Of a stretch of 64,000 bases of DNA, positions 1 to 64,000 are shown in pieces. The stretch is from NCBI RefSeq assembly GCF_014192375.1, contig NZ_JACHXV010000002.1, forward strand, positions 235,569 to 299,568. The letters run 5' to 3'. This DNA comes from Endobacter medicaginis (GTDB taxonomy: Bacteria > Pseudomonadota > Alphaproteobacteria > Acetobacterales > Acetobacteraceae). A program made the translations under genes and the position numbers. Positions within the stretch are counted from its first letter, which is position 1; every line of letters starts with the position of its first letter. The notes beneath the pieces are model-generated. The model had not been told where the DNA came from and ran no database searches. It was given only the letters and a program-made list of their open reading frames with translations.

Positions 1-1718
1 CGCGCACCCTGCTGCCACACATCCGCAGACACGTTCAGAACCAGAGTGTCGAGCGAGAGCGACATCGTCGGCGCCAACGGCACATGCGTGTCGACGAGGA
101 GTTGGGTCACGGTGGTGACGGGTGCGGCCGTGTCGGAGAAGCTGACGCGGACCGCCTCGCTGCCCATCGCACCCGCTGCTGCGACGAACTGCAACTGCGC
201 GAGCTTTGCGGTCACCGCAGCGGGCGTGCCGGCAAAGCTCACAGTGGTGAAAGAATGGCCGCTCGCATCATGCAGGACACCGAGCGACGCGGAGTCCAGC
301 GTAACGCTGACCGTCACCTGCTGCGTGGGGCTCTCGCCGTAGATAGTGGCATTTCCAAAGATCGCGACGGGCACGATGCCGACATCGATCGAGGGCGCCT
401 GACCGGTCACGATCAGGTCGGCCGCGACCGCACTGCCGACCGTCTCCTGGCCGGCCTCGGAATTCGTTGGAGTGAGCGTGACCGTCGACAGATAAAGTGC
501 GATTGACGTCAGGCTGTTGGGATCCGTTGGATCGTAATACTCCCCATAGGCGGAATCGTTATAGTTCTCAACGATGAATTGCGACGGCATTGCATCGCAT
601 TTCTGCAAGTAGGCGACCATCTCCTTCGTTTCAGCGAGAAACTGCGAATCCATCCCTTTCGCTGCGGCATCGGTATTGTCGGGCGAGATGATGACCGACG
701 ATCTCAAGCCGTTTGCGTTGGCCCACTGGATCTGCTCGACGACATTGTCCCTGTACGCCTGCTCCCGGGCGAAGAAATAGCTCGGCGGGGTGTCGAAGCT
801 GATGCCTCCGCTGTAGAGTTCCGCCTGCCGCAGATAAGTATACCACGGGCTGGTCGCGAAGGGCTGCGTCAGATCGGCGCTGTAATCGTTGTCGCCTGCA
901 ATCGGTGCGATATTGAGTACGCCCATCGCTCTCGCGTTGTCGACGTAGGCTTCCCAGGACAGAAGCTCACGCTGCGTCCACGCATGTGACATGTCGACAT
1001 TGACGTTGGCCTGTTGAGGGAAGTTGCCGAGCGCGTGATAGAGAAAGCCGAACTGACCAAAATAGTCGGTGAAGAATCCAGGACCGGTCGAATAGGTTCC
1101 GTCGGCAGCTTGGTAGGTTTCGATCAGACCATCCTGGCTGACGCTGCTCCAGGCCTCACCGCCGGTCGCGGCGGTGGAAGCCAGCACGGTCAGCGCCGAT
1201 GGCGAACTGAAACCAGTGATCTGGTTAGCGGCAACGTTGGAGGCCACACCGAGCGCCGTGGCCTCGACATGAATCGTGTACACGTCTCCCGGAGCAATCG
1301 CATAATAATAGGCACCCCGGACAGCGTCGTAACTTGCACTCAGAGCCCGTTCACCATTCACCAGGCTATGGACGTTGTTCTCGATCTCAAAGACCGATCC
1401 ATTGCTGGCAAGAAGATCGGTGCCCACATAGAGATACTGTATGGTATGAGAATTGTTCTGTATCTGAACGATGGCTTCGGCATAGCCGAAGTTCGAACCG
1501 AACTCGGCAACGCCGCTTCCCCGTCCGGCAAATTCATTGGCCAAACTTGGTGTATACTGCGAGGACAGGTTCATCCCCACGCCGTGCATATAGAGCCCGA
1601 TGGCCTGCCCCGCGAGCGCCGCCTCGACCGCCGGGTCGAGAAGTTGCTCGAAATTGTAGGCGCTTCCGATGAATGTCGTTTCCACGTCACGGGAGGTGAC
1701 GTCGTTGTCAGACTTCAT
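1..1718 (-). CDS. Large secreted or surface-type protein, 3' part cut by window edge
   Basis: An uninterrupted minus-strand frame runs from ATG at 1718 to the left edge (572 codons seen), with a weak purine-rich site (GAAAGG) 12 bases upstream. I do not recognise a named family. There is no signal peptide. The sequence is acidic and rich in Asn, Ser, Thr, Gly and Tyr with almost no Cys. The first 200 residues look beta-rich. Residues about 220-400 resemble a glycosidase-like barrel segment (Trp/Tyr-rich, with a QIQWANANGLRSSVIISPDN stretch). From about residue 410 on there are beta-sandwich repeats of the kind found in large type I-secreted adhesins (TVTLTPTNSEAGQ, VTVSVTLDSASLGVL). Lack of an N-terminal signal fits type I secretion with a C-terminal signal outside the window, which is inference. 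Confidence 0.7.
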   Translation of the reverse strand, partial: MKSDNDVTSRDVETTFIGSAYNFEQLLDPAVEAALAGQAIGLYMHGVGMNLSSQYTPSLANEFAGRGSGVAEFGSNFGYAEAIVQIQNNSHTIQYLYVGTDLLASNGSVFEIENNVHSLVNGERALSASYDAVRGAYYYAIAPGDVYTIHVEATALGVASNVAANQITGFSSPSALTVLASTAATGGEAWSSVSQDGLIETYQAADGTYSTGPGFFTDYFGQFGFLYHALGNFPQQANVNVDMSHAWTQRELLSWEAYVDNARAMGVLNIAPIAGDNDYSADLTQPFATSPWYTYLRQAELYSGGISFDTPPSYFFAREQAYRDNVVEQIQWANANGLRSSVIISPDNTDAAAKGMDSQFLAETKEMVAYLQKCDAMPSQFIVENYNDSAYGEYYDPTDPNSLTSIALYLSTVTLTPTNSEAGQETVGSAVAADLIVTGQAPSIDVGIVPVAIFGNATIYGESPTQQVTVSVTLDSASLGVLHDASGHSFTTVSFAGTPAAVTAKLAQLQFVAAAGAMGSEAVRVSFSDTAAPVTTVTQLLVDTHVPLAPTMSLSLDTLVLNVSADVWQQGA

Positions 1719-2016
1719 CTGCTATCCGAGCCTTTCTGATGACGACACAGCGTCATGAACGCCGCCCATCAACTAGAACTCGAAAATCCTAACAAAAAGC
1801 TACCGAAATTCCCCCTTTTTTTTGGACAATTCCAATGACAAATCCAGATTTTTGTTCAAACGCTGCCTGGCATTCAACTGCGCCGGCCCGGTGTCTCAAA
1901 TTACTACTCGATAGAGGTCTTTTTAATTAAAGATCGACTTGCCTCGGTATGATTTTCTGACTTTTGTCGCGAGAGCAGGTTTCGCCCCGGCTATGATGGC
2001 AAGTGACCGGTAGAGG
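1719..2016. other. AT-rich intergenic region
   Basis: This 298-base stretch lies upstream of the large minus-strand gene and downstream of the amidase gene. It is clearly AT-richer than its neighbours and includes T- and A-runs around 1795-1830 and 1919-1935. It probably holds the promoter of the large gene, but I see no convincing -35/-10 pair and no gene. Confidence 0.4.
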
Positions 2017-2907
2017 TCAGCCGGTCGTCTGCATGTAGGACCCGACGGTGAAATAGGCATCGACCGCACGTGTCATGGCCGAGGCGACGTCGGCACGATG
2101 ATCCGCCCGGCGCAACGCCGCCTCATCGAGGCGATTGGACATGAAGCCCATCTCCACAAGGACGCTGGGGATGCTGGCCGATTTGAGCACCACGAAGCCG
2201 GCGTGCCGCTCCGGATTGTCGAGAAGTGCGACGCGCCCGCGGAGTGAGGCCACCACTGACCTCGCCATCTGCCCGGATTCACGCCGTGTCTCCTGACGGA
2301 CCAGCGAGGCGAGAATGGCGCGGACCTCAGGAGAGGTGCCTGCGAACTGGGGTCCCGCAAACCGATCAGCGCTGTTCTCACGCGCAGCAAGTGCTGCGGT
2401 CTGCCCGTCCGAAGCGTGATCCGACAGGGTGTAGACGCTGGCGCCGCGCACGGAAGGGTCGTGGAGCGCATCGGCGTGCATGGAAATGAACAGGGCGGCC
2501 CGGCGGCCCTGGGCGATGGCGACGCGATCCTCGAGCGGGATGAAGATGTCGCGATCACGCGTCCGCGCGACCCGGTAACGGCCGCCGGCCAGCAGACGCC
2601 GCTCGAGTTCCGCCGACGCCGCCTCGGCGATATGTTTCTCATAGGTGCCGGAGACCCCGATCGCGCCCGGATCCTTGCCGCCATGACCGGGGTCAAGCAC
2701 CACCAGCGGCGGCGGCGGTTTTGCGCCCCTGTGGACGGCCGGGGCGGCGAGATGCGACCGGGGTGCAGCCAGACCCAGAGCGGGGAACGCAGCCGGCAGG
2801 ACCAGCAGGGCCCGTCGCCCCAAACCGGATAAGGTCTGGCCGGAAGGGGGACGAGCGGTCGGGAGCGATGACTTGTTTTTGGTCAACACGTGCGTCCTGG
2901 CCCCCAT
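2017..2907 (-). CDS. N-acetylmuramoyl-L-alanine amidase (Amidase_3)
   Basis: This is a periplasmic zinc amidase that cleaves the bond between N-acetylmuramic acid and L-alanine, as in daughter-cell separation. The 296-residue protein has an N-terminal export signal with a twin arginine (GRRALLVLPAAF, residues 30-41), so Tat export, as for E. coli AmiC, is possible. The zinc ligands are visible: His75 in DPGHGG, a Glu near 90, His144 in SMHAD, and the catalytic Glu in VLVEMGFMSN near 248. There is no AMIN targeting domain, so it is a short version of the family. It is divergent from rne across a long leader, an arrangement common in alphaproteobacteria. Confidence 0.9.
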   Translation of the reverse strand: MGARTHVLTKNKSSLPTARPPSGQTLSGLGRRALLVLPAAFPALGLAAPRSHLAAPAVHRGAKPPPPLVVLDPGHGGKDPGAIGVSGTYEKHIAEAASAELERRLLAGGRYRVARTRDRDIFIPLEDRVAIAQGRRAALFISMHADALHDPSVRGASVYTLSDHASDGQTAALAARENSADRFAGPQFAGTSPEVRAILASLVRQETRRESGQMARSVVASLRGRVALLDNPERHAGFVVLKSASIPSVLVEMGFMSNRLDEAALRRADHRADVASAMTRAVDAYFTVGSYMQTTG

Positions 2908-3410
2908 AACTCACGGGCGACAACGGGTTGCGCGCCGTTCCTAATGCGCAATCTAGGAATTTCGCGGCCACGATGCACCCGTTTTATGTGACCGGGGGCG
3001 AGGCAGGCAGGCGCGCTTGCGGCGGCGCGCCGTTTGCGGCATGTTATGTGTGTCAAGACATTGCGTGCGGCGTGCTGCGCGGGAATGCGCTGGACAGCTT
3101 TCGTCCGACCATCGCGCGGGCCAGTGGCAGCAATGCCGAGCTTGATGCGACGTCAATGACGCGCCGGCGACGAGCCGGCAACGACGACAGGACCCCGTTT
3201 CAGCCCCTATGCAGCCTTTCGCGACGCGCTCCGCACCTCTGACAATCCGGACCGGTCATTTGACCGTGCCCGTCGCGTCGGTGTCGAGCCTTCCCGCGAA
3301 GCCGGACCTGCCGACGCGGCCGGACACCCTCTTCTCCTTTCCCATCGGCCTGACAGCGCGCCGCACCGCAGGTGCCGCCGCGCGCCGGGCCCACCGGAGT
3401 TCTCTCCTTA
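2908..3410. other. Divergent control region of amidase gene and rne
   Basis: About 500 bases without a credible gene separate the two divergent starts. The interval must hold both promoters and, by analogy with other bacteria, a long 5' leader for rne used in autoregulation. A short AT-rich patch lies near 3038-3064, but I cannot assign firm promoter boxes or a leader fold. Confidence 0.4.
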
Positions 3411-6263
3411 ATGACCAAACGTATGTTGATCGACACGAGCCACGCGGAAGAAACCCGCGTGGTCGTGCTGGATTCTAACCGACTCGAAGATTACGACGTC
3501 GAAACCGCCGCGAAGAAGCAGCTCAAGGGCAATATCTATCTCGCCAAGGTCGTTCGCGTCGAACCGAGCCTGCAGGCGGCGTTCGTCGAGTATGGCGGCA
3601 ACCGGCACGGATTTCTGGCCTTCGCCGAGATCCATCCCGACTATTACCAGATCCCCGTCGCCGATCGGCTCAAGCTGATCGCCGCTCAGGAGGAAGAGGC
3701 CCGCGCCGAGGAGGCCCGCGCCGAGGCAGAACAGGAACGCGCCGAGGCGCTTGCCGCCCAGCGTCAGGCCACGCGCGGCGAGAGCGATGCCGAGGCCGCC
3801 GACGATGAGCCGAGCGGCGCTGAGGCCGCCGCCGAGACCGACGAGCGCGCAGAAGACGAGGCCGGCGCCAGCGATGAGCCGGCGGCGGAAGGCGAGATCC
3901 TGCCGCCCGAGAGCCTCGGTGGCGAGGACGACCGCCGCGACACCGCCCCGCGCCGGCCGAAGATGCGCCACTACACCATCCAGGAAGTGATCCGCCGCCG
4001 CCAGATCCTGTTGGTGCAGGTCGTCAAGGAGGAGCGCGGCAACAAGGGTGCGGCCCTGACCACCTACATCTCGCTCGCCGGCCGCTTCTGCGTGCTGATG
4101 CCGAACTCGCTGCGCGATGGCGGGGTGTCGCGCAAGATCACCTCGGCGGCCGACCGCCGGCGCCTCAAGGAGATCACCGCCGAGCTGGAGATCCCGCGCG
4201 GTATGGGCATGATCGTGCGTACCGCCGGTGCGCAGCGGCCGCGCGCCGAGATCAAGCGCGACTGCGAATACCTGCTCGAGCTGTGGGACGAGATTCGCGA
4301 GCGCACGCTCGCCTCGGTCGCGCCTGCGCTGATCCATGAGGAAGCCAGCCTGATCCGCCGCGCGATCCGCGACGGCTACTCGCGCGACATCGAGGAAGTG
4401 GTGGTCGATGGCGAGCCGGGCTGGCGCAGCGTGCGCGAGTTCATGCGCACGCTGATGCCCGACCACACCCGCAAGGTGCAGCTCTGGAACGGCAACCAGC
4501 CGCTGTTCTCGCATTACCAGGTCGAGGGTCATCTCGACTCGCTGCACAATCCGACCGTGCAGCTCCGCTCGGGTGGCTATCTGGTGATCAACCAGACCGA
4601 GGCGCTGGTGGCGATCGACGTCAATTCCGGACGCGCCACCCGCGAGCGCGGCATCGAGGAGACGGCGTTCCGCACCAACATGGAGGCCGCCGACGAGGTC
4701 GCCCGCCAGCTCAGACTGCGCGATCTGGCCGGGCTGATCGTCATCGACTTCATCGACATGGAGAGCCGCCGGCACAATTCGGCCGTCGAGCGTCGCCTGA
4801 AGGAAGCGCTCAAGGACGACCGCGCCCGTATCCAGGTCGGCTCGATCAGTGCCTTCGGCCTGATGGAGATGAGCCGTCAGCGGCTGCGTCCGTCGGTGGC
4901 GGAATCGAGCCTGTCGCCCTGTCCGCACTGCGCCGGCACCGGCATGGTCCGCGGCACCGAGAGTGCGGCGCTGCATGTGCTGCGGGTGATCGGGGAAGAG
5001 GGAGCGAAGCGCCGCGCGGCCGAGATCCTGGTGCATGTCGCAAGCCCGGTGGCGATTTATGTTCTCAACCACAAGCGCGTCTGGCTGGCGGAGATCGAGG
5101 CGCGCTACGGGCTGGTGGTGAATTTCGCCGCCGACGACTCGCTGCTGGCGTCGCAGGTGCGCATCGACCGCACCCGCGTCGCCGAGCCGGTGGACATGCG
5201 CGCCGCCCGCGCGCCGGACTCCGTCCCCCTGCCTCTGCCGCAGGCGACCGAGGCGGCGATCGAAGAGTCCGAGACCGAGGATGACGAGGACGAGGCGGGC
5301 GAGTCGTCCGGTGCGCCCGACAGCCGCGCCAGCAGCCCGGAGGCTGGTGACGACCAGCGCCGTCGCCGTCGCCGTCGCCGTCGCCGCGGCGGTCGCCGTG
5401 ACGACGCCAGCCCGATGCCGCTCGATGCCGAGCAGCCGGACATTGCCGATCACGCGGCCGATGCAGGCGACGAGCCTGCCGAGGCGAGCGTAGCCAGCGA
5501 AGCCGAGGATGGCGTGCCGGAGGACGCAACCGGCGCCGAAGGCGCGGCGGCCGAGGAAGCCGGTCGCCGTCGCGGCCGTCGCGGTGGCCGCCGCCGGGGT
5601 CGCGACCGTGACCGCGAGCGTGGCGAGACGGCGGCCCCCGCTCCCGCTCCCGTCCACACCGGCCCGACTCCGGCCGATCCGTTCGGCGATGCCGGATTCG
5701 ACATCTTCGAGGCTCTCGAGGGCGACAGCGCGCATCGCAGCGGTCCGCTGCCGGCGAGCGTGATCGAGGCACTTGCGGCTGAGCCGGTGGACGCGGCACC
5801 GATGGACGAGGCGACGGGCGAGACAAGTGTCGCACCGCCGTCGGTGCTCCCGGCCGAGCCCGTCGCAGCCGCCGAGGCGGAGACGGCAGAGCCGGCGAAG
5901 AAGCCGCGCCGGTCGCGGCGCAAGGCCGAGACGGCCGACACCGAACCGGCCGCCACGGAGATGGCCGCGGAGACGGCGGCACCGGCCGCCAAGCCGCGCC
6001 GCACCCGCGCCAAGGCCGCTGCCGAGACTGCGCCGCTGCCGGAGGCCGAGCCGGCAAAACCGGCCCGGCGCAGCCGCCGCAAGACCGCCGAGCCGGTGGC
6101 GGCGGAGCCGGTCGCGGCGGTTGCCGAGGATGTCGCCGTGGAGCCGGCCGTCGTTGCCGTATCGGAAGAGGACGTCCAGGCCGCCGACAACGCGCCGAAG
6201 CCGGTGCTGATCGAGGCCGGCACCGCCCCCGCCGCGCCCCGCGCGGGCTGGTGGCGCCGCTGA
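3411..6263 (+). CDS. rne: Ribonuclease E (Rne/Rng family)
   Basis: Endoribonuclease and scaffold of the RNA degradosome. I chose the ATG at 3411 because the protein then begins MTKRMLID, as in alphaproteobacterial homologues; in-frame codons back to 3372 lack this match. Product 950 residues. The S1 RNA-binding domain (about 37-230) is split by an acidic Glu/Ala-rich insertion (about 94-183). Catalytic aspartates appear as Asp403 (AIDVNSG) and Asp446 (IDFIDM). The zinc-link is CPHCAGTG (504-511). The C-terminal third is low complexity, with alternating acidic-alanine stretches and arginine runs near 665 and 735, which fits RNA binding and a natively unfolded scaffold. Confidence 0.95.
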   Translation: MTKRMLIDTSHAEETRVVVLDSNRLEDYDVETAAKKQLKGNIYLAKVVRVEPSLQAAFVEYGGNRHGFLAFAEIHPDYYQIPVADRLKLIAAQEEEARAEEARAEAEQERAEALAAQRQATRGESDAEAADDEPSGAEAAAETDERAEDEAGASDEPAAEGEILPPESLGGEDDRRDTAPRRPKMRHYTIQEVIRRRQILLVQVVKEERGNKGAALTTYISLAGRFCVLMPNSLRDGGVSRKITSAADRRRLKEITAELEIPRGMGMIVRTAGAQRPRAEIKRDCEYLLELWDEIRERTLASVAPALIHEEASLIRRAIRDGYSRDIEEVVVDGEPGWRSVREFMRTLMPDHTRKVQLWNGNQPLFSHYQVEGHLDSLHNPTVQLRSGGYLVINQTEALVAIDVNSGRATRERGIEETAFRTNMEAADEVARQLRLRDLAGLIVIDFIDMESRRHNSAVERRLKEALKDDRARIQVGSISAFGLMEMSRQRLRPSVAESSLSPCPHCAGTGMVRGTESAALHVLRVIGEEGAKRRAAEILVHVASPVAIYVLNHKRVWLAEIEARYGLVVNFAADDSLLASQVRIDRTRVAEPVDMRAARAPDSVPLPLPQATEAAIEESETEDDEDEAGESSGAPDSRASSPEAGDDQRRRRRRRRRRGGRRDDASPMPLDAEQPDIADHAADAGDEPAEASVASEAEDGVPEDATGAEGAAAEEAGRRRGRRGGRRRGRDRDRERGETAAPAPAPVHTGPTPADPFGDAGFDIFEALEGDSAHRSGPLPASVIEALAAEPVDAAPMDEATGETSVAPPSVLPAEPVAAAEAETAEPAKKPRRSRRKAETADTEPAATEMAAETAAPAAKPRRTRAKAAAETAPLPEAEPAKPARRSRRKTAEPVAAEPVAAVAEDVAVEPAVVAVSEEDVQAADNAPKPVLIEAGTAPAAPRAGWWRR

Positions 6264-6276
6264 ACTGAACCGGATG

Positions 6277-6310
6277 GCCCGGGGCCGGCGCATATCCGCC
6301 GGTCCCGGGC
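6277..6310. terminator. Bidirectional hairpin between rne and the convergent hydrolase gene
   Basis: GCCCGGGGCCGGCG (6277-6290) pairs with CGCCGGTCCCGGGC (6297-6310) over 14 pairs including one G-U, with a six-base loop. There is no long T-run, but it sits between two convergent genes, so termination for both is likely. Confidence 0.6.
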
Positions 6311-6316
6311 TCCGTT

Positions 6317-7021
6317 TCAGCCTGAGGCGACGATCGCCTGACGGATCACACCGGCGACCGCATCGGGTGCCGACAGCAGCGCCATGTGGCTGGTCGGCAG
6401 GATGCTCAGCGTCGCCATCATCCGGTCCGCCACCTCATGCTGCAACGATGGGCTGACCGCGCGGTCGTCGCTTGCGAGGACATACCAGCAGGGCCGGTCA
6501 CTCCAGGCCGCCTGGCTCACCGCATCGCCGAAGGTCGCGGCCCCCAGCGGCGTCTGTGTCGCGGCCAGCAGCCGCGCCTCCGACTCCGGCAGGTCTTGGG
6601 CGATGTCGGCGATCCAGCTCGAGGCCGCCATCAGCAGACGACCGTCGCTGTCCGGGGCAATCCCGCCCAGCGCCGGCGGCGCGGGATGGGCGGCGACCTG
6701 ATCGCCGGTCGACTCGCCGGGACGCGGCGCGAAGGCCGCGACATAGACCAGGGCCGCGACCTTGGGATGCACACCGGCCTCGGTGATCACCGTGCCACCC
6801 CAGCTGTGGCCGACCAGCACCACGCGGCCGGACGCACGTTCGATCGCCGCCCGGGTGGCAGCGACGTCATCGGAAAGCCTGGTGGTCGGGTTCTGCACCG
6901 CGATCACCTCGACGCCGTCGGCGAGCAGCCGCCGGATCACCCGTCGCCAGTTCGTCGCATCGGCCCAGGCACCATGGACGAGGACCACGCTCGGACGTGC
7001 TTTCGAATGCCCCGTCATCAC
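6317..7021 (-). CDS. Alpha/beta hydrolase
   Basis: A 234-residue cytoplasmic alpha/beta-hydrolase. The oxyanion segment HGAWADATNW (16-25) and the nucleophile elbow GHSWGG (Ser73) are clear. An Asp in LASDDRAVSP and a His in LPTSHMALLS near the C terminus complete the triad. The sequence type matches small esterase/salicylate-esterase-like hydrolases; the substrate cannot be read from sequence. It starts ATGATG and follows the next upstream hydrolase gene by one base, so the two are co-transcribed. Confidence 0.85.
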   Translation of the reverse strand: MMTGHSKARPSVVLVHGAWADATNWRRVIRRLLADGVEVIAVQNPTTRLSDDVAATRAAIERASGRVVLVGHSWGGTVITEAGVHPKVAALVYVAAFAPRPGESTGDQVAAHPAPPALGGIAPDSDGRLLMAASSWIADIAQDLPESEARLLAATQTPLGAATFGDAVSQAAWSDRPCWYVLASDDRAVSPSLQHEVADRMMATLSILPTSHMALLSAPDAVAGVIRQAIVASG

Positions 7022-7022
7022 C

Positions 7023-7859
7023 TCACCCCGCCACGAAGACCAGCAGTTCGGGATTGATCACCGAGGCGTGGGTGGTCAGCATGCCGTGTGCATAACCGGG
7101 AAAGACGCGCAACGTGCCATGTCGCAGCTTGCCGATGGCGCGATGGGCCGAAATGTCGATCGGCACGATCTGGTCGTCATCGCCGTGCATGATCAGCGTG
7201 GGCAGGGTGATCGCCTCCAGATCCGCCGTCTGGTCGGTCTCCGAGAAGGCCCTGATGCCGTCGTGGTGCGCCTTCGCACTCCCCATCATCCCCTGCCGCC
7301 ACCAATTGTCGATCACGCCCTGCTGGATCTCGGCGCCGGGGCGGTTGAAGCCGTAGAACGGACCCGAGGCGATATCGCGATAGAACTGCGCCCGGCGGGT
7401 TGCGACATCGGCGCGGAAACCGTCGAACAGCGACATCGGCAGCCCGCCGGGATGGTCGGCGGTCGCCACCATCAGCGGCGGCACCGCCGAGACCAGCACC
7501 GCCCTGGCCGCGCGGCCCGAGGGCTGGCCATGACGGACGACGTAGCGGGCAACCTCGCCGCCGCCGGTGGAATGCCCGACATGTACCACACCATGCAGGT
7601 CGAGGGCCTCGACCACGGCGAAGGCATCGGCCGCATAATGGTCCATATCGTGGCCCTCGCTCACCTGGGCCGAACGCCCATGGCCACGGCGGTCATGGGC
7701 GACGACGCGGAAGCCCTGCGCTGCGAAGAACAGCATCTGCGCGTCCCAGTCATCCGACGAGAGCGGCCAGCCGTGATGGAACATCACCACCGGCGCATCC
7801 ACCGGACCCCAATCCTTGTAGAAGATATCGACTCCGTCTGATGTTTTGACGAATGGCAT
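7023..7859 (-). CDS. Alpha/beta hydrolase, non-heme haloperoxidase/arylesterase type
   Basis: A 278-residue hydrolase. I start at ATG 7859 (MPFVKTSDGVDIFYKDWG), which matches the family N terminus; earlier in-frame codons overlap the divergent regulator. Motifs are HHGWPLSSDDW (oxyanion), GHSTGGGE with Ser97 as nucleophile, HGDDDQIVP and YAHGM for the acid and His. Cofactor-free chloroperoxidases and esterases share this pattern. It forms a pair with the hydrolase gene downstream and is divergent from a LysR-type gene, which is therefore its likely regulator. Confidence 0.88.
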   Translation of the reverse strand: MPFVKTSDGVDIFYKDWGPVDAPVVMFHHGWPLSSDDWDAQMLFFAAQGFRVVAHDRRGHGRSAQVSEGHDMDHYAADAFAVVEALDLHGVVHVGHSTGGGEVARYVVRHGQPSGRAARAVLVSAVPPLMVATADHPGGLPMSLFDGFRADVATRRAQFYRDIASGPFYGFNRPGAEIQQGVIDNWWRQGMMGSAKAHHDGIRAFSETDQTADLEAITLPTLIMHGDDDQIVPIDISAHRAIGKLRHGTLRVFPGYAHGMLTTHASVINPELLVFVAG

Positions 7860-7954
7860 GGATATTCCCCGATTGCGGACAGCTCCAAGAGCTATCAGCT
7901 TGAGGTGGATGCCGGCGATGTCGTTCCGGGTTAGACACAATAACGGGAGACGAG

Positions 7955-8872
7955 ATGATGGATTGTGTCGGGATCGAGCTGTTCGTCGCCGTCGCCGGTG
8001 GCGCGACACTGGCGAAGGCCGCACAGCGTCTGCGGATCACACCGATGTCGGCCACACGACGGCTTGCCGCACTCGAACGCGAGCTGGGCGTGCGGCTGGT
8101 GCACCGCACCACACGGGCCATCGCTCTGACGGCGGAGGGTCTCGCCTTCCTGCCGCATGCGCACCGGCTGATCGTCGAACACGCGGCAGCACGCGCCTCG
8201 GTCCGCGCCGGCGAGGACGGGCCCAGCGGCAGGCTGCGTCTGACCAGCTCGGTCGCATTCGGGCGCAGGATCGTCGCACCTCTGCTGGTCGAGCTGCTAC
8301 GCGAGCACCCGGCGGTGTCGGCCGAGCTGCTGATGACCGACAGCGTGGTCGATCTCGTCGCCGAGGGGCTCGATCTCGCCGTCCGGATCGCCGACCTCGC
8401 CGACAATCGCCTGATCGCGCGGCGACTGGCGCCCAATCCTCGGGAGCTGGTCGCCACCCGCGCCTATCTCGATCAGGCCGGCTCGCCGCGCACGCTGGAC
8501 GAGCTCGGCGAGCATGACTGCCTGGCAATCACCGGCACCGGGCACTGGACGTTCCTCGCCGACCAGGCGCCGGTGCGCCATCGGATCGAGGGCCGGTTCA
8601 CCGCGAACTCGATCGACGGACTGCGGGCCGCCTGCCTCGGCGGTGCCGGCATCGCCAACCTGTCCGCCTGGTTCGTGCGCGACGATCTCGCCCGCGGCGC
8701 GCTGGTGCGTGTGCGGCTGGCAGACGCAACACCGCAGCCGCTCTCGATCTGGGCGGTCTATGCGAGCCAGCGCCTGCTGCCGCCGAGGACACGGGTGTTC
8801 GTCGACGCACTCGCCAGGCGGCTGCGCGACTGGTGCGCGCCGGATCCGGCGGTCAGCTCGCCAGCGGGGTGA
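7955..8872 (+). CDS. LysR-family transcriptional regulator
   Basis: A 305-residue LTTR with an N-terminal winged helix-turn-helix (residues 1-60; LAKAAQRLRITPMSATRRLAALE region) and a periplasmic-binding-protein-like effector domain (about 90-295). It starts at ATGATG after GGGAGA. It is divergent from the two alpha/beta hydrolase genes with 95 bases between starts, the classical layout for LTTR control of the neighbouring operon. Its 3' end overlaps the convergent small gene at 8853. Confidence 0.9.
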   Translation: MMDCVGIELFVAVAGGATLAKAAQRLRITPMSATRRLAALERELGVRLVHRTTRAIALTAEGLAFLPHAHRLIVEHAAARASVRAGEDGPSGRLRLTSSVAFGRRIVAPLLVELLREHPAVSAELLMTDSVVDLVAEGLDLAVRIADLADNRLIARRLAPNPRELVATRAYLDQAGSPRTLDELGEHDCLAITGTGHWTFLADQAPVRHRIEGRFTANSIDGLRAACLGGAGIANLSAWFVRDDLARGALVRVRLADATPQPLSIWAVYASQRLLPPRTRVFVDALARRLRDWCAPDPAVSSPAG

Positions 8873-9176
8873 ACTGCGCGAACATCGCACCGAATTCCGG
8901 CAGCTCGCGCAGCGGCACATAATCGCACACCGCGGCGAAGCGTGCCCAGAGCGCGCCGGCCTGCGGATCGGCGTGGGCGCGCTCGATGCCGCCCGGCTGC
9001 CATTCGAACACCTCGATCACCGTGCCGTCCGCGGCCCGCATCGCCAGTGCCGGGCGGTCGGTGGCCAGCCCCAGGCGACGCAGGATCGGAACATGGTCGG
9101 CGACCAGGCGCTCGAGCTCCGCCGCCTGGCCAGGATGCGGACGGTAGCCGACGATCACCATCTCACCCGCCGCCAT
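8853..9176 (-). CDS. Conserved small protein, possible dimeric alpha/beta-barrel fold
   Basis: A 107-residue protein. I prefer ATG at 9176, preceded by GAGGTGG, over a GTG at 9185. The pattern (VIVGYRPHPGQAAELERLV at the start, then FEWQPGG and a helix) resembles small ferredoxin-like or antibiotic-biosynthesis-monooxygenase-like proteins, but this is a fold guess. It lies just after the aminotransferase gene on the same strand and is probably co-transcribed with it. Its 3' end overlaps the LysR gene by 20 bases, convergently. Confidence 0.65.
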   Translation of the reverse strand: MAAGEMVIVGYRPHPGQAAELERLVADHVPILRRLGLATDRPALAMRAADGTVIEVFEWQPGGIERAHADPQAGALWARFAAVCDYVPLRELPEFGAMFAQFTPLAS

Positions 9177-9186
9177 CGCCGCCACC

Positions 9187-10383
9187 TCAACCTCGACCGA
9201 GAAACCGCCCGATGCGGCCCGGCACCTCGCGCATCAGGGCGGTCGGGCCGCAATAGCTGAAACGCACGAAATCATGACCCCGCACCGGATCGAAGTCGAT
9301 GCCCGGCGTTGCGGCGACATGCGCCTCCTCCAGCAGGCGACGGCAGAAGACACGGCTGTCGCGCAAGGCGGGGTCGGCGTCGAGTGCCGCAAGATCGGCG
9401 TAGAGATAGAACCCGCCTTCGGCGGACGAGAGGCGGTCGAGACCTATGGCGGGCAGGCGGGCGCGCAGATCGTCGCGTGTGGCGCGGTAGGCGAGCCGGT
9501 CGGCCTCCAGCTCGTCGGTGCAATCCATCGCGGCCAGCGCGACGCATTGCGCCAGATGCGGCGGCGAGATGAACAGGTTCTGTGCCAGCCGCTCCACCGC
9601 GCGCAGCAGATCGTCGGGCAGCACCATCCAGCCGACCCGCCAGCCGGTCATGCGCCAGTATTTGGAGAAGCTGTTGATGGTGATCGCCTCCTCCATCGCC
9701 GAGGCAGTGACGGGCGTGGGGCCATAATGAAGGCCGTGATAGATCTCGTCGCTGATCACACGCACGCCGTGGCGCGCGCACCACACGGCGATGTCGGCGA
9801 AGGCGTCCGCGCCGAGCATGGTGCCGGCCGGGTTGCAGGGGCTGGCGAGGATCAGCCCGTCCGGCGGCGGATCGAGAGCCGCGAGCATCGCGACGGTGGG
9901 CTGGAAATCGGTCTCCGGACCGCAGGGCAGCACCACCGGCTCCATGCCCAGCGCGGTGAGGATGTTCACGTAAGGCGGGTAATAGGGGCTGGCCAGGGCG
10001 ATGCGGTCACCGGGATCGAAGGCGGCGAGGAAGGCCAGCACGAAGCCGCCCGAAGCCCCGGTGGTGATGCAGATCCGCTCCGCCGACACCTCCACGCCGT
10101 GCAGGTCGGCCAGATGCCGGACGATACGGTGGCGCAGCGCGGGCAGGCCGAACGCCTGGGTATAGCCGAGCGACGGACCCCCTGCGGCAGTCGAAGCGTC
10201 GAGCAGGCGATGCGCCGCCGCAACCGCATCGCGCGGCGCTCCGCGCCCGGGCTGGCCGACCTCCATGCGGATCAGGCCCGGCGCCTCCGGCGGCAGCGTC
10301 GCGGCGAGGGTTTCGGCCGCGGCGACCACATCCATCGCCAGGAAGCTCGGGATGCGGCTGCCGCGGCCCTGTTTCAACGCCAT
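9187..10383 (-). CDS. PLP-dependent aminotransferase, class I/II
   Basis: A 398-residue fold-type I aminotransferase. It shows the substrate-binding glycine region EVGQPGRGAP, the PLP phosphate site TTGASGGF, the SPCNPAGT asparagine, DEIYHGLHY, and the Schiff-base lysine in NSFSKYWRMTGWRVGW (Lys241). A C-terminal arginine in FVRFSYCG would bind the substrate carboxylate. It belongs with the aspartate/aromatic-type enzymes; the actual substrate is not evident. It precedes the small 107-residue protein in one transcript. Confidence 0.88.
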   Translation of the reverse strand: MALKQGRGSRIPSFLAMDVVAAAETLAATLPPEAPGLIRMEVGQPGRGAPRDAVAAAHRLLDASTAAGGPSLGYTQAFGLPALRHRIVRHLADLHGVEVSAERICITTGASGGFVLAFLAAFDPGDRIALASPYYPPYVNILTALGMEPVVLPCGPETDFQPTVAMLAALDPPPDGLILASPCNPAGTMLGADAFADIAVWCARHGVRVISDEIYHGLHYGPTPVTASAMEEAITINSFSKYWRMTGWRVGWMVLPDDLLRAVERLAQNLFISPPHLAQCVALAAMDCTDELEADRLAYRATRDDLRARLPAIGLDRLSSAEGGFYLYADLAALDADPALRDSRVFCRRLLEEAHVAATPGIDFDPVRGHDFVRFSYCGPTALMREVPGRIGRFLGRG

Positions 10384-10396
10384 TGGTGCGCGGAGA

Positions 10397-11740
10397 TCAG
10401 CCGCTGGTCAGCGCGAGGCCCGCCCCGCGCTGATCGGTATGCACCGTGCAGCTCGACGCGGTACCGTTCGGGCAGGCAATGACATTGGCGCGGCCCTGCG
10501 CGGTGGCCGGGGTGATCGATGCAGCATTGCCGCCATGCACCGTCTGATACAGCGCGGAGGCGGCCTCGGCCGCGGCATCGGCCTGGCCGGAGGCGGCGAC
10601 CACCGCGACCGGCGCACTGCCGCGCTGGGCGATCGCGGCCGGCAGCAGCGGCAGCGGGTGCGAGGCCGGCGAGGCGGCCATCACGATGCCGGTGCCGGGC
10701 GCGATACGGCCATTGCCGAACAGGTTGTCCATGGTCAGCGCGCAGGCCACAGCGCCGCCCTGCGCGTCGGTGACAACGAAGCTGGTCGAGGCCGGCAGCA
10801 CGCCACCAGCACCACTCACCGCACCGCCGGACTGCAGGCGCCCATACTGCGCCGCCGCCGCGGTCCCGCCGGCATCGGGGGCGAACGACACGGTGGTCGC
10901 GCCGTCGGCCAGGGTCAGCGGATCGGTGGTCTGCGGCACGGCCGCACGCAGATCGGCGGCGGTGATGCCGGCATGGGCGTCATCCGCGGCGGCGGCGAAG
11001 GTCAGGCCCAGCGCGCCGGTATACATCTCGGTGCCGTCGCCGCGTGCGATGCCGTCGAGGGTCGCGGCCAGTTGCGGCTGCACCAGCGTGTCGCCGATCG
11101 CCAGCACGCCGCCTTGTCCATTCCCGAACACCGATGCGGCCTGGGCATCGGCGAGCAGCGGGGTCGCGACCACGGCGAGATCGTCAGCCAGCGCCTTGCT
11201 GACCTGCACACCCTGGCGGGCGAGGTTGGTCGCCGGCTGCACCAGGTCGCGGAACTGCACATGGCCCTGCGCGGCCTGCATCGCGACGATGCCGCGCAGC
11301 AGCATCGGCACCGCCGCCGGGCGGTCGGCCTGCGTGCCGGTGCCGGGATGCGGCAGGAACTGGAAGGCGCGCGGGGTGCGGCTTCGCGCATCTCGGGCGA
11401 GGCACACGCCGCCGCCGCCGAGGCTGGCACGCGACGGCAGCGTCACCGACAGTGCGAGGGCGAGCGTGGTCGCCGCATCGGCGGCATTGCCGCCACGCGC
11501 CAGCACGTCGCGCGCCGCCATCGCCGCGCGCGGCTCGTCGGCCACGACATCGCCGACATAGCCGGCCTGATACGGGTTGGGCGCGCCGACCAGCCGGGTG
11601 CGGGCGTCCTTGACCAGCGAGCTGACATCCGAGCAGCCGGAGAGCAGGACCGCGCCGGCCAGCGCAGCCCCCACGCGACGACGGCCGGCACGAAGCGATG
11701 CCCGCTGGCGGTGGGCGGTCGGGACGGCAGTTTCGGACAC
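10397..11740 (-). CDS. Gamma-glutamyltransferase-like lipoprotein
   Basis: I chose the GTG at 11740 because GGGGAA precedes it at good spacing and it puts a lipoprotein signal at the N terminus (lipobox LLSGC, Cys36). The 447-residue protein follows the gamma-glutamyltranspeptidase layout: MAARDVLARGGNAADAATT near 74-92, then an autoprocessing-site region LPASTSFVVTD (315-325) and a MDNLFGNG segment. It is shorter than the usual 550-600 residues. By eye the canonical Thr-Thr at the processing site is Ser318-Thr319, so the nucleophile may be serine. Activity on glutathione is not certain. Confidence 0.75.
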   Translation of the reverse strand: MSETAVPTAHRQRASLRAGRRRVGAALAGAVLLSGCSDVSSLVKDARTRLVGAPNPYQAGYVGDVVADEPRAAMAARDVLARGGNAADAATTLALALSVTLPSRASLGGGGVCLARDARSRTPRAFQFLPHPGTGTQADRPAAVPMLLRGIVAMQAAQGHVQFRDLVQPATNLARQGVQVSKALADDLAVVATPLLADAQAASVFGNGQGGVLAIGDTLVQPQLAATLDGIARGDGTEMYTGALGLTFAAAADDAHAGITAADLRAAVPQTTDPLTLADGATTVSFAPDAGGTAAAAQYGRLQSGGAVSGAGGVLPASTSFVVTDAQGGAVACALTMDNLFGNGRIAPGTGIVMAASPASHPLPLLPAAIAQRGSAPVAVVAASGQADAAAEAASALYQTVHGGNAASITPATAQGRANVIACPNGTASSCTVHTDQRGAGLALTSG

Positions 11741-11882
11741 GCGTTTCCCCGTTGTGGTCTTGACGTTGGCAGAGGTTGGGTGGTCGTAAGTCACTGTCTG
11801 GAAATCCGGCACAGTCACTAACCCTATCGCCTCGCCCCGGCAACAGCCCGGCAGCGGCGCCCATGATCGAGGAACCAACCCG

Positions 11883-12608
11883 TTGGCCGGATTTCGCCCC
11901 CTGCTTGCCGCGTCGCTGATCCCGCTCGCCCTGCCCGCCGCCGCGCAGGCCGACAGTTTCACCCCCGCCCAGCGGCAGGAGATCGTGCAGATCATGCGCC
12001 AGGCGCTGAAATCCGATCCGTCGATCCTCGCGGACGCCATCACCGCCTTGCGGGCGAAGAGCGAGGATGACGAGACCGCCAGCCAGCAGGCCGCCCTCGC
12101 CGCCCAGCGCGGCAAGCTGGACAACACCCCTGGCGATGCGGTGATCGGCAACCCGCATGGCAGCGTGACGCTGTATGAATTCTACGACCCGCGCTGCCCA
12201 TGGTGCCGACGGATGGTCGGTGATGTGGAGAAGCTGGCGCGGACCAATCCCGACCTGCGCATCGTGCTCAAGCTGATCGCCATCCTCGGCCCGGCCAGCA
12301 CGCTGGACGGGCGTGCGATCCTGGCGGCGGCCAACCAGAACGCCTATGCAGCGATGCAGCGCGCGCTGATGACCGACAGCGCCGAGCCGAGTGCCGCGCG
12401 CATCCGCCAGATCGCGATCGGCCTGCATCTCGATGCCGACCGTCTCGCCGCCGACATGGACAGCCCGACGGTGACGGCGGCACTCGACGCACAGCGCGCG
12501 CTCGCCACCTCGCTGCGCATCAGCGGCACGCCGACCTTCATCGAGGGCAGCCGGATCGCGCCCGGCGCGATGTCGGCCGAAGACCTGGCGAAATTCATCA
12601 AGGGCTGA
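11883..12608 (+). CDS. DsbA-family thiol:disulfide oxidoreductase, periplasmic
   Basis: A 241-residue protein starting at TTG 11883, preceded by GAGGA. It has a cleavable signal (LIPLALPAAAQA), a helical N-terminal extension (25-80) as in ScsC/Com1-like proteins, the CPWC redox site (Cys105, Cys108) and a cis-proline loop SGTPTF near 218. It likely oxidises or isomerises exported proteins. It is divergent from the gamma-glutamyltransferase-like gene across 142 bases that must carry both promoters. Confidence 0.85.
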   Translation: MAGFRPLLAASLIPLALPAAAQADSFTPAQRQEIVQIMRQALKSDPSILADAITALRAKSEDDETASQQAALAAQRGKLDNTPGDAVIGNPHGSVTLYEFYDPRCPWCRRMVGDVEKLARTNPDLRIVLKLIAILGPASTLDGRAILAAANQNAYAAMQRALMTDSAEPSAARIRQIAIGLHLDADRLAADMDSPTVTAALDAQRALATSLRISGTPTFIEGSRIAPGAMSAEDLAKFIKG

Positions 12609-12618
12609 GCCGGACGGC

Positions 12619-12653
12619 GCCGCCGGTCACAGGCTGGGCGCGTGACCGGCGGC
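12619..12653. terminator. Hairpin between convergent genes
   Basis: GCCGCCGGTCAC (12619-12630) and GTGACCGGCGGC (12642-12653) form a perfect 12-bp stem with an 11-base loop. It overlaps the stop codon of the minus-strand gene and follows the DsbA-type gene by 10 bases. There is no T-run. Confidence 0.6.
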
Positions 12654-13682
12654 GGCTTCCTGTTTCGCCTTCGCCGCCGCGGCGGCAGCCGAGATGCGGG
12701 CCGCGCGCAGCGCCTCGAGATCGGCGAGTGCCGCTGACTGGTCGATGATGTGCTGGAAGATCAGGTCGAAGGCCGACCCGTCCGACGCGGCGCGATGCGC
12801 CGACACACTGATGGTGATGCCGCAGCCCGGGATGAAGCCGGTCCACAGCGGCATCGCCACCAGGCCGGGATCGGAGGCCAGCAGCGCCATGTCGAAGCCG
12901 GTATGGTCGGCGATGCTCACGCATTCGGGCAGTTTCGTCGGTGGCGCGGCCGGCCCACGGGGCGGGGCTGGGCTGGCGGGCGGGGCATCCGCCGCCTGGG
13001 CGGCAGGCCCTTCCGGGGTGGCGAGGGCCTCGATCTTCGGCATCGCCGTGGCGGGTGGCACCGGGCTTGCCTGCGGGAAGGCACGGGTGGCGGTCAGCGT
13101 ATCGGGCGCATCGGGGCCGCCGGTCAGCGGCGGCAGGATCAGCCCATAGGTGGTCTGCAAGGCGACGCGCAGCTTGGCGTCGCCGACCAGTTCCTCGGGG
13201 CCATAGCGATGCAGCCGCAGGATCTCGGTGGCGCGATTGCCGGCGAACTGGCTGAACACCACGGCGATCTGCTCCACCGGCGCGACGGAAGCGGCCCCTG
13301 CGGCATCAGCCGGCTTGTCGCCCGCCTTCTGGACCGCCCGCGTGCCGGCGCGCGGCCTGACTGCTTTGGAGCGCAGCAGCAGCGCGGCGACGAAGGTGTC
13401 GTGTCCATCGGCGGTCGGCCGGCGGATGGTCTGGCTGTCGAACTCGCGTCCATGCAGCGCCGCCTCCACCTCCGCCGGCGTCATGCCGAGCCGCAGCCCG
13501 CCGATCGCGAAGCCGGCCGGGTCGAGCAGCGCCGGGGTCGCTGTCGGCGGCGGAGTGGGAGCGGGGGCGGCTGCCGAGGGCGGGGGCGGGTCAGCCGCCG
13601 GCGGCGCACAGGACGCAGACAGGCTCCACAGCCCGGCCACCGCCCCGGCGGCCCACCCCGCATACCGCCCCGTATGACGCAT
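12627..13682 (-). CDS. Exported proline/alanine-rich protein of unknown function
   Basis: A 351-residue protein with a signal sequence that may be a lipoprotein signal (SLSASC, Cys25). It then has a Pro/Ala linker (26-52) and a segment GGLRLGMTPAEVEAAL (about 60-76) of the type seen at the start of small periplasmic SmpA/BamE-like repeats. A second Pro/Ala linker (about 215-255) precedes a C-terminal domain with three further cysteines and an Ala/Lys tail. I do not recognise the family. The gene ends three bases before hemA begins its 3' end on the same strand, so it probably follows hemA in the transcript. Confidence 0.7.
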   Translation of the reverse strand: MRHTGRYAGWAAGAVAGLWSLSASCAPPAADPPPPSAAAPAPTPPPTATPALLDPAGFAIGGLRLGMTPAEVEAALHGREFDSQTIRRPTADGHDTFVAALLLRSKAVRPRAGTRAVQKAGDKPADAAGAASVAPVEQIAVVFSQFAGNRATEILRLHRYGPEELVGDAKLRVALQTTYGLILPPLTGGPDAPDTLTATRAFPQASPVPPATAMPKIEALATPEGPAAQAADAPPASPAPPRGPAAPPTKLPECVSIADHTGFDMALLASDPGLVAMPLWTGFIPGCGITISVSAHRAASDGSAFDLIFQHIIDQSAALADLEALRAARISAAAAAAKAKQEAAAGHAPSL

Positions 13683-13684
13683 CC

Positions 13685-14944
13685 TCAGGCCGCCTCGACG
13701 TCATCTCGCTGACGCCGTGCCGGGCTGGCTTCCGCCATCAACTCCGACAGGGCCGCGACCAGCGCATCCATCATCGCATCGCTGTGGCGGGGGCCCGGGG
13801 TGAGGCGCAGGCGCTCCTGGCCACGCGGCACGGTGGGGTAGTTGATCGGGGTGGCGTAGATGCCGAACTCGTCGAGCAGCCGGCGCGAGATCTCGGCGAC
13901 CCGCTCCGCGTCGCCGACCGGGATCGGCACGATATGGCTGGGCGTGGGCAGATGCGGCACACCGGCCGCGTCCAGCCGGGCGCGCAGGGCGGCCACGCGC
14001 TCGAACAGGTGTTCGCGACGATGGTTCTGCGCCCGCACCGCCCGCACCGAAGCGAGTGCCGCGGCCACCACCGCGGGCGGCAGCGAGGTGGTGAAGATGA
14101 AGCCCGAGGCCGTCGAGCGCAGGAAGTCGATAATCGCGGCGCTGGCCGCGACATAGCCGCCATGGCAGCCGAACCCCTTGGCCAGAGTGCCCTCGATCAG
14201 ATCCACCTCGCCCGCGACCCCGTCACGCTCCGACACGCCGCCGCCGGTGGCGCCGTACAGACCCACCGCATGCACCTCGTCGAGATAGGTGATCGCCCCG
14301 TAGCGCTTCGCCAGCCGGCAGATCGCGCCGATATCGGCGATGTCGCCATCCATCGAATAGACACTCTCGAAGGCAATCATCTTCGGTGCATCGGCAGGTG
14401 CGGCGGCGAGCTTGGCCTCGAGATCGGCGAGATCGTTATGGGCGAAAATCACGCAACGTGCGGCCCCGGGACGACCGTTCGCCGCACCCTTGATGCCGGC
14501 GATCATCGAGGCGTGGTTCTTCTCGTCGGAAAAACAGATCCAGCCCGGCATCGAGGTCAGGATGGTCTGCAGGCTGGCCTGGTTCGACACATAGCCGGAC
14601 ACGAACAGCAGGGCCGCCTCCTTGCCGTGCAGGGCGGCGAGTTCGGCCTCGAGCGCGTCGTGCAGCGGCGAGGTGCCGGCGATGTTGCGCGTTCCGCCCG
14701 CGCCCGCGCCATGGTCGCGCAGCGCCGCGATGCCGGCCTCGACCACGTCGGGGTCGACACCCATGCCGAGATAGTCGTTGCTCGACCACACCACGATGTC
14801 ACGCGGGCCGGAGCCGCTCGCGCGGTCGTAATGCGGATAGCGTACGCCGTCACGCGCGAGCGCGGTGAAGCGCCGGTAGCGCCCCTGCGCCTGGATGTCG
14901 GCCAGCGTGCGCCGGCAATGCTGCTCGAACCCGGTGGTACCCAT
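13685..14944 (-). CDS. hemA: 5-aminolevulinate synthase
   Basis: PLP enzyme condensing glycine and succinyl-CoA to 5-aminolevulinate, the first step of haem synthesis in alphaproteobacteria (C4 pathway). I start at ATG 14944, preceded by GGGACGAG, giving 419 residues; codons further upstream to 15019 add an unrelated N terminus. Visible signatures are [38 protein letters not shown], the PLP aspartate in [11 protein letters not shown] and the Schiff-base lysine Lys256 in [13 protein letters not shown]. The length matches Rhodobacter-type HemA. Confidence 0.96.
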
Positions 14945-15086
14945 TCGCTTCGCTCGTCCCCCGCCCCACACTGCGTGCCGCCGCGCAGGGCGGGCCGCAT
15001 CCGGCGGGACATTGATCAACGGGCGCCAGATCAGACCTCCGCAGCCCCCGCGTCAATGACAACGATCAAAAATGCCCGGGTTTTCG

Positions 15087-15209
15087 TCACCAGCCATAAG
15101 GGTGCGGATGCCACCCATAGGGATGATAGTACGGGCCGCCATAGACGACACAGCCATTGAGCGCGAGCAGCGCTGCGAATGCGAGGGTGATGGTCACGGT
15201 GCGGGTCAT
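15087..15209 (-). CDS. Very small lipoprotein, 40 residues
   Basis: ATG at 15209 is preceded by GGAGGAA, an excellent ribosome site. The product has a lipoprotein signal ending ALNGC (Cys20). Its mature part is only about 20 residues, dominated by Tyr, Pro, His, Gly and Trp (GGPYYHPYGWHPHPYGW). The length, lipobox and ribosome site together argue that it is real. The His/Tyr repeats could bind metal or peptidoglycan, but no function can be assigned. It sits between hemA and another lipoprotein gene on the same strand. Confidence 0.7.
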   Translation of the reverse strand: MTRTVTITLAFAALLALNGCVVYGGPYYHPYGWHPHPYGW

Positions 15210-15303
15210 CGGCAGAGTTCCTCCCTGCCCCGGCTATTGGCCCGCGATGTGTCGGCAATCTGGCGATCACGCAACGCTCGTCGCAGATCGGTAAGTGAAT
15301 GTG

Positions 15304-15810
15304 TCAGTGCAGATAGATCCGCACGGCTCCCTGGCTGCCCGGCGGCAGGGGCTCGCTCGCCGCCCCGACCTGGACCTGGGCGATCGCCGCGCCGTCATCG
15401 ACGATCGCCTGCGCCACCGGGCCGAGCAGCGCGTGCGCCGCACGCTCGCCCCCGGCAACGGTCGCATCGACGCTGCCTGCGGCCGGCACCGTCTGACGAA
15501 GCTCGAACAGCACGTTGGGTTTGCGCGCCAGTGCCGCCTGCACCGCCTGCTTCAGCGGGGCGCGCCACTGGTCGGGAGCCGTGCCGGCCTCGATGGTGAT
15601 CAGCGGTCCCGGACCGGGCCTGCCCGGCGGGGCGGGCGGCAGATGCGGCTGCGGCGGCAGGCCGGCTTTCGGATCAAAGGTGCGCTGGTCGACGATGCCC
15701 ACATGCTGGAGCCGCGCACAGCCGGAAATGAGACAGATCGTCGCCAGGGCCAACGTAGGCAGCAAGCCGAGCGGACGAAACGGGCGAACCGGGGAGCGAC
15801 GGACCATCAT
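15304..15810 (-). CDS. Lipoprotein of unknown function
   Basis: A 168-residue protein from ATGATG at 15810 (second ATG 15807). It has a lipobox in TICLISGC near residue 31, a Pro-rich linker (LPPQPHLPPAPPGRPGPGP) and a compact C-terminal domain of about 100 residues with alternating helices and strands. The last part reads QGAVRIYLH. I recognise no named family. It is divergent from the transketolase-like gene across 153 bases. Confidence 0.75.
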   Translation of the reverse strand: MMVRRSPVRPFRPLGLLPTLALATICLISGCARLQHVGIVDQRTFDPKAGLPPQPHLPPAPPGRPGPGPLITIEAGTAPDQWRAPLKQAVQAALARKPNVLFELRQTVPAAGSVDATVAGGERAAHALLGPVAQAIVDDGAAIAQVQVGAASEPLPPGSQGAVRIYLH

Positions 15811-15963
15811 GGGCGGCAGGCTTGCAGGCTTCGCCGCACAACTCAACTCCGCCCGATACGGAAAAGAGAGGGGCGACACGGCCGGCAACGGGGCTTGCCG
15901 GGGTCCGGCACGGCTGGCAAACAGTGGCTCCGAACCAATTCGACGGCTGGCGGGGAGAGCGGG

Positions 15964-17874
15964 GTGCGGGAGGCGGACATCACCATTCCGGTCGCCTACG
16001 CCCCCGCGGCCACCCCGGACCACTCTCCCGCCAATGCCCCCGGGGACGCGATTCGCCGTCTCGCCCGGATCGCCGGACTGTCGGAAGCGGACGCCGCCGA
16101 CGATCCTCTCGGCCTGCGGATGGCCGATGTCGCGGCGGTGCTCTGGCAACAGGCGCTGCGTTTCGATGCCGCCGATCCGGGCTGGGCGGATCGCGACCGT
16201 TTCGTGCTTTCGGCGCCGCGCCACAGCTTCCTGCTCTACGCGCTGCTGCATCTCACCGGACATGAAGGCATCGAGCTGCGCGACCTGCGGCGGTTCGGCC
16301 GGCTCAACAGTCCGACCGCCCGACAGGCCGCGCACGGGCTGCACCCCGCGATCGAGGCCAGTGTCGGACCGCCCGGCCAGGGGCTGGCGATGGGCGCCGG
16401 CATGGCGCTGGCCGAGCGCATGCTGGCCGGCCGGTTCGGCCGCTCGCTGGTCGATCACCGCATCTGGGTGATGGCGGGTGCGGCCGATCTCGCCGCCGGC
16501 GTGGCACAGGAGGCGGCAGCCCTCGCCGGGCGCATGGGGCTCGAACGGCTCACGGTGCTGTTCGAGGAGACCGATCCCGAGGAAGGGCGCCTGCATGCGG
16601 CCCGGTTCGCCGCCTGCGGCTGGAGCGTGCGGCGGGTGGCGCGCGACGATGCCGAGGCGATCGCCTCTGCGCTGGCGGCCGCACAGCGCGGCCGCCGCCC
16701 GGCTCTGATCGCCTGTGCGGGCGCGAGCACGGCGGCTGGCGGTGGTGGTCAGGTCAGTGACTGGGTCGAGACCGGACGGCGCAATACCGGCACCCGCCGC
16801 GGCTGGCTCAAGCGCCTCAAGACCCATGCCAGGCGCGAGGAGTTCCTGCGCCTGCAGGCCGGTCGTCTGCCGCAGGACTGGAAGCCGGTCTGGCTCGACC
16901 GCGCTGCGCACGAGCCGCGCCGGCTGCCTCATCAGCCCGACGCGCAGGCGGGCCTGCCGCCTGTGCTGCACACGCTGCTGCCGGAGCTGGTCGGGCTGTC
17001 GGCCCGCCACGAGGGTGAGACCGGCGCCGCCTGCGTTCCGGCGCGCCCGGGCGCGGAGCTGGCCTGCGGCACCCAGGAGCACGGCATGGCCGGTCTGCTG
17101 AACGGGCTGGCGCTGCATGGCGGCCTGCGCGGCATCGGCATCGCCTCGTTCGTCTCCGTCGACCGCATGCGGGTCGCACTGCGGCTGGCGGCGCTGATGC
17201 GGCTGGGGGTGATCTACCTGCTCGCCGATGACGGGCTTTCGCGCGGCGAGGACGGTCCGGCCTTCCAGCCGGTCGAGCAGCTCGCCTCGCTGCGCGCGAT
17301 GCCGAATGTGGCGGTGTTCCGTCCCGGCGACCCGTCGGAGCTCGCCGAATGCTGGACGCTGGCGCTGGAGCGCACCGAGGGGCCGAGCGTGATCGCGCTG
17401 GGCCGTGGCGCGTTGCCGCGGCTGCGCGAGGTCGGCGGCGGACTGGGCGCGGTGATCGGGCCGCTCGAATCCAGCCCCGCGCCGCTGCCCTGTGCGATGG
17501 GCGGCTACGTCCTGCGCGAGGCGCGCGCGCGGCGGATGGCGACGCTGATTGCCACGGGTGCGGAGCTGCCGGTCGCACTCGCCGCACGCGACATCCTGCG
17601 CGGCTCCGGCATCGACGTGGCCGTGGTTTCGCTGCCCTGCTGGGAGTTGTTCGCCCGCACGCCGGCGGACTATCGTGCGCGTGTGCTGGGCGAGGTGCCC
17701 CGGTTCGGGATCGAGGCGGCGTCCGGCTTCGGCTGGGAGCGCTGGCTCGGCGACGGCGGGGTCTTCATCGGCATGGACGGGTTCGGCGCCTCCGCCCCCG
17801 CGCCGGATCTGTATCGACATTTCGGCATCACGCCGGATGCTGTGGCCGACGCGGTGCGTCGCGCCCTCGGCTAG
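15964..17874 (+). CDS. Transketolase-like protein lacking cofactor-binding residues
   Basis: The 636-residue product follows transketolase along its length (start GTG 15964 after GGGGAG). FVLSAPRHSFLLYALLHLTG, GQGLAMGAGMALAERML, TQEHGMAGLLNGLALHGG and GEDGPAFQPVEQL align with canonical segments. The diphosphate/Mg motif, normally GDGCL, reads GAADL (172-176), and the usual asparagine segment is FEETDPEEG. The usual GHGS histidine is Arg and the GHPE histidine is Gln. Only the activator Glu (QEH) is kept. It heads an operon with gap and pgk. No stops or frameshifts are present, so it is probably translated, perhaps as a non-catalytic paralogue. Confidence 0.85.
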   Translation: MREADITIPVAYAPAATPDHSPANAPGDAIRRLARIAGLSEADAADDPLGLRMADVAAVLWQQALRFDAADPGWADRDRFVLSAPRHSFLLYALLHLTGHEGIELRDLRRFGRLNSPTARQAAHGLHPAIEASVGPPGQGLAMGAGMALAERMLAGRFGRSLVDHRIWVMAGAADLAAGVAQEAAALAGRMGLERLTVLFEETDPEEGRLHAARFAACGWSVRRVARDDAEAIASALAAAQRGRRPALIACAGASTAAGGGGQVSDWVETGRRNTGTRRGWLKRLKTHARREEFLRLQAGRLPQDWKPVWLDRAAHEPRRLPHQPDAQAGLPPVLHTLLPELVGLSARHEGETGAACVPARPGAELACGTQEHGMAGLLNGLALHGGLRGIGIASFVSVDRMRVALRLAALMRLGVIYLLADDGLSRGEDGPAFQPVEQLASLRAMPNVAVFRPGDPSELAECWTLALERTEGPSVIALGRGALPRLREVGGGLGAVIGPLESSPAPLPCAMGGYVLREARARRMATLIATGAELPVALAARDILRGSGIDVAVVSLPCWELFARTPADYRARVLGEVPRFGIEAASGFGWERWLGDGGVFIGMDGFGASAPAPDLYRHFGITPDAVADAVRRALG

Positions 17875-17910
17875 GTCAAACACTGCAATCGTCTGCGAGG
17901 AAACATCGAT

Positions 17911-18930
17911 ATGCCGGTTAAAGTCGCCATCAACGGGTTCGGTCGCATCGGGCGCCTGGTGCTGCGGGGGATCGTCGAGAGCGGCCGCACCGATGTGGTG
18001 CCGGTGGCGATCAACGATCTCGGCAGCGTCGAGGCCAATGCCCATCTGTTCCGCTACGACAGCGTGCACGGTCGCTTCCCCGGCACGGTGAAGGTCGAGG
18101 GCGACAGCCTCCTCATCGAGCACAACGGCAAGACCTACGGTCCGATCAAGGTCTCGGCCGAGCGCGACCCGTCCAAGGTGCCTTACCAGGGCGTCGACGT
18201 GGCGATGGAGTGCACGGGTCTGTTCACCAAGAAGGAATCGGCCGCCCAACTCATCACCGCCGGTGCGCGCAAGGTGCTGGTCTCCGCCCCCGCCGACGGC
18301 GTGGACGCGACCATCGTCTACGGCGTCAACCAGAACGTCATCACTCCGGAGATGACGGTGATCTCGAACGCGTCCTGCACCACGAACTGCCTCGCCCCGA
18401 TGGCCAAGGTGCTCGACGACGCGATCGGCATCGAGCGCGGCTACATGGTGACGATCCACTCCTACACCGGCGACCAGCGCACGGTGGACACGCTGCACAA
18501 GGACCCTCACCGCGCGCGTGCGGCGGCCGTCAACATGATCCCGACCTCGACCGGTGCGGCCCGCGCCGTCGGGCTGGTGCTGCCGAAGCTGAAAGGCAAG
18601 CTCGACGGCACCGCGATCCGCGTGCCGACGCCGAACGTGTCGCTGGTCTCGCTCGACATCGTGCCGGAAAAGATCCCCGGCTCGGTCGACGAGGTGAACG
18701 CGCTGTTCAAGGCCGCCGCCGAGGGGCCGCTGAAGGGCATCCTGGTCTACAGCACCGATCCGCTGGTCAGCTCCGACTTCAACCATGTGGTCGCGTCCTG
18801 CTCGTTCGACGCCACCCAGACCGCGCTGGTCGATGGCGGCAAGCTGGTGCGTGTGTGCGGCTGGTATGACAACGAGTGGGGTTTCTCGAACCGCATGAGC
18901 GACACCGCCGCCGCGTTCGGTTCGGTCTGA
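17911..18930 (+). CDS. gap: Glyceraldehyde-3-phosphate dehydrogenase
   Basis: Glycolytic and gluconeogenic enzyme converting glyceraldehyde 3-phosphate, NAD and phosphate to 1,3-bisphosphoglycerate. The 339-residue protein has the Rossmann start [13 protein letters not shown], the catalytic cysteine in [13 protein letters not shown] (Cys156) and the general base His183 in HSYTGDQ. A GAGGA ribosome site precedes it. Its stop TGA shares one base with the ATG of pgk, so the two are translationally coupled. Confidence 0.97.
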
Positions 18931-20156
18931 TGGCGAGCACCGCGAAGTTCCGCAATCTCGACGCGCTCGACGCAAAGGGAAAGCGCGTGCTGCTGCGCGC
19001 CGACCTCAACGTGCCGATGCGCGATGGGGCGGTGAGCGACCTCACCCGCATCGAGCGTCTCGCGCCCACCATCCGCGAACTCGCCGACAAGGGTGGCCGG
19101 GTGATCGTGGTCAGCCATTTCGACCGGCCGAAGGGCAAGCGGGTGCCGGAAATGTCGCTCGCTCCGGTCGCGAAATCGCTGGAGGCCACGCTCGGCCATC
19201 CGGTGCACTTCGCCGATGACTGCGTCGGCCCGGTGGCCGAGGCAGCGGTGGCGGCGCTCAAGGACGGCGAGGTGCTGGTGCTGGAAAACACCCGCTACCA
19301 TGCCGGCGAGGAGGCCAACGACCCCGAGATGTCGAAGGCGCTGGCATCGCTGGCCGATGTCTACGTCAACGACGCCTTCTCCGCCGCCCATCGCGCCCAT
19401 GCCTCGACCGAGGGTGTCGCGCGCCATCTGCCCGCCCATGCCGGGCGGCTGATGGAGGCGGAGCTCAATGCGCTGACGCTGGCGCTCGAGGACCCCGAGC
19501 GCCCGGTCGGCGCGGTGATCGGGGGGGCGAAGATCTCCACCAAGCTCGACCTGATCGGCAACATCCTCTCCAAGGTGGACGTGCTGATCATCGGCGGCGC
19601 GATGGCCAACACTTTCCTCGCAGCGCAGGGCGTGTCCGTCGGCAAGTCGCTCCAGGAGCCGGGCATGCACGACACCGCACGCCAGATCCTGGCGGACGCG
19701 AAGGCGCGCGGCTGCGAGATCATCCTGCCGGTGGATGCGGTGTGTGCCAGCGAGTTCAAGGCGCATGCGGCCACCACCACGGTCGGGATCGACCAGGTGC
19801 CGGCCGACCAGATGATCCTCGACGCCGGTCCGAAGACGGTGGAGCTGCTCAAGGAGAAGCTGGCGGGGCTCAAGACGCTGGTCTGGAACGGGCCGCTGGG
19901 CGCGTTCGAGATCGAGCCGTTCGACGCCGCCACCAACGCGCTGGCGCAGGAGGCGGGCCGTCTGACCCAGGCGGGCAGGCTGCGCTCGGTGGCCGGCGGC
20001 GGCGACACCGTCTCCGCGCTGCGCCATGCGGGGGCGGCAGACCAGATGAGCTATGTGTCCACCGCCGGCGGCGCATTCCTCGAATGGCTGGAAGGCAAGA
20101 CCCTGCCCGGCATCCTCGCCCTCGACGCGCTGCGCGGCATCATCGCCCCGGTCTGA
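18930..20156 (+). CDS. pgk: Phosphoglycerate kinase
   Basis: Transfers phosphate from 1,3-bisphosphoglycerate to ADP. The ATG at 18930 overlaps the gap stop and gives 408 residues, the normal length. Signatures are [11 protein letters not shown], the substrate loop [51 protein letters not shown] and the C-terminal nucleotide loop GGGDTVSAL. It is the last gene of the transketolase-like/gap/pgk operon and is followed by a strong hairpin. Confidence 0.97.
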
Positions 20157-20160
20157 GAAA

Positions 20161-20194
20161 AACGGGCTGCCGGGCGGATTTCCGGCAGCCCGTT
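20161..20194. terminator. Hairpin after pgk
   Basis: AACGGGCTGCCGG (20161-20173) and CCGGCAGCCCGTT (20182-20194) form a perfect 13-bp stem with an eight-base loop, five bases after the pgk stop. On the minus strand the stem is followed by a short T-run, so it may work in both directions. Confidence 0.75.
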
Positions 20195-20231
20195 AACCTC
20201 GCCTTAACCGGTCGGGGGCGATGCTGGGCGC

Positions 20232-20480
20232 ATGATCTCGACAAGCTCCCTCAGCGCCTTCTCCGTGCCGGGCTCGCTCACCGGTTCCCTCGCCGCCACG
20301 GCGCGCAACACGGTCGCGCAGGTCGCGGCCACGGCCTCCGCCTCGCCGCTGACCGCGACCGCCACAGCGAATGCCGGCCTGTCCGCCGCGACCTCGGCCA
20401 CGCTCGACACAAGTTCGAGCCCGCAGACACATCACGGCGTTCATTCGCATCGCGGCAGCAGGCTTGACCTGTCGATCTGA
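20232..20480 (+). CDS. Small Ala/Ser/Thr-rich protein
   Basis: An 82-residue open frame of low-complexity composition (Ala, Ser, Thr, Leu), ending in a His/Arg patch (HHGVHSHRGSR). Third codon positions are almost all G or C, as in the surrounding genes, which supports coding. There is no signal sequence and no recognised family; the ribosome site is weak. It lies between the pgk terminator and the end of the convergent FNT gene. Confidence 0.45.
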   Translation: MISTSSLSAFSVPGSLTGSLAATARNTVAQVAATASASPLTATATANAGLSAATSATLDTSSSPQTHHGVHSHRGSRLDLSI

Positions 20481-20503
20481 CGGGGACGCGCCGCGTCGCA
20501 CGC

Positions 20504-21409
20504 TCAGCCCCTGCGGAAGCGCTCCAGCGCGCCGACCAGCTTGATCGGCTTGAGTTCGTTGCGTATCTGCGCGTGATTGAGCACCGCCGCCAGCAACGTG
20601 CCACCCAGCACGTTGCCGATCAGCGTCGGCACCAGGAACCGCCAGAGGTAATCGACCACCCCGCCATCGCCGGAAGCCACCGCGAACACGGCCTCGGCCG
20701 AGCCGGCGATGATATGCGGCGTGCCGAGCAGGGCGACCAGGCTGGTGAGCAGGATGATGATCGGCACCTTGGCCGATCCGGCTGCCGGCAGCAGCCACAC
20801 CATCAGCCCGATCAGCCAGCCGGCGATGCCGCCAAGTGCGACCGTATGACCGAAACCGTGTTCCAGGGTGGCATCGCCCAGCTCACGCATTGCCGCCTTC
20901 GTGGCTTCGTCGAATAGCCCGGTCCGGGCGCTGACGATGCCCCAGATCAGCGTCGGCAGCAGATTGGCCACCAGCACGATGCCCCAGACCCGCAAGGTGC
21001 GCAGCACATAGGTCCGGCTCAATTCGGTCAGTGTGGGGATTAGCGCGGTCAGCGTGGTCTCGGTAAAGAGCTGCTGCTGGCCGAGGATGACGATCAGGAA
21101 GCCGATGCTGTAGCCGAGGCTCGACAGCAGATGCGCCCAGGGCGCATGCGGCAGCACCGAGGCGATCGTCGCGTCGGCCAGGAACGAGAATCCCACCGAC
21201 AGCCCGGCCGCCAGCCCCGACAGCGCCAGCCCGGCCGGGGCGCGCTCGAGCTCCTCGATACCCTGCGCACAGATTACCTCATGGATCACCAGCGGCCCGA
21301 CCGGAGCGCGTTCTGCCGCCTGGGCCCGTTCGAGATCATCGAGATGGGGGGAATGACGGCCGGTGGGCGGGGTGGAGTCTTCGGATACGGGATCGGTCGG
21401 GTCACTCAT
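20504..21409 (-). CDS. Formate/nitrite transporter family channel (YfdC-like)
   Basis: A 301-residue inner-membrane protein of the FNT family. The N-terminal 60 residues are hydrophilic and charged, followed by six predicted membrane helices. Family features are LALSGLAAGLSVGFSFLAD, IGFLIVILGQQQLFTETTLTA and a second half ending LIGNVLGGTLLAAVLNHAQI. The long soluble N terminus resembles YfdC rather than FocA. The start is ATG 21409; an in-frame ATG at 21490 would add 27 residues, and neither has a good ribosome site. The substrate (small monovalent anion) is inferred from family. Confidence 0.85.
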   Translation of the reverse strand: MSDPTDPVSEDSTPPTGRHSPHLDDLERAQAAERAPVGPLVIHEVICAQGIEELERAPAGLALSGLAAGLSVGFSFLADATIASVLPHAPWAHLLSSLGYSIGFLIVILGQQQLFTETTLTALIPTLTELSRTYVLRTLRVWGIVLVANLLPTLIWGIVSARTGLFDEATKAAMRELGDATLEHGFGHTVALGGIAGWLIGLMVWLLPAAGSAKVPIIILLTSLVALLGTPHIIAGSAEAVFAVASGDGGVVDYLWRFLVPTLIGNVLGGTLLAAVLNHAQIRNELKPIKLVGALERFRRG

Positions 21410-21581
21410 GCCGATTTTGCAACGTGCCGGAAGAGGCGGCGTTTCACGATCACTTCGTCCTACCAAATCTTTCAAAACCGTTATTTTCATTGCATCGCGC
21501 CGGCAGTTTCGATGACATGATCGTGAGCGCGGCCTGGAGCTGTCTTCAGCGGGCGCCCGGGTGAACGAATTCGGCGTTGAG

Positions 21582-22019
21582 ATGATGATCAAGATGGTTC
21601 GGCCTGTCTGCGGCACTTTCGCCCTGCTTCTCGCCCTTGCCACCCCCCTGGCCGCCCACGCCACGCCCGCAGCGGACGACCAGCCCGGCCCCGCCGACCA
21701 TGCGCTGAGTGCGCGCGCAATGATGGACAATGCCGTGCCGGTCAGCCGGATCGCTCCGGGACAGGTGCAGGTCGTCACCAGCGCGACGCGGCCGGCCCAT
21801 GCTCAGCTTGCCGGCTATCAGTCGGCTCCGCTGCCCGACGAGGACAGCCAGGCCCCGGCCGAGGCTGTCTCGACGGATCCGTCGGTGCGTCCGGCCTTCT
21901 TCAGCCGCAAGACCACCTTCAAGGGCGATGGCTTCATGCGCGGCTCCGACATCGAGACCGATCAGGCGCACCGCCAGAAGCCCTCCGGCGGGCTGTCGCT
22001 CAATATCCCGATGCAGTGA
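21582..22019 (+). CDS. Exported protein of unknown function
   Basis: A 145-residue protein starting ATGATG at 21582 (a GTG at 21561 is an alternative). It has a clear Sec signal (GTFALLLALATPLAAHA, cleavage near residue 28). The mature part is polar and probably extended, rich in Pro, Ala, Asp and Ser, with a conserved-looking C terminus FSRKTTFKGDGFMRGSD. No family recognised. It is convergent with ftsY, with seven bases between stops. Confidence 0.65.
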   Translation: MMIKMVRPVCGTFALLLALATPLAAHATPAADDQPGPADHALSARAMMDNAVPVSRIAPGQVQVVTSATRPAHAQLAGYQSAPLPDEDSQAPAEAVSTDPSVRPAFFSRKTTFKGDGFMRGSDIETDQAHRQKPSGGLSLNIPMQ

Positions 22020-22026
22020 GCCCCGT

Positions 22027-22959
22027 TCAGGGGCGTTCGTAGACCGTCTCGCCGACCAGGCCGCGGGCGAACTCGCCCGCATCGAAGGCACGCAGATCCT
22101 CCGCCTTCTCGCCGACACCGACCGCATGCACCGGCAGGCCATAGGTCTCGGCCAGTGCCACCACCACGCCGCCGCGCGCACTGCCGTCGAGCTTGGTGAC
22201 AACCAGCCCGGTGACGTCCACCATCTCCTTGAACACCCGCACCTGCTCGACCGCATTCTGCCCGGTGGTCGCATCGAGCACCAGCAGCACCGAATGCGGC
22301 GCCGAGGGGTCGAACTTGCGCAGCACGCGGATGATCTTGGCGAGTTCCTCCATCAGGGCGGCCTTGTTGTGCAGACGCCCCGCCGTATCGATCAGCAGCA
22401 GGTCGGCGCCCGCCTTCTGCGCATCCTCGAGACCCTTGTAGGCGAGGCCGGCGGCGTCGGTATTGGGCGGCCCGGAAATCACCGGCGCTCCGACCCGCTC
22501 GCCCCAGACCTGAAGCTGCTCGACCGCCGCGGCGCGGAAGGTGTCGCCGGCGACCATCATCACCTTGCGCCCGACATTGCCGAACGACAGCGCCATCTTG
22601 CCGATCGTGGTGGTCTTGCCGGAGCCGTTGACGCCGACCACCAGCACCACATGCGGACGCTTCGCCGGATCGGGACTGAACGGAACCGCCACCGGAGCCA
22701 ACACGCGCGACACCTCCTCGGCGAGGGCGGCGCGGATTTCCGCGTGCGTGACTTCCGCCCCCCAGCGCGTCGACCGGAAGCGCTCGATCACCCGAGAAGC
22801 GACCGCGGTGCCGAGATCGGCGCCGATCAGCAGTTCCTCGAGTTCGTCAAGCACGCTGTCGTCGAGCGGGCGTCTGACGAACACATGCGCCAGCCCGTCG
22901 CCGAGCTTCTGCGTGCTGCGCTGGAGGCCGTCACGCAGCCGGCCGAAGAATCCAGACAT
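22027..22959 (-). CDS. ftsY: Signal recognition particle receptor FtsY
   Basis: SRP-GTPase that docks ribosome-nascent chain-SRP complexes at the inner membrane. The 310-residue protein lacks the acidic A domain of E. coli, as usual in alphaproteobacteria. It has an N domain (1-95) and a G domain with P-loop GVNGSGKTTT (109-118), DTFRAAA, DTAGRLHN and TKLDGSARGG. The gene starts two bases after the stop of mtaB, so dapF-mtaB-ftsY form one operon. Confidence 0.96.
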   Translation of the reverse strand: MSGFFGRLRDGLQRSTQKLGDGLAHVFVRRPLDDSVLDELEELLIGADLGTAVASRVIERFRSTRWGAEVTHAEIRAALAEEVSRVLAPVAVPFSPDPAKRPHVVLVVGVNGSGKTTTIGKMALSFGNVGRKVMMVAGDTFRAAAVEQLQVWGERVGAPVISGPPNTDAAGLAYKGLEDAQKAGADLLLIDTAGRLHNKAALMEELAKIIRVLRKFDPSAPHSVLLVLDATTGQNAVEQVRVFKEMVDVTGLVVTKLDGSARGGVVVALAETYGLPVHAVGVGEKAEDLRAFDAGEFARGLVGETVYERP

Positions 22960-22960
22960 C

Positions 22961-24211
22961 TCAGATCACCTCCGCGACCAGGCCCGCAGCTCCGGTCTCC
23001 ATCACCCGCGCCGGCAGCAGCCGACCGCCGGTCTCGTCGCCCTCATGCCCGCGCAGCGTCACCGGCGCGAACACCTCCGAATGCCCCTGGGCGCCACGTT
23101 CCAGCAGCACCGAGATCTCGCGTCCGGCGAAGCTGGCGTGAAAGCGGGCCGCATTCGCTTCCCCCGCCGCGCGCAGCCTCGCCGCGCGCGCCCGGCGCTG
23201 CTCGACCGGGATCGCCGGCATGCGTGCGGCCGGCGTCCCGGGCCGCTCGCTGTAGGGGAAGACATGCAGATACGGAATTTCGTAGTCGGTCACGAAGCCC
23301 AGCGTGTCATCGAACTGCGCCTCGGTCTCGGTCGGGAACCCGGCGATCAGATCCGCGCCGATGCCGATCCCGGGGCGCAGTACACGCGCGCGCTCGATCG
23401 CGCGTGCCGCGTCGGCGACCAGATGCCGGCGCTTCATCCGCTTGAGCACCAGATCGGACGCCGCCTGCAGCGACAGGTGCAGATGCGGCATCAGACGCGG
23501 TTCGGCTTCGATCAGCCGCCACAGATCGTCGTCAATCTCGACCGGGTCGAGCGAGGACAGACGAAGGCGCTTCAGCTCCGGCACCAAGGCGAGCAGCCGG
23601 CGCACCATCTGACCCAGCGTCGGCGCGCCAGGCAGATCCGGCCCGTAGGAGGTGATGTCCACTCCGGTCAACACCACCTCGTTATAGCCGGAGGCGACCA
23701 GCGTGCGGACCTGCTCGACCACTGCCCCGACCGGCACCGAGCGGCTCGGCCCGCGGCCATAGGGGATGATGCAGAAGGTGCAGCGATGGTCGCACCCCTG
23801 CTGCACCTGCACGAAGGCCCGCGCCCGGCCGGAGAACTCCGTCACCAGATGGGCGGCAGTCTCCTTCGCCGCCATGATGTCGGAGACCGAATCGCCGCCC
23901 GCCATCGCCTGCGGCGTCCAGCTCGCGGCCGCGAGCTTGTCCTCGTTGCCGAGCACGCGGCTCACGCCGGGCAGCGCCGCCCAGCGCGCGGGATCGATCT
24001 GCGCGGCACAGCCGGTCACCACGATGCGTGCCTCGGGACGGTCTCGATGCGCGCGACGGATCGCCTGCCGCGCCTGACGCTCGGCCTCCGCGGTGACCGC
24101 GCAGGTATTGACCACGATCAGGTCATCGAGCCCGGCGGCATGGCCGCGCATCACCTCGCTCTCATAAGTGTTGAGGCGGCAGCCGAAGGTCAGGATTTCC
24201 GGACCGCTCAT
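22961..24211 (-). CDS. mtaB: tRNA threonylcarbamoyladenosine methylthiotransferase
   Basis: Radical-SAM enzyme that converts t6A37 of tRNA to ms2t6A. I start at ATG 24211, overlapping the dapF stop by four bases, giving 416 residues. The N-terminal UPF0004 domain carries Cys11, Cys37 and Cys68 for the auxiliary cluster. The radical-SAM cluster motif is CDHRCTFC (Cys140, Cys144, Cys147). A TRAM-like C-terminal segment follows. The arrangement dapF-mtaB-ftsY is common in related alphaproteobacteria and separates it from miaB/rimO. Confidence 0.93.
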   Translation of the reverse strand: MSGPEILTFGCRLNTYESEVMRGHAAGLDDLIVVNTCAVTAEAERQARQAIRRAHRDRPEARIVVTGCAAQIDPARWAALPGVSRVLGNEDKLAAASWTPQAMAGGDSVSDIMAAKETAAHLVTEFSGRARAFVQVQQGCDHRCTFCIIPYGRGPSRSVPVGAVVEQVRTLVASGYNEVVLTGVDITSYGPDLPGAPTLGQMVRRLLALVPELKRLRLSSLDPVEIDDDLWRLIEAEPRLMPHLHLSLQAASDLVLKRMKRRHLVADAARAIERARVLRPGIGIGADLIAGFPTETEAQFDDTLGFVTDYEIPYLHVFPYSERPGTPAARMPAIPVEQRRARAARLRAAGEANAARFHASFAGREISVLLERGAQGHSEVFAPVTLRGHEGDETGGRLLPARVMETGAAGLVAEVI

Positions 24212-25017
24212 CCGACGCGGCCTTCGAACACCATGCGGGCGGGACCGCTGAGCCAGACCCCCTCGCCCCGCCATTCGACGGCGAGATCACCGCCCGGCAT
24301 GGCGATGGCGATGCGCTCATACGCCAGCCCGCGGCGGATCGCCGCGACCCCGGCCGCACAGGCGCCCGACCCGCAGGCGAGCGTCGCACCGGCGCCGCGC
24401 TCCCAGACGAACAGCCGCATCGACGCAGCACCCGTCATCTGCGCGAAACCTATGTTGGCGCGGCTCGGAAACAGCGTGTTGGTCTCGAATGCCGCCCCCA
24501 GCCCGGCCACGTCGGTCGCGTCGAGATCGTCGACGAAGAAGGTCACGTGCGGGTTGCCCATCGAGCAGGCGACGGGCGCGCCGGGCAGATCCAGCGCCAG
24601 CGTATCCATCTCGCGCGCAAGCGGAACGTCGCGCCAGCCGAGCCTCGGCGGCCCCATGTCGACGCGCACCTGACCATCTTCCAGCCGCTCGGCCACAAGC
24701 ACGCCGGCGGCGGTCGCGAGGCGATAGCGTCTGCCGGGCACGCCACCGAGCCAGACAACCGCACAGCGGGTGGCATTGCCGCAGGCGCCTGATTCCGTGC
24801 CGTCGGGATTGAAGAAGCGCAGCGCCGCGTCGGCCATCTCGCTCGGGCCGATGGTCATGATCTGGTCGCAGCCGATGCCGAAATGCCGGTTGGCGAGAGC
24901 GACGAGTTGCCTGGGCGATGGGCACGACATGCCATCGCGCAGGTCGAGCACGACGAAATCGTTCCCCGCGCCCTGCATCTTGGCAAAGCGCAGTCCGGCT
25001 GGCAGCGGCACATCCAT
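24208..25017 (-). CDS. dapF: Diaminopimelate epimerase
   Basis: Converts LL- to meso-diaminopimelate for lysine and peptidoglycan synthesis. The 269-residue protein has both catalytic cysteines: Cys79 in SGACGNATRC and Cys215 in TLACGSGACA. It begins with the typical FAKMQGAGNDFVVLD. First gene of the dapF-mtaB-ftsY operon. It starts only 48 bases after the psp-linked gene on the same strand, so read-through from the psp promoter is possible. Confidence 0.96.
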   Translation of the reverse strand: MDVPLPAGLRFAKMQGAGNDFVVLDLRDGMSCPSPRQLVALANRHFGIGCDQIMTIGPSEMADAALRFFNPDGTESGACGNATRCAVVWLGGVPGRRYRLATAAGVLVAERLEDGQVRVDMGPPRLGWRDVPLAREMDTLALDLPGAPVACSMGNPHVTFFVDDLDATDVAGLGAAFETNTLFPSRANIGFAQMTGAASMRLFVWERGAGATLACGSGACAAGVAAIRRGLAYERIAIAMPGGDLAVEWRGEGVWLSGPARMVFEGRVG

Positions 25018-25065
25018 GGTCGGCTGCTCTATAGACCCGGCGGCGCGGGAAGCGAAGGTTTTCCC

Positions 25066-26235
25066 TCAGCCCGGCGGCAGCGGGTGCAGCGGGGGCAACG
25101 GAGGCAGAGGCGGCAGCGGCACCATGGTCGAGCCGTCGGCGCCGTGGCGCAGGGTCAGGGTCGCGTCGTGCGACAGGGTCTGCCGGCTGGTGCCGACATG
25201 GGCCGAGACCTCGCCATCGTCCGAGCCGGCGAGGCTCGCATCGAACACGCCGATCTCGCCCGGGCCGATGCGCAGCGAGCCGGAGCCGCTCATCGCGACG
25301 CCGAGCGCGTCGGTCTGCACCAGCCCGACATGCAGGTCGCCATTGCCGGCGATGTCGAGGCGCGCCGGACCGCTCAGCGTGCCGATCTTGACGTCGCCGG
25401 ATCCACGCTGGCTCAGCACGGTGGTCGCCGCGACCACGCCGAGCGAGATGTCGCCGTCGCCACTGGCATTGATGCGCAGATCGCCGCGCGAATCGCCGAT
25501 CGTCAGACTGCCGGACCCGCTGCGGTTGATCACGGCATCGCCGTCGACGATGGCCACGGAGGCATCGCCATCGGAACTCAGCTCGAGGCGCAGATGACGG
25601 GCGGAGGTGATGGTCAGCTTGCCATCGCCGCCGCGCGTGACCGAGACGTCGCCGTCCATGCCGCCGATCACCAACTCGCCGTCACCGCTCGAATTGACCA
25701 TCAGCGGCATGCCGGCCGGCACCGAGAGATAGACGTCCTGGTCCGAATCGCCCGAGCAGGGGTTGAGGTTCAGCGTGCGGCCCTCACCGCCGGAGAGATT
25801 GGGCAGAGCGTGCCGGGCATAGATGCGCACCTGCCCCGACAGCCCGGCCTGCGGCATGATCGTCAGCTTGCCGTCGCAGCTTCCGCTGATCGACAGCGCG
25901 CCGGCGGCGACCGTCTGCGGCCCAAGCCCGGAGGGCGGTGCGGCGCCACGGAGGCGGGCATGATCGGCGAGCTTCATCTGGCCGAGGATGCTGGCCAGCG
26001 AGCCCATCGCCTGACTGATCGCGGACTCGATCTGACTGTCGTCGATGTCGATATTGATCCGGTCCCCGCCGGAGCTGTGCCGGTGGCGGTCACTGCCGGA
26101 GCGTTCATCGCCGCTGAACCACCAGCACGGGATCAGTACGATCGCGGCGAGCAGGAACACCGCGCGGCGCCGGCGCATGCGGATATCGGCCATGCGTGAG
26201 GGGTCGGTGATCGGGAAGATCTGGAGCTTCGACAT
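25066..26235 (-). CDS. Membrane-anchored adhesin-like repeat protein in psp operon (DUF2807-like)
   Basis: A 389-residue protein from ATG 26235 (MSKLQIFPITD). One membrane helix near residues 23-40 (AVFLLAAIVLIPCWWF) is followed by a Ser/Asp/Gly-rich region of short strand repeats (SGSGSLTIGDSRGDL, GSGDVKIGTLSGPARL). This is the pattern of head-GIN/DUF2807 beta-helix domains. The C terminus is a Pro-Leu repeat. It lies five bases after pspC, so it is the fourth gene of the psp operon and probably has an envelope-stress role. Its ligand is unknown. Confidence 0.8.
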   Translation of the reverse strand: MSKLQIFPITDPSRMADIRMRRRRAVFLLAAIVLIPCWWFSGDERSGSDRHRHSSGGDRINIDIDDSQIESAISQAMGSLASILGQMKLADHARLRGAAPPSGLGPQTVAAGALSISGSCDGKLTIMPQAGLSGQVRIYARHALPNLSGGEGRTLNLNPCSGDSDQDVYLSVPAGMPLMVNSSGDGELVIGGMDGDVSVTRGGDGKLTITSARHLRLELSSDGDASVAIVDGDAVINRSGSGSLTIGDSRGDLRINASGDGDISLGVVAATTVLSQRGSGDVKIGTLSGPARLDIAGNGDLHVGLVQTDALGVAMSGSGSLRIGPGEIGVFDASLAGSDDGEVSAHVGTSRQTLSHDATLTLRHGADGSTMVPLPPLPPLPPLHPLPPG

Positions 26236-26240
26236 CCCGG

Positions 26241-26642
26241 TCAGCCTTCCATGTGCCGGAACTTGCGATCGAGATCGAACTCGCGCGACGTCACACAGGA
26301 CTCCGCCGCCGCGATGCGGGGTTCGAGCAGTTCGAGACGCTGGCGCAGCATCGCCCATTTCGCGCCCAAAGGCGCCTGTGCGGCGGCCGCACCAGGTGCC
26401 TCGGGATTGGCGCGCATGCGGCTGTAGGAGCCGGCGAAACCGCGATACATCGCCTGCGGCCGCTGGCGCATCAGCAGCGCGAGGGCCAGATAGGCGAGCC
26501 CGGTCGGCAGGATCAGGAAGATCGCGCAGACGATGCGCACCAGGGTCGGCGGCAGGTCGAGATCCTGCGCGAGCCCGGCACAGACCCCGGCCGCCAGCGC
26601 CTCGCGGTTCGCCCGCCAGATGCGGGCCTGTTGTTCGGTCAT
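26241..26642 (-). CDS. pspC: Phage-shock protein C domain protein
   Basis: A 133-residue inner-membrane protein starting at ATG 26642. The PspC domain (about 5-65) is clear from WRANREALAAGVCAGLAQDL and the following helix LVRIVCAIFLILPTGLAYLALALL. A C-terminal cytoplasmic helix region of about 60 residues follows. In other proteobacteria PspC senses envelope stress and relieves PspA inhibition of PspF. It is 17 bases downstream of pspB. Confidence 0.88.
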   Translation of the reverse strand: MTEQQARIWRANREALAAGVCAGLAQDLDLPPTLVRIVCAIFLILPTGLAYLALALLMRQRPQAMYRGFAGSYSRMRANPEAPGAAAAQAPLGAKWAMLRQRLELLEPRIAAAESCVTSREFDLDRKFRHMEG

Positions 26643-26659
26643 GAGACGGCCCTCCCTGA

Positions 26660-26902
26660 TCAGACCGGTGTGCGGGTGCGCCAGCCGGCGACCTCGGCGT
26701 CGAGGATGCGTTCGAGATTGGCGATGCGGGTCTCCATCCGCCGAGTCACCTCCCACATCTCGTCGACGGCACGCTGTTCCTCCTGGCTGAGCGTCTGTAC
26801 CTGCTGGAACTGCCGTCGGCGATCGGCGCGACCGCGCATGGCCATCCAGGGCAGGAAGCCGAAAATCAGCAGGATGGTGACGAGACCGGTCAGGTCATGC
26901 AT
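26660..26902 (-). CDS. pspB: Phage-shock protein B
   Basis: An 80-residue protein with one N-terminal membrane helix (LVTILLIFGFLPWMAM) and a basic, then coiled-coil cytoplasmic part (QTLSQEEQRAVDEMWEV). Length and layout match PspB, the partner of PspC. Located between pspA and pspC. Confidence 0.88.
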   Translation of the reverse strand: MHDLTGLVTILLIFGFLPWMAMRGRADRRRQFQQVQTLSQEEQRAVDEMWEVTRRMETRIANLERILDAEVAGWRTRTPV

Positions 26903-26940
26903 GGAAAGGCTCCTTTATCTCCGGCCCCGACGATGATGGC

Positions 26941-27648
26941 TCACTCGCCCTCGCGCGTCGCGACCGAGGTGCCGGGCGTGCCGCGGCCGAGCTTCGCCTT
27001 GAGCTTCGCCAGCTCGTCCTCGACCACCACGTCGTTCTCCAACCCGGCAAGCTCGTCATGCAGCGACGGAACCCCGCTGCGGCGACCCAGCTCCCAGGCT
27101 TCCGAGCGCCCCTCCAGAGCGTCCAGATTGCGCTCGACCTGCTCGAAGCGGGAAAACGCGTCGTTGATGCGTGAATCGTAGAGCGATTCCTTCACCTTGA
27201 GGCGCGAATTTGCCAGATCGTGCCGGGAGCGCAACGCCTGCTCGCGCGTCTTGGCGTCGGCGAGCTTGGCCTGCAGCTTGGCGATGTCGTCATCCTGCTG
27301 GGCCAGACCGAGGCGGATCTGGATGAGTTGCTCCTCCAGAGTCTCGCGCGTCTTCGTCACGTGCCCCTTGGCCGCCAGCGCGCCGCGGGCGAGATCCTCG
27401 CGGTTATGGGTCAGTGCCAGTTCCGCCTTGCGGGCCCATTCGGCCTCCTCGCGGGCGGTCGCGGCGATCCTGCGCTCGAGTTCCTTGCGCTCGGCGATGG
27501 TGCGCACCGCCTGGGAGCGGACCTCGACCAGCGTGTCCTCCATTTCCTGGATGATCAGCCGGATGATCTTCTTCGGATCCTCCGCCTGCGCCAGCATCGC
27601 GTTGATGTTGGAGTTCACGATGTCCGACAGCCTTGAGAAAATGCCCAT
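26941..27648 (-). CDS. pspA: Phage-shock protein A (PspA/IM30/ESCRT-III family)
   Basis: A 235-residue, almost entirely helical protein that coats and protects the inner membrane and inhibits PspF. The N terminus MGIFSRLSDIVNSNINAML is the membrane-binding amphipathic helix, and NAMLAQAEDPKKIIRLIIQEME is the family signature region. A GAGGAG ribosome site precedes the start. First gene of the psp operon, with a sigma-54 promoter about 70 bases upstream and pspF divergent. Confidence 0.94.
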   Translation of the reverse strand: MGIFSRLSDIVNSNINAMLAQAEDPKKIIRLIIQEMEDTLVEVRSQAVRTIAERKELERRIAATAREEAEWARKAELALTHNREDLARGALAAKGHVTKTRETLEEQLIQIRLGLAQQDDDIAKLQAKLADAKTREQALRSRHDLANSRLKVKESLYDSRINDAFSRFEQVERNLDALEGRSEAWELGRRSGVPSLHDELAGLENDVVVEDELAKLKAKLGRGTPGTSVATREGE

Positions 27649-27718
27649 AACCGCTGCTCCTCGATCCTTTTACGGGGCCACGCCGGATGGCCAGCGCCGC
27701 ATGTTCGATGGAAGCGTT

Positions 27719-27733
27719 GCACATGCCGTGCCA
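27719..27733 (-). promoter_or_regulatory. Sigma-54 promoter of the psp operon
   Basis: On the minus strand TGGCACGGCATGTGC has GG at -24 and GC at -12 separated by exactly ten bases, close to the sigma-54 consensus. Transcription would start near 27707 and run into pspA at 27648. The nearby divergent pspF encodes the matching enhancer-binding protein; its sites are expected around 27760-27830. Confidence 0.8.
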
Positions 27734-27830
27734 ACTGCTCCGAAGGGCCGGATCAGGGCGATATTCCGGCTTGCAGCGGCGCCGTAATGACGCAGAATGC
27801 CTAACTCGGCATGGCAAGGCAGACCAGATT

Positions 27831-28880
<1,050 letters not shown>

Positions 28881-28912
28881 CCATACGCCGGACATTTCCC
28901 GCTTGAGGACCA

Positions 28913-29413
28913 GTGTCGCGGCCCCGTATGGTCGATCGCGTCAGTGCGAGCAGCCCCGCCAATGTGGCAGTCGACCTCTTGAGGCCCTGGCCGATCGGCA
29001 GCAAACAGACGGTTCTTGTCTGCGCGCTCGTCGTGTCGGCCCGCTCCTTGGCGGCGCCCCCCACATCCGCGCCGGCCACGCGGATACCGACCGACCTACG
29101 GCCCAGTACGGATGAAAGCCTGACCGTGATCGGGCACCGTCCGCTGGTCCTGGCACCGCTGCCCGGCTCCACCGACCTCGCGCCGCCCTCATCCGGGTTC
29201 GCACCGGGCAACCGCCTGGGCCCGTTCACGATCACGGGCGGCCCGACGCACTCGATGACCTCCGACGGCGTGTCGGCCGGGCTGGCCATCCCGATCCGGC
29301 CGGTCAAGGGCCTCGAATTCGGCGTCACCCTGGGCGCGAACCGTGATGCCGGGGCGGGCGCGAGCAGCACTGCCGGCGCACGCGCGGTGGCTGGATTCAA
29401 GCTACGGTTCTGA
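28913..29413 (+). CDS. Exported protein of unknown function
   Basis: A 166-residue protein starting at GTG 28913 behind GAGGA (an ATG at 28928 is the alternative). It has a hydrophobic signal-like segment (TVLVCALVVSARSLAAP) and a Pro/Ser/Thr-rich middle. The C-terminal part ends in alternating residues and an aromatic terminus (FKLRF), as in small outer-membrane beta-barrel strands. No family recognised. It lies 32 bases after pspF on the same strand and could be co-transcribed. Confidence 0.55.
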   Translation: MSRPRMVDRVSASSPANVAVDLLRPWPIGSKQTVLVCALVVSARSLAAPPTSAPATRIPTDLRPSTDESLTVIGHRPLVLAPLPGSTDLAPPSSGFAPGNRLGPFTITGGPTHSMTSDGVSAGLAIPIRPVKGLEFGVTLGANRDAGAGASSTAGARAVAGFKLRF

Positions 29414-29507
29414 TCGCGCTTCGCAAGCGGTGTCGTGAACGGCTTGCCGCGGTGTGAGCGACATGCGTGGCGGGCCGACACCGGTGTCCTGAGCTGGACA
29501 AACGAAG

Positions 29508-29612
29508 TGGAGCAGGTCACGTGGGTCCTTTGCGCTGGGCCTGACCTGTTACCAGTTCCGCCAACATCTCGAGACGCATGGCCTCGGCCATGACAGGAAG
29601 GCAGCCTCATGA
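29508..29612 (+). pseudogene. Decayed copy of the pspF C-terminal helix-turn-helix
   Basis: The frame at 29532-29612 reads ALGLTCYQFRQHLETHGL and ends RKAAS stop. It aligns with the pspF end (ALGLTYYQFRHYLKTHGI ... KKIAS stop), about 17 of 26 residues identical. Weaker similarity, with an indel, extends upstream to about 29508. No start or AAA+ domain precedes it. The terminal TGA overlaps the ATG of the CocE-like gene. Confidence 0.7.
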
Positions 29613-31516
29613 ATTATTCCCCGTCCGCCGCGATCCGGTCTGTCACGCTCGCCCTGATTGCCGCAGCGCCGCTGGCCGCTTCTGCGCGCGCCGAGCCGCA
29701 GGCGGGTGACATTCCCGCGCACTGGTCGACGCCGGCGACGGCCAAGGATTACGAGCGCCGCGAGGTGATGATCCCGATGCGCGACGGGGTGAAGCTGCAT
29801 ACCGTCATCGTGATCCCGAAGGGTGCGCAGGGCCTGCCGATGCTGCTCGAGCGGACGCCCTACGACGCTACCGCCGTCATCCGCACGCCGAGCCCGCATC
29901 TGCGGGACGCGGTCTGGGCGGGCAATCGCGCCTTCGTCGATGACGGCTATATCCTGGTGTCGCAGGACGTCCGCGGCAAATACGGCTCGGAGGGTGTCTA
30001 TGTCATGACCCGGCCACCGATCGGGCCGCTCAACGACACCAGGACCGACGACACCACCGATGCCTGGGATACGATCGAGTGGCTGACGCACAACGTGAAG
30101 GAGAGCAACGGGCGCGTCGGTATGATCGGCTCCTCCTATGACGGCTGGACGGTCGCGATGGCGTTGCTGCATCCGCACCCCGCGTTGCGGGTGGCTGCAC
30201 CCGAAAGCCCGATGGTCGATGGCTGGATGGGTGACGACTGGTTTCATTACGGTGCCTTCCGGCAGGTCAACCTCGACTATTTCACCGAGCAGACAGGCCA
30301 GAAGGGCAAGGGGGAGGGTGTCCCCCGCCCCGGCTACGACGATTATCAGACCTTCCTCGATGCCGGCTCGGCCGGCGCCTATGCGCAGGCGAACGGCATC
30401 GACCAGCTGGCCTGGTGGCAACGGCTGTCTGCGCATCCGGCCTATGACGCGTTCTGGCAGGCGCAAGCGCTGGACCGGCTGATCGCCTCCGCCCATCCGA
30501 CCTCGGTGCCGACGATGTGGCTGCAGGGCCTGTGGGACCAGGAGGACATGTATGGCGCGATCCACTGCTGGGAGGCGCTGCGGGCGAAGGGGGCGACGGC
30601 GAATGCGCATCTGGTGATGGGGCCCTGGTATCACAGCCAGGTGGGCGGTACCGCCGAGACGCTGGGCAAGTTGCACTGGAAGGGCGATACCGCCGACGAT
30701 TTCCGCCGCCAGGTGCAGGTGCCGTTCTTCGACACCTGGCTGAAGGACCGGCGACCGGCGACGCCGACACCGAAAGTGCTGATCTACAACCCGGCCGAGA
30801 ATCACTGGGACCATTTCGACGACTGGCCGGTGGTCGGCGAGACGGCGTTGACGCCCTATTATCTGCAAGCCGCATTCGGGCTGGCCGCGTCACCGGCGCC
30901 GCCGGGCTCTGACGACTATGTCTCCGACCCGGCCAAGCCGGTGCCGTTCGAACCGCTGCCGGTGCGCATGGACGATCATGCGACCTGAGCGACCTGGCTG
31001 GTGGGCGATCAGCGTTTCGTCTCGACCCGGCCGGATGTGCTGTCCTACCAGACGCCGGTGCTCACCCGGCCGCTGGTCCTGCGTGGTGCGCCGGTCGCCG
31101 ATCTGTTCATTCGAACCACCGGCACCGACGCCGATTTCGTGGTGAAGATCATCGACGTCTATCCGCCCAGCGTCGCCGAACAGCCGGACATGGGCGGCTA
31201 CCAGCTTCCGCTCAGCCTCGACATCTTCCGCGGCCGCTACCGCCACGATTTCACCCATCCCAGCCCGATCCCGGCCGGGGAAGTCCAGGAATACCGCTTC
31301 CGGCTGCCGACCATCAACGACACGCTGCTGCCGGGGCACCGGCTGATGGTGCAGGTGCAGAGCACGCTGTTCCCGCTCTACGACCGCAATCCGCAGAGCT
31401 ACGTAGCGAACATCTTCTTCGCCACGCCCGGGGCCTATCACCGTGCCACGATGACGATCGAGCGCGGCCGCAGTGCCGTGCTGCTGCCGGTGGCTGCCGC
31501 CGACGGGCAGAAGTGA
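29609..31516 (+). pseudogene. CocE/NonD-family hydrolase interrupted by an in-frame TGA
   Basis: The frame from ATG 29609 to 31516 encodes one exported X-Pro dipeptidyl-peptidase/CocE-type hydrolase of 635 codons, but codon 460 (30986-30988) is TGA. Before the stop are a signal peptide, the nucleophile elbow GSSYDGW, an acid in LWDQEDMYG and a His in GPWYHSQ, so the catalytic domain is complete. After it the frame continues with the C-terminal jelly-roll domain (WLVGDQRFVSTRPDVL to the end). The stop lies in an imperfect 9-base tandem repeat (GCGACCTGA GCGACCTGG). A GTG at 31001 could restart translation but lacks a ribosome site. Probably a recent loss of function, a sequence error or read-through. 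Confidence 0.8.
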
Positions 31517-31547
31517 ATTGGAAGTGGCCGGGTGCGTGACGAACGAC

Positions 31548-31577
31548 TTGCCACCGGCGGCGCATTTCCCCTATAAG
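31548..31577 (+). promoter_or_regulatory. Probable sigma-70 promoter of rpmI-rplT
   Basis: TTGCCA (31548-31553) and TATAAG (31572-31577) are separated by 18 bases and lie about 110 bases before rpmI. infC, which usually precedes rpmI, is absent here, so a local promoter is needed. Confidence 0.5.
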
Positions 31578-31686
31578 CCGCGCCTTCGATCGCGCGTCCG
31601 GGCCTGGAATGGGCATGCCCGGCCGCGACCGCTGTCATGTGGTCCGATCTCTGGTCCACAGGCGGTGCCTGAAAGAGGAGTGTGAA

Positions 31687-31890
31687 ATGCCCAAGATGAA
31701 GACCAAGTCGTCGGTCAAGAAGCGGTTCAAGATCACCGCGACCGGCAAGGTGCTGGCGGGCCCGGGCAACAAGCGCCACGGCCTGATCAACCGCCCGCAG
31801 AAGATGAAGCGCACCAACCGCGGCTCGCAGACGCTGACCGAGATGGACGGCAAGACTGTGAAGCAGTGGGCGCCCTACGGGCTGGCATAA
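31687..31890 (+). CDS. rpmI: 50S ribosomal protein L35
   Basis: A 67-residue basic protein starting [20 protein letters not shown] at ATG 31687 behind GAGGAG, with the normal L35 length and lysine-rich sequence. It is followed by rplT after 15 bases. infC is not upstream as it is in many bacteria; a hydrolase gene occupies that place. Confidence 0.97.
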
Positions 31891-31905
31891 GGAGCACCAT
31901 CAGAT

Positions 31906-32277
31906 ATGGCACGCGTCAAACGGGGTGTGACCACCCACGCCCGTCACAAGAAGGTCCTCGAGCTCTCCAAGGGCTATGTCGGCCGGTCGTCCACCAACTA
32001 CCGCATCGCGCTCGAGCGGGTCGAGAAGGCGCTGCGCTATGCGTATCGCGACCGTCGCAACAAGAAGCGCGAGTTCCGCGGCCTGTGGATCCAGCGCATC
32101 AACGCCGCCGTGCGTGAGCATGGGCTGACCTACAGCCAGTTCATCCACGGGCTGAACCTCGCCGGCATCGAGATCGACCGCAAGGTGCTCGCCGCCATCG
32201 CCTATGACGACGCCGCCGCCTTTGGCGAGGTCGTCTCGGCGGTCAAGGGCGCGATCGAGGCCAAGCCCGCCGCCTGA
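31906..32277 (+). CDS. rplT: 50S ribosomal protein L20
   Basis: A 123-residue 23S rRNA-binding assembly protein. Begins [18 protein letters not shown], contains [20 protein letters not shown], and has normal length. It is co-transcribed with rpmI. Its 3' end and terminator are partly duplicated about 980 bases downstream, ahead of pheS. Confidence 0.97.
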
Positions 32278-32331
32278 GGCGCAGCGCTGGATTGGTCCTG
32301 CGTCCCTGGACGCAGGCGCGATGACATGATG

Positions 32332-32361
32332 AAAGGGCCGTCCCGATGGGGCGGCCCTTTT
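32332..32361 (+). terminator. Rho-independent terminator after rplT
   Basis: AAAGGGCCGTCCC (32332-32344) pairs with GGGGCGGCCCTTT (32348-32360) with one G-U pair and a three-base loop, followed by TTTTGTTTT. This is a textbook terminator for rpmI-rplT. Confidence 0.9.
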
Positions 32362-32424
32362 GTTTTGACCAATTCAAGTGGCGATCCATGGAGGAGCCGT
32401 GCCCGTCGCTTGGCCGCATCCCGA

Positions 32425-32545
32425 TCGATTTGTTCGAGAGCGAGCGTGACTGCACGAGACGCTCAATGAAGCGCCATTCGACCGATTGAGCGCTGCCCGT
32501 GCGCTGGGGGTCTGACCCCACTGCCAGCTCCGTTACTATCTCCAC
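32425..32545 (+). pseudogene. Second decayed copy of the pspF 3' end
   Basis: Bases 32485-32540 align by eye with the codons for AARALGLTYYQFRHYLKT of pspF. The frame reads AARALGV, then TGA, then PHCQLRYYLHT, with an extra base or two near 32505. Similarity continues upstream over the preceding 50-60 bases (GAG..., ..GAGACGCT...). The copy has a stop and frameshifts and cannot be functional. Confidence 0.5.
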
Positions 32546-32744
32546 ACGTCGAGATTGGGCCGCAAATTGGAGAGCCGTTGCAATCGAATTGCCACTGGCC
32601 CCGCCGCCAGGGTCGCACGAAGTGAGGCGCTATCGCCACACCTGCCGCGGACAAGCATACCAGACCCGGCCACGGCCCAAACTGTGATTTGAATATTTAC
32701 GAAATTTGTCACAGAGATAATTTGCCTCAATCTGGTCAATAATC

Positions 32745-32909
32745 ATGAGCACGCAGGGAATGTTCTTTCAACTTATTGATCTTGCTGATCGCCTGAAAGG
32801 TATCGGCTATAACTCTGCCGCAGAGAAATGCATCGAGGCTGCACAGCAGCTTGATTGTATGGAGGCTTACTTTAGATTTATTGACGAGTATCATAAATTT
32901 AGTTGCTAG
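32745..32909 (+). CDS. Small acquired protein, 54 residues
   Basis: An open frame from ATG 32745 to TAG 32909 encodes a helical-looking protein (MSTQGMFFQLIDLADRLKGI start, CMEAYFRFIDEYHKFSC end). It lies in an AT-richer patch unlike its flanks, inside the insert bracketed by the rplT duplication. Codon use (ATT, CTT, GCT, TAT) is unlike the surrounding genes, which suggests transfer. There is no good ribosome site and no recognised family. Confidence 0.45.
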   Translation: MSTQGMFFQLIDLADRLKGIGYNSAAEKCIEAAQQLDCMEAYFRFIDEYHKFSC

Positions 32910-33073
32910 CAACTTTATTGAGACAAGTTTGATAGCAAGCGTGATATGTGACACATCCATGACGATCCACCGGCAAATAACATGGGGGTCGTATGATCCT
33001 CGGTTGGCGTTACGGGCGGTACCGCCTGACATGCTGTTCGCGGCCGGGCCAGAAGGCAGACTTGCCTATCTGA

Positions 33074-33239
33074 CAGCGCATCAACACCGCCGCGCGTGAG
33101 CATGGGCTGACCTGCAGCCATTGCCCATAACGCCGCCGCCTGAAGCGCAGGGCTGGATTGGCCCTGCGTCTCTGGACGCAGGCGCGATGAAATGATGAAA
33201 GGGCGGTCCCGATGGGGCGGCCCTTTTGTTTTGACCAAT
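33074..33239 (+). repeat. Partial duplicate of rplT 3' end and terminator
   Basis: Bases 33074-33121 repeat rplT 32092-32140 with a few mismatches (both contain CGTGAGCATGGGCTGACCT). From about 33130 to 33239 the sequence repeats 32262-32372, the stop codon region and terminator. About 120 bases of the original are missing between the two parts. The copy ends 12 bases before pheS, so this is the copy in the original rplT-pheS junction position. Confidence 0.8.
33198..33227 (+). terminator. Weakened terminator or attenuator just ahead of pheS
   Basis: AAAGGGCGGTCCC (33198-33210) faces GGGGCGGCCCTTT (33214-33226), followed by TTTTGTTTT. Compared with the copy after rplT, one base change creates a G-G mismatch inside the stem. 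The hairpin ends about 25 bases before the pheS ATG, so pheST transcription must start inside this interval or read through it. Confidence 0.55.
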
Positions 33240-33251
33240 GCGACGGATGAG

Positions 33252-34322
33252 ATGAGCGACGATCTTCAGACCCTGCGCCAGGAGACCGAGGCCGCGCTGG
33301 CCGAGGCCGGCGATGTGCGCGCCTGGGATGCGGTCCGCGTCGCGACGCTGGGCAAGTCCGGCCGGCTGACGGGGCTACTCAAGGAACTCGGCAAGACGCC
33401 GCCCGAGGAGCGTCGCGCCCGTGGGGCGGCACTCAATGCGCTGCGCGACGAGCTCTCGGAGGCGATCGAGGCGCGCGGCCGCGCACTGGAGACCGCCGCC
33501 CTCGAGGCGCGACTTGCCGCAGAGCGCGTCGATGTCACCCTGCCCGTCACCGAGGCCCCGCGCGGCCTGATCCATCCGATCAGCCGGGCGGCGGAGGAGA
33601 TCGTGGCGATCTTCGCCACCATGGGGTTCAGCGTCGCCGAAGGCCCCGATATCGAGACCGACTGGCACAATTTCGGCGCCCTCAACATCCCCGCCCATCA
33701 TCCGGCGCGCGCCGATCACGACACGTTCTATCTGCCCCCCTCCCCCGGCCTCGACGTGCCGCGCGTGCTGCGCACTCACACCTCGCCGGTGCAGGTGCGC
33801 GCGATGCGCACCGAAACGCCGCCGATCCGCATCATCGTGCCGGGCCGCACCTATCGCGCCGATCACGACGCGACGCACTCGCCGATGTTTCATCAATGCG
33901 AGGGGCTGGTCATCGGGCGTGACATCCATATGGGTCATCTCAAGGGCTGCCTGATCGACTTCCTGCGTGCCTTCTTCGCACTCCCCGAACTGCCGGTGCG
34001 GTTCCGCGCCAGCTATTTCCCGTTCACCGAACCCTCGATGGAGATCGATATCGGCTGCGACCGCCGTACCGGCATCCTTGGCGAGGGCAGCGACTGGCTC
34101 GAGGTGCTCGGCAGCGGCATGGTGCATCCGCGCGTGCTGGCCAATGCCGGGCTCGACCCGGCCGAGTGGCAGGGCTTCGCGTTCGGGATGGGCATCGAGC
34201 GCCTGGCGATGCTCAAGGCCTGCATCGCCGATCTGCGCGCGATGTATGAGAGCGACCTGCGCTGGCTGCGCCATTACGGCACCTCGCCACTGACCCCCAC
34301 GATCCTGCACGAGGGCGTGTGA
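33252..34322 (+). CDS. pheS: Phenylalanyl-tRNA synthetase alpha subunit
   Basis: Catalytic subunit of the (alpha-beta)2 enzyme. Start ATG 33252 ([11 protein letters not shown]), 356 residues. An N-terminal coiled coil (1-90) is followed by the class II core with motif 2 [29 protein letters not shown], and motif 3 [15 protein letters not shown]. Four bases separate it from pheT, the usual operon. Confidence 0.96.
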
Positions 34323-34326
34323 GACG

Positions 34327-36786
34327 ATGAAATTCACCCTCTCCTGGCTGCGCACCCATCTCGACACCGACGCGAGCCTCGACACCATCACCCGCACGCT
34401 GAGCGCGATCGGGCTCGAGGTCGAGTCGGTCAGCAACCCAGCCGACCGTATCCGCGGCTTCCGCACCGCGCGCATCGCCGAGGCCGTGCAGCACCCCAAT
34501 GCCGACCGCCTGCGCGTCTGCACCGTCGAGACCGGCGCGGAGGCTCCGGTGCAGGTGGTGTGCGGCGCGCCGAACGCGCGCACGGGGCTGCATGTGATCT
34601 TCGCCGCTCCCGGCACATACATCCCCGGCAGCGACATCACCATCAAGGCGGGCGAGATCCGCGGCGTGACCTCTGCGGGCATGCTGTGTTCGCTGCGCGA
34701 GCTTGGGTTGGGCGAAGAGCATGATGGCATCGCCGAACTTCCCGAGGGCACGCCCGTCGGCGCCGACTACGCGGCCTTCGCCCATCTCGACGATCCGCTG
34801 ATCGAGATCGCGGTGACACCCGATCGGGGCGATGCGCTGTCGGTGCGCGGCGTCGCGCGCGACCTCGCCGCCGCCGGACTCGGGCGCCTTAAGCCCTGGC
34901 TGCACGACACCGTCGAGGGCCGTTTCGACAGCCCGATCGAGTGGGCCAACGATTATGCCGAGGCAGCACCCTGGGTGCTGGGACGCACGATCCGGGGTGT
35001 GCGCAACGGGCCGAGTCCGAAATGGCTCGCCGACCGGCTGATTTCGGTCGGGCTGCGGCCGATCAGCGCGCTGGTCGACGTCACCAATTTCTTCACCCTC
35101 GATCTCGGCCGGCCGCTGCATGTGTTCGATGCCGACCGCATCGCGGGCGGCGTGCTCACGCTGCGTCCCGCCCGCACCGGCGAGAGTCTCGCTGCGCTGA
35201 ACGGCCAAAGCTACACGCTGGATGCGGCCGATTGCGTGATCGCGGACGCATCCGGCGTGCAGTCGCTCGCCGGCGTGATGGGCGGGTCGGCGAGCGGTGC
35301 GTCCGAGACGACGAGCTCGGTGTTTATCGAATGCGCGCTGTTCGATCCGATCATCGTCGCGCGCACCGGCCGTCGTCATCAGATCCACAGCGACGCACGC
35401 GCACGCTTCGAGCGCGGCATCGACCCGGCCCTGCTGCCGTCGGCGCTCGAGGCAGCGACCGCGATGATCGTCGATCTGTGTGGCGGCGAGGCGTCGGAAG
35501 TGGTGTCGGCGGGCGAGATGCCGGCCTGGCAGCGCGAGGCGACGCTTCGCTTCCGGCGCCTGGCCGAACTCGGCGGGCTCGCGGTCGACCCGGATCGCGC
35601 CGTGGCACGGCTGGAGGATCTCGGTTTCGAGGTGGCCGCACGTGAGGAAGACAGCGTGCGGGTGCATGTGCCGTCCTGGCGCAACGATGTCGCAATCCCG
35701 CTTGCGCTCGAGCAGGACCCGACGCTCGATGTCACCATTGCGCAGCGCGCGGCAACCAGCGTACCGGCGATCGAGGCGGAGTGCGACCTGATCGAGGAAG
35801 TGCTGCGCCTCGGCGGGCTGGATGCGATTCCGCCGGTGAGCCTCGCGCCCGACTCGCCGATTCCGGCGCGGGCTTTCACGCCGAAGCAGACCCGCACCGC
35901 GATCGCGCGTCGCGCCCTGGCGTCGAGCGGACTGGTCGAGACGGTGGGATTCAGCTTCCTTGCCCGCGACATCGCCGCGCGGTTCGGCGCCACGCCCGAC
36001 GCGCTGCGCCTGCTCAACCCGATCGCCACCGATCTCGACCAGATGCGCCCCACCCCGCTGGCGACCCTGGTCGGCGTGGCGCAGCGCAACGCCGCGCGCG
36101 GGATTTCGCCGGTGGCGATCTTCGAGATCGGCGGTGGATTTTCCGAGGATGGCGAACAGGCCATCGCTGCCGGGCTCCGTTGGGGGATGACCCCGCGCGG
36201 GTTCGGCCAGCCGTCGCGCGCACCCTCGTGGTCGGAGGCGAAGGCCGATCTCTACGGGCTGCTGGCGGCTCTCGGCGTGCCGCTCGATGCGCTGAACATC
36301 ACCACCGACGCACCGGGCCATTACCATCCCGGCCAGTCGGGCGTGGTGCGTCAGGGTCCGAAGACCGTGCTGGGGCGGTTCGGCGCGCTGCATCCGGCGG
36401 TCCTCGCCGCGAGCGGCATCGAGGGCGCAGCGGTGGGGTTCGAGCTGTTCCTCGACGCGATCGCCGAACCCAAGCGCCGCCGGAAGGCGGCTCCCGAACT
36501 GTCGTCGTTCCAGCCGCTGACGCGCGATTTCGCCTTCGTGGTGGCGCGCGACGTATCCGCCGACGCCGTGTTGCGCGCCGCACGCGGTGCCGAGCGCAAC
36601 CTGATCACCGCTGTCCGCCTGTTCGACGTCTATGAGGGCAGCCACGTCGCCGAAGGCCACAAATCGCTCGCCATCGAGGTCACGCTGCAACCGAAGGACC
36701 GCAGCCTGACCGACACGGAGATCGAAGCCGCCAGCTCCAAAATCGTTGCCGCCGTCGCCAAGGCCACCGGCGCGGTGCTCCGGTAA
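34327..36786 (+). CDS. pheT: Phenylalanyl-tRNA synthetase beta subunit
   Basis: An 819-residue subunit with the EMAP/tRNA-binding fold (about 40-150; VCGAPNARTGLHVIFAAPG), the B3/B4 editing domain (about 210-390), B5 (about 395-480), the catalytic-like core and the C-terminal ferredoxin-like anticodon-binding domain (about 725-819). The length is normal and it follows pheS directly. Confidence 0.96.
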   Translation: MKFTLSWLRTHLDTDASLDTITRTLSAIGLEVESVSNPADRIRGFRTARIAEAVQHPNADRLRVCTVETGAEAPVQVVCGAPNARTGLHVIFAAPGTYIPGSDITIKAGEIRGVTSAGMLCSLRELGLGEEHDGIAELPEGTPVGADYAAFAHLDDPLIEIAVTPDRGDALSVRGVARDLAAAGLGRLKPWLHDTVEGRFDSPIEWANDYAEAAPWVLGRTIRGVRNGPSPKWLADRLISVGLRPISALVDVTNFFTLDLGRPLHVFDADRIAGGVLTLRPARTGESLAALNGQSYTLDAADCVIADASGVQSLAGVMGGSASGASETTSSVFIECALFDPIIVARTGRRHQIHSDARARFERGIDPALLPSALEAATAMIVDLCGGEASEVVSAGEMPAWQREATLRFRRLAELGGLAVDPDRAVARLEDLGFEVAAREEDSVRVHVPSWRNDVAIPLALEQDPTLDVTIAQRAATSVPAIEAECDLIEEVLRLGGLDAIPPVSLAPDSPIPARAFTPKQTRTAIARRALASSGLVETVGFSFLARDIAARFGATPDALRLLNPIATDLDQMRPTPLATLVGVAQRNAARGISPVAIFEIGGGFSEDGEQAIAAGLRWGMTPRGFGQPSRAPSWSEAKADLYGLLAALGVPLDALNITTDAPGHYHPGQSGVVRQGPKTVLGRFGALHPAVLAASGIEGAAVGFELFLDAIAEPKRRRKAAPELSSFQPLTRDFAFVVARDVSADAVLRAARGAERNLITAVRLFDVYEGSHVAEGHKSLAIEVTLQPKDRSLTDTEIEAASSKIVAAVAKATGAVLR

Positions 36787-36791
36787 GGGGT

Positions 36792-38024
36792 TTGCAAAGG
36801 GCGAGCCCTTTGCCGGGTGTGCAGAGGGCAGAGCCCTCTGCCTGGCGCCGCAACCTCGCCGTCTGCATCTTCGGCTCGTTCACCACCGTGCTCGGCATGA
36901 CGGTGCTGATCCCGTTCCTGCCGTTCTACGTCGAGGAGCTTGGCGTGCACGGCCATGCCGCGATCGTCGAGTGGTCGGGTTTGATCTTCGCCGCCAGCTT
37001 CCTCGCCTCGGGCCTCGCCGCCCCGCTATGGGGCCGGTTCGCCGACCGTTACGGGCGGCGGCTGATCCTGATCCGGGCCGCGCTCGGCATGGCGGTGTGC
37101 ATCGCGCTGGCCGGCTGCGTGCAGACCATCTGGCAGTTGCTGGGGGTGCGGCTGCTGACCGGGCTGCTCGGCGGCTACGGGTCCGGTGCGACGATCCTGG
37201 TCGCCACGGCCACGCCCAAGGAGAGGTCCGGCTGGGCCTTGGGCATGCTGTCGTCGGGGATCATGGCCGGCGGGCTGGTCGGGCCGCTGGTCGGCGGCGT
37301 GCTGCCCGAGGCGATCGGCATCCGGGCGACGTTCCTGGCCGTGGGCGGCGTGATCTTCATCGCCTTTGTCGCCACCGTGTTGTGGGTCGAGGAGCCTCGC
37401 CGCGACGCGACGCGCACGACCGTATCGCGCCCCTGGGCGCAGGTGCCGGACCGCAGGTTGGTGGGTGGGCTGCTGACGACGGGCGCGCTGGTCACGCTGG
37501 CGACGTTCTCGATCGAGCCGATCGTGACGGTCTATATCGCCCGGCTGGCGGGCCCTGGGGCACACGTGACGCTGCTGGCCGGGCTGGCAATGTCGGCGAC
37601 CGCGTTCGGCGCCGCCGTGGCCGCGCCGAGGGTCGGACGGCTGACCGACCGGCACGGGGCGCGTCCGGTGCTGATCGCCAGCCTGCTCGCCACCAGCCTG
37701 ACCCTGGTCGTGCAGGCGCTGGTGACGTCGGGATGGCAGCTGGTGGGCCTGCGTCTGCTCATGGGAGTTGCGGTCGCCGGCATCCTGCCAGCGGTGACCG
37801 GCGCGATCCGGCACGCGATCCCAAGCCATGTCGCCGGCTCGATCCTCGCGCTGAACACTTCCGCGCTGGCCGCCGGGCAGGTGCTGGGCCCGTTGCTGGG
37901 AGGGTTCGTGGGAGCGCATCTGGGGCTGCGGGTGGTGTTCGCGGCCACCGCGCTGGTGACACTGGCGGGGGCTGCGATGATCGGCCGGCTGCCACGATTG
38001 GACAGGTCGGCGGGTGGCCCGTAG
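36792..38024 (+). CDS. MFS drug/metabolite efflux transporter
   Basis: A 410-residue major facilitator protein with about 12 membrane helices. The loop 2-3 signature PLWGRFADRYGRRLIL is present, a matching loop 8-9 signature reads RVGRLTDRHGARPVL, and motif C-like GIMAGGLVGPLVGG is in helix 5. This pattern fits the DHA1 (TetA/Bcr-like) drug-H+ antiporters; the substrate is unknown. The start is unsure: TTG 36792 or GTG 36819. Both fall in or beside a pair of short palindromes that seem to have inserted at the 5' end. It follows pheT by five bases. Confidence 0.85.
   Translation: MQRASPLPGVQRAEPSAWRRNLAVCIFGSFTTVLGMTVLIPFLPFYVEELGVHGHAAIVEWSGLIFAASFLASGLAAPLWGRFADRYGRRLILIRAALGMAVCIALAGCVQTIWQLLGVRLLTGLLGGYGSGATILVATATPKERSGWALGMLSSGIMAGGLVGPLVGGVLPEAIGIRATFLAVGGVIFIAFVATVLWVEEPRRDATRTTVSRPWAQVPDRRLVGGLLTTGALVTLATFSIEPIVTVYIARLAGPGAHVTLLAGLAMSATAFGAAVAAPRVGRLTDRHGARPVLIASLLATSLTLVVQALVTSGWQLVGLRLLMGVAVAGILPAVTGAIRHAIPSHVAGSILALNTSALAAGQVLGPLLGGFVGAHLGLRVVFAATALVTLAGAAMIGRLPRLDRSAGGP
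36795..36840. repeat. Pair of short palindromes, REP-like
   Basis: CAAAGGGC/GCCCTTTG (36795-36802, 36805-36812) and CAGAGGGC/GCCCTCTG (36822-36829, 36833-36840) stand 9 bases apart. The doublet looks like a mobile intergenic repeat and lies across the pheT-MFS junction, where it may fold in the mRNA over the start of the transporter gene. Confidence 0.6.
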
Positions 38025-38033
38025 GGTCACGAC

Positions 38034-38321
38034 ATGGCCAAGACCCTGTCCGACGCGGAACGTGCCGAACTTGCCGACACGCTGCCCGACTGGGCGCTGG
38101 TCGAAGGCCGCGACGCCATCCGGCGCGTGTTCAAATTCGCCGATTTCTCCGCCGCCTTCGGCTTCATGACGCGGGTGGCGCTGATCGCCGAGAAGGCGAA
38201 CCACCATCCCGACTGGTCGAACAGCTACGACACGGTGACCGTCGAACTGACCAGCCATGATGTCGGCGGGCTGTCGTCTCGCGACATACGTCTGGCAAAG
38301 GCGATCGACGCGCTGCGGTGA
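38034..38321 (+). CDS. phhB: 4a-hydroxytetrahydrobiopterin dehydratase (pterin carbinolamine dehydratase)
   Basis: A 95-residue protein with the PCD signature: [36 protein letters not shown] contains the catalytic His-His-Pro-x-Trp, and [15 protein letters not shown] follows. It regenerates oxidised pterin after aromatic hydroxylation, or acts in molybdopterin metabolism. No phenylalanine hydroxylase gene is nearby. Its stop overlaps the GTG start of the next gene by four bases. Confidence 0.93.
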
Positions 38322-40321
38322 GTGGTTGCTGGTGGAGCGGTGATGTCCGCACCTTCATCGACACGCCGCGCGACGTGCTGCTTGGACGGCTTGCACAAGA
38401 GATGGTGCAGCACTTCCGGACCAATGAGGCACAGCAGCTCCGGGCGTGGGCGTGTGAAATCGACATCCTGCGCGATGCATTCGCGACAGACGCGCGGCCC
38501 GACTGGCATGTGGTGTTCGAATTCACCCCACCGAGGATGCAGCGCCGTTCGGACGTGATCCTGCTGCATCCGGGCGGCATCGTGGTGCTGGAATTCAAGA
38601 TCGGAGCGACGGGCTACGACATCGGGGCGCGCGAGCAGGTGGTCGAGACCGCTCTCGACCTGCAGGATTTCCATGCCGGATCGACGCGTTACCCGATCAT
38701 TCCCGTGCTGGTCGCAACCGAGGCGCCGGATGCGCCGGCGCATCCGGGCTTTCCGATCGCCGGCATGCCGCCATCGGTGATCTGCGCCAATGCGCGCACA
38801 CTCGGGCCTGTTCTGGAGGCAATCGCGGCGGCGCTGCCGCGGCATGGCGAAGCGCTCGATCCCGCCGCCTGGCTCGACGCGCCCTATCGTGCCATGCCGG
38901 GCATCATCGCAGCTGCCTGCTCGCTCTATGCGCGCCATGATGTGGGTGACATCCTCGCCGCCCGTGCCGACGCAGAGAACCTCACGCGGACGACCGAGAC
39001 CATCACCGCAGCGCTCGGTATGGCGCGGTGCGAGGGCGTGAAGATCGTGCTGTTCGTCACCGGCATTCCGGGCGCGGGCAAGACGTTGTGCGGGCTGAAC
39101 GCGGCGTTCGCGACCGGGCTGGGTGCGACATTCCTGACCGGCAACCCGACCCTGGTGCATGTACTGCGCGAGGCGCTGGCCCGCAGCCAGGCCGAACAGG
39201 GCGGGCTGGCGGCGCAGCGGCAGAAGATGGAGGGCAAGATCCAGGCGCTGCCCAGCTTCCGCGATGGTTACGCCGCCAATGACGCCGTGCCGCCCGAGCG
39301 TGTGATCGTCATCGACGAGGCGCAGCGGAGCTGGTCGGAGGACTACGCGATCCGCAAGAGCCGCGACCGCAGGGTGAGGCTGACCGCGTCCGAGCCGGCG
39401 CATCTGCTCGACGCGATGGGACGACAGGACGGGTTCGCGGCGATCATCTGCCTGATCGGCCAGGGCCAGGAAATTCATGACGGTGAGGGCGGGCTGGCGG
39501 AGTGGAGCCGTGCGCTCGCGGCCCGTCCCGACTGGCGGATCGGCTGCGCGCAGCGGGCACTCGATGATCCGGTGGCGCGCCAGCGTCTCGAACGCCTCCC
39601 CGGCCTGGACGTGATGGACGGGCTGCATCTGACGGTGGCGGTGCGTGCGATCCGCAATGCCGACGCGCCGGCCTGGGTGGATGCGGTGCTGACCAGCGAT
39701 GCGGACGCGGCGCGCGCGATCGCGTCCCGGGCGCGACTGCCGTTCCGGCTGACCCGGCGGCTCGACGCCCTGCGCGACGGGCTGCGCCATGCCTGCCACC
39801 CTGGGCAGCGTTGCGGGCTGATCGCCTCGTCGGGCGCGAAGCGGCTGCGCGCCGAGGGTCTGGGCGCCGAACTGCCGCACATGGACGCGGCGGCGGTCGC
39901 ACACTGGTTCCTCGACCGCTTCCCCGACATCCGCGCCTCCGATGCGCTGGACACGGTCGCGACCCAGTTCTCGGTGCAGGGGCTTGAGCTCGATCATGTC
40001 GGGCTGTGCTGGGGCGGCGACCTGATCCGTCGCCCCGACGGTGCAGGATGGCAGGTGCGCCGCCTCAGTGGCACCGCCTGGCAGACCAGCCAGACTGCCG
40101 AGAAGGTCGCCAATCTGCTCAATACCTATCGCGTGCTGCTGACCCGGGCGCGCTACGAGACGCTGATCTGGGTGCCGCAGGGCGATGCGCGCGACGCCAC
40201 CCGACTGCCGGCGATGTATGACGCGATTGCCGACTTTCTGCTCGCCTGCGGCGTTACACCCCTGCCCGACTCGCCGCCGGTCGCCACGCCGGCGGAAGCG
40301 AGCCTGTTCGACATCGCGTGA
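38318..40321 (+). CDS. Nuclease-like domain fused to DUF2075/superfamily 1 helicase
   Basis: A 667-residue protein, start GTG 38318 overlapping the phhB stop. Residues about 40-135 look like a restriction-endonuclease (NERD/PD-(D/E)XK) fold, with [10 protein letters not shown] (Asp79) and VVLEFKIG (Glu92, Lys94). Next comes a P-loop ATPase: Walker A GIPGAGKT (249-256), Walker B VIVIDEAQ (329-336), then [14 protein letters not shown] and the motif VI-like [15 protein letters not shown]. This is the DUF2075 (Schlafen-like helicase) family. A role in nucleic-acid processing or phage defence is possible; family members are poorly characterised. It lies in an otherwise housekeeping neighbourhood. 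Confidence 0.8.
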
Positions 40322-40327
40322 GGCCAG

Positions 40328-41116
40328 ATGGAAATCGTCGTCCGCCCCGACCGACAGGCTGTCTGCGATCTTGCCGCACGGCTGATTGCGGCACGGCTGC
40401 GCGCCCGCCCTGCCCTGGTGCTCGGGCTGGCGACAGGACGCACCATGTCGGACATCTATGCTCGGCTGGTGGCGATGCACCGCACGGGTGGTCTCGATTT
40501 CGCCAGTGCCGCCAGTTTCAATCTCGACGAATATATCGGCCTCGCACCCGAGGACCCGCGCTCCTACCGCGCCTACATGCAGGCCGAGCTGTTCGATCAC
40601 GTCAACATCGACCCGGTCCGCACGCATCTGCCCTCGGGTCTGGCTGCCGACACCACGGCCGAAGGGGCGGCGTATGAGGCGGCGATCGTGGCGGCGGGCG
40701 GGATCGACCTGCAACTGCTCGGCATCGGCGAGAACGGCCATATCGGCTTCAACGAGCCCGGCTCGTCGCTCGCCTCGCGCACCCGCGACAAGACGCTGAG
40801 CCGGCACACCCGTGCGCAGAACGCCGAGATGTTCGGTGGTGATCCGGCCGCCGTGCCGGCGCGGGCGATGACGATGGGGGTGGGCACCATCCTCGCCGCA
40901 CGCGAGTTGATCCTGGTTGCGACGGGTGCTGCCAAGGCGGAGGCGCTGGCCCGCGCCGTCGAGGGCCCGCTGACGGCAATGGTCACCGCCTCGGCAATCC
41001 AGCTGCACCCGCTCTGCCTGGTGATCGCCGACGAGGCGGCCGCGGGCCGGCTGACCCAGCGCGACTACTACGACAGCGTGTTCGAGACGGAGCCGCAATG
41101 GGCGGATTACCGGTGA
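40328..41116 (+). CDS. nagB: Glucosamine-6-phosphate deaminase
   Basis: Converts glucosamine 6-phosphate to fructose 6-phosphate and ammonia. The 262-residue protein has LGLATGRTM (phosphate-binding), the catalytic Asp in FNLDEYIGL (Asp68), and LLGIGENGHIGFNEPGS with the catalytic His/Glu region. Length and motifs match NagB. No nagA or transporter is adjacent. Confidence 0.95.
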   Translation: MEIVVRPDRQAVCDLAARLIAARLRARPALVLGLATGRTMSDIYARLVAMHRTGGLDFASAASFNLDEYIGLAPEDPRSYRAYMQAELFDHVNIDPVRTHLPSGLAADTTAEGAAYEAAIVAAGGIDLQLLGIGENGHIGFNEPGSSLASRTRDKTLSRHTRAQNAEMFGGDPAAVPARAMTMGVGTILAARELILVATGAAKAEALARAVEGPLTAMVTASAIQLHPLCLVIADEAAAGRLTQRDYYDSVFETEPQWADYR

Positions 41117-41157
41117 GAATGGCTGACGCGGCGACGTTTTTCGCCTAAACCGGCCCG

Positions 41158-42963
41158 ATGACCGACACGCCGCTCGACCTGATCCGCAACTTCTCGATCA
41201 TCGCCCATATCGACCATGGCAAGAGCACGCTCGCCGACCGGCTGATCCAGGCCTGCGGGGCGCTGAGCGAGCGCGAGATGACCAATCAGGTGCTCGACAA
41301 CATGGAGCTCGAGCGCGAACGCGGCATCACCATCAAGGCGCAGACCGTCCGCCTCGCCTACCCGGCCAAGGATGGGAAGACCTACACGCTCAACCTGATG
41401 GACACGCCCGGTCACGTGGACTTCGCCTATGAGGTGAGCCGCTCGCTCGCCGCCTGCGAGGGTTCGTTGCTGGTGGTGGATGCCTCCCAGGGCGTCGAGG
41501 CACAGACCCTGGCCAACGTGTATCAGGCGATCGACGCCAACCACGAGATCGTGCCGATCCTCAACAAGATCGACCTGCCGGCCGCCGAGCCGGAGCGGGT
41601 CAAGGCGCAGATCGAGGAGGTGATCGGCATCGACGCTTCCGACGCGGTGGAGATCTCGGCCAAGACCGGACTGAACATCGAGGGCGTGCTCGAAGCCCTC
41701 GTCACCCGGCTGCCGGCGCCCAAGGGCGATGCCAACGCACCGCTCAAGGCGCTGCTGGTCGACAGCTGGTACGACGCCTATCTCGGCGTGGTGATCCTGG
41801 TCCGCGTCAAGGAGGGCCGGCTGAAGCGCCACGCCAAGATCCGCATGATGTCGACCGGATCGACGTACAATGTCGACCAGGTCGGCGTGTTCGCCCCCGC
41901 GATGCGCCCGGTGGACGATCTGGGCCCCGGCGAGATGGGCTACATCACCGGTGCGATCAAGACGGTGGCCGACTGCAACGTGGGTGACACCATCACCGAG
42001 GACCGCCACCCGGCCGCGGAAGCGCTGGCCGGGTTCAAGCCGTCGATCCCGGTAGTCTGGTGCGGGCTGTATCCGATCGATGCCGACGATTTCGAGAAGC
42101 TGCGCGACAGCCTCGCCAAGCTGCGGCTCAACGACGCCTCGTTCCATTACGAGGCGGAGACCTCGGCGGCCCTCGGCTTCGGATTCCGCTGCGGATTCCT
42201 CGGCCTGCTGCATCTGGAGATCATCCAGGAGCGGCTGTCGCGCGAGTTCAACCTCGACCTGATCGCGACCGCGCCCTCGGTGGTCTATCGCATCTACCGC
42301 ACCAGCGGCGCGATGGAGGAGCTGCACAACCCCGCTGACATGCCCGACGGCAGCGTCATCGAGCGCATCGAGGAACCTTGGATCACCGCGACCATCATGG
42401 TGCCGGACGACTATCTCGGCGCGGTGCTCACGCTGTGCAACGAGCGTCGCGGCCAGCAGCAGGACCTCACCTATGTCGGCAACCGCGCGATGGCGGTCTA
42501 TCGCCTGCCGCTCAACGAGGTGGTGTTCGATTTCTACGACCGGCTCAAATCGGTCAGCCGCGGCTATGCGAGCTTCGACTACCAGATGGACAAGTACGAG
42601 GAGAGTGACCTCGTGCGGATATCGATCCTGGTCAATCTCGAGCCGGTCGACGCGCTGTCCTTCATCGCGCATCGCTCGGCGGCCGAGAGCCGCGGCCGGG
42701 CGATTTGTGCCAAGCTCAAGGAGTTGATCCCGCGTCAGCTGTTCAAGATCGCCATCCAGGCGGCGATCGGCTCGCGCGTCATCGCGCGTGAGACCATCGG
42801 TGCGCTGTCGAAGGACGTCACCGCCAAGTGCTATGGCGGCGACATCAGCCGCAAGCGCAAGCTGCTGGAGAAGCAGAAGGAGGGCAAGAAGCGCATGCGG
42901 CAGTTCGGCAAGGTGGAGATCCCGCAGAGCGCCTTCCTCGCCGCGTTGAAGATGGACGCCTGA
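41158..42963 (+). CDS. lepA: Elongation factor 4 (LepA)
   Basis: Ribosome-associated GTPase that assists translation and initiation/assembly under stress. The 601-residue protein has G1 [10 protein letters not shown]3 DTPGH, G4 NKID, EF-G-like domains II, III and V, and the LepA-specific C-terminal domain ending in a Lys-rich tail ([18 protein letters not shown]). Length is normal. Confidence 0.97.
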
Positions 42964-42979
42964 GCGGAGCGGCGACGAC

Positions 42980-44083
42980 ATGATCCGTCCGCACGGTCTG
43001 CCGGGCCCGGTCGGCGGCAAGCTGGTGCGGATCGCCGCGCTGGAGCCGACGGCGATCGCCGAGCACCGCAGCGTTCCGCTGCCGATGCCGCCCTACAACA
43101 GTCTCGGCCCGATCGGCCTCGCCGGGCTGGGTGCGGCAGGGCTCAGCGACATGCCGCGGCCGCACGGCGAAACGCAGTCGCATCTGTTCACCTTCGAGCG
43201 CGCCGTGATCGCCACCCGCTGCGGCATCGTCGCGTTGGCTGATGGCCGCGTGCTGGCCGACACGCTCGACCACCGCCACAATGACGACGCCGTGCAGACC
43301 GATGGCGCGAGCGCCACCCTGCCCCCGGCCCAGCCTGTGGCGGGCACTTGGCTGTCGCTGCTGCTGGGCGGGGTCGGCAACTGGTATCACGTCGCACTGA
43401 TGAATCTCGGCCGTCTCGCCCTGCTGGGCCGGGACGAGGTGACCCGGATCGACGGGGTGCTGGTGCCCGACGGCCTGGCCCCTGCGTTCGCCACCCTGCT
43501 CGAACGCGGGCTGGATGCGGTCTGGGGCGCCTATGACCGGCCGCGACCGCGACTGATCGCCGTCGGACCTGCCACCAGCCTGCGGCCGGAACGGCTCATC
43601 CTGCCGCTCAACGTCGCCGAGACCGGCTATTATCTGGGCCGCAGCCTGGCCCTGCTGCGCAGCCTCGCACCACGCATCACCGAGCCGCCGCCGATGCCGG
43701 CGGCGATCTATATCGATCGCGGCGACAGCACCACGCGCAGGCTTACCAACGAGGCCGCCATCGTCCAGACGCTCGCCGGGCGCGGCATCACCCCGGTGCG
43801 GCTGACCGGGCTCGATCTCGACACCCAGGCGCTGCTGTTCGCCTCCGCGCAACTCATCGTCGCGCCGCATGGCGCGGGGCTGACCAATCTGATCTTCGCG
43901 CGGCCAGGGACGATGGTGATCGAGCTGATGCCCGACCGGCTGGCCAACTGGTGCTACCGTCGGCTGAGCGCGATGCTGCGCCTGCGCTACGAGGCGGTGA
44001 TCGGCCGCGCCGAAGCAACCGCCCCACCCGGCGAGGCCGCCTGGACTGTACCGCTCGACCAGGTGCTCGCCGCCCTGCCCTGA
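42980..44083 (+). CDS. Glycosyltransferase family 61 protein
   Basis: A 367-residue protein with the GT61 (DUF563) C-terminal signature IVAPHGAGLTNLIFARPGTM followed by VIELMP. It also has IYIDRGDSTTRRLTNE, typical of bacterial members. It may add a sugar to lipopolysaccharide or capsule. It follows lepA by 16 bases and is the last core gene before the tRNA. Confidence 0.85.
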   Translation: MIRPHGLPGPVGGKLVRIAALEPTAIAEHRSVPLPMPPYNSLGPIGLAGLGAAGLSDMPRPHGETQSHLFTFERAVIATRCGIVALADGRVLADTLDHRHNDDAVQTDGASATLPPAQPVAGTWLSLLLGGVGNWYHVALMNLGRLALLGRDEVTRIDGVLVPDGLAPAFATLLERGLDAVWGAYDRPRPRLIAVGPATSLRPERLILPLNVAETGYYLGRSLALLRSLAPRITEPPPMPAAIYIDRGDSTTRRLTNEAAIVQTLAGRGITPVRLTGLDLDTQALLFASAQLIVAPHGAGLTNLIFARPGTMVIELMPDRLANWCYRRLSAMLRLRYEAVIGRAEATAPPGEAAWTVPLDQVLAALP

Positions 44084-44099
44084 GCACCAACGACGCCCC

Positions 44100-44127
44100 T
44101 TGAACCGCCCGCGCGCTCTGCTATGTT
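44100..44127 (+). promoter_or_regulatory. tRNA-Ser promoter
   Basis: TTGAAC (44100-44105) and TATGTT (44122-44127) are 16 bases apart, placing the start near 44134, a few bases before the mature tRNA. Confidence 0.55.
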
Positions 44128-44140
44128 CCGCCGCCGCGCC

Positions 44141-44230
44141 GGATGGGTGGCCGAGTGGCTTAAGGCGCACGCTTGGAAAGCGTGTGTACGTGAAAGCGTA
44201 CCGTGGGTTCGAATCCCACCCCATCCGCCA
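44141..44230 (+). tRNA. tRNA-Ser (anticodon GGA)
   Basis: A 90-base class II tRNA. The acceptor stem GGATGGG pairs with CCCATCC, with discriminator G and encoded CCA. The anticodon GGA sits in the loop CTTGGAAAG. There is a long variable arm (GTGTACGTGAAAGCGTAC) and the T-loop GGTTCGAATCC. Serine identity fits the long variable arm and GGA. Everything to the right looks accessory, so its 3' end is a candidate integration site. Confidence 0.96.
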
Positions 44231-44602
44231 GTTTACTCAAAAACGTCTGATTTTTCAGTCGGTTATGAGGACTCAGTTAGACGGTCCCGTCTCCGATCCC
44301 ATCTTACGATTTACGTTGTCGTGCGTCGTTCTGCGCCGTGAGCCTGTCGCCGGGAAGTTTGTCCTTGCACCCAGCATGCCCCTCTTCTAGAACGGATTGA
44401 GAACATCGGTCGTGACCCGATCGTCGATGGTGATCCCGTCGATGCTCGAGGCCATCGCCGGTCCGCTCCGGGTTCGCCCTGAGCGGCAGTCGCCTGGACT
44501 ACCCTCCCCAAGAACCGACTTCCCCGCCGTATCGATCCTCGGTGCGGTGGATCTGAAGAAGACGGCCGATGATCGGTCGCCGAGCGTGAGGAGCAGGGTG
44601 TG
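44231..44602. other. Intergenic start of the accessory region
   Basis: After the tRNA there are 372 bases with no gene I can support. Open frames on both strands here lack ribosome sites and family resemblance. The first 100 bases are AT-richer than the core DNA. Confidence 0.4.
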
Positions 44603-44941
44603 GTGAGCGACGAACACGGTTCTTCCGGCGATGGGCGCTTTGTCACGCGCATCGAGGCCGCACGGATCCACCTGCGGTGCGACGTGACGACGATCGATCG
44701 CAGGGTAGCCGATGGATCGCTGCGAAAATACAAGTTCGGCAGGCGTACGTTGTTCCGGCTCAGGGATGTCCTGGATCTGGTCGTCGCCGAGCCCGCATTG
44801 CCGAGTCGGACCGACCGGCACACCCGCCTGCGCAACGCGTCGCGCGGCAGCGCCGATGTGCTTACCGGGTGGCCGGCCGTGTTCATGCTGGGCATCCCTC
44901 TGCTGATGGTAACGGCAGCACTCGCTCTTCAACATCGGTGA
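44603..44941 (+). CDS. Helix-turn-helix DNA-binding protein with C-terminal membrane helix
   Basis: A 112-residue protein, start GTG 44603 with GAGGAG upstream. Residues about 16-60 (TRIEAARIHLRCDVTTIDRR, then KYKFGRRTLFRLRDVLDLV) match the MerR/excisionase-type HTH_17 fold. A C-terminal hydrophobic segment, WPAVFMLGIPLLMVTAALAL, would be a single membrane helix, which is unusual for this family. It may be an island regulator or an excisionase relative; the membrane tail is unexplained. Confidence 0.6.
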   Translation: MSDEHGSSGDGRFVTRIEAARIHLRCDVTTIDRRVADGSLRKYKFGRRTLFRLRDVLDLVVAEPALPSRTDRHTRLRNASRGSADVLTGWPAVFMLGIPLLMVTAALALQHR

Positions 44942-45071
44942 TCGATGTCGCTGCCGATCGAATTTTCCCGGATCGGCGGCGTCGAACTTCCCCATTCCGT
45001 CGCGCAGTGTGTCGCGGTCGACAGCCACCGCAGAGCGCGACGAGAGCGACCGGACGGCATCCGGCGTGTTC

Positions 45072-45129
45072 GGGATCGCCCGTCCTCGGCGACCGCCACG
45101 GCAATCGTCTCCTTGTGCACATCAAGCCC
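45072..45129 (-). pseudogene. Remnant of an IS110-family transposase
   Basis: The minus-strand frame encodes GLDVHKETIAVAVAEDGRS, the characteristic N terminus of IS110-type DEDD transposases with the first Asp. The preceding codons (ISIIKTA) fit as well. The frame loses similarity after about 45070 and no other domain follows, so this is a decayed fragment. Confidence 0.65.
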
Positions 45130-45236
45130 AGCGGTTTTGATGATCGATATTGCCCTCGTCCTTTCAAAACGCAGGAAGCTTGTGCTCCCCTGGCCTCGAA
45201 AACTGAAGACGAATGACGGTCATTGGGTCGAACGGC

Positions 45237-45653
45237 TTATCGGTGACTTTTCCAAGCGTCGCCCGGCGCGCGGACATATTGAGCAACGACGTAACGCCAC
45301 GGAAGCACTGCCAGCACCACAACGGCACTCCCGATTGCGATGCTGTTTTGCGTCAGAGCGTCGTCGATCTTGCCGCTGATCCAAAGCGGCGCAGCAACGC
45401 GTGCAGCCCAGATCACCTTCCAGACGACCTCGAAGAACAACAACGGCAGCATTTTGAGCGGGTAGCGTAATCCCAATCCACATAGGAGCGACATCGCAGC
45501 CAACAGGCATGCGGCGAAACCCCAGCCATCGTCCGCTCCGAGACTCTGACCAGAGTAAATCATCCTGGCCGCCGTCATCAGCGGCACCAAGACGAACAGC
45601 ACCAGATACATCAGGCGAAGTACGTAAAGGCGGGTGAGCGGAACGGTTGGCAT
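45237..45653 (-). CDS. Integral membrane protein of unknown function
   Basis: A 138-residue protein with a good ribosome site (AAGGGTGA) and about four membrane helices (LYVLRLMYLVLFVLVPLM, GFAACLLAAMSLLCGL, MLPLLFFEVVWKVIWAA, IAIGSAVVVLAVLPW). There are no charged pore-type motifs and no family I recognise. Codon usage is less biased than in the core genes. It stands alone between the IS110 remnant and the IS5 element. Confidence 0.7.
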   Translation of the reverse strand: MPTVPLTRLYVLRLMYLVLFVLVPLMTAARMIYSGQSLGADDGWGFAACLLAAMSLLCGLGLRYPLKMLPLLFFEVVWKVIWAARVAAPLWISGKIDDALTQNSIAIGSAVVVLAVLPWRYVVAQYVRAPGDAWKSHR

Positions 45654-45953
45654 GGATCACCCTTTTCGAAACTCGTAAGCCTAAAGATTACGATATCGAT
45701 ATCAGAAAATCGCTCGTCGGGTAGCGGCAAACAGGTGTTTGGCGACATAGCCGTGGCAGTCTCAAGCCACTCACTCCATGGTCGGAGCGGCGCGCTCGTT
45801 GCCACGTTCTAATTGGGTCGGATCACCAACCGGACCCACTATGAACCGCCTAACCGCTTTGTTCACCCTGCATCGTCGCCCCTGCCGTGTTGGATGGGCT
45901 GCGACGCTACCCGCCCTGTTCGTGCTCGACTTGATCGTGAGCCGCCGGTCTAA
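45654..45953. other. Gap with a possible small gene broken by IS insertion
   Basis: From ATG 45841 a frame encodes a short protein with one hydrophobic segment (RVGWAATLPALFVLDLIV) that runs into the IS5 left end at 45954. Without the IS it would continue into the region antisense to the XRE gene. I cannot tell whether it was ever expressed. The rest shows nothing clear. Confidence 0.25.
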
Positions 45954-46005
45954 GAGCGCCTTTCAAAACCCTTGTACCGGCTGTGGGGCTGATTCATGAG
46001 GAGGG

Positions 46006-46404
46006 ATGGCATCTCCTCTGGTTTCGGACGCGCTCTGGTCGATCGTTGAACCCCTTCTGCCCGCGGCGGGTCCGAAGCCGAAAGGCGGCAGACCGCGTGT
46101 TGCGGATCGCGCGGCGCTGAGCGGGATCCTGTTCGTCCTGCGGACCGGCATCCAGTGGGAGATGCTGCCGCTCGAGATGGGGTGCGGGTCCGGCATCACC
46201 TGCTGGCGCCGCCTTCGGGACTGGCAGGAGGCGGGCGTGTGGGATGCACTGCATCGCGAACTGCTTCGCCGATTGCGAGCAGCCGACAAGATCGACTGGA
46301 GCCGCGCCTGCGTGGACAGCGCCTCTTTGGCTGCCAAAAGGGGGGTGACAAGACCGGGCCGAACCCGACCGACCGGGGCAGGCTCGGCACGAAGCGCCAC
46401 CTGA
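46006..46404 (+). CDS. IS5-family transposase, upstream frame (orfA)
   Basis: A 132-residue frame with the N-terminal DUF4096-type region (SDALWSIVEPLLP ... GILFVLRTGIQWEMLP) and the first catalytic Asp in ACVDSASLAAKRG. At AAAAGGGGGG (46336-46345) a -1 shift joins it to the downstream frame; without the shift it ends shortly after. Confidence 0.88.
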   Translation: MASPLVSDALWSIVEPLLPAAGPKPKGGRPRVADRAALSGILFVLRTGIQWEMLPLEMGCGSGITCWRRLRDWQEAGVWDALHRELLRRLRAADKIDWSRACVDSASLAAKRGVTRPGRTRPTGAGSARSAT

Positions 46405-46808
46405 TCACCGACGCAAATGGCCTTCCGCTGGCTTTCATCCTGACCGGCGCCAACACCCACGACAGCATGCCGTTCGAGGAACTGATTGACCGCATTCCGC
46501 CCATCAGCGGGAAACCTGGTCGGGCTCGACGTCGACCGGACAAGCTGCACGCCGACAAGGCTTACGACCATCGACGCTGTCGACTGGCCTGCCGCCGTCG
46601 CCGGATCACGCCCCGCATCGCACGACGCGGCGTCGAGATCAGCCAGAAGCTGGGCCGCCACAGATGGGTGATCGAACGGACCTTCGCCTGGATCAACCGC
46701 TTCCGCCGGCTCGTCACCCGCTACGAGCGCAAAAGCGACATCCATCACGCATTCACAGCCCTCGCATGCTCGCTCATCTGCTTCAACAGGCTCCAGGAAG
46801 AGTTTTGA
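46155..46808 (+). CDS. IS5-family transposase, downstream frame (orfB)
   Basis: This frame is open from 46155, but transposase homology begins at about 46341, right after the A/G slippery run. It reads GDKTGPNPTDRGRLGTKRHL, LHADKAYDH (second Asp) and RRHRWVIERTFAWINRFRRL (Glu and Y-(2)-R-(3)-E-(6)-K region). Full transposase needs a -1 ribosomal or transcriptional frameshift, as in other IS427-group elements. Confidence 0.88.
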   Translation: MGDAAARDGVRVRHHLLAPPSGLAGGGRVGCTASRTASPIASSRQDRLEPRLRGQRLFGCQKGGDKTGPNPTDRGRLGTKRHLITDANGLPLAFILTGANTHDSMPFEELIDRIPPISGKPGRARRRPDKLHADKAYDHRRCRLACRRRRITPRIARRGVEISQKLGRHRWVIERTFAWINRFRRLVTRYERKSDIHHAFTALACSLICFNRLQEEF

Positions 46809-46816
46809 AAGGCGCT

Positions 46817-47158
46817 CTAAGTCGCTCGAAGCGCGGCGTTCTGTCGGGCCACCAGCCCCTCCAGGACGGTTGCCACGGTCTTGAGGGATTCGCCGTCGAG
46901 GAGCGTGAGGGCGGCGTCGATCCGGGCGCGTAGCTCCGCCTCATCTCGCGGGACCGATGCCGACTGCCCCAACACCTCGCCGACGGGCATTTCGAGCACG
47001 GCGCAGATGCGGAGCAGGGTCGTCAGGTCCGGCTCGTGCTTGTCGATCACGTAGTTCGCATAACGTGTCTGGACCAGACCGGCGCGGCGGGCGACCTCCG
47101 AGTCGGACCACCCGAGCTGACGCGCACGCGTGCGCAGACGTTCTCCAAGACCCTTCAT
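46817..47158 (-). CDS. XRE-family transcriptional regulator
   Basis: A 113-residue protein from ATG 47158 (a GTG at 47182 is an alternative). Residues 1-60 are a helix-turn-helix of the Cro/CI type (LGWSDSEVARRAGLVQTRYANYV ... LLRICAVLEMPVGEVLG). The C-terminal 45 residues are helical and probably dimerise. It is divergent from the envelope operon at 47264, with a perfect 14-base palindrome between them, so it probably represses itself and that operon. IS5 abuts its stop codon. Confidence 0.82.
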   Translation of the reverse strand: MKGLGERLRTRARQLGWSDSEVARRAGLVQTRYANYVIDKHEPDLTTLLRICAVLEMPVGEVLGQSASVPRDEAELRARIDAALTLLDGESLKTVATVLEGLVARQNAALRAT

Positions 47159-47178
47159 GAGAGGGTTCTCGGCTGACC

Positions 47179-47192
47179 GCACGGATCCGTGC
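47179..47192. promoter_or_regulatory. Palindromic operator candidate for the XRE regulator
   Basis: GCACGGATCCGTGC is a perfect 14-base palindrome, 21 bases upstream of the XRE ATG and just before the promoter of the divergent operon. Position and symmetry fit a dimeric helix-turn-helix protein. Confidence 0.55.
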
Positions 47193-47200
47193 CAACGCTA

Positions 47201-47228
47201 TTGCATGTTAATAACTACCACGTAATAT
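47201..47228 (+). promoter_or_regulatory. Promoter of the envelope operon
   Basis: TTGCAT (47201-47206) and TAATAT (47223-47228) are 16 bases apart, in an AT-rich pocket. The start would be near 47235, 29 bases before ATG 47264, which has GGAGTGA upstream. Confidence 0.6.
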
Positions 47229-47263
47229 GGTCACTCCATGTCGTGCCCCTGGAGTGATCCCTC

Positions 47264-47929
47264 ATGCGATCCCGGCTGAATTCATGCGTAGAGCCTCCGC
47301 CCGGATCGGTTTTCGTGAACTCCAGACCTTGGTTTGCCGCAGGCGGAGGCAGCTCGGGGTCGAGGCCTCGGACCCTTTCCGGCTTCCCACCGAGAGCGGC
47401 ATGGGCAGCCCTGTGCCTCCTGCTGCTTTCCGGCTGCACGACGATCGGCCCGACGGCTCAGATCCTGCCCGGCCCCGGCAAGACGTTCGAGCAGTTCACC
47501 GCCGACCAGACGGCCTGCACCACCTATACCGACGCGCAGATCAAGCCGCTCGCCGACCAGAACTCCCGCCAGCAGCTCGGCGCGCTGGCGCTCGGCACGG
47601 TGTTGGGTGCGGGCCTGGGGGCCGGTCTCGGCGGGGCGATCGGTGGCGGCCACGGTGCCGGCATCGGCGCGGCGGCAGGCGCGCTCGGCGGGACCGCGAT
47701 CGGCGCCGACGCCGCGGGATCGAGTGATCCCGTGCAGCGCCTGCAGGTCATGTACGACAACGACTACACCGCCTGCATGGTCGCACGCGGCAACCGGCCT
47801 CCGGCGCCGATCGTGCAGCAGACGGTCGTGGTGGCACCGCCCGCCGTGGTGGTGCAGCCGGCGCCGTACTATGTCCAGCCGGCCCCGTATGTCGTGCAGC
47901 CGGTCGCTCCGGCGGGAGCCACGCCATGA
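47264..47929 (+). CDS. Glycine-zipper outer-membrane lipoprotein
   Basis: A 221-residue protein with lipobox LLLLSGC (Cys58); the N-terminal region before it is unusually long (about 45 residues), so a downstream start is possible. The mature part has a Gly/Ala helix-forming zipper (GTVLGAGLGAGLGGAIGGG), as in the 17-kDa antigen/YMGG family, and a Pro/Val/Tyr-rich tail (VVVQPAPYYVQPAPYVVQP). First gene of a six-gene operon. It overlaps the next gene by four bases. Confidence 0.75.
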   Translation: MRSRLNSCVEPPPGSVFVNSRPWFAAGGGSSGSRPRTLSGFPPRAAWAALCLLLLSGCTTIGPTAQILPGPGKTFEQFTADQTACTTYTDAQIKPLADQNSRQQLGALALGTVLGAGLGAGLGGAIGGGHGAGIGAAAGALGGTAIGADAAGSSDPVQRLQVMYDNDYTACMVARGNRPPAPIVQQTVVVAPPAVVVQPAPYYVQPAPYVVQPVAPAGATP

Positions 47930-48477
47930 CCGCCTCGGTCGCCGGGACGCGCGAGAGTCGGCGGGCGGCGATGCCTGGCTTGGCGGGGCTCATCGCTGGC
48001 ATCGGCGTGTCGCTGGCAGTCATGACGGGGCCCGCCAGGGCCGGCACGCCGCCCGGTCTGACCGGGCCTGCCGCGGCGGCCGTGATGCAGGCCCTCACCA
48101 ACGGCACGGTGATGCACTGCACCAATCCGGACGGACATGACGTCGCCTGCCAGGCCAAGCACAACAGTCTCACGCCGAACCTCTTCTACGGCGATGCCAA
48201 CGGCCACGGCCCGAACTCGGACGTGCTCGTCATCACCTTCTACCAGGGCGATCCGACCGGGAGCGCCATGGACGTGGCGGTGGCATATTTCCGTCGGGAC
48301 GGCGGCCGGTACCGCTACGTCCGCACCTTCCACAACGTGTTCATGGGTGACATCGCGCCCGGCACCAGGGTGGTGTTTCGCGCCGGCCATGTCAGCTTCA
48401 CCGGCCTGACGTTGCGGCCGCAGGACGACTACCACAATCCCCAGGGCCGCACCCGCTACGTGCTGGACCTGCGATGA
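47926..48477 (+). CDS. Exported protein of unknown function, envelope operon gene 2
   Basis: A 183-residue protein whose ATG overlaps the previous stop (ATGA). A signal sequence (LIAGIGVSLAVMTGPARA) is followed by a soluble domain of about 140 residues containing two cysteines (VMHCTNPDGHDVACQ) likely to form a disulfide. Strand-rich segments follow (DVLVITFYQGDP, DVAVAYFRRDGGRYRYVRTF). No family recognised. Confidence 0.7.
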   Translation: MTASVAGTRESRRAAMPGLAGLIAGIGVSLAVMTGPARAGTPPGLTGPAAAAVMQALTNGTVMHCTNPDGHDVACQAKHNSLTPNLFYGDANGHGPNSDVLVITFYQGDPTGSAMDVAVAYFRRDGGRYRYVRTFHNVFMGDIAPGTRVVFRAGHVSFTGLTLRPQDDYHNPQGRTRYVLDLR

Positions 48478-48528
48478 CCCGGCCGCACCGTCTCTCGCCG
48501 TATCCCTGCTCGGACAGGAACTGATCGC

Positions 48529-49053
48529 ATGGACAATCCCGACCTCGACCTGAAGCGTCTGGAAGACCGGCTGCGCGAGTTTCTCGGGCGGCCTGTCGAA
48601 CTCGCCGGCGCCGCCGCACTCTGCGCCCTGCTGGCCGGCACCCTGCCGTATGCCCATCGCGATCACACCTTCAACGCCTCGATGTCGCAGTACGGGTTCG
48701 ATGGTTTCGCCGTGCTCGGCTTCCTGCTGTATGCGACCGTCTTCGCCTACGGCCTGGCTTTCCTGGGCCGGCTTCGGCCGCAGCTCGGACTGCCATGCTT
48801 CTGGTGCGACCGGGCGAGTTTCTGGCTCACCCTGTTCGCGCTGGTGCGCACCTATGTGTTCCTCGAGCAGGTCGAGGTCTCGTCGGGCGGGTTCTTCTTC
48901 TTCGGCTGGTCGTCCTCGATCTCCTTCTCGCCGGCGATCGGGGTGCTGTTCCTCGCGCTGGCGCCGATCCTGCTGTGGCGGGCGCGGACGGTGGAGAAAC
49001 GCTCCGCCAGCCCTGATGCGATCGCAGCACCGGCCGGCGGGGAGATGCCGTGA
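48529..49053 (+). CDS. Membrane protein of unknown function, envelope operon gene 3
   Basis: A 174-residue protein with a charged N terminus (LDLKRLEDRLREFLG) and about four membrane helices. A CFWC motif sits in LGLPCFWCDRASF, an exposed Cys pair that could bind metal or be redox-active. AGGAA precedes the start. Its stop overlaps the GTG start of the next gene. Confidence 0.7.
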   Translation: MDNPDLDLKRLEDRLREFLGRPVELAGAAALCALLAGTLPYAHRDHTFNASMSQYGFDGFAVLGFLLYATVFAYGLAFLGRLRPQLGLPCFWCDRASFWLTLFALVRTYVFLEQVEVSSGGFFFFGWSSSISFSPAIGVLFLALAPILLWRARTVEKRSASPDAIAAPAGGEMP

Positions 49054-49880
49054 AGCGACGCCTCGGGTCTGCCTGCATGGCCGGTGTGCTGGTCGTCCCG
49101 CTCACACTGTCCGCCTGCGGTGGCGGATCTGTCGCCGACGGCAACACCGAGCCGGTGGACCTCGCGCAGTTCAACGAGAGTTCGGACCGCTTCACGGTTC
49201 TCAGCACGCTCGGAGAGCCGGCGGGCAGCGTCACCCACGAGCACCGGCGCTGCGACATCTACAAGCTCTACACCTCCGGGCTCGGTGCCGGCGGCAAGGC
49301 GGCGGTCAAGGCAGCCGAGGTGCTGACCTCGGTCGCCACGCTGGGTCTCGCGCAGATCATCTGGGCACCGGTCCGCGCCGGCACCCGACCCAAGCAGCAC
49401 ACGGTGCTGATGTGCTACGCGGCCGACGAGAAGCTGGTCGAGATCTTCGACAAGAACCCAAACGACGACAGTCCGCCCGAGGTGCGCATCGTCAACCAGG
49501 CCCTCTACGCGACACCGGTCGCGGTCACCGCCGTCAGGGCCGCCACCGAGGCGCAGCAGCCGCCGATCACGCTGTCGCCGGCCTCGGGCCCGGTCACTGG
49601 CAGCGCCCCGGCCGACACGCCGGCACCGGTCACGATACCGGCCGCAACGCCGATGGCGGCTCCGGCGGCCGGCACCATCAGCCTCGCCAACGTCTCGCGC
49701 GAGGCGATCGACGGGCCGAACCAGGTGCATCCGGGGCAGGTGATCGTGCCCGAGCACGCCTCCGCCGACGATCTCAACACGCTGAGCGCGATGCGCTCGC
49801 AGCGCGCCAATGCCGCCGCGACGGCAGCCCAGAAGGACGGCACGTCCCTTCCGCAGGATGCGGCCGTGGCCCCGCCCTGA
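49050..49880 (+). CDS. Lipoprotein of unknown function, envelope operon gene 4
   Basis: A 276-residue protein starting at GTG 49050. The lipobox is LTLSAC (Cys23). A domain of about 110 residues has two cysteines and RFTVLSTLGEPAG, a SmpA/BamE-like turn at its start. A long Pro/Ala/Thr linker and a final helix follow. The front half resembles small outer-membrane assembly-type lipoproteins, but this is tentative. Confidence 0.7.
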   Translation: MKRRLGSACMAGVLVVPLTLSACGGGSVADGNTEPVDLAQFNESSDRFTVLSTLGEPAGSVTHEHRRCDIYKLYTSGLGAGGKAAVKAAEVLTSVATLGLAQIIWAPVRAGTRPKQHTVLMCYAADEKLVEIFDKNPNDDSPPEVRIVNQALYATPVAVTAVRAATEAQQPPITLSPASGPVTGSAPADTPAPVTIPAATPMAAPAAGTISLANVSREAIDGPNQVHPGQVIVPEHASADDLNTLSAMRSQRANAAATAAQKDGTSLPQDAAVAPP

Positions 49881-49929
49881 GACAGGCGGATGTCCGGCGC
49901 ACCCGCAACCGCAAACCCTGAGGCCGCAC

Positions 49930-50061
49930 ATGTTTGCTTTCTTCGGCGCGATGATCGGCATCTTCCTGGTCACCGGCATGGTCGCGGCGATGCGCACCTC
50001 GGCCATGGTGCCACTCTTCTTTCTGATCGCCGGCCTCTGTCTGGGAGGGCGCTGGCGATGA
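49930..50061 (+). CDS. Small membrane protein, envelope operon gene 5
   Basis: A 43-residue protein from ATG 49930, made almost entirely of two short hydrophobic segments (MFAFFGAMIGIFLVTGM and MVPLFFLIAGLCLGG) with an Arg-rich end. Its TGA overlaps the ATG of the next gene, which supports real translation. Confidence 0.6.
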   Translation: MFAFFGAMIGIFLVTGMVAAMRTSAMVPLFFLIAGLCLGGRWR

Positions 50062-50327
50062 GCGTCGTGGAAAACCATTATCTGGCGGAACGACGTGCGC
50101 AGTATGCCCAGGAATTCGGCGGGATCGAAGGCGAGCACCGCAGAAATCTGGCAGCTGCCTATGTCGGCGTCAGCATCGTCGACTTCATCTGCGGCGTGCT
50201 GATCCGCCATGGATGGCACCCGATCGTCATGTTCATCCTCGCCATCGGCATGATGGGAACGATCAAGCAGGCCCAGACGGCCTGCGACGCCGACACCGAA
50301 CGACGGATGGCGTTCGGAATCGAGTAG
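50058..50327 (+). CDS. Small protein with two hydrophobic segments, envelope operon gene 6
   Basis: An 89-residue protein; the ATG overlaps the previous stop (ATGA). A polar N terminus (VENHYLAERRAQYAQEFGG) is followed by YVGVSIVDFICGVLI and HPIVMFILAIGMMGTI, a probable membrane hairpin. It is the last gene before a strong terminator. No family recognised. Confidence 0.65.
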   Translation: MSVVENHYLAERRAQYAQEFGGIEGEHRRNLAAAYVGVSIVDFICGVLIRHGWHPIVMFILAIGMMGTIKQAQTACDADTERRMAFGIE

Positions 50328-50355
50328 GCGGCTACTGCGACGCGCCGCGCGGCCG

Positions 50356-50383
50356 AGCCCCGCCGGATCGCTCCGGCGGGGCT
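50356..50383. terminator. Bidirectional terminator
   Basis: AGCCCCGCCGG (50356-50366) and CCGGCGGGGCT (50373-50383) form a perfect 11-bp stem with a six-base loop, followed by TTT. It lies between the end of the envelope operon and the convergent gene. Confidence 0.85.
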
Positions 50384-50388
50384 TTCCC

Positions 50389-51057
50389 TCACTCGTAGTC
50401 GTGGAAGTCCGAGCCCGGCATCGCCTGCCATTGCGGCATGCGGCCGAACGGCTCGCTCGCGGGCGGTGGTGCGAACCTGGTGCAGCTCAGGGCGACGAGC
50501 ATGTTGAGCCGGCTGATCCGCAGCAGACCCCGCAGCACCGTCACCGCGTCGTTGACCCGGTCGACCACCAGCGGGGCATCCCAACCGATGGGCGGCCGGG
50601 GCACGAAGTGTCGAGCCATGCCGGACAACGTAACGTCCCCGCTCGCCGCGCCCAGGTCGAACAACTGCCCCGTGCGGTAGAGACACAGGCGTCTGGGTTC
50701 GAGGTCCCACGGCCCGCCCAGCAGGCCGTGCAAGAAGGACATGTGGTAGCCCGCCAGACAAAGCGGCGGTGCCGCATCCCCGGGCAGGATCGCCCGGAAT
50801 AGGTGGTCGTCCACGCTCAGAGCCGGCTGGCCGTAATTGTCGGCTGCCTCCTCGAGTCGTCCGATCTGCCAGTTCGGCTCTTGTCGCGGCGGCACCGGCT
50901 GGCCGTCGCGCAATTCGATATCCACCCAGCCCAGCATGACCGGCTGGCCCACCCGCGGCGGCCTGGCCAGCAGCTCGGCCGGGACGATGTCGAAGACGCG
51001 CACGACCCCCTCGCGCCATCGCGACAGGACCTTGCCCAGTCCGGCATGGCCGCTCAT
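50389..51057 (-). CDS. Unknown protein, second gene of a two-gene unit
   Basis: A 222-residue soluble protein from ATG 51057, overlapping the upstream gene by four bases. It is strand-rich in the first half (REGVVRVFDIVPAELLARPP, QPVMLGWVDIELRDG) and ends in an acidic DFHDYE. No signal or membrane segment. No family recognised. The overlap indicates a functional partnership with the nuclease-like protein upstream. Confidence 0.65.
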   Translation of the reverse strand: MSGHAGLGKVLSRWREGVVRVFDIVPAELLARPPRVGQPVMLGWVDIELRDGQPVPPRQEPNWQIGRLEEAADNYGQPALSVDDHLFRAILPGDAAPPLCLAGYHMSFLHGLLGGPWDLEPRRLCLYRTGQLFDLGAASGDVTLSGMARHFVPRPPIGWDAPLVVDRVNDAVTVLRGLLRISRLNMLVALSCTRFAPPPASEPFGRMPQWQAMPGSDFHDYE

Positions 51058-51698
51058 GAGCACCCTCCTTCCCGGGCGACGGTCCTGACCAGATCGTCGC
51101 AGAGCGTCCGCAGCCGGGCGGGTTGGGCGAGCAGGTCGAGATGGATAAGCACCGGCACGATGCCCTGCGCGGCATAGACCGCGAGGCGGCGGTCCAGACG
51201 CGCCAGCCAGAGGCGCTCGTCGTCGTTGCGGGTGATGCGGTCCGAGCCGCAGCAGCCCACCACCTCGATGAAGCGCCGGGCCGCGCCGCAGCGGAGCGTG
51301 AAGTCGGCGCGATGACGCGCATCGCGTGCCCGGATCGGCTGGTGCAGGTCGAGCGCCATGCGCGGCTTGAGCCGCGGGGCCAGCATCTCGTAGACGATCC
51401 GCTCCGGCAGGCTGTCGAGCACGGTGCCGTCGCGGGCGACGGAACCGGATTTTGGCAGGTCCGGCCAGCGCGCGGCAGCGGTGTCGTGGACGCGTGTCCA
51501 ATCGCGCGGACCGGATTCATTGATGAAGACCAGGTGATGCGCGGCCGGCCCGGCGTGGCGGCAGATATGGGCGTTGGGCGGGGCGCCCAGCTGCCGGGCG
51601 AGATCGCGATAGAGCACGAGATCGGCTTCGGTGGGCAGGACGCAGGCGGGGATGCGCCCGCGCCGCGAGTTGGTGTCAGGGTGGGTTGAGCGAGGCAT
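51054..51698 (-). CDS. Possible nuclease-like protein, first gene of a two-gene unit
   Basis: A 214-residue protein. Its middle (LDSLPERIVYEMLAP, HRADFTLRCG, RRFIEVVG) resembles the PD-(D/E)XK layout: an early Glu, an Asp in a strand, then Glu in a hydrophobic strand. The usual following Lys is not obvious, so catalysis is uncertain. It ends with helices and a Cys. It is coupled to the next gene by an ATGA overlap. Confidence 0.6.
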   Translation of the reverse strand: MPRSTHPDTNSRRGRIPACVLPTEADLVLYRDLARQLGAPPNAHICRHAGPAAHHLVFINESGPRDWTRVHDTAAARWPDLPKSGSVARDGTVLDSLPERIVYEMLAPRLKPRMALDLHQPIRARDARHRADFTLRCGAARRFIEVVGCCGSDRITRNDDERLWLARLDRRLAVYAAQGIVPVLIHLDLLAQPARLRTLCDDLVRTVAREGGCS

Positions 51699-51969
51699 AT
51701 CGGTTCCTGTTATGTTCTTCGATTGAGAGACAGACCTGCGCGCCCGGGGCCTGGAAGGATGCAGTGGCGATGTGGAGGGCGTGGTGACGGTCGCCGGAGC
51801 CGGTGGCGATGACGTCCCGCTCAGGCGGGGAGATGGCGGAGGGCGGCTGCGGGGCGCTCAGGCGGCGGGGCGCGGAAATGAGGTCATACGATCGGCGTGG
51901 GCGCACGAGACCGCGCCCGACGACGACTGCTGGATGTCGGTAGACACCCACGAGCCGAGACCGCCCCAC
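51676..51969 (-). CDS. Possible small protein ahead of the two-gene unit
   Basis: A minus-strand frame whose last 60 codons have good third-position GC and a protein-like sequence (SPPERDVIATGSGDRHHALH). It overlaps the next start by 23 bases. The first 35 codons look poor, so the true start may be near 51885. No family recognised; coding is uncertain. Confidence 0.3.
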   Translation of the reverse strand: MGRSRLVGVYRHPAVVVGRGLVRPRRSYDLISAPRRLSAPQPPSAISPPERDVIATGSGDRHHALHIATASFQAPGAQVCLSIEEHNRNRYASLNPP

Positions 51970-52348
51970 TCAGAGGACGACCGGACCCGTTCCACCCCAT
52001 TCCCTGGGGTGACAGGCGTTATGACCCAATCATGAAATGCCCGAACCGAAGGGAAAGGAAGCACGCATCCGGGCGGCACCGATGGCGCGGCGAGCGCGCC
52101 ACCGCATACGCCGTCGCCGAGACCCCAAGGAAATCGCGCCGTGTGATCGTCAGGAGATGGAACGCGGTTCTCGGGAGGCCAGCGTCCGCGACTGACAACC
52201 CCGCATCGGCCAGCATGACTGTGCCGATGCGCCGTCAGCCTGATCCATGCTGGAGAGGTCAGGACGGCTCAGTCGCCGATGTGCTTCGGTCGTTTCCATG
52301 GGCGCTTGAGCAGACTCCGACGGATAGCCGACCGTTGATCTGACCCGC
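51970..52348. other. Non-coding gap ahead of the mobilization gene
   Basis: About 380 bases with only short, unlikely frames on either strand. Its position next to the oriT-like repeats suggests plasmid-type control or transfer DNA, but I see no specific element. Confidence 0.35.
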
Positions 52349-52420
52349 CCCTTTTCGCCACCCCGCAGGAGTGATAGCGAAAAGGGATAGCGGGTTAACC
52401 CTTTCCAGGTAGAAAGGGTT
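52349..52420 (+). other. oriT-like pair of inverted repeats ahead of the mob gene
   Basis: CCCTTTTCGC (52349-52358) and GCGAAAAGGG (52377-52386) are perfect 10-bp arms with an 18-base loop. Next, AACCCTTTC (52397-52405) and GAAAGGGTT (52412-52420) are perfect 9-bp arms with a 6-base loop, ending at the mob ATG. Paired repeats directly before a Mob gene are typical of MobV-type transfer origins. The second hairpin also hides the ribosome site. Confidence 0.5.
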
Positions 52421-53818
52421 ATGGCCAACACGTCGGGCAATGCGGGCTCGTTCCGCCAGGAGACTTTCACTCGGCCGTCGCTGCGCGCTGCGGCGCGACA
52501 CGAAGAGCGCAAGGACGTCACCGGTCGGGGTGACCCAGCGCGGGGGATATCGGGTCGGGTGGTGCGGCCGGTCCCGCCGCTGGTGTGGCGCGCCGGGCTG
52601 ATCGAGGTGCCCGAGGGATGGTCGGCGGACGGTGATTGGGATTGCGGGCTTGAGGCCGATTACGAGGCACACGTCGCCGGTGTGCGGCGTCACGGCAAGG
52701 TCGGCGACGATCTGGGGCTGCACGCGCTCCTGCAGTTTCCCGCACTGCTGCCCGTCGAGAACGAAGCCGACGAGCGGCGCATGCTGCAGGCAGCGGTGTC
52801 GTTCGTGGACCGGACGCATGGTGGCCGTGCGGTCTTTCATGCGCGGCTCGACCGGGATGAGGACGGCCGGCGGACGGTCGATGTGTTCTTCGTGCCGACG
52901 TATGAGAAGGCTCTCCGCAAGGGGGCCAAGGCTTCGGCGGTATCGGGCGAGCGCTGGGCATCGCTTTCGAAGCACCAGAAGGACCTCGCCGCGGCACAGG
53001 GGCTTCCGGTCGACAAGATCGGCCGTGGGCGTGCGCTTCAGACCGCTTGGTACGAGCACCTCCGCGACGAGATGGGGCTGGAATGGGCGGAGCGCGGTGC
53101 GTCGAAGAATAAGGGGCGCGATCGTGTCGAGCCGGAGATCTACAAACTCCGCCGCGAGCGGGAGGCGGCGGAGGCTGCCCAGGCTGCTGCCGAGCAGGCA
53201 TTGGCGGATTTGAAGGCACGTCAGGTCGAACTGTCGAGGCGCGAGGAGAACGTATTGCGCGGCGAGATGACCGTCAGAACGCTAATCAGTCAGCAGCGGT
53301 ATGCGGAGGAGCGCATCAAGGCTGATCGTCAGGCACTTCAGCGGCGGGAGGATGCTGCTGCTGTGGAGGCGTTCAAGATGGCGGATATACGCACGGAGTG
53401 GGAGCGAAAGGCCGCTGCCTCCGAGGCCCAACACGCCGAGCGTCTACGACAGCATCGGGTCCACCTCGAGAAAACCTGGCGGCAGCAGGACGAGCGGGAG
53501 CGTGCGCTTGAAGAACGTGAGAAGCGGGTGGCCTCATTGGAGGACCGTGACAGAGCCGTGCAGGCGGGCATGCAGGCGTTTCTGAACGGTGACATCGTGA
53601 AGGTCACGGTCAATCCAGAAGGTGAGGCACAGTTATGGCCCAGGAATGGTTTCAACCCCGAGGTCCTCAAAAAACTCATCTCAGAATGGCGGGCGGAAGT
53701 GGTCAAATGGCTCCAGTTCCTGCAGACTTTGTTTGCCGGAGTGGAGCCTGCAAAGCGACGCGAGCAGGCGCCGACGGTGATCGCCAGACGTCAGCGGCGG
53801 GGCATGGAGATGGATTGA
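52421..53818 (+). CDS. Mob/Pre-type plasmid mobilization (relaxase-like) protein
   Basis: A 465-residue protein, start ATG 52421 with AAAGG. The N-terminal half resembles the Pre/Mob (MobV) fold: an H-x-x-R segment (RHEER, 26-30) and a later His/Asp segment AVFHARLDRDEDGRRTVDVF (138-157). The classical HxDExxPHxH motif is reduced, so relaxase activity is less sure than the family resemblance. Residues about 220-400 are a long charged coiled coil. Expected to nick at a nearby oriT and mobilise the element with help from another conjugative system. Confidence 0.6.
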   Translation: MANTSGNAGSFRQETFTRPSLRAAARHEERKDVTGRGDPARGISGRVVRPVPPLVWRAGLIEVPEGWSADGDWDCGLEADYEAHVAGVRRHGKVGDDLGLHALLQFPALLPVENEADERRMLQAAVSFVDRTHGGRAVFHARLDRDEDGRRTVDVFFVPTYEKALRKGAKASAVSGERWASLSKHQKDLAAAQGLPVDKIGRGRALQTAWYEHLRDEMGLEWAERGASKNKGRDRVEPEIYKLRREREAAEAAQAAAEQALADLKARQVELSRREENVLRGEMTVRTLISQQRYAEERIKADRQALQRREDAAAVEAFKMADIRTEWERKAAASEAQHAERLRQHRVHLEKTWRQQDERERALEEREKRVASLEDRDRAVQAGMQAFLNGDIVKVTVNPEGEAQLWPRNGFNPEVLKKLISEWRAEVVKWLQFLQTLFAGVEPAKRREQAPTVIARRQRRGMEMD

Positions 53819-54045
53819 TCTGCCCGCTCGTATATGTCGGCAGCGTAGGATCGTGTCTATGCCTTGGCTCTTGCCGGGGAGCCGTAAAAAAACGAGCTTC
53901 GTCCAGAGTCTTTCGACAGGTCTCAGAAAATGAGATGAGACACGGGACCCGCGCATACATGTCGTCGAGGTCATGCTCACGGCCGGATGGCAGTGTCCGG
54001 TCTGGAGTAGGTATCCGTGCCAAAGGAGTTCTCGGCGTCGCGTCC

Positions 54046-54660
54046 CTACCCGGGATACACCTCTGCCTCCGCCGGCCGCCGACCGACGAACCAGACAGGA
54101 TCCGGCACCGCTCCGGGCGTCCGCACCACCAATGCTGTTTGCCTGCCGTCCTCGAGCAGTATCTCAGCCTCCGCGTAACCCGTCATGAACGCTCGCACGG
54201 CCTTGCAAGCCACGATCGTCGGCTGACCGCGCCCAACCAGCCGACCATCGGCCACGAGGCCGACCGATTGTGCACGGTTCGCATCGATGGGGCGCAGTGC
54301 GCCGCTGTCCAGTTCGTGAAGCACGTAGATGTCCCGACTCGGGTCGTAGACCGCGAAACCATGGATTGGCAGGTAGTCCCACTCGAGGTCGGTCACACTG
54401 ACGCGGCCCGGCTCCCATCCCAGGACGGTATGCGCGCGAACCGGGCCGCTTGGAGCATCAATGAGAGGGTATTCGCCTGGTCGAGCGACAACAACCGCAA
54501 CCGGCGACGGTATCTGGGAGGCCTTCGCAAGCACAGCTTGAGTGGCAGCCAACTGCTCGGTCAGCTTCCCAGCGTGACGGAGAATGCCGACCTCGTGGGT
54601 CTGGCCCCCAAGGCTCAATAGCACAGTGCGCCGGTCGAGGAGGAAGAGTTCAACGCCCAT
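54046..54660 (-). CDS. Unknown soluble protein
   Basis: A 204-residue protein from ATG 54660 behind AAGGTC. It has no signal or membrane segment, and strand-rich sequence throughout (RRTVLLSLGGQTHEVGIL, SPVAVVVARPGEYPLI, HGFAVYDPSRDIYVLHEL). No family recognised. It is convergent with the mob gene and lies just left of the IS3 element. An AT-rich promoter region separates it from the IS ends. Confidence 0.6.
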   Translation of the reverse strand: MGVELFLLDRRTVLLSLGGQTHEVGILRHAGKLTEQLAATQAVLAKASQIPSPVAVVVARPGEYPLIDAPSGPVRAHTVLGWEPGRVSVTDLEWDYLPIHGFAVYDPSRDIYVLHELDSGALRPIDANRAQSVGLVADGRLVGRGQPTIVACKAVRAFMTGYAEAEILLEDGRQTALVVRTPGAVPDPVWFVGRRPAEAEVYPG

Positions 54661-54721
54661 GTCTGACCTTACATATATGTTGTGTAGCGATAGCCCACAG
54701 ATTTTTTCAAAAGTGGTCGAT

Positions 54722-54745
54722 TGAACCGCGCCGGGTTTGTCGGAG
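54722..54745 (+). repeat. Extra IS3-type inverted-repeat end, tandem to the element's left end
   Basis: TGAACCGCGCCGGGTTTGTC starts a 24-base copy that differs at three positions from the left end of the adjacent IS. It lies directly beside that end, with nothing between. Confidence 0.7.
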
Positions 54746-54795
54746 TGAACCGCGCCGGAATTGGCGGAGACCATTTTTCGTAAGAAGAGGGTCTG

Positions 54796-55122
54796 ATGAG
54801 CCATCCTGTGAAGAAATTTTCGCCTGAGGTCCGCGCCCGCGCGGTTCGGCTGGTTGTAGATCATGCGACGGAGCATCCGTCGCGCTGGGCAGCGATGGTG
54901 TCGGTTGCGGAAAAGATTGGCTGCTCGGCGCACACGCTCAACGAATGGATCGGCAAAGCGGAGGTCGAGAGCGGTCAACGGGCGGGCATCCCCGCCGAGA
55001 CGGCCGATCGGCTCAAAGCACTGGAACGCGAGGTTCGCGAGTTACGGCAGGCGAACGAGATCCTACGGAAAGCTTCGGCGTATTTCGCCCAGGCGGAGCT
55101 CGACCGCCCGTTGCGGAAATGA
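54796..55122 (+). CDS. IS3-family transposase OrfA
   Basis: A 108-residue DNA-binding subunit with a helix-turn-helix ([20 protein letters not shown] ... [13 protein letters not shown]) and a leucine-zipper region ([20 protein letters not shown]). Its stop overlaps the orfB ATG (ATGA). Confidence 0.92.
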
Positions 55123-56024
55123 CGGAATTCGTCGATGCACACCGTGCCGCATACGGGGTCGAGCCGATCTGCCGCCAATTGCAGATCGCCCCGTCGGCCT
55201 ATTACGAGCGGGTGCGTAAGGGCCACCAACCGCAGCGCCGGTCCGCGCGTCGGCAGCGCGACGACGCGTTGAAGCCTGAAATCCTGCTTGTTTTCAATGA
55301 GAACTTCGCGGTCTACGGTGTCCGCAAGGTCTGGCGACAGATGCGGCGGGAGGGTGTTTCAGTCGCCCGATGCACGGTTGCGCGACTGATGCGTGAACTC
55401 GGTTTGCAGGGCGTCATCCGCGGCAGGACGAAACGTACGACGATCAGCGACAGGACTGCGCCATGCCCGTTCGACAAGGTGAACCGCCATTTCAGGGCAC
55501 CAGCGCCGAACCGGCTGTGGGTGTCGGATTTCACCTATGTCGTGACCTGGACGGGCTTCGTCTACGTGGCGTTCGTCATCGATGTTTTCGCCCGCTCAAT
55601 CGTCGGCTGGCGCGTCAGCCGCACGGCGCATACGAGCTTCGTGCTCGATGCGCTGGAACAGGCGATCCACGCCCGTTGCCCGTCAGGAGCCGACAGGTTG
55701 ATCTGCCACTCGGATCGCGGCAGCCAATATGTCGCCATTCGCTATACCGAGCGCCTGGCCGAGGCCGGGATCGAGCCCTCCGTGGGCAGCGTCGGGGATT
55801 CCTATGACAATGCCCTGGCCGAAACCATCAACGGCCTGTTCAAGGCCGAGGTGATCCACAGGCGCGGGCCGTGGCGCTCGTTCGAGGCCGTCGAATACGC
55901 CACCCTCGAATGGGTCGACTGGTTCAACAACCGCCGCATCCTCGAGCCTATCTGCAACATCACCCCAGCCGAGGCCGAGCAACGATATTATGCAGCCATG
56001 GACCCAGTCCGCATGGCCGCGTAA
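55119..56024 (+). CDS. IS3-family transposase OrfB
   Basis: A 301-residue DDE integrase. An HTH_21 domain ([20 protein letters not shown]) is followed by the catalytic Asp in WVSDFTYV, Asp in [10 protein letters not shown] and Glu in [17 protein letters not shown]. The frame is open further upstream in -1 phase to orfA, so an OrfAB fusion by -1 frameshifting or translational coupling is expected. All three catalytic residues are present. Confidence 0.93.
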
Positions 56025-56065
56025 TTTGATCAAATCACTCTCCGCCAATTCCGGCGCGGTTCACG

Positions 56066-56602
56066 CTACTCTCGGGGTGGCTCACTGTCGGGAGGACCGC
56101 TGGATACTGGAGCAGACTGGCTGCCCCGCATGCTTTCACCCGCTTCTCTGATTGCATTCGATATAGGCTCAAGCTGCGTAGGCCCGGAGTGATGAGACCG
56201 TTCAGCTAGCGTCTCCAATCCCTTGGTCGACATCTCTATAAGAATCGGAAGCATCCGCTTGAACGCTTGGCTCCGATCACTCACATTTTTTGCATCTTTC
56301 TGATGGGCGGAAAGGAACGCCCTTCCATCAGACACCTTGGGAAAGGCATCCCCGCTGTCGTAGGCAGATGCGAGCCGCAGCAGTGCTTCTCGCTTGATCG
56401 CGTCAACTTCCATTTCTTCGACAAGCGATACGGCTGACTTGAGCGCTCTTGCCTTACCAGCTTTCTTTCTTGCAGAAGGCAGGTTTATTGGTGCTTGTGC
56501 ATGTCGGTTTAACGATGCCGCTACCGCCTCTCGGCCCCAAACATCAATCAGTGTATCGAGAAGGCGATTTAGCGCGTCTTCGCCGGTGGTTCCACGCCGC
56601 AT
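56066..56602 (-). CDS. Unknown protein downstream of ParA
   Basis: A 178-residue, mostly helical protein; ATG at 56602 starts two bases after the parA stop. It is rich in Ala, Lys, Glu and Ser (LPSARKKAGKARALKSAVSL, LRLASAYDSGDAF). The C terminus is polar and Pro/Ser-rich and stops two bases before the IS3 right end. It may be the partner (adaptor or centromere-binding protein) of the ParA ATPase, but there is no ParB signature. Confidence 0.6.
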   Translation of the reverse strand: MRRGTTGEDALNRLLDTLIDVWGREAVAASLNRHAQAPINLPSARKKAGKARALKSAVSLVEEMEVDAIKREALLRLASAYDSGDAFPKVSDGRAFLSAHQKDAKNVSDRSQAFKRMLPILIEMSTKGLETLAERSHHSGPTQLEPISNAIREAGESMRGSQSAPVSSGPPDSEPPRE

Positions 56603-56604
56603 TA

Positions 56605-57450
56605 TCAAACTCCGAGGTGATCCAACAGGTCTTTCGCTAAGCTAGGGAAATACGCAGCATCGCCTTGATGGGAATAATCGCCTCGCATCAGCTTTGGATA
56701 CCCTCGGGAATGGTACATCTGACGAGGGAAAATATACCAGTCGTTCTTCTTGCACTCAATCGCGATGGCTTCCATAGCGCGCTGTTTCTCAGGACCACCA
56801 TCATTACCGCCATCATAGAAAGCATTATTGATGATAACACCTGCAACTTCGATGGAGTGAGCCTTATTGCGTCGACGAAAATTCGATAGTGACTCAGCAA
56901 GAAGCGGAAAGCCAATAGTTGCAAAAAACTCAGGCTTTACCGGAATCAAAACATAGTCACTTGCGTGATATGCTGCCGTAGTAAATACCGACTCTGTTGG
57001 TGAGCAGTCTATTAATATGAGATCCTTTTCTTTGTAATTTTTGGCTAAGAACCGAGCCAAGATTCTTGGATCAGGTCTTATGGCATTCGTTAGAGCATCA
57101 GAAAAATCGAAGCGCGATGGGATAAGATCAAGGCGTCGATCTCCACTCTCCAGTATCATCTGCGTAACATGATCTGTGGAAAGCGGCTGCGCTCCGCCAC
57201 CACCCTTCGCGGGCGGCATGTAATCCGCAAAGACCTCGACTATCGATCCCCCATTTCCTTTAATAAAGGCCGTATAGCTCTGATGCATCAATCCTTGACT
57301 GAGGTTTGCTTGGGGATCGAGATCAATAGCCAGCACGTTCTTCTTGCGCGTATTAAAAGCGTATCGACTTAGGAGCGCGGTAATCGTCGATTTGCCGACC
57401 CCACCCTTCAAGTTTATAACGCACACCGTTAGCGGTTTTTTATCAGTCAA
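56605..57450 (-). CDS. ParA/Soj-family partition ATPase
   Basis: A 281-residue protein with the deviant Walker A KGGVGKST (15-22), Walker A' LAIDLDPQANLSQG and Walker B LILIDCSPTES. The extra HTH domain of plasmid type Ia ParA is missing, so it is the short Soj/type Ib-like form. It probably segregates an element or positions a complex. It lies 72 bases downstream of the DNA methyltransferase gene on the same strand. Codon use is AT-richer than in the core genes. Confidence 0.88.
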   Translation of the reverse strand: MTDKKPLTVCVINLKGGVGKSTITALLSRYAFNTRKKNVLAIDLDPQANLSQGLMHQSYTAFIKGNGGSIVEVFADYMPPAKGGGGAQPLSTDHVTQMILESGDRRLDLIPSRFDFSDALTNAIRPDPRILARFLAKNYKEKDLILIDCSPTESVFTTAAYHASDYVLIPVKPEFFATIGFPLLAESLSNFRRRNKAHSIEVAGVIINNAFYDGGNDGGPEKQRAMEAIAIECKKNDWYIFPRQMYHSRGYPKLMRGDYSHQGDAAYFPSLAKDLLDHLGV

Positions 57451-57521
57451 AGCTCGTCCCCTTAACGCCTCATCCGTAGTGTGCGTGCGATGAGTCCTCG
57501 GCCATTCAGATAGCCTACATC

Positions 57522-58598
57522 CTAGTCCGCTCTATGCGTGAGAATCGATTTGCCGACTTCCTTAGCTATCGCCTCCGCAAAGGTGCAAGGCAATGCATTC
57601 CCCACTATCGCGCATGCATGCTCGAAGGCATCGGTTTCAAAGTGGTAGTCCTGTGGAAATGTCTGAAGAAGCGCAGCCTCGCGCAGAGAAATGGTTCGTA
57701 GTTTATCAGGGTGACCAAAACGGCCCTTGCTTAGGGTGGTGCAACCAGCGGTAATAGTCGGCGATGGTTCATCCCATGACATCCGCCCGTAAACGTTAGA
57801 AAAGCCGCTGTAGCCCCCTCTGTGACAGGGCGGTCGGAGATGATCTGGCGTGTCAGAACCGTTCGCCCCTGCCTTTGCTTGAGCTAGTCGCTCGCGGTTT
57901 GCATCAGACAGCTTCCGAACGACATGCCAATCAAACAAATGCGCTCCGCCGTTTTTTGAGGCTTCGACAAACTGCATGGCATCATTCATGTGTCCGATCG
58001 CCTCCCGGACCGTTTTCCACCGCTTCTTCCCAGCGGCCTCTACCCGTGCATGGGTGGCGGGGGGCATCTCGATCTTGAAGCCTTTCCCAGCTAGCAATAC
58101 CAGCCGACGACGCATCTGGGGGACACCATAATCAGCTACCTGAAGCACACTCCAATTGCAGATGTACCCATTATCTTCCAGGCGACTGACCAAGTCGTCG
58201 AACAAAGGCCGCCCCTTTCCGGCGAGCCCTGGCACGTTCTCGATCATAACCGCAGTTGGGGCGATTTCCTCTGTGAGGCGAGCTACCTCAGAAACGAGAA
58301 CGTTCCTAGGGTCGTCTCTTCGATACTTTGACGTGAGGCTGGAAAAGCCTTGGCACGGGGGGCAAGCCGCAAGGACATCGATCGCGCCACCGCCAAGATC
58401 AAGCAGCGTTTGACCCGATATTTCCCTGACATCTTGTCGAAAGACCTGTACATTTGGGTGGTTCGCCTTGAAGGTCGCGGCGGCATGACGTTCGATCTCG
58501 ATCGCAGCGACAGCGCGAAAACCTGCCCGATCCAGACCCACTGCCAGCCCGCCCCCCCCAGCGAATATCTCGACTGCGGTTAAACGCTTATCTTTCAT
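57522..58598 (-). CDS. DNA cytosine-C5 methyltransferase
   Basis: A 358-residue Dcm/M.HhaI-type enzyme. Motif I VEIFAGGGGLAVGLD (9-23), motif IV PPCQGFS with catalytic Cys82, motif VI ENV (120-122), motif VIII QMRRR (161-165), and motif X near the C terminus, read here as GNALPC. A target-recognition region of about 100 residues lies between VIII and IX. Its ATG overlaps the stop of the GHKL ATPase gene by four bases, so the two are made together. Confidence 0.92.
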   Translation of the reverse strand: MKDKRLTAVEIFAGGGGLAVGLDRAGFRAVAAIEIERHAAATFKANHPNVQVFRQDVREISGQTLLDLGGGAIDVLAACPPCQGFSSLTSKYRRDDPRNVLVSEVARLTEEIAPTAVMIENVPGLAGKGRPLFDDLVSRLEDNGYICNWSVLQVADYGVPQMRRRLVLLAGKGFKIEMPPATHARVEAAGKKRWKTVREAIGHMNDAMQFVEASKNGGAHLFDWHVVRKLSDANRERLAQAKAGANGSDTPDHLRPPCHRGGYSGFSNVYGRMSWDEPSPTITAGCTTLSKGRFGHPDKLRTISLREAALLQTFPQDYHFETDAFEHACAIVGNALPCTFAEAIAKEVGKSILTHRAD

Positions 58599-60712
58599 GA
58601 CGCCAATGCCAGCTTCTTTTGACGGTTAGCTTCTTCCAAGAAGTCCTTATGCATATGCTGCGTCCGGCGCAGGAAGTTTGTCCAAGTAATTTGCTCCACA
58701 ACGCGGTCTTCTTTATATGAATCAAAAGCACGCTTTTGCGCGCCTGAGAGGCCTATTTCGTCGCAGACTAAAGTCACGAAGAACCTTTTGAAAATAGCCC
58801 TAAATTCCTCATGCCCCGGCAGGTTCAGGAAATTGTCCATGGTATCTATGTAGACTTGAATGCGATCCCATTCATCATTCTTTATGCTGTGGCCGCCACG
58901 CTTTATCTCGATGATCTGGAGGCCATAATCCTGGCTAGACAATACAAAGTCTGGCCTCTTGCCTTTGGCATTGAACTTGTTCAAATGGATCTCTTGCCCT
59001 GTTTCTTTCTTGAAGTATTTCTCAAATTCGTCTTTCAGTGTCGAAAGCGACTGGTTCGAGGTGATCGGCGACCACTGAGGATTGATAAGCCACGGAGCCT
59101 CTTCAATGGAATCCTGTAAGGCTTGCTCCAGCTTCGATGGGTCGTCCTTTAGATTGATGATCTTTTCGATCACCTGTACCCGCTTCTCCGCAATCATCCC
59201 ATACGATGATAACTCTGCTACACGGGCCGTGCGAAGGATGGATGCGAGGACGCCAACCGCTCCTTCGCCTTCTTCCGCCGCCTCGCGGAGCGTATCGTCC
59301 AGTGTGACGTGCGGGCCAAGCATCAAGCTCAGTTGCACGAGCGCGTCCACATGCTCTTGATCTTCTATTTCTCCTTGCCGAAGTCTTTCGCCCATCATCT
59401 TTGCTATGCGCAACGTGGTATCGCGAATCGGCTTCCACTCGTCACCGGGGAATTGCTGCTGTATGCGCTCGACGACATTGCCTGCCTTGAGGAAGTCGAC
59501 TGTCGCTTGCTTTTTCAACGGCTCTCGTGAGAGCGTGCCTAGCAGCTTTACAACGCTCTGACCCCAGTTCTCTAGGCGCTGACCGAGATCGTCTGACCAA
59601 AGGATATCGCGACGATCAGTCTGAATGAGGTCTTCGCTTTCATCCAACCAATCGGCCTCAAGTTCGCCGACCAAATAGCTGCGAACCTGATACTCGCCTG
59701 TGAACCCTGACTTGAGATTGAACAGGGGCGTTTGCGCCGCAATCTTCCCTCTGCAGTAGATGCGAACGCCTGCCATCAGCTCATCGCGGTAGGACTCCTT
59801 CGCATAGGCAATCCAGCCTTTGACCGGATAAAAGCGTCCATCTGAATGGACGAAGCCCGCACTGAAGCCCAGCAGTTGATTCCCATCCGGACCGATCGCC
59901 TGCCATTCGGACATTTGGCTTGCTGCGGTAGCCTCGGTATCGTTGCCCGTGAATGTCACCATAGTGTTAGGCATAGTTTCGATGCTGAACGATCCGACCA
60001 TAGCCTCGCGCGAGGGAGTGCCGACAGCCTTCTCGGTATCGACGAGCTTCACCGACCAGTTTGCTGCCGATACGCCGAATCGCTGAGATAACTGGCGCGA
60101 AAATGTAGGCATCTCTGGCACCATACGGCGAATAAAATCGCTTAGGATCAATGTCGTGCCGTGCTGAGAGCTGACGCGCTTGTCGAGCGCACCGATTTCC
60201 GGACGGTATTCATCATCATGATCGGTCATGATATCTGACCGCTTCATGACGAAGTGAGATGTTAAGTATCCCTTCGCGGGTTTACCCTCAGCATCCAAGC
60301 CATCCACTAAATCACCGCCGGCGCTAATTACCTCGATCGTATTGCAAATCCCAAACGGTGCCAGCTTACCTACGCCCTTTCTGCCCATCACCCTCCGCTT
60401 GTATTTGGTGCTTAGATTTCCTCGCTTCGGGTCCTTTCGACGCTCGCCGCCAACCTTTAAATAGAACGGATTGACGACATCGGGTTCCATCCCAATACCG
60501 TTGTCTTGGACAACGATCCTGTAGCCGGCGTCTCCCTTCGATGTCGCGAGATATGTTCCCATCGGGGCTTCAATAGTAACCTCGGTGGCGTCAGCATCAT
60601 AGCTATTAGCCACAAGCTCTGCCATCACGGCGGAGACGCGATCGTATAACTTCACGCCCAGCTTATCTACCGTAAGCCGGGAGATCGTCATAACATATTC
60701 GCCGGTTGCCAT
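58595..60712 (-). CDS. MORC/MutL-like GHKL ATPase with C-terminal nuclease-like domain
   Basis: A 705-residue protein. The N-terminal Bergerat fold shows ELVANSYDA (Glu32, Asn36), VQDNGIGM (70-74 region) and GRKGVGK (110-116), the N, G1 and G2 boxes of GHKL ATPases. An S5-like transducer and helical middle follow. Near residues 585-607, RPDFVLS ... LQIIEIKRGG has the Asp and Glu-x-Lys spacing of a PD-(D/E)XK nuclease. Such ATPases linked to DNA methyltransferases were proposed as restriction-modification variants (Iyer, Abhiman and Aravind 2008). It is coupled to the downstream methyltransferase. Confidence 0.85.
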   Translation of the reverse strand: MATGEYVMTISRLTVDKLGVKLYDRVSAVMAELVANSYDADATEVTIEAPMGTYLATSKGDAGYRIVVQDNGIGMEPDVVNPFYLKVGGERRKDPKRGNLSTKYKRRVMGRKGVGKLAPFGICNTIEVISAGGDLVDGLDAEGKPAKGYLTSHFVMKRSDIMTDHDDEYRPEIGALDKRVSSQHGTTLILSDFIRRMVPEMPTFSRQLSQRFGVSAANWSVKLVDTEKAVGTPSREAMVGSFSIETMPNTMVTFTGNDTEATAASQMSEWQAIGPDGNQLLGFSAGFVHSDGRFYPVKGWIAYAKESYRDELMAGVRIYCRGKIAAQTPLFNLKSGFTGEYQVRSYLVGELEADWLDESEDLIQTDRRDILWSDDLGQRLENWGQSVVKLLGTLSREPLKKQATVDFLKAGNVVERIQQQFPGDEWKPIRDTTLRIAKMMGERLRQGEIEDQEHVDALVQLSLMLGPHVTLDDTLREAAEEGEGAVGVLASILRTARVAELSSYGMIAEKRVQVIEKIINLKDDPSKLEQALQDSIEEAPWLINPQWSPITSNQSLSTLKDEFEKYFKKETGQEIHLNKFNAKGKRPDFVLSSQDYGLQIIEIKRGGHSIKNDEWDRIQVYIDTMDNFLNLPGHEEFRAIFKRFFVTLVCDEIGLSGAQKRAFDSYKEDRVVEQITWTNFLRRTQHMHKDFLEEANRQKKLALAS

Positions 60713-60786
60713 GCTTCCCCCGTATTCTTAAACGCACTCTACAAGTGTGTTCTTTTCTGCTGAAATATAATAGATGGATAGAGCGA

Positions 60787-61071
60787 CTAACTGAGTCCCA
60801 CGACTAATCTGGTGCTCAATGCAGCGCCTAATGCAGAGAAAACCAAAGACAAATTATCCATATTTGGGTTTCCCTTATCAGATAGCATGCGATGCAAACT
60901 CTTACTTGGACGCCCTATTTCAGATGCGAGGCCTTCAAAGCCAATCGATGCATTCACGAGATCTCGCAATGCGAGACGAGAGGCGCGCGCATCTCCGATC
61001 AGGAAATGCGTTGCAGCCCGCTGCAACAGGGCAGTATGATCGGTACTGCCTATTTCCTGTATCGTCGCCAT
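60787..61071 (-). CDS. Small helix-turn-helix regulator ahead of the GHKL-Dcm operon
   Basis: A 94-residue protein with a HigA/addiction-antidote-like helix-turn-helix in its C-terminal half (IGFEGLASEIGRPSKSLHRM then NPNMDNLSLVFSALG). No toxin gene is adjacent; the next gene, 74 bases downstream on the same strand, is the GHKL ATPase. It probably acts like a controller protein, timing expression of the operon. Confidence 0.72.
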   Translation of the reverse strand: MATIQEIGSTDHTALLQRAATHFLIGDARASRLALRDLVNASIGFEGLASEIGRPSKSLHRMLSDKGNPNMDNLSLVFSALGAALSTRLVVGLS

Positions 61072-61152
61072 CTATCCCCCAATCGGCCGATACCACCCGA
61101 TGCTGAAGACCATCGAGCGCCCATGAGGCTTGGGGCTCGAAAGCGATTCGGC

Positions 61153-61186
61153 ATTATACGAGAGGCATGGTAACCTTTAGGTTACC
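61153..61186 (-). promoter_or_regulatory. Promoter and operator of the HTH-GHKL-Dcm operon
   Basis: The minus strand has a consensus -10 TATAAT (61158 to 61153). The perfect palindrome GGTAACC-TTTA-GGTTACC (61169-61186) covers the place of the -35 box, which itself is poor. Transcription would start near 61146, about 75 bases before the regulator start. This geometry fits autoregulation by the 94-residue protein. Confidence 0.6.
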
Positions 61187-61421
61187 GGAGGTCTATCGAA
61201 ATCGAAAGCTAGGGGCTCCGCCCCACGCGGGGGGTCAAGGGATCGCTGGCGCTCGCCCGGGCCGGTATCCCCGGCCTTCCTCCATGTCGTTGCTCCGTTC
61301 CGTGCAGGTCGGGCGAGCGTCCTCCAGCTCGGACGCCCTTGCTCCTTGCTACCCCGCTCTCGCCGAGGGACTGGAGGTCAGACGCGGCGCTGCGCTGACC
61401 TCCAGCACGAAGGACAAGGCC
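61187..61421. other. Non-coding stretch with a hairpin ahead of the broken methylase gene
   Basis: No gene is supported here. Composition returns to high GC at about 61205. CTGGAGGTCAG (61371-61381) and CTGACCTCCAG (61395-61405) form a perfect 11-bp stem with a 13-base loop, 17 bases before the methylase ATG. It may regulate or terminate transcription. Confidence 0.5.
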
Positions 61422-61885
61422 ATGACCACAACCGCCCAGGCTCCCCGCAACGTGATCTTCAACGGCGATTGCATCGACGTGATGCAGGCGTTCGATACCG
61501 GCAGTGTCGACTTCATCCTGACCGATCCGCCCTATGTCACGACCGCGACCGGCAGGGGCGTAGCGTCGCCAACGACGACAACGGCCGCTGGCTGAAACTC
61601 GCCTTCGCCGAATTACACCGCGTGTTGAAGGACGGCGGCTTCGCGGTCAGCTTCTACGGCTGGAACAAGGTGGACCTGTTCATGGAGGCATGGCGCGCGG
61701 CAGGGTTCCGCATCGTCGGGCATCTGGTGTTCCGCAAGCGGTACGCCTCGTCGTCGCGGTTCCTGCGCTACGAGCACGAACAGGCGTATCTTCTGGCCAA
61801 GGACAATCCCCGGATGCCGGTGCGCGTGATCCCCGACGTGATCGGCTTCCCCTACCCACGACAGGGTTGCGAAGGCTGCCCGGTA
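61422..61885 (+). pseudogene. Broken DNA (N4/N6) methylase gene
   Basis: From ATG 61422 the frame encodes NVIFNGDCIDVMQAF and FILTDPPYVT, the DPPY motif of beta-type amino-methyltransferases, then stops at 61595. Homology continues in the -1 frame from about 61555 (SVANDDNGRWLKLAFAELHR, FYGWNKVDLFMEAW, FRKRYASSSRFLRYEHEQAY) to about 61870. It then ends without the FxGxG SAM motif. So there is one frameshift and a 3' truncation. The family is common on alphaproteobacterial plasmids and conjugative elements. Confidence 0.8.
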
Positions 61886-62447
61886 AGCGTGAGTCAGGGT
61901 CGTGCCATCGAGCCGAGGCAACAAGGTCATCGCACCCGCTACATCGTCACCGCCAGCCGTTGGCCCGCGTGCGCCGCAGCTCCCTCGGACAAGCCAGGAC
62001 GCCGTGCAGCGTAGCTGCGATCAGCGCGGCGAGCGCGGGGCTGACAATGGCGAGCGCCACGCCTTCGCCCGCCACGCGTACCGTGCCGAAGATGCCGGTC
62101 TGAGGTGGTCCTGTCCAACGAGACGGGACCACCTCACCGGCGCGGCCCGCCGATTGCCCTCCATAGCCCGATATTGCCGCCGATCACCGCGTACCATCGT
62201 GCGGTATAGCAAGCCGCCATTTCCACGTTATTGCCTGATACTTGCGTGCCCAAGCCGACAATGCGGCCGCTTTCGACCAGCTTTCGCCACTTATCTGCTG
62301 GCTCTTGAATGGCCTGTGTCGCAGGAACCTGCCTGCTGCCAATTATGGCTGACCGGTCCACCACAACCCTTATCGAAAAATTATAGCTCGCCTATTTACG
62401 TCTTATCGTATATATGGTGTGTGTAGAATTCAGATTAGGAGTTCCGA
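61886..62447. other. Gap with a possible remnant of a transfer-region membrane protein
   Basis: On the minus strand, 61947-62132 encodes GIFGTVRVAGEGVALAIVSP and a further hydrophobic stretch. This looks like a small membrane protein of plasmid-transfer regions, without a clear start. A further minus frame at 62134-62364 (76 codons) has no recognisable features. From about 62380 the DNA becomes AT-rich and holds the promoter of the gene at 62448. Confidence 0.3.
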
Positions 62448-62753
62448 ATGAGCCTGACCATGCGACAAATCGACGATTTTATCGACGTCGCCATAGACCG
62501 CCTATCAGGAGAAGAGGGGGTTGCCATAAGCAGGTTTTATATTGATCTGCGTGACTACCAGCAGCGCATCACCCCAAAATTGGTGGAGCAGTGTGTGAGC
62601 ATTTGCGAGTCACGCGGGCTTTCCGCCGAACGCCAAGGCGACGGGCTGCAAATCCTTGTGAATTTGAATAGTTGCTTGATGAATCACAGTCAGGCGGTAG
62701 CTTATCGTACAGCTTTGGCCTTTACGAAGAGCCAATATGGTAATCACACTTGA
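62448..62753 (+). CDS. Small protein of unknown function
   Basis: A 101-residue protein with a good ribosome site (AGGAG) and an AT-rich upstream region. Sequence features are an acidic N-terminal helix (MRQIDDFIDVAIDRLSGEEG), a tyrosine-bearing segment and two cysteines (EQCVSICESRGLSAE). No family recognised. Codon use is unlike the core genes, so it is probably acquired. Confidence 0.6.
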   Translation: MSLTMRQIDDFIDVAIDRLSGEEGVAISRFYIDLRDYQQRITPKLVEQCVSICESRGLSAERQGDGLQILVNLNSCLMNHSQAVAYRTALAFTKSQYGNHT

Positions 62754-62808
62754 AAGTTTATCAGAAGCATTATTCGCTGTATGATTTCTGGATAAGGATT
62801 TATTAATT

Positions 62809-63018
62809 ATGCCTGACAGGCGACTGGACAAGTATCATTCCAATTTCACTTCGTAAGACTCTGACTTCGAAGAGACTGCTCGCAACATCGTCGAGCTTGA
62901 TCCGAGAATGAAAAAACTTCGAGGTGCAAGCAATAGAGACGGCGATGATGGCCTTTATGAGAACGAAGAAGCTGGCGATCGCTTAACAGCCGAAGCTAAG
63001 CATTACAGGGAGCACTAG
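62809..63018 (+). pseudogene. Possible small gene interrupted by a stop
   Basis: ATG 62809 follows AAGGAT and reads MPDRRLDKYHSNFTS, then TAA at 62854-62856. The same frame stays open for 53 more codons with an acidic protein-like sequence (DFEETARNIVELDPRMKKL ... EEAGDRL) to TAG 63018. This looks like one small gene with a nonsense change, but coding is unproven. Confidence 0.3.
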
Positions 63019-63293
63019 CCAGTCCCAAAGCGAGATATCGTTAGCCTTAGAGAGACAACAGCTAGAAATAATTCGCTGGGCAATGGCAAGGGGTGTGGAC
63101 GACTCTACTCTACATCCGGTCGTCTCAGCCAACCAGCGAAAGCAGAGCTTCGGGATGCGCAGAGAAGTAGTGAGGATATCAGTGTGAACCTTTACGCTGA
63201 ATTGAAGGAGCTGGTTGCCAGCGAAACCACCCTAAATCAATCCTCTATTCCGCTCAAGGCCTCGCTCGTTGAGAAAGGGTGCCGAACAAAATC
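63019..63293. other. AT-rich gap, possible gene fragment
   Basis: A short frame from GTG 63184 (NLYAELKELVASETTLNQSS) runs straight into the IS-type end at 63294, so it may be the start of a truncated gene. Nothing else is recognisable. Confidence 0.25.
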
Positions 63294-63317
63294 TGAACCG
63301 CCCCGGAATTGGCTGAG
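63294..63317 (+). repeat. Solo IS3-type inverted-repeat end
   Basis: TGAACCGCCCCGGAATTGGC starts a 24-base sequence identical at 22 of 24 positions to the left end of the IS3 element at 54746. No transposase gene accompanies it. It touches the 3' end of the integrase gene. Confidence 0.75.
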
Positions 63318-63320
63318 GCT

Positions 63321-64000
63321 TCATATCTCGAGAGATCGGACCATCCCACAGCAAAATGAATTCCACGTCTGCATCATCTCGCGGCGCTTGTCGAACAGAT
63401 CGCCACGCCGATAAGCGGCCTCGACCTTGTCGCGGATGACATGCGCCAGCGCCATCTCCGCGACATCGCCCGGAAAGTCGGTCTCCTCCGCCACCCAGTC
63501 GCGGAACCCCGATCGCAGCCCGTGGACCGTCACATTATCCGACCCGGCCGCCGCGTGCAGGGCCTTCGACAGCGCGACATCACTTAGCGGGCGACCCTCA
63601 CGCCCGCCGGGGAAGACAAAGCGATCGGATTGCACGCCGAAGAGCTTCAATTCCTCCAGGATCGATAGAGCCTGCTCCGAGAGCGGCACGCGGTGGTCTC
63701 GGCGGCTTTTCATGCGACTGGCCGGGATCACCCACAGCCCGCGATCGATGTCGACCTCCTTCCAGGTCATACCCCGAACCATGTCAGAGCGTGACGCAGT
63801 CAGGCACACGAAGCGGACAGCCATCGCAGCCATGCCGCCCTGGCCGGCCAGTCGTTGCATGACGCCGGGGAGCTCACGATACGGGGTGGCCGCAAAATTC
63901 CGAACGGGTGCTACGGCCGAGGGACGCGGTAGGATAGTGGCCAGATGGCCGCGCCATCGCGCCGGGTTCTCACCGGCATACCAGCCCTGGCTGCGAGCGT
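63321..64000 (-). CDS. P4-type tyrosine integrase, 5' part beyond the right edge
   Basis: The frame is open from 63321 to the edge (226 codons seen). Family features are NPARWRGHL, FAATPYRELPGVMQRL, the first catalytic Arg in CLTASRSDMVRGMTWKEVD, HGLRSGFRDWVAEE with the His-x-x-Arg pair, AHVIRDKVEAAYRRGDLFDKR with the last His and the nucleophile Tyr. The C-terminal tail (NSFCCGMVRSLEI) differs from the usual end and stops three bases from an IS end, so it was probably replaced by the insertion. All visible catalytic residues are intact. It probably catalysed integration of this or a neighbouring island. Confidence 0.9.
   Translation of the reverse strand, partial: ARSQGWYAGENPARWRGHLATILPRPSAVAPVRNFAATPYRELPGVMQRLAGQGGMAAMAVRFVCLTASRSDMVRGMTWKEVDIDRGLWVIPASRMKSRRDHRVPLSEQALSILEELKLFGVQSDRFVFPGGREGRPLSDVALSKALHAAAGSDNVTVHGLRSGFRDWVAEETDFPGDVAEMALAHVIRDKVEAAYRRGDLFDKRREMMQTWNSFCCGMVRSLEI

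Follow-up and report, generated by a model that had tools for sequence, protein, structure and literature searches.

A transketolase homologue with a degenerate cofactor site heads the gap-pgk operon in many Acetobacteraceae and is probably kept as a non-catalytic protein

The gap-pgk operon of Endobacter medicaginis is headed by a transketolase homologue (TKL) that, judged by alignment, lacks the residues that hold ThDP-Mg and is almost certainly catalytically dead. The gene lies in a 64,000-nucleotide stretch of contig NZ_JACHXV010000002.1 (the window). Degenerate transketolases were found at the corresponding place in 99 genomes of 16 genera, all in one family, and nearly all have gap adjoining. 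We consider TKL to be, probably, a maintained non-catalytic protein left behind after another transketolase took over catalysis.

The reading frame is open throughout its 636 codons, from GTG start to end, and the gene order on the forward strand is TKL, gap, pgk (Table 1). The preliminary description of this DNA had placed an open 636-codon frame at the head of gap-pgk, and both the ORF check and the short spacing to gap agree with it. All three Pfam domains are present, with scores of 166, 91 and 120 bits for Transketolase_N, Transket_pyr and Transketolase_C against gathering scores of 22, 27 and 27 (PF00456/PF02779/PF22613). An AF2 model of the protein (pLDDT 87.5, pTM 0.90) matched transketolases in Foldseek with TM up to 0.83, normalised by query, and with the Pfam scores this places TKL within the transketolase superfamily fold. 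The model of a far TKL member was also confident (pLDDT 82.8, pTM 0.85). On the reverse strand, a lipoprotein-like frame without a Pfam match (15304–15933) diverges from TKL and has its upstream region in common with the TKL start. A scan of 13000–21500 at Rfam gathering scores returned no family, and a consensus scan of 15600–18000 found no promoter or terminator. Long antisense frames over TKL were taken as G+C-rich artefacts.

Table 1. Positions in the window of TKL, its altered or retained sites and the adjoining genes.
Feature	Position	Strand	Basis or remark
TKL, transketolase-like gene of 636 codons with GTG start; cofactor and substrate site degenerate	15964..17874	+	ORF, Pfam, alignments
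Arg86, replacing the ThDP-diphosphate His (H66 in E. coli; His85 in M. tuberculosis transketolase, presumed equivalent)	16219..16221	+	Alignments; role from a passage of PMC3352088
Gln121, replacing the substrate His (H100)	16324..16326	+	Alignment
Gly-Ala-Ala at the former GDG motif, without the Asp metal ligand	16477..16485	+	Alignments
FEETDPEEG, where the second metal-ligand loop was, without the Asn and Ile ligands	16561..16587	+	Alignments
TQEHGM, with Glu372 as the aminopyrimidine Glu (E411), present in the window copy	17071..17088	+	Alignment
VDRMR, with Arg401 where canonical transketolases have Tyr; every core TKL row compared has Arg	17158..17172	+	Alignment
C-terminal domain, residues 511–632, slowest of four core-TKL partitions on the deep tree	17494..17859	+	Rate comparison
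gap, glyceraldehyde-3-phosphate dehydrogenase	17911..18930	+	Begins 36 nt past the TKL stop
pgk, phosphoglycerate kinase	18930..20156	+	ATG start inferred; listed frame opens at 18876

Losses in the window copy extend across the cofactor and substrate sites. Sites are named here by what we take to be E. coli transketolase numbering (H66, D155, H473 and so on). Aligned with canonical transketolases, TKL shows the replacements H26>D, H66>R, H100>Q (Q121), D155>A (A173), G156>A, E160>A, I187>P, R358>Q, F434/F437>S/S, Y440>R, H461>D and H473>F (F434 of TKL). The loop bearing H261 is deleted, and N185 is Thr in the main alignment and a gap in two others. E411, D469 and R520 are kept. At the metal ligands Asp (of GDG) and Asn and at the diphosphate His pair, TKL has Ala, Thr or a gap, Arg and a deletion, respectively, and a pairwise alignment with the PDB transketolase 4xeu gave the same residue losses. 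The preliminary description had read GAA for GDG, FEETDPEEG for the metal segment, and Arg and Gln for two histidines. All of these were confirmed; aligning TKL with canonical transketolases or with 4xeu did not restore the GDG Asp or the Asn ligand, and the losses proved wider than described. TKL also scores 375 bits against the TIGR00232 equivalog model, below the cut-off of 682. Five other TKLs score 254–659, whereas a canonical operonic transketolase (L007, 817) and the second transketolase of the same genome (L001, 837) pass.

These sites can be compared with a studied enzyme. A passage on the transketolase of M. tuberculosis places H85, D177, N207 and H283 at the ThDP diphosphate and calls them conserved in all transketolases (PMC3352088); the matching TKL columns, as far as the equivalence can be inferred, have all lost them. 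The same source reports that this enzyme is active despite the change of an invariant cofactor residue, and it shows Ser176 preceding Asp177. Among 29 canonical rows of our alignment, the first Gly of GDG is Gly in 17 and Ser in the other 12, so a change of that residue alone is meaningless.

The degenerate state is shared across the family, which we judge to be Acetobacteraceae from the named canonical relatives. Of 397 family genomes searched, 80 had a match at an E value no higher than 1e-100. Of these, 49 (own genome included) were degenerate by residues, and residues were read for some of the other 31. Three more (G008, G009 and G011) came from a 60-genome search, and genus searches added 47, with residues read in all; the total of 99 is a lower bound, as weaker members may have been missed. 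G008, whose operonic fragment is degenerate, counts on the degenerate side, and the fragment of G284 is outside the 99. The residue table drew on 82 distinct frames, leaving out four fragments (L026, L083, L010 and L043). Rows that did not differ over their last 300 aa were treated as one (G270 and G238, G270 also being read separately), and among the 29 canonical rows are the own true tkt and three genomes from other families of the class.

N185 and the catalytic H473 are kept in none of the 49 TKL rows and in every one of the 29 canonical rows, and the 47 further genomes likewise keep neither. E160, H66 and D155 are also kept in 29/29 canonical rows; in TKL rows the counts fall to 3, 5 and 11, with 19 for E411, and sites other than N185 and H473 range from 1 to 21. 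Since D155 and E411 persist in these minorities, no single site defines the degenerate state. Of 11 key sites, the early branches L044 and L047 keep seven and L048 keeps six, compared with all 11 in every canonical row. In a scan of named genome contigs, 79 of the best 80 loci had all 13 checked sites intact and one had two changes. Chance or sequencing error behind the degenerate site was ruled out, the state being common to 99 genomes. A separate 462-aa operonic fragment (L295, G284:C312) has lost N185 and Y440 and keeps E411, H461, D469, H473 and R520; it is possibly an early stage of loss.

Wherever a TKL locus reached far enough, gap adjoins on the same strand, mostly 15–60 nt away. It was found in 47 of 49 further stretches, the exceptions being G446, which ends near a contig end, and G140, in which the stretch examined had no gap. 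In four genera, TKL was carried by 19/19, 47/49, 13/14 and 4/4 species (83/86), and all 83 copies are degenerate by residues. The two non-carriers in the second genus have genomes of 1.5–1.7 Mb, and the one in the third is an 87% complete draft. Two of the 83 copies are broken, both in genus g30, by an in-frame stop (L271, G442) and a frameshift (L277, G448), reflecting decay or sequencing error; the TKLs of G446 and G363 are fragments cut short by contig ends. In six genomes of other genera, no TKL lies within 1.5 kb upstream of gap, which indicates that TKL is dispensable and can be lost.

Alignment and gene order suggest that TKL is a vertical descendant of the tkt that heads a tkt-gap-pgk operon in this family; its place before gap, common with canonical relatives, supports this descent. 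In a careful tree of 43 chosen rows, 25 degenerate rows form one clade with moderate support (bootstrap 86, SH-aLRT 94), nested among canonical operonic transketolases. Its sister is the canonical L018 of G016 (98/89), a genome in which both transketolases are intact. L048 of G222 falls outside the main clade, so the tree needs two changes. A quick tree of 80 rows gave the same grouping; many long branches leave the internal order of the degenerate clade unsure.

The genomes that carry TKL have another transketolase. The preliminary description had predicted a true tkt elsewhere in the genome, and a second full-length copy with an intact active site does lie at G000:C4 (L001). Among the first 52 degenerate genomes (26 + 26, before the 47 from genus searches), all 52 have a second transketolase, and at least one copy in each keeps the checked metal and catalytic sites. 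In 48 of the 52 (46 of 50 degenerate genomes, G008 and the own genome) it is of the same type as the own true tkt, at 58% identity or more. G076, G109, G222 and G272 lack an intact copy of this type and have another transketolase of 46–48% identity. By comparison, only two of 25 canonical genomes, G016 and G017, have the own-type second transketolase; G006, whose canonical operonic copy is a fragment, stands outside the 25 and has no second-type transketolase. Fisher's test of own-type transketolase against TKL gave p of about 2e-13, a value that overstates the evidence since kinship of the genomes is ignored. The co-occurrence rests on about two losses and is therefore weak as independent evidence. 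Two further observations concern these loci. G109 has a broken extra second-type copy (L242, G109:C21:40500–43500), in which query parts 21–158 and 527–679 match one 436-aa frame with an apparent internal deletion, in addition to its other intact transketolase. The own true tkt is adjoined by a frame that carries domains of both transaldolase and phosphoglucose isomerase (L034, 4238–7384, reverse strand).

Purifying selection on TKL is evident among relatives. NG86 dN/dS was 0.04–0.22 in 17 of 18 close TKL pairs (some genomes being in two pairs) and 0.36 in the remaining one; gap gave 0.01 to 0.18 in the same pairs. Across ten genome pairs, one of which sets a canonical operonic transketolase against TKL, dN/dS was 0.14–0.47 for TKL, 0.07–0.37 for the true transketolase and 0.05–0.30 for gap. 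TKL exceeded gap in all ten and the true transketolase in eight, with within-genus values up to 0.36. TKL is constrained, less so than its neighbours, and it is very probably kept by selection in the clade. At clade level, catalytic residues are lost, frame and fold are kept and selection is purifying, which is the pattern of a pseudoenzyme. A maintained pseudo-enzyme is what the preliminary description had proposed, and the degenerate orthologue in 99 genomes of 16 genera, together with selection within genera, bears this out. The dN/dS analysis it had suggested showed purifying selection in relatives; the window copy gives 0.40–0.68 to four core TKLs, at saturated dS. The best homologue of this copy is 58% identical, and the 60 genomes searched included no other of its genus. 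Its first and second codon positions have a raised G+C of 0.80 and 0.56 (0.63 and 0.45 in gap), which points to looser constraint on the protein. We nevertheless think it likely that the window copy, too, is kept by selection, as in the clade.

The distribution of constraint within the protein appears to have changed. In canonical operonic transketolases the PYR domain is slowest (relative rate 0.60) and the CT domain evolves at 1.23. On the deep tree, the corresponding rates in core TKLs are 0.99 and 0.78. Bootstrapping the columns for this CT/PYR shift, with fewer rows and raw differences, gave 1.19–2.28, which excludes 1. Among close pairs, CT was slower than PYR in five of 16 TKL pairs and in none of nine canonical pairs, and pN/pS in TKL close pairs was 0.16–0.17 for all three domains. 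Confinement of function to the C-terminal domain was considered and found no support in close pairs; what remains is a relative shift seen with the deep tree. We conclude, modestly, that the special constraint on the cofactor domains is gone and the whole TKL fold is still kept; 122 alignment columns are conserved in both TKL and canonical transketolases.

Some of the evidence could be read in other ways. One reading is that the window copy is a decaying pseudogene that has yet to meet a stop codon. Its raised GC1/GC2 and long branch fit this, as do the breaks in two of 83 copies from other species and the six genomes of other genera without TKL upstream of gap. However, when a canonical gene was evolved neutrally to 52% identity in 200 simulations without indels, a mean of 7.6 stops and a minimum of 1 arose, so that every run had at least one stop, whereas the 636 codons of the window copy are open and alignable. 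With its confident AF2 model and the purifying selection in relatives, we regard decay as improbable. A remodelled pocket that binds a new ligand or substrate, as a sugar-phosphate sensor or a ThDP-free enzyme, is a somewhat less remote prospect and still unlikely. It draws on a 24-row clade (genera g66/g84/g97) in which eight columns of the old active site are each fixed for a new residue: C at G154, T at E160, R at D381, V at E411, T at F434, A at F437, R at Y440 and D at H461. Arg at Y440 also occurs in 15/15 other core rows, and Trp stands at H473 in 20 of the 24 clade rows and 13 of the 15 others. We note that 228 of 621 columns are invariant in this clade, so fixation at some old-site columns is expected from relatedness. 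Against a new ligand, most replacements differ from clade to clade, and other loops of the pocket are either deleted or modelled with low confidence.

The remaining alternatives fare worse. It is very unlikely that TKL provides half a site, its pyrimidine domain with Glu372 joining the true transketolase's PP domain to make one active site: 19 of the 49 rows, the window copy among them, retain E411, but the 24-row clade has Val there throughout, and the window copy has also lost the aromatic pocket, H461 and H473. We give slightly less credence again to a frame kept solely as a leader coupling translation or transcription to gap-pgk. The tight spacing to gap would suit it, but constraint acts at the protein level in all domains, coupling needs no 630-codon fold, and the six genomes have gap without TKL upstream. 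Finally, TKL would be an ordinary active transketolase with unusual residues. Genome papers do give several transketolases per strain: by the portions cited, two in A. pasteurianus 386B, where APA386B_1521 adjoins gap (1520) and pgk (1519) by locus tag (PMC3751514), and four annotated in G. xylinus CGMCC 2955 (PMC5908849). The M. tuberculosis enzyme also tolerates one changed cofactor residue. TKL, however, has lost all four counterparts of the ThDP-diphosphate residues and falls far below the equivalog cut-off, and we regard activity as extremely unlikely.

The preferred reading, a retained non-catalytic protein, can be set out as a course of events. A second transketolase would have taken over catalysis, thereby freeing the operonic copy from catalytic constraint. 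That copy, produced along with GAPDH and PGK, would then have survived as a protein that folds but does not catalyse, its likeliest role being that of a partner-binding or regulatory subunit. Whether TKL acts by binding a protein partner we judge to be evenly balanced, and that such a partner is the active transketolase is possible, at tentative confidence. In active transketolase most dimer contacts lie in domains I and II and few in domain III, according to a passage of PMC3352088; by analogy, a TKL dimer offering a free C-terminal domain to a partner is plausible.

Known systems place TKL as follows. It shares descent, three-domain fold and position before gap with canonical bacterial transketolase (TIGR00232; PF00456/PF02779/PF02780), as in the operonic tkt of Acetobacteraceae; unlike these, it lacks the ThDP-Mg ligands and substrate histidines, has deleted loops and scores below the equivalog cut-off. 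A split-chain transketolase (PDB 6yak/6yaj), with the fold on two polypeptides, matches TKL in sequence; it is a two-chain transketolase by name, whereas TKL is a single chain without the site. The nearest known case, and by analogy the best precedent, appears to be human TKTL1. TKTL1 is a vertebrate duplicate with a deletion of its own; in the bacteria, by contrast, the operonic gene itself appears to have died in hosts that have another transketolase. TKTL1 is reported to have virtually no activity alone, to coexist with active transketolase and to pair with TKT in TKTL1-TKT heterodimers, with an effect on pentose phosphate flux (PMC6555833). TKL resembles it as a transketolase relative that coexists with an active enzyme and is predicted to be inactive itself. 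One speculative extension, which we hold doubtful, is that TKL plays in these bacteria the part that TKTL1 plays in humans. Expressed from the gap-pgk operon, the dead enzyme would bind GAPDH or the active transketolase and govern how flux is divided between pentose phosphate cycling and lower glycolysis, its duty having moved from the cofactor domains towards the C-terminal domain. Searches of open-licence PMC literature on inactive or pseudoenzyme transketolases and on acetic acid bacteria (for one query, the best 15 of 105 matches) returned no title or abstract opening that described TKL.

A central carbon enzyme thus seems to be dead in its operon across a large bacterial group and yet kept as a protein. 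TKL may represent a natural separation of the catalytic from the non-catalytic roles of the transketolase fold, the C-terminal domain included. Published metabolic maps appear to count such genes as active transketolase. If TKL regulates transketolase or GAPDH, sugar flux in these bacteria would have a new point of control.
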